Under the pieces are notes generated by a model that was not told the DNA's origin, did not search any database, and saw nothing but the letters and a program-made list of their open reading frames with translations. Shown here piece by piece: positions 1 through 13,504 of a DNA stretch of 13,504 bases. Position 1 is the stretch's first letter, and the number at the start of each line of letters is the position of its first letter. The DNA comes from Campylobacteraceae bacterium (GTDB lineage Bacteria > Campylobacterota > Campylobacteria > Campylobacterales > Sulfurospirillaceae): contig JALVAU010000033.1 in NCBI GenBank assembly GCA_027011025.1, forward strand, positions 1-13,504. Reading direction: 5' to 3'. The position numbers and the translations under genes are program-made.

Positions 1-273
1 AAAACTAAGAGTTCCGCTTACAAATACAAAATCATTACTGTTGACTCTATATGTACCGCAAGTTAAGGTTTTCCCCTGTTCGTAGGCATTTATGATATCT
101 CTTTGGTTTTGTGCTACCCTTTGAGTGTAGCTTGTATAGAGCCAGCCTGCAATAAAAACCAAAGCTAAAGAGATGATGATATATATCTTTACACTCTTTT
201 GGAGTCTGTGTTTTTTTGATACAAGAATTATTAGAACCGCTAAGATAAGCAGAAGAAGAAGGACTATTTGCAC
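1..273 (-). CDS. Two-helix membrane protein downstream of murC (3' end cut by window)
   Basis: The first 91 codons are open and run off the left edge. The GTG start at 273-271 lies 1 nt after the murC stop and has a strong Shine-Dalgarno (GGGGAG, 6-nt spacer), which decides the start. The protein opens with a hydrophobic helix (about residues 2-18, QIVLLLLLILAVLIILV), then a basic loop (SKKHRLQKSVK), a second helix (about 31-47, ending AGWLY) and a polar region (TSYTQRVAQNQRD, then a segment with one Cys in LTCGTYR). The basic loop suggests it faces the cytoplasm and both termini face the periplasm (positive-inside rule, inference). I recall an unnamed integral membrane protein gene between murC and mutS2 in Campylobacter and Helicobacter, so position suggests the same family. 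Function is unknown. Confidence 0.8.
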   Translation of the reverse strand, partial: MQIVLLLLLILAVLIILVSKKHRLQKSVKIYIIISLALVFIAGWLYTSYTQRVAQNQRDIINAYEQGKTLTCGTYRVNSNDFVFVSGTLSF

Positions 274-274
274 T

Positions 275-1582
275 TTATGCTCCCCTTAATTGGTAAGTTA
301 TATCCCCTGCACCAAATCCTATAACCAAACCTTCATCTAGACTCTTTAGCACTTTTTTATCTTGTATGATATCAAGAGATCTTTCCTCTTTTTTTATATT
401 TTGAGCAAAGATTGGATCATATTTTTTAAACTCTTTTTGAAAATCTATCTCTATCTCCTCTTCTCCGGCACTCCAAACAGGAAGGATTATAAGTCTGTGA
501 ACATCTGAAAAACACTCTACAAAACCTTTAAGGTTATCATGAGTTCTTGTATATTTATGGGGTTGCCATATAGCAGTTATCTTTTTCAATCCCATCAATT
601 TTGCATATTTTTTAGCAGAATTCATCGTAGCTCTTATCTCTGTCGGATGGTGTCCATAGTCATCTATCAAAGCAAAATCACTATTTTTTTGGATAATATC
701 AAATCTTTTTTTAATGCCTCTGTAATTTTTTAACCTCTCTTTTGTGCTTTGCAAATCTCTCTCACTCAAACTTGCCAAAATCGCCAAAGATGCGTCTAGC
801 GCTATATGTTCGCCTATCCCCCAAACCTCAAAACTTCCTAAATCTTTTAGGTTAAATGAGGTAAAAGGCTCACCATTTTTGATGATAGTTTTAATATCCT
901 TTATATCACGACTCGGATATAGTCTTATCGCCTCCATATCATCAAGCGTACAGAGAAAACTATCTTCTGCATTTATCACTCTGATAGTGGCACTTCTTAA
1001 AAACTGTTTGTATGCACCGTAAAATCTTTTCAAATCATAATTATAGTACTCCATGTGTTCTGGTTCAGCATTTGTGACTACGGCGACATAAGGGTTTGAG
1101 TTTAAAAAACTCTCATCACTCTCATCTGCTTCAAATATGATATTGTTACTCACTTGATAGTGCATATTTGTATCAAATTGCTTACTTTCAGCTCCGATAA
1201 TAACACTTCCCTCAACCATAGATGCTAACATCGCACTTGTAGTGCTCTTTCCATGAGCTCCACAAGTCGCAAAAACTCTCCTATCCTTTAGTATAAAAGG
1301 TAAGGCATCCTTTCGTGACAGTGTTAATATACCCCTTTTTCTAGCCTCTATTAACTCTGGATTATCATCTTTTACTACTGCTGTGTATATCACAATATCT
1401 TGATTTTGGATATTTTTTTGGTGATGCGGGACATCTACTTTTATCCCCTCTTTTATCAATTTTTTTGTAATTTTTGTCTCTCTTATATCCGAGCCACTTA
1501 CCTCAAATCCCTCTTTTTTAAGGTATAGGGCAAGTGCTGAGAGTCCTATGCCACCAATTCCTACAAAATGGATATATTTCAT
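275..1582 (-). CDS. murC: UDP-N-acetylmuramate--L-alanine ligase MurC
   Basis: Cytoplasmic ATP-dependent ligase that adds L-Ala to UDP-MurNAc, the first amino acid of the peptidoglycan stem peptide. The 435-aa product begins with the Rossmann-like motif MKYIHFVGIGGIG (residues 1-13). It then shows the Mur-ligase P-loop ATCGAHGKST (105-114), the acidic motif EADESDES (151-158), NAEPEHMEYY (171-180) and the C-terminal domain motif DDYGHHPTEIRA (307-318). Size is normal for a short epsilonproteobacterial MurC. I chose the ATG at 1582 because the conserved N-terminus begins there and GAGGGG sits 8 nt upstream. An in-frame ATG at 1603 would add MGRGDNN, which is encoded by the inserted element and is probably spurious. 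The gene lies just downstream of that element and 1 nt before the next membrane protein gene. Confidence 0.96.
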   Translation of the reverse strand: MKYIHFVGIGGIGLSALALYLKKEGFEVSGSDIRETKITKKLIKEGIKVDVPHHQKNIQNQDIVIYTAVVKDDNPELIEARKRGILTLSRKDALPFILKDRRVFATCGAHGKSTTSAMLASMVEGSVIIGAESKQFDTNMHYQVSNNIIFEADESDESFLNSNPYVAVVTNAEPEHMEYYNYDLKRFYGAYKQFLRSATIRVINAEDSFLCTLDDMEAIRLYPSRDIKDIKTIIKNGEPFTSFNLKDLGSFEVWGIGEHIALDASLAILASLSERDLQSTKERLKNYRGIKKRFDIIQKNSDFALIDDYGHHPTEIRATMNSAKKYAKLMGLKKITAIWQPHKYTRTHDNLKGFVECFSDVHRLIILPVWSAGEEEIEIDFQKEFKKYDPIFAQNIKKEERSLDIIQDKKVLKSLDEGLVIGFGAGDITYQLRGA

Positions 1583-1585
1583 ATT
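1574..1585. repeat. 12-bp direct repeat, copy 1 (at the murC start)
   Basis: ATATTTCATATT on the plus strand, identical to 1690-1701. This copy holds the murC start codon and codons 2-3 (Met-Lys-Tyr). The two copies flank a 104-bp segment, as expected for a target-site duplication. Twelve identical bases 104 nt apart, in exactly this arrangement, are unlikely by chance even in AT-rich DNA. Confidence 0.75.
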
Positions 1586-1698
1586 ATTGTCCCCTCTGCC
1601 CATAAATGCAACTTTAAGATTTTGTGCCCTTTTGAGGAAAAATTTATGGGCAGATTCCTCGCCACTGTTGCACGAGCTGTCGCTCTGTAATATTTCAT
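1579..1698 (-). CDS. Possible 39-codon leader peptide created by the insertion
   Basis: The upstream repeat copy carries a duplicate of the murC start (ATG AAA TAT) at 1698. From there the frame stays open through the whole element for 39 codons (start MKYYRATARATVARNLP, end LHLWAEGTII) and stops at TGA 1581-1579, overlapping the murC ATG at 1582 as ATGA. The start lies 3 nt after the aminotransferase stop, where the ancestral murC start would have been, so ribosomes arriving from the aminotransferase could translate it and be delivered to murC. The peptide is basic and matches nothing I recognise; it is probably a coupling device or an accident rather than a functional protein. Confidence 0.35.
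   Translation of the reverse strand: MKYYRATARATVARNLPINFSSKGHKILKLHLWAEGTII
1586..1689. mobile_element. 104-bp palindromic insertion element between aminotransferase and murC
   Basis: The segment lies between two copies of a 12-bp direct repeat. Taking it out with one repeat copy would place the murC ATG 3 nt after the aminotransferase stop, matching the tight spacing elsewhere in the operon. It holds a 13-bp perfect inverted repeat (1595-1607 with 1642-1654) and a GC-richer tail (about 1655-1687), unlike the surrounding AT-rich intergenic DNA. It is too small to encode a transposase. I see no clear terminal inverted repeats; the ends instead carry a similar direct motif (TGTCCCCTCTG near 1588, TGTCGCTCTG near 1678). 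Two of its three minus-strand frames are fully open. It could be a MITE-like or REP-like dispersed element; the class is inference. Confidence 0.6.
1595..1654. repeat. 13-bp perfect inverted repeat inside the element (murC leader hairpin)
   Basis: TCTGCCCATAAAT (1595-1607) pairs exactly with ATTTATGGGCAGA (1642-1654) across a 34-nt loop. In the murC-sense transcript the 3' arm ends just before and partly overlaps the GAGGGG Shine-Dalgarno, so the stem could limit access to the ribosome site. There is no following U-run in the operon direction, so it is not a typical intrinsic terminator. Confidence 0.8.
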
Positions 1699-1701
1699 AT
1701 T
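1690..1701. repeat. 12-bp direct repeat, copy 2 (after the aminotransferase stop)
   Basis: ATATTTCATATT, identical to 1574-1585. It directly abuts the aminotransferase TAA stop (1704-1702). On the minus strand it reads AATATGAAATAT and so contains a second ATG-AAA-TAT. Confidence 0.75.
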
Positions 1702-2832
1702 TTAATTTCTCTCTTTGATAAAATTGCCTATTTGGATCAAGGCTTCTTTGGTTTTCTCATTGTCTTCAACTAGTGCTATACGAACATAAGCACTTCCTAT
1801 TCCCTCTCTTCCTAGGAAGCTTCCGGGCAATACTTTTATATTTTTCTCTTTATATAGTTTTTTTGTAAACTCTAAATCATTTTCTACTTTTAGCCAAACA
1901 TAAAATGTTGCCCTACTCTTTTCTACGCTCAAAATATCGCTTGCTAATTGTAGATTTTTTCTATAAATTTCTCTTGATTTCTCTACATGCTCTTCATCGC
2001 TCCATGCAAGTGAAGCCGCGTATTGTAGCGGGAGAGGAACTGCTACTCCCACATATGTTCTATATTTTAAGTACTCCTTTAAAATAGAACTATCACCTGC
2101 TATGAATCCAGATCTAAGTCCTGGAGCACTACTTCTTTTTGAGATAGAATTGATAACCAACACATTTTTAAAGCTCTCATTTCCGGCCATGATACTAGCT
2201 TGCAAGAGTGACGGTTGTGGCTCATCGCTGTATATTTCACTATAACACTCATCATTTAACAAAACAAAGTTATATCTTAGAGCTAACTCTACCCATTTGG
2301 ATAGTTCATCCAGAGTCATAGTTGATGCTGTTGGGTTATTTGGAAAATTTAAAATTACTAAATTTGCCTCTTTAAGTCTCTCATCACTGATATCAGGCTT
2401 AAAATCGTTCTCTTTTGTTAAATCAAGATAGATGATATCAGCCCCACACATTTGGGCCGCACCTTCATATATCTGATAGAACGGGTTTGTAAAAGCTATC
2501 TTTGGATTAGATATATCAAAAAGTAAAAATTGTGGAAAATTAAACAAAACTTCCCTTGTACCAAAGGTTGGTATAAGCTCATCATCTCCTAGTTTTACAC
2601 CAAATCTATTTTTGACAAATTTTAGTTGGGCATCTTTTAGATATTTTTCACCCGCCGTTTTTGGATATTTTTTTAGTAAATCTGTGCTTTTCTTTAATCC
2701 CTCTTGTATAAAGTTAGGTGTATGAAACTGCGGTTCTCCTATGGTTAGCACCCTAGGAGGAAATTCGCAAGAGGGCTCTATATCCTTTAATAACTCACTC
2801 AATTTTTCAAATGGGTATTTTTCAAATTTCAA
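1702..2832 (-). CDS. dapC: PLP aminotransferase, class I/II, probable succinyl-diaminopimelate transaminase
   Basis: A 376-aa fold-type I PLP enzyme. Visible motifs are NFPNNPT (162-168, cofactor Asn166), LLNDECYSEIY (191-201, Asp194 and Tyr197), the Schiff-base lysine in NSISKRSSAPGLRSG (Lys232), and the C-terminal substrate-carboxylate arginine in SAYVRIAL (Arg351). The KRS-x-PGLRSGF block is the form I associate with DapC, which transaminates N-succinyl-2-amino-6-oxopimelate in lysine/diaminopimelate synthesis. An aspartate aminotransferase is the alternative, and substrate cannot be settled from motifs. A role in making mDAP would fit its position before murC. The start is TTG at 2832, overlapping the TGA of the upstream small gene by 4 nt (TTGA), with GGAG 8 nt upstream. 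I recall an aminotransferase next to murC in Helicobacter too. Confidence 0.85.
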   Translation of the reverse strand: MKFEKYPFEKLSELLKDIEPSCEFPPRVLTIGEPQFHTPNFIQEGLKKSTDLLKKYPKTAGEKYLKDAQLKFVKNRFGVKLGDDELIPTFGTREVLFNFPQFLLFDISNPKIAFTNPFYQIYEGAAQMCGADIIYLDLTKENDFKPDISDERLKEANLVILNFPNNPTASTMTLDELSKWVELALRYNFVLLNDECYSEIYSDEPQPSLLQASIMAGNESFKNVLVINSISKRSSAPGLRSGFIAGDSSILKEYLKYRTYVGVAVPLPLQYAASLAWSDEEHVEKSREIYRKNLQLASDILSVEKSRATFYVWLKVENDLEFTKKLYKEKNIKVLPGSFLGREGIGSAYVRIALVEDNEKTKEALIQIGNFIKERN

Positions 2833-2927
2833 TCTTTTTTCTCCATATCATCTTTATCCATCATTGTTGCCACAACTATAAGCCCAATCAAAAATAGAAT
2901 AACTACTGCAATAAAAAAATATGACAC
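2829..2927 (-). CDS. 32-aa single-span membrane peptide
   Basis: GTG start at 2927-2925, sharing one base with the TAG stop of the E1-like gene. It stops at TGA 2831-2829, overlapping the TTG start of the aminotransferase. The sequence is one hydrophobic helix (about residues 3-21, YFFIAVVILFLIGLIVVAT) followed by a charged tail (MMDKDDMEKKD). It is supported by exact packing between its neighbours, the clean transmembrane/charged-tail pattern and the lack of other use for the DNA. No strong Shine-Dalgarno is seen, so it probably depends on coupling. Function is unknown; it resembles small tail or assembly peptides of membrane complexes only in general shape. Confidence 0.65.
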   Translation of the reverse strand: MSYFFIAVVILFLIGLIVVATMMDKDDMEKKD

Positions 2928-3610
2928 TAGTTTTTACTTTTTGAAGGAGTAGGCATTTTAAATTTTTGTGTTAACATTTCACCCTCTTTGTCTATATATA
3001 AATAGTACATCAAATCTTTTTTTACACTAAGCCCCGCTAGATATCTCAGTGCCAAATTTGCCTGTAGTGAAGCTATATGCATTACAATTGGTGCTGCTAT
3101 CCCTGAAGGCTCTTTTTTAAATACCTTCATCGCTTTAAAATTGCTACTATCAAAAAAACAGACTTGACCGTTAAACTCTTCTACCGCACCATATATCCAT
3201 GGTGTTTTATGCTCCCTTGCATATTTATCTATCTGCTCCCTAGCAAAAAGATTATCCGTTCCATCTATCAAAAGATCAACTCTTATATCTTTTGTTATAA
3301 ACTCTTCAAAACTCTGTGTATGCACATAAGTTTTGACAAAAGGGCATCTATCCTCTAATACTTTGCCTACAACCCGAGCTTTATATTTTCCCTCATCGCC
3401 TGTCTTAAAAGCTATTTGTCTATGGATATTATGTGTGCTTACTTCATCAAAATCAACCAAATGTACATGCCCAATTCCGCAACTTCCTAGAGATATTGCC
3501 AAGGAGCTTCCAAGTCCACCACAGCCTATAATGGCTATACTTCTTTCTTGTAAACTCTCTTGGGTGCCTTCTCCCCAAAGTTGCACTTGTCTATGGAAAT
3601 ACTCCATCAT
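2927..3610 (-). CDS. ThiF/MoeB/HesA-family E1-like adenylyltransferase, compact form
   Basis: E1-like enzymes adenylate the C-terminal Gly of a ubiquitin-like sulfur carrier (ThiS, MoaD) or a related carboxylate. In this 227-aa protein I see EYFHRQVQLWG (3-13), the nucleotide-binding loop IIGCGGLGSS (27-36), DFDEV..HNIHRQ (53-65), KYKAR (75-79) and DGTDN (116-120), all hallmarks of an ATP-binding E1 domain. The zinc CxxC pairs of MoeB/ThiF and the usual cysteine before the aGV-x-gP segment are absent (EPSGIAAP occurs at 167-174). The start at ATG 3610 overlaps the upstream TGA as ATGA; 3607 is also possible. A 13-residue longer start at 3649 lies inside the upstream gene and is less likely. 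Partner protein is unknown; neither thiS nor moaD is in the window. Confidence 0.85.
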   Translation of the reverse strand: MMEYFHRQVQLWGEGTQESLQERSIAIIGCGGLGSSLAISLGSCGIGHVHLVDFDEVSTHNIHRQIAFKTGDEGKYKARVVGKVLEDRCPFVKTYVHTQSFEEFITKDIRVDLLIDGTDNLFAREQIDKYAREHKTPWIYGAVEEFNGQVCFFDSSNFKAMKVFKKEPSGIAAPIVMHIASLQANLALRYLAGLSVKKDLMYYLYIDKEGEMLTQKFKMPTPSKSKN

Positions 3611-4401
3611 ATCATATCTCTTTTTGTTAAATCTCTTTTCCATCCCCATAACTTTTTTGCATCTAAAACCTCTTGCTTGTCTATATCACAAAGAAGAATC
3701 TCTTCTTTGTGCCCCAAACTAAGGACTATCTCTCCAAAAGGGTTAACAAGCTTACTATGCCCGTAAAATGTCCAAGAGAGTTTTTTGTCACTATAACTTC
3801 CAACCCTATTTGCCCTTAAAATATACATAGAGTTCAAAAATGCTCTCATTTTCAATAACTCTTGCCATCTTTGCGATGAATCAAAAGTTGAAGATGAAGG
3901 CATCAATACTACATCAACATTTTTACTCATGGCTTCTAGCCAGACAGGGTCAAAATGTGCTTCAAATCCACTTATAATTGCAAATTTTATCCTGTTTAAT
4001 GTAAAAGTCGGGATACTATAAGGGGCTATTTGGTTATCAAAAAATTTCTCTTCATTCCAATGTCTGTAGTTTATCAAAAATTGTTGATGATAGTAGTGAA
4101 CACTTTTGGGTGAAAATTTTGCAACAGATTTTATAAGTTTGTTGTTTTTTACTAGAACAATAGGAGCAACTATGCTTAGATTGTACTTCTTACATAAGGA
4201 CTTTAAGACTTTTATTTTATGATTTGTCTGCTCCTTTATCATAAGAGTTGGTGTCACTTCCAACTCTTTAAAAAAACTATTTAGCGCGTACTCGCTAAGT
4301 AAAATCAGCTCTACTCCCTTATTTTCACAAATTCTAAAATAGTAATCAAGTTTTGCTTCGCTCATAGGAAGAGTTGAGAGTTGTAAAGCTGCTAATTTCA
4401 C
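3607..4401 (-). CDS. Carbon-nitrogen hydrolase (nitrilase) superfamily protein, probably catalytically inactive
   Basis: A 264-aa protein with the nitrilase fold pattern: KLAALQLS (2-9), the first catalytic Glu in LILLSEYAL (Glu37), and a well-kept C-terminal half with MPSSST (167-172), RWQELLKMRAF (178-188), RANRVG (196-201) and YGHSKLVNPFGEI (213-225). The catalytic lysine position (normally Y-x-K-x-x-L) reads YHQQFL (104-109), so Lys is replaced by Gln106. The nucleophile segment (normally ICYD-x-RFPE) reads SGFEAHFDP (144-152), so Cys is replaced by Gly145. These are by-eye alignments. The fold is kept while chemistry looks lost, suggesting a binding or regulatory role. The start is GTG, overlapping the xseB TGA by 4 nt, with GAGGAG upstream. 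It is coupled to the E1-like gene by an ATGA overlap. Confidence 0.82.
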   Translation of the reverse strand: MKLAALQLSTLPMSEAKLDYYFRICENKGVELILLSEYALNSFFKELEVTPTLMIKEQTNHKIKVLKSLCKKYNLSIVAPIVLVKNNKLIKSVAKFSPKSVHYYHQQFLINYRHWNEEKFFDNQIAPYSIPTFTLNRIKFAIISGFEAHFDPVWLEAMSKNVDVVLMPSSSTFDSSQRWQELLKMRAFLNSMYILRANRVGSYSDKKLSWTFYGHSKLVNPFGEIVLSLGHKEEILLCDIDKQEVLDAKKLWGWKRDLTKRDMI

Positions 4402-4598
4402 ACCTTCTCCTCTTCTATTTGTAATTTTTCATACTCTAGTTTCGCATCTTCTATCATTTTAGTTGCATCATTTAGTATAGAAACACCTTTTTTATACTCT
4501 TTCATAGCATCTTTGAGTGCGATACTAGGATCACTTAACTTTTCTAAAATCTCTTTTGCTTTTTTTAACTTATCTTCAAAGCTTATCTCTTCACTCAT
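4398..4598 (-). CDS. xseB: Exodeoxyribonuclease VII small subunit
   Basis: A 66-aa acidic, helical protein with the XseB pattern SFEDKLKKAKEILEKLSDPSIALKDA (about 6-31), then KEYKKGVSIL and a coiled-coil tail rich in Glu/Lys. XseB pairs with XseA, in several small subunits per large one, to degrade single-stranded DNA in repair and recombination. xseA is not in the window. The ATG at 4598 overlaps the metX stop by 4 nt (ATGA), and the TGA overlaps the next gene's GTG by 4 nt, so it sits in the middle of a coupled chain. The length is normal for the family. Confidence 0.9.
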   Translation of the reverse strand: MSEEISFEDKLKKAKEILEKLSDPSIALKDAMKEYKKGVSILNDATKMIEDAKLEYEKLQIEEEKV

Positions 4599-5697
4599 TT
4601 TTCCAATGCCTTTCTTATATAAAAATCAAATTTATCATACTCTACCAAAAAAGCATCATGTCCATAGCTACTATCAACACAATGATAATCCACACTATTT
4701 CCACGCCCCATATCTCTTAGAGTATCTCTTATAGCTATCATCTCACTCGGCATAAAAAGCATATCCCCTCTAAAAGCAACTAATGTCATCTTTGCTTTTA
4801 TATTTTTTAAAGAGTCACTCAAAGAGTCATAATTTCTTGAAGCATCAAAGATATTCATAGCCTTTATGATATATATATAGCTAAGTGGGTCAAATCTTTT
4901 TGCAAAATTGTAGCCATTATACTCCATATATCTCTCTACTTGAAATCTACCAAAAAGCTCGTACAGACCATCTGTTTCCACATAATTTCTACCAAATTTT
5001 TGGTTCATAGAGTCTGGACTTAAGAAGCTTATATGTCCGGCCATTCTGCCGATTGCAAAGCCGCTTAGGGGTAACTCTTCATAATCCTCTTTTTTATAAT
5101 TTCCATCTTTAAATCTTGGGTCTTTAACTATCCCCTCCATAGCCAGCTTATTAAAAGAGATGGCCCATGGACTTGTAGCGTAAGTCGAAGCTAACATGAT
5201 AATTTTATCAGTAAATTCTGGGTATTCAACACCAACACAAAGAGCTTGCATACCCCCTAGTGAACCACCTATTACCGCATAAGCTTTCTCTATGCCTAAT
5301 CTTTTAAAAAGACTCATTTGAGCACGAACCATATCGCTTATAGTAATGACGGGAAATTTCAACCTAAGAGGAGGCATACCTTTTTTGGTTGAAGTAGTTG
5401 GAGAGCTAGAACCAAAACAACTCCCTAAAATATTAACACAAATTACAAAATACTTTGTAGTATCAAGTATCTTATCATCTCCTATAAGAGGATCCCACCA
5501 ACCGGCTTTTGAATCCCCTTCATACTTTCCTGCAGCATGATGTGAGCCTGTAAGTGCATGAAAAACAACTATAGCATTTGATTTGTCTTGGTTTAGCTCT
5601 CCATAAGTCTCATAGGCTTGTGTATAGCCCTCTATGATACGACCACTCTCAAGGTATAGTTGCTCATCAAAATATTCGCTTGATGTGAAAATTTTCA

Positions 5698-5698
<1 letters not shown>
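4595..5698 (-). CDS. metX: Homoserine O-acetyltransferase MetX
   Basis: An alpha/beta-hydrolase fold acyltransferase that activates homoserine for methionine synthesis, usually from acetyl-CoA. In the 367-aa form I see VVFHALTGSHHAAG, KYFVICVNILGSCFGSSSP (oxyanion/substrate region), the nucleophile elbow VIGGSLGGMQAL with Ser146, the acid in AFRGDMLF (Asp312) and the base in SSYGHDAFL (His347). Some MetX-like enzymes use succinyl-CoA, and motifs alone do not decide acyl donor, so the acetyl call rests on family. I chose ATG 5698, which shares a base with the guaB TGA (TGATG). A TTG one codon upstream is an alternative. Position between guaB and xseB looks like operon packing rather than pathway logic. 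Confidence 0.93.
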
Positions 5699-8509
<2,811 letters not shown>

Positions 8510-8513
<4 letters not shown>

Positions 8514-8620
8514 TTTTTATCCTTTCTTATTTTTACCAAGATTATACCAATAGCAATTAGTACAAAAATTGCACCTATTGTTTGGAAAATAAATTTTAAA
8601 CTTATTGGCTCACTTAGCAT
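8510..8620 (-). CDS. 36-aa single-span membrane peptide between ileS and gatA
   Basis: ATG at 8620 inside the last codons of ileS (11-nt overlap), stop TGA 8512-8510 overlapping the gatA TTG. The sequence is [16 protein letters not shown], then a hydrophobic stretch [13 protein letters not shown] (about 17-29), then a basic tail KIRKDKN, so one membrane span with the C-terminus probably in the cytoplasm. It closes the otherwise unexplained gap between ileS and gatA. I recall a similarly placed tiny membrane-protein gene between gatA and ileS in Campylobacter, which supports it as a conserved family. Function is unknown. Confidence 0.75.
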
Positions 8621-11396
8621 CACTACTACAACTTGTTTTTACTTTTTCACCTTTGCACCTTCCGCAAAGATCATCTTCTTTTTTTGCTCTATATTTCCAA
8701 CATCTTGGACACTTGTATCTTTTTGCAAAATATATCTTAAATTCATCTTCTCTAACTCTAAATGTAGTTATTGGATTATCTTGCGATGAACATATGATAT
8801 TACTAACCGTAAACCAATCTTCCCCATCGGCATTGCTCAGTTTTTTAAGCTCATTTGAGTCTGAAAAAAGCACCAACTCCAGAGTTGATTTTATCTTTTT
8901 ATCTTTTTTAAGAGTGTCAACGATCTCAAAAAATTTCTCTCTAGCCTCCATCATATACTCTTCATCAAAAGGCATATCGATTTTTGGTAACTCTTCATAC
9001 TCCAAATCAAATACACTTTGACACTCACCTTTGATAGTTTTTGGAGCATGCTCTAGTATCTCATCGACACTATAAGTCAAAATCGGAGCATAAAGTGCCA
9101 ACATACTTCTAGCAATGAGAGCCATAGCACTCTGGGAAGATTTTCGGCTAATCGAGTCTTTCTCATCACAGTAGAGTCTATCTTTTGAAATATCAAGATA
9201 TATACCACTTAGATGATTTGTTACAAAGTAATTTAAAAGAGACAAACCTTTTGCAAAATCATACTCTCTAAAAGCCTCTTTTGTTTGGGCAAAAACCACC
9301 CCTGCCCTATATAGTATCCACCTATCTATCGGTGAGAAATTTTCTAAATTTTCTAAATTTTCTAAATCATTTACATTTGCAAGCAAGAATCTAAATGTAT
9401 TTCTAATCTTCCTGTACTGCTCGCTTATCTGCTTTAAAATTCCATCACTTATCTTCAAATCTGTTGTATATTCACTCACGCCAACCCATAGGCGAAGTAT
9501 CTCTACTCCATACTTTTTAGCTATATGGCTAGGGGCGATAACATTACCTTTAGATTTACTCATCTTCTCACCCTTCTCATCTACCGTAAATCCATGAGTA
9601 AGTATCTTCTTGTATGGGGCAATACCGTTATTTGCCGTACTGACTAATAGTGAGCTTTGAAACCAGCCTCTGTGTTGGTCGCTTCCTTCAAGATACATAG
9701 ATGCCGGATAATCACCTGCATCATAATCGCTTGATTCTAGTACGGCTCTCCAAGTGCTACCGCTATCAAACCAAACATCGAGTATATCCATCACTTTTTC
9801 AAGATTTTTACTCTCATAGCCACTTTTCGGAACAAGCAGATCTTCTATCTCCAAATCCCACCAAGCGTCAGCCCCTTTTTCTTCAAAAATATCAGCTATA
9901 TAATTGGTCACTTTTTCATCAAAAATCGGCTCTTTGGTTGTTTTGTCTCTAAAAAATGCGATAGGAACTCCCCAGTCTCTTTGTCTTGAGATACACCAAT
10001 CAGGTCTGTTTTCTATCATAGTACCCAATCTTTTTATACCGGTTTGAGGATAAAATCTTACACCATTTAACTCATCCATCGCCATTTGTCTAAGACTCTC
10101 TTTATCATCATCTTTCTTGTCCATGGCTACAAACCACTGTTTTGTAGCTCTGTAGATTATCGGCTTATGAGTTCTCCAGCAAAATGGATATGAGTGGGTA
10201 AATTTTGAAACTTTAAGCAGTGAATCTCCTAGCAATTCTAAAATTTTCTCGTTTGATTTAAAAACATGCTCTCCAACAAAACTAGAAGCATCAGGAAGTA
10301 AAGACTCTCTTACGACGGTCTCATCATAACAACCTCTCTCATCTACTGGCATTATAACTTCTAAACCATATTTTAAACCGACTCTATAGTCATCCTCTCC
10401 ATGCCCCGGAGCAGTATGAACACATCCGCTTCCACCATCCATGGTTACATGTTCACCTAGTATCAGTTTTGAGTCTCTGTTGTTTAATGGACTGATTGCA
10501 TATAAATTTTCTAAAACAGTAGCTTGAAAGCTCTTTTTAATATCACCCTTCACTACTCCCTCTTCAAGGAGGTTTTCATAGAGTGCTTTTGCTACTATAA
10601 AACCATCTGTTGTCAAAACATAATCTTCTTGTGGATTAAAGCTAATGGCCATATTTGCCGGCAATGTCCAAGGAGTAGTCGTCCAAATGATAACACTTGC
10701 ATCGCCCTCTACATGTAGAGCTTTTTTTGCTTCATCTTTTAGGGGATATGCTACAAAAATAGAGTAATCTTCTTTATCTTCATACTCTACTTCTGCCTCA
10801 GCCAGAGCAGTTCTAGCTGCCCAAGACCAATATACAGGCTTGCTTCGCTCGATCAAAAGACCTTTTTTTGCAACACCGCAAAGAGATCTATATATGTCAG
10901 CCTCAAATTTAAACTTCATAGTCATGTATGGATTTTCCCAATCACCTATAACACCTAAAGCTTTAAACTCTTCTCTTTGTATATCTATGAATTTTCTTGC
11001 ATGTTCACGGCAAAGCTCTCTTATCTTACTCTTTGGAAGAGTCTCTTTCTTCTGCTTTCCTATCTTTTTTTCAACTTGTTGCTCGATAGGAAGCCCATGA
11101 CAATCCCAGCCCGGAACATATCTTACATTTTCTCCAAAGGTATAGTGAGTTTTAACGATTATATCTTTTAAAATCTTGTTTAGTGCATGTCCGATATGGA
11201 TATGTCCATTTGCATATGGTGGTCCATCATGCAAAAAGAAACTCTTTTTTGCATCTTTTCTATTCTCTATCATCTTTTTATATACATTGCCCTCTTGCGA
11301 AAACCACTTTTTATATCTCTTTGGTTCATTTTGAGGTAGATTTCCTCTCATAGGAAAAGTTGTTTTTGGCAATAGCAATGAATCTTTATAATCCAT
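8610..11396 (-). CDS. ileS: Isoleucyl-tRNA synthetase
   Basis: Class I aminoacyl-tRNA synthetase that charges tRNA(Ile) and edits misactivated Val. The 928-aa protein begins [20 protein letters not shown]. It has the HIGH signature in [16 protein letters not shown] (HIGH at 67-70), the CP1 editing domain with [12 protein letters not shown] (239-250) and [16 protein letters not shown] (322-337), [13 protein letters not shown] (466-478), WFDSGSTW (542-549), the KMSKS loop (611-615) and an anticodon-binding domain. The C-terminal zinc finger has CPRC (Cys896, Cys899) and CGRC (Cys911, Cys914). It is the bacterial form with complete catalytic, editing and zinc elements. A Shine-Dalgarno AAGGAG lies 10 nt before the ATG. 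It is the first gene of the long minus-strand operon, divergent from cinA. Confidence 0.98.
9337..9367. repeat. 9-bp in-frame tandem repeat within ileS
   Basis: AAATTTTCT occurs three times in a row (9337-9363) plus a partial fourth. On the minus strand this encodes three consecutive Leu-Glu-Asn units before FSPIDRWIL, at the start of the anticodon-binding region. The unit is a multiple of three, so copy-number change would lengthen or shorten a surface linker without a frameshift. Confidence 0.85.
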
Positions 11397-11463
11397 AATC
11401 TCTATACTCCTTGAATCTTAAAAATTAGATGATTTTATCTAAAATCTATTTAAGAAGCACTTA

Positions 11464-11492
11464 TATATCAATCCTCCTTTAGGATTGGTATA
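11464..11492. repeat. 12-bp inverted repeat between ileS and cinA
   Basis: TATATCAATCCT (11464-11475) pairs with AGGATTGGTATA (11481-11492), with one G-T pair and a 5-nt centre. It covers the place where a -35 element for the cinA TATAAT box would lie (about 11478-11483). It may be an operator for either gene or a hairpin in the early ileS-divergent DNA. There is no T-run after it that would make a convincing terminator. Confidence 0.6.
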
Positions 11493-11500
11493 ATCTCTGC

Positions 11501-11506
11501 TATAAT
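11501..11506 (+). promoter_or_regulatory. -10 box of the cinA promoter
   Basis: A perfect TATAAT in GCTATAATTA, 57 nt before the TTG start of cinA. No consensus -35 is present at 17 bp, as is usual for Campylobacterota sigma-70 promoters. Transcription would begin near 11513 and include the hairpin at 11519-11549. Confidence 0.65.
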
Positions 11507-11518
11507 TACACAGATAGA

Positions 11519-11549
11519 TTTCTTGCAAACCTCTCTTTTTTGCGAGAAA
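11519..11549 (+). promoter_or_regulatory. Leader hairpin next to the cinA Shine-Dalgarno
   Basis: TTTCTTGCAAA (11519-11529) pairs with TTTGCGAGAAA (11539-11549): eleven pairs with one G-U and a 9-nt pyrimidine loop (CCTCTCTTT). The stem ends 2 nt before the AAGGAG site (11552-11557). It could influence ribosome access or mRNA stability; no known riboswitch class is recognised. Confidence 0.55.
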
Positions 11550-11563
11550 AAAAGGAGTATATC

Positions 11564-12655
11564 TTGAGTAATTCTCTCATAATCATAGGAAAAGAGCTGG
11601 TTTATAATGAACTGTTTGTCTCATATATCAAAGAGAAGCTTCATGAACATATAGACTACTTTGATTCTCAAATAATTTTGAACAGGAATGATAGTGATTT
11701 TTTTATCAAACTTGAAGAGTCTATAGAGAAATTTGATCAAACTATTATACTAGTTCCCAAACACTCTTTTACATTTGTAAATAAAATCATCTCAACTATG
11801 AGTAGTGACAGACTTGAACTGATAGAAGATATGCTTATACCTTCAAAAAGTATCGTCTACTCTAAGGACTCTTATCTTCTTAAGTTTAAAGACAAAATTA
11901 TAAATGTCTTATCACTCCAAGAGAATGAGAAATTACCGGAAATTTTGGCAGACAGTACAAGCAATAACAAAAATTTTACAATTATAAATATTGATATAGA
12001 TTCGGCCAAGTTACTAATAGAACCAATATGTTCAACCTTTGAAGTTAAGATAGAGGCAACACCGATCATAGATGGTTGGATAAGCATAAATGCACATAGT
12101 TCCAAATATGGAGATTTAGAGAAGTTTACAGACTCAATAAAATCTCTATTTAGTGATAAATTCATAGAAAATCCAAATGTATTAGAACATATAGTTCAAA
12201 AATTAAAGGAGAATGGCAAAAAAATTACAGCTGTTGAGAGTTGTACCGGCGGACAAATATGTTCAGCCATAACTAAAATACCGGGATCTTCAAATGTATT
12301 TGATGGTGGAATTGTCAGTTATGCAAACAAAATCAAAGAGTCATGGCTTGGTGTCAGTAGTGAAACACTTCAGGCATATGGCGCAGTCAGTGAAAATTGC
12401 GTCAATGAAATGCTAGATGGAGTATTGAGCTCTAGTGGCGCTGATTTTGCACTAGCCTCAAGTGGCATAGCAGGACCAGATGGCGGAAGCAGTGAAAAAC
12501 CGGTAGGAACAGTCTTTGTAGGAGTAAAATCAAGAAATAGAGGAACTAAAATCCAAAGACTTTTACTTAAAGGAGACAGGCATTATATACAACAACAAAG
12601 CACATATTTTGCACTTAAACTATTACTAGAGATAGATAAAAAACTGTTTTTTTAA
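11564..12655 (+). CDS. cinA: CinA-like protein with C-terminal nicotinamide-nucleotide amidase domain
   Basis: The C-terminal domain (about 203-363) is a clear PncC/CinA amidase, which deamidates NMN to NaMN for NAD recycling. It shows TAVESCTGGQICSAI (222-236, catalytic Ser226), FDGGIVSYANKIKESWLGV (246-264, Lys256), GAVSEN (273-278) and ASSGIAGPDGGSSEKPVGTV (298-317). The first 200 residues sit where CinA has its COG1058 domain and begin in a related way (SLIIIGKELVYNELFVSYI), but the family's glycine-rich TGGLGPT-DD signature is replaced by ILVPKHSF (62-69). The 363-aa length is shorter than the roughly 400-420 usual. The start is TTG at 11564, chosen for AAGGAG with a 6-nt spacer; a TTG at 11540 lies inside the leader hairpin. 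The amidase role is secure; the N-terminal role is not. Confidence 0.88.
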   Translation: MSNSLIIIGKELVYNELFVSYIKEKLHEHIDYFDSQIILNRNDSDFFIKLEESIEKFDQTIILVPKHSFTFVNKIISTMSSDRLELIEDMLIPSKSIVYSKDSYLLKFKDKIINVLSLQENEKLPEILADSTSNNKNFTIINIDIDSAKLLIEPICSTFEVKIEATPIIDGWISINAHSSKYGDLEKFTDSIKSLFSDKFIENPNVLEHIVQKLKENGKKITAVESCTGGQICSAITKIPGSSNVFDGGIVSYANKIKESWLGVSSETLQAYGAVSENCVNEMLDGVLSSSGADFALASSGIAGPDGGSSEKPVGTVFVGVKSRNRGTKIQRLLLKGDRHYIQQQSTYFALKLLLEIDKKLFF

Positions 12656-12683
12656 AAAAAATTGTATATTTATGAAAAACCTC

Positions 12684-12712
12684 TTGACAAATATAGCATT
12701 TTTCTCTATAAT
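12684..12712 (+). promoter_or_regulatory. Perfect-consensus sigma-70 promoter of the tRNA cluster
   Basis: TTGACA (12684-12689), a 17-bp spacer, then TATAAT (12707-12712). Both hexamers and the spacing match the bacterial consensus exactly. The start site would be near 12719, giving a leader of about 48 nt before tRNA-Lys. No other promoter-like site is seen before the tRNAs, so it likely drives all four. The 111-bp gap from cinA holds this promoter and no gene. Confidence 0.88.
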
Positions 12713-12766
12713 TTCAACCTCATTACAAAGGTGATGGCTTTTAGTGAGAATTAAGATTGTTAAAGT

Positions 12767-12842
12767 GACTCGTTAGCTCAGCCGGTAGAGCATCTCCCTT
12801 TTAAGGAGGTGGCCGTTGGTTCGAATCCAACACGGGTCACCA
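12767..12842 (+). tRNA. tRNA-Lys (anticodon TTT)
   Basis: A 76-nt cloverleaf. The acceptor GACTCGT pairs with ACGGGTC (one G-U), D arm GCTC/GAGC, anticodon stem TCTCC/GGAGG with loop CTTTTAA (anticodon TTT), T arm GTTGG-TTCGAAT-CCAAC, discriminator A and encoded CCA. It is the first tRNA after the consensus promoter. Confidence 0.97.
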
Positions 12843-12852
12843 TTTTTTGTGC

Positions 12853-12928
12853 GACCCCATCGTCTAGTGGTCCAGGACCCCGCCCTTTCACGGCGGTAAC
12901 AGGGGTTCAAATCCCCTTGGGGTCGCCA
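12853..12928 (+). tRNA. tRNA-Glu (anticodon TTC)
   Basis: A 76-nt cloverleaf. The acceptor GACCCCA pairs with TGGGGTC, anticodon stem CCGCC/GGCGG with loop CTTTCAC (anticodon TTC), T loop TTCAAAT, discriminator G and encoded CCA. It begins only 10 nt after tRNA-Lys, so the two are surely processed from one transcript. Confidence 0.97.
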
Positions 12929-12975
12929 TACTTTAGTAAAAGTATCCTGGACAAGATTACTTATCATTGTTAAAT

Positions 12976-13051
12976 GGTCGTTTAGCTCAGTTGGTAGAGC
13001 GCCACCCTTACAAGGTGGATGTCAGAAGTTCGAGTCTTCTAACGACCACCA
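12976..13051 (+). tRNA. tRNA-Val (anticodon TAC)
   Basis: A 76-nt cloverleaf. The acceptor GGTCGTT pairs with AACGACC, D arm GCTC/GAGC, anticodon stem CCACC/GGTGG with loop CTTACAA (anticodon TAC), T arm AGAAG-TTCGAGT-CTTCT, discriminator A and encoded CCA. It follows tRNA-Glu by 47 nt. Confidence 0.97.
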
Positions 13052-13097
13052 TTTAGTGACACTTTGTTTAGATTTATCTAGGCATTGCTTATAGGTT

Positions 13098-13174
13098 GCG
13101 GCGGTAGTTTAGTTGGTTAGAATATCGGCCTGTCACGCCGAGGGTCGCGAGTTCGAGTCTCGTCCGCCGCGCCA
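13098..13174 (+). tRNA. tRNA-Asp (anticodon GTC)
   Basis: A 77-nt cloverleaf. The acceptor GCGGCGG pairs with CCGCCGC, anticodon stem TCGGC/GCCGA with loop CTGTCAC (anticodon GTC), T arm GCGAG-TTCGAGT-CTCGT, discriminator G and encoded CCA. It follows tRNA-Val by 46 nt. A run of seven Ts begins just after the CCA, but no independent GC hairpin precedes it. Confidence 0.97.
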
Positions 13175-13186
13175 TTTTTTTATATT

Positions 13187-13504
13187 TTAAATTCTATTTT
13201 TTCTCTCTGCAAAACCCTCATTTTCATATATATCTATCTCTGTAATGTATTCTGGATTTGCTTTTTTCAACTCTCTATCCATATAAGCTATAAGCTTTGC
13301 ATCTGAATTTTTGTGACTAGCAACCAATAGTACAAAATTTAAATAAACTTTGATGTCTTTGGGCAATTTATGCTTTATTTTTTTGGGAAAAATCAGATCT
13401 TTTTTGACTATGTCTATAGCCTTTTTTAGTTCATCGCGAGTTGTATTTCTTTTAGCAGCGATCTCATTCATATCTTTAATAGTAAATTTTTTTCTAGCAG
13501 TGGT
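13187..13504 (-). CDS. Hypothetical protein, 5' end outside the window
   Basis: The frame is open from the right window edge to TAA 13189-13187. An ATG at 13471 would give 94 aa, but eleven more codons upstream (TTARKKFTIKD) are also open and look like protein, so the true start may lie beyond the edge. The visible part is basic and mostly helical: KFTIKDMNEIAAKRNTTRD resembles a short helix-turn-helix-like or coiled segment, followed by LKKAIDIVKKDLIF, a hydrophobic patch YLNFVLLVASH too short and too mixed to be sure of as a membrane span, and a charged tail (EGFAERKNRI). I do not recognise the family. It converges on tRNA-Asp, with 12 nt between the gene ends. Confidence 0.6.
   Translation of the reverse strand, partial: TTARKKFTIKDMNEIAAKRNTTRDELKKAIDIVKKDLIFPKKIKHKLPKDIKVYLNFVLLVASHKNSDAKLIAYMDRELKKANPEYITEIDIYENEGFAERKNRI

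Follow-up and report, generated by a model that had tools for sequence, protein, structure and literature searches.

The element at the dapC-murC junction

The window analysed here, a stretch of 13,504 nucleotides from a Campylobacteraceae bacterium of the Sulfurospirillaceae (contig JALVAU010000033.1 of assembly GCA_027011025.1), carries on its - strand the dapC gene for succinyldiaminopimelate transaminase (1702..2832) and, downstream of it, murC (275..1582), with a small element lying between the two. As reported in a preliminary description of this DNA, 104 bp separate two exactly matching copies of a 12-bp direct repeat, ATATTTCATATT (1574-1585 and 1690-1701), and the segment holds a perfect 13-bp inverted repeat (1595-1607 and 1642-1654). 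It was also correctly observed there that standard terminal inverted repeats are absent. Read on the - strand, the segment comprises, in order, the operon-upstream copy of the direct repeat, AATATGAAATAT (1690..1701), which contains the start codon of a leader ORF (1696-1698). This is followed by hairpin 1, GAGC-GACA-GCTC (1674..1685), whose stem takes the same position in 67/70 A-type copies of the family described below, by the linker GCAACAGTGGCGAGGAAT (1654..1671), by a long form of hairpin 2 (1595..1654) built on the 13-nt arms, by GAGGGGACAAT, and finally by the operon-downstream AATATGAAATAT (1574..1585), within which lies the murC ATG (1580-1582). The Shine-Dalgarno (SD)-like end of the element, GAGGGG within GAGGGGACAATAATATG (1591..1596), lies at the distance from the start codon that is usual for the family. 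The leader ORF (1579..1698, 39 codons) stays open throughout, and its TGA stop overlaps the murC ATG. Hairpin 1, the SD-like tail, the leader ORF, the ribosome-binding site thus supplied and the position of the family at start codons are additions to the preliminary description.

Across the whole window, a 12-mer is repeated within 200 nt at one further place only (9337/9355, of low complexity), and there is no other perfect 13-nt inverted repeat with a spacer of up to 60 nt. The + strand of 1574-1701 is predicted to fold at -35.1 kcal/mol (z -5.0; equalled by 0/200 shuffles), the transcribed - strand more weakly, at -28.0 kcal/mol (z -2.1; equalled by 6/200 shuffles). Elsewhere in the window, four consecutive tRNA genes (Lys, Glu, Val, Asp) occupy 12767-13174, and a predicted - strand ORF at 12773-12967, which overlaps two of them, is probably spurious.

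Copies, empty sites and distribution

The preliminary description took the segment for an insertion, and both the copies and the empty alleles that this implies were found. A search of the own genome with the 104-bp segment returned 16 matches (E<1e-4) besides the segment itself. Among ten genomes of the genus, the dapC-murC junction is empty in seven, carries the element in two (G000 and G004) and retains a truncated relic in one (G003). For wider counts a covariance model (R1) was used, which covers the second half of the unit and contains no start codon, each count referring to the units among at most 150 candidates scored per genome. By this measure there are at least 32 units in the own genome, at least 112, 101 and 78 in the congeners G006, G005 and G003, respectively, and at least 14-41 in the other six. 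Units without a tail are under-counted by R1, since its source patterns include the tail GGGGACA. Several contigs end within tandem units (C64, C78, C33 and C45 of G005; C26/C27 and C142/C143 of G023), so the units probably break assemblies, which would lower the counts further.

An exact pattern searched against 84,980 species genomes found 92 stretches, all of them, by record title, in Sulfurospirillum or in Campylobacteraceae, Campylobacterales or Campylobacterota bacteria; Sulfurospirillum arcachonense DSM 9755, a member of the Sulfurospirillaceae in the NCBI placement, is among them. Within the same family, R1 recovered 6-49 units per genome in genera g2 and g5 (nine genomes) and 0-3 per genome in g3 and g4 (five genomes), among the candidates scored, and no units among the candidates scored in four genomes of other families. 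On these sequence comparisons the murC insert belongs to a family of two-hairpin repeats that is found in environmental bacteria of the Sulfurospirillaceae. A phage or plasmid origin was also considered and rejected, as blastn with one tandem array matched nothing in collections of phages and plasmids, and a search of viral contigs with one exact pattern was likewise negative.

Orthologous sites are occupied by units in several genomes in 37 pairs, so that part of the unit set has been inherited and is not the product of fresh insertion. Hairpin 2 is slightly more similar within a genome than with shuffled genome labels (0.623 vs 0.598, p 0.001), and its similarity is highest at the identical locus in different genomes (0.72, 37 pairs), a pattern that points to inheritance in part and to spread or exchange inside genomes in part.

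Anatomy of the unit

The family unit measures about 80 nt (range 77-116, the window copy being 116) and is often found in tandem. From start codon to start codon, 30 of 57 ATG-headed units measure 83 nt and seven 80 nt, with the window-like ones at 116 nt; the simplest arrays have a period of 80-83 nt, and 10/21 arrays in a scan of the congener G003 contain more than one unit. The order of parts is hairpin 1, a linker with the consensus GCTTTAGTCGCGAGGAAT, hairpin 2 and then AAAGGGGACANTNA. A-type units open with a start codon (e.g. ATGAANNN-TACAGA) and B-type units do not. The end of the unit supplies the SD-like AAAGGGGACA, represented in the window copy by GAGGGGACA. An inner-unit subtype ends in AAGATGACA and not in AAGGGGACA, and hence lacks the SD, as seen in arrays of G006 (e.g. 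L091, L191, L200, L203 and L204). In the G003 array at C27:134574-134709 the last unit is also of the SD-less subtype, and the start codon lies 23 nt further on.

Both stems are kept while their arms vary. For hairpin 2, pairing is seen in 92% of cells against 70% with shuffled partners, and the covariation score is 0.61 against 0.22, the structure having been drawn from the very sequences used for the test. A hairpin 1 stem of at least 4 bp is present in 67/70 A-type and 77/80 B-type units, compared with means of 41.4 and 34.9, respectively, when the 3' halves are shuffled.

Position at start codons

In G003, 752 kb on five contigs (about one third of one MAG) were scanned without regard to gene positions, yielding 35 units of at least 25 bits in 21 arrays. 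In 18 of these 21 the tail ends 4-5 nt before a start codon that opens an ORF of 60 codons or more, against about 0.03 arrays expected by chance in a span of 4-6 nt. The remaining three have a start at 11 nt, a start at 23 nt and an ATG opening a shorter ORF, and all 21 lie in gene orientation. In other genera (G013, G019, G014 and G017), 34/42 units have a start codon 4-6 nt downstream, these 42 coming from stretches around well-scoring matches among the 137 model matches in the four genomes. No start codon opening a 50-codon ORF is found at that distance for the other eight, which comprise two inner array units, a unit abutting a 16S rRNA gene (L386), a contig-end unit of the same sequence (L385:14-63) and four other exceptions. 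The L386 unit (258-307, in G013, taken as S. arcachonense) directly adjoins the 5' end of the 16S rRNA gene, where ATGGAGAG of the gene itself occupies the usual place of the start codon; a unit at an untranslated gene is unexplained by a view based on translation only. In a raw scan with the core, 102 of 138 groups have an ORF start after the tail, and the other 36 include some genuine exceptions alongside long-hairpin variants, contig ends and chance matches to coding sequence. As the units are related, none of these counts is made of independent cases.

A leader frame open through the element

In 55 of 57 distinct ATG-headed units, the leader ORF terminates from -5 to +1 relative to the start codon that follows, and in 41 of those 55 the stop is the TGA of RTGA. 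Of the two exceptions, one leader stops at -36 and the other passes an ill-called start. After similar units were collapsed, 40/42 leaders stop at the next start (to -6), compared with 21/84 for the other two frames. Where the next start stands in an ATGG context, the leader stop was found directly before it in the units examined. The core of the unit is read in all three frames (RALVARN, CFSREEF and VLQSRGIF), for which reason a conserved peptide product was rejected. In the one frame in which the usual CTTTAG of the core would stop translation, 8/8 units have CTTCAG, so that TAG occurs in 0/8 units vs 28/49 elsewhere (p 0.0045), and in 0/6 vs 20/36 after collapsing (p 0.022). Of the arrays headed by an A-type unit, 49/51 have a frame that stays open to the end of the last unit, as do 42/58 of those headed by a B-type unit, where the head start codon is missing. 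The latter thus give less support to a leader translated through to the gene, and such a mechanism would not account for every one of them.

The genes behind the arrays start with RTGA in 92/98 cases; as a background, 210/389 ATG-started genes of G003, with starts called by a crude rule, begin with ATGA. Since units that face an ATGG context stop directly before it, this surplus of RTGA starts may reflect either the choice of target or the need for the stop and start to overlap.

The insertion point and the flanking repeat

Filled sites at 31 loci, a number of them orthologous to each other, were matched with empty ones in 55 comparisons; at least two of the comparators are not empty (L048 against itself and L146 against L014), and one has a tail-like ribosome-binding site (L329, compared with L213). 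The left homology ends exactly after RTGA at 8/31 filled loci, that is, at start+4 in 13 comparisons (eight loci, seven genes); in the other comparisons it ends earlier, or extends up to +8, the last position compared. At hisH, the filled allele reads ..CTCAAGTGA / AATTATACAG .... GTAGA GTGATAGGG and the empty one ..CTTAAGTGATAGGG, so that the stop of the upstream gene and the downstream start are both retained. This case argues for duplication, because a codon carried by the element would be ATG.

The start codon could either be duplicated from the target or belong to an ATGA that the element carries. The preliminary description had proposed a 12-bp target duplication, of which the exact 12-bp repeat stands and the clean duplication is supported only in part, for filled and empty sites usually share RTGA only. 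Against duplication, the flanking RTGN differs in 5/39 pairs (L087, L090, L158, L196 and L197), and the left flank of L394 has ATGA, its right flank GTGA. All six nucleotides after the start codon match in 5/39 pairs, two of these being the orthologous murC copies. The match beyond RTGA is modestly above that of shuffled pairs for all pairs (n=38, p 0.003), for single units (n=20, p 0.004) and for single units without murC (n=19, p 0.009), and shows no excess in tandem arrays (n=18, p 0.27). Moreover, much of the 12-bp match can be the element's own ends, since heads like ATGAAATAT-TACAGAGC recur in other copies. The sister murC allele (L048, on C58 of G004) has a flanking repeat of 20 bp and not 12, which includes the ribosome-binding region GAGAAATTAAT instead of the usual GGGGACAATAA. 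With flanks that vary and sometimes differ, the 12 bp seen here are not to be taken as a fixed target duplication.

A proposed translational relay and its alternatives

The explanation that we consider the probable one, as a joint reading of these findings, is that of a non-autonomous two-hairpin mobile repeat which sits at exact start sites and hands translation on to the host gene through its leader ORF. After insertion, the old ribosome-binding site of the gene would drive the start codon of a leader ORF running through the element; the leader would terminate at the start codon of the host gene or no more than 5 nt away from it, and the SD-like end of the element (AAAGGGGACA; here GAGGGGACA), 4-6 nt before that start, would let ribosomes re-initiate on the gene. 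In a congener the 16S-like end reads GGATCACCTCCTTT, which we take to be the 3' end of the 16S rRNA, and AAAGGGG can pair to it with one G-U. The dispersal of the units, their empty alleles, their position, the kept stems, the open leaders and the avoidance of an in-frame TAG are established from the genomes compared; translation of the leader, re-initiation as the reason why the units are tolerated in operons, and a service of the hairpins to mobility are what we infer from them. To a more specific proposal we give about even chances, namely that insertion is directed to start sites and that the repeat survives by being translated through. The leader cistron, the stop overlapping the start and the new ribosome-binding site that it brings would then allow it to enter essential operons at low cost, to expand in tandem and to reach tens of copies per genome.

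One alternative is that the units are cis-acting regulatory RNAs (attenuators, thermometers or protein-binding leaders) spread by selection as a regulon, in which case tandem units would be repeated sensors and mobility incidental. Stems that are kept while the arms change, the place of the units before start codons and the many sites common to several species would all agree with it. We nevertheless hold it to be unlikely, as an RNA switch needs no open leader frame, orthologous junctions are often empty, and no Rfam 15 family reaches its gathering score at 12 loci with units. Moreover, of 14 own-genome genes behind units that were scanned, two matched no family and the 12 that did have no common theme (murC, hemN, leuA, hisH, an MTA/SAH nucleosidase, a GspE/PilB-type ATPase, a YciA-like thioesterase, a response regulator, guaA, LL-DAP aminotransferase, gcvH and a nucleotidyltransferase). 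A known RNA family was likewise rejected for the window copy, none reaching the gathering score; positions 1400-1900 gave only two sub-threshold Rfam matches, one of them at the copy. The preliminary reading, in which a small insertion of an ordinary kind duplicated 12 bp of its target and fell at a start codon by chance, draws on the exact repeat at the window copy, on the 5/39 pairs identical in all six nucleotides after the start codon and on the excess beyond RTGA over shuffled pairs. Nearly all arrays lie at starts, however, and the differing RTGN in 5/39 pairs, the lack of an excess in tandem arrays and the 20-bp repeat of the G004 sister allele make this the least probable of the readings.

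As to the mover, the units could be non-autonomous substrates of Y1/RAYT (IS200/IS605-like) transposases, moving as single strands and cut next to RTGA, an idea that we find doubtful, though somewhat less so than chance insertion. Two subterminal hairpins and a conserved foot sequence are in its favour, in a layout that resembles the one in the available part of PMC6006769, and PF01797 proteins occur in 39/44 genomes of the family. The RAYT-like genes in L341 (G013) and L342 (G007) are flanked by AAAGGGGACAGGCTAC and that in L347 (G010) by GGGGACAGGCTAC, the flanks having (AAA)GGGGACA in common with the element end and AAA preceding GGGGACAGGCTAC in two of the three. However, PF01797 has no match in G021 (98% complete), G016 (99% complete), G000 or G004, genomes with at least 49, 6, at least 32 and at least 41 model matches, respectively. 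Genus g3 has RAYTs just as often, with 0-2 units in the four genomes tested; the foot of hairpin 2 is without GT[AG]G, and a unit at E<0.001 lies in just 1/20 RAYT-bearing loci. Separately, RAYT number was dismissed as an explanation of unit copy number, as no such relation was seen across the genomes compared.

If translation is indeed handed on through the leader, the repeat would settle in operons of essential genes and leave these active, ribosomes being kept moving and then restarted at the host gene. Its copies would then offer a natural series of translation-coupling cassettes that vary in SD, stop/start overlap and hairpins, together with a testable case of insertion directed to start codons. 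With at least 42 model matches in G013, taken as the cultured S. arcachonense DSM 9755, such tests could be made at the bench.

Comparison with known repeat families

A literature search, mostly without subscription papers, found no description of this repeat or of repeats directed to start codons. Several known systems nevertheless resemble it. Rickettsia palindromic elements (RPEs) are small palindromic repeats of many copies, tolerated because the host frame continues, according to the accessible portion of PMC10969869, and similarly the present unit is small, palindromic, multicopy and compatible with a continued reading frame. RPEs, however, are inserted in frame inside ORFs and fused into proteins with a conserved peptide, whereas the present units end before the gene, with their own stop and SD. 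Pneumococcal BOX elements, in the part of PMC3049150 at hand, are modular, tandemly expandable and transcribed, and may contain ORFs; modular build, tandem expansion and possible ORFs are thus common to both. The comparison is one of descriptions and not of sequences, the host groups are unrelated, and no such position at start codons is described in that part. REP sequences have hairpins with exchanged arms and a high copy number, some lying at ORF ends or starts (PMC3733652, in part), as is seen here. Their definition, as far as the accessible text of PMC6006769 and PMC3733652 goes, includes a tag, GT[AG]G or CGTC, at 0-2 nt from the foot of the hairpin; hairpin 2 has no such tag, its foot being GAGGAAT and AAAGGGGACA (by eye, 40 aligned units). 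The present family also differs from REPs and REPINs in having two hairpins and an SD in fixed order, always oriented with the gene in the 21 G003 arrays, and in the near absence of units at RAYT loci (the 1/20 given above).

Similarly to MITEs, the element is short, non-autonomous and dispersed, with empty sites in relatives; it differs from them in having an inner hairpin as the only inverted repeat around the insert, in place of terminal ones. Where MITEs have a target duplication of constant length, the flanking repeat is here RTGA, 12 bp or 20 bp depending on locus and allele, and RTGN differs in the 5/39 pairs given above. Two hairpins are present, subterminal hairpins at both ends being a feature of IS200/IS605-type elements, and the unit of 77-116 nt encodes a short leader ORF only and no TnpA. 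The habit of the family is therefore close to that of MITEs, REPs, BOX elements and RPEs, and it departs from MITEs, REPs and RPEs in a defining feature tested for each; insertion directed to start codons, if proven, would make it more than a variant of these known kinds of repeat.
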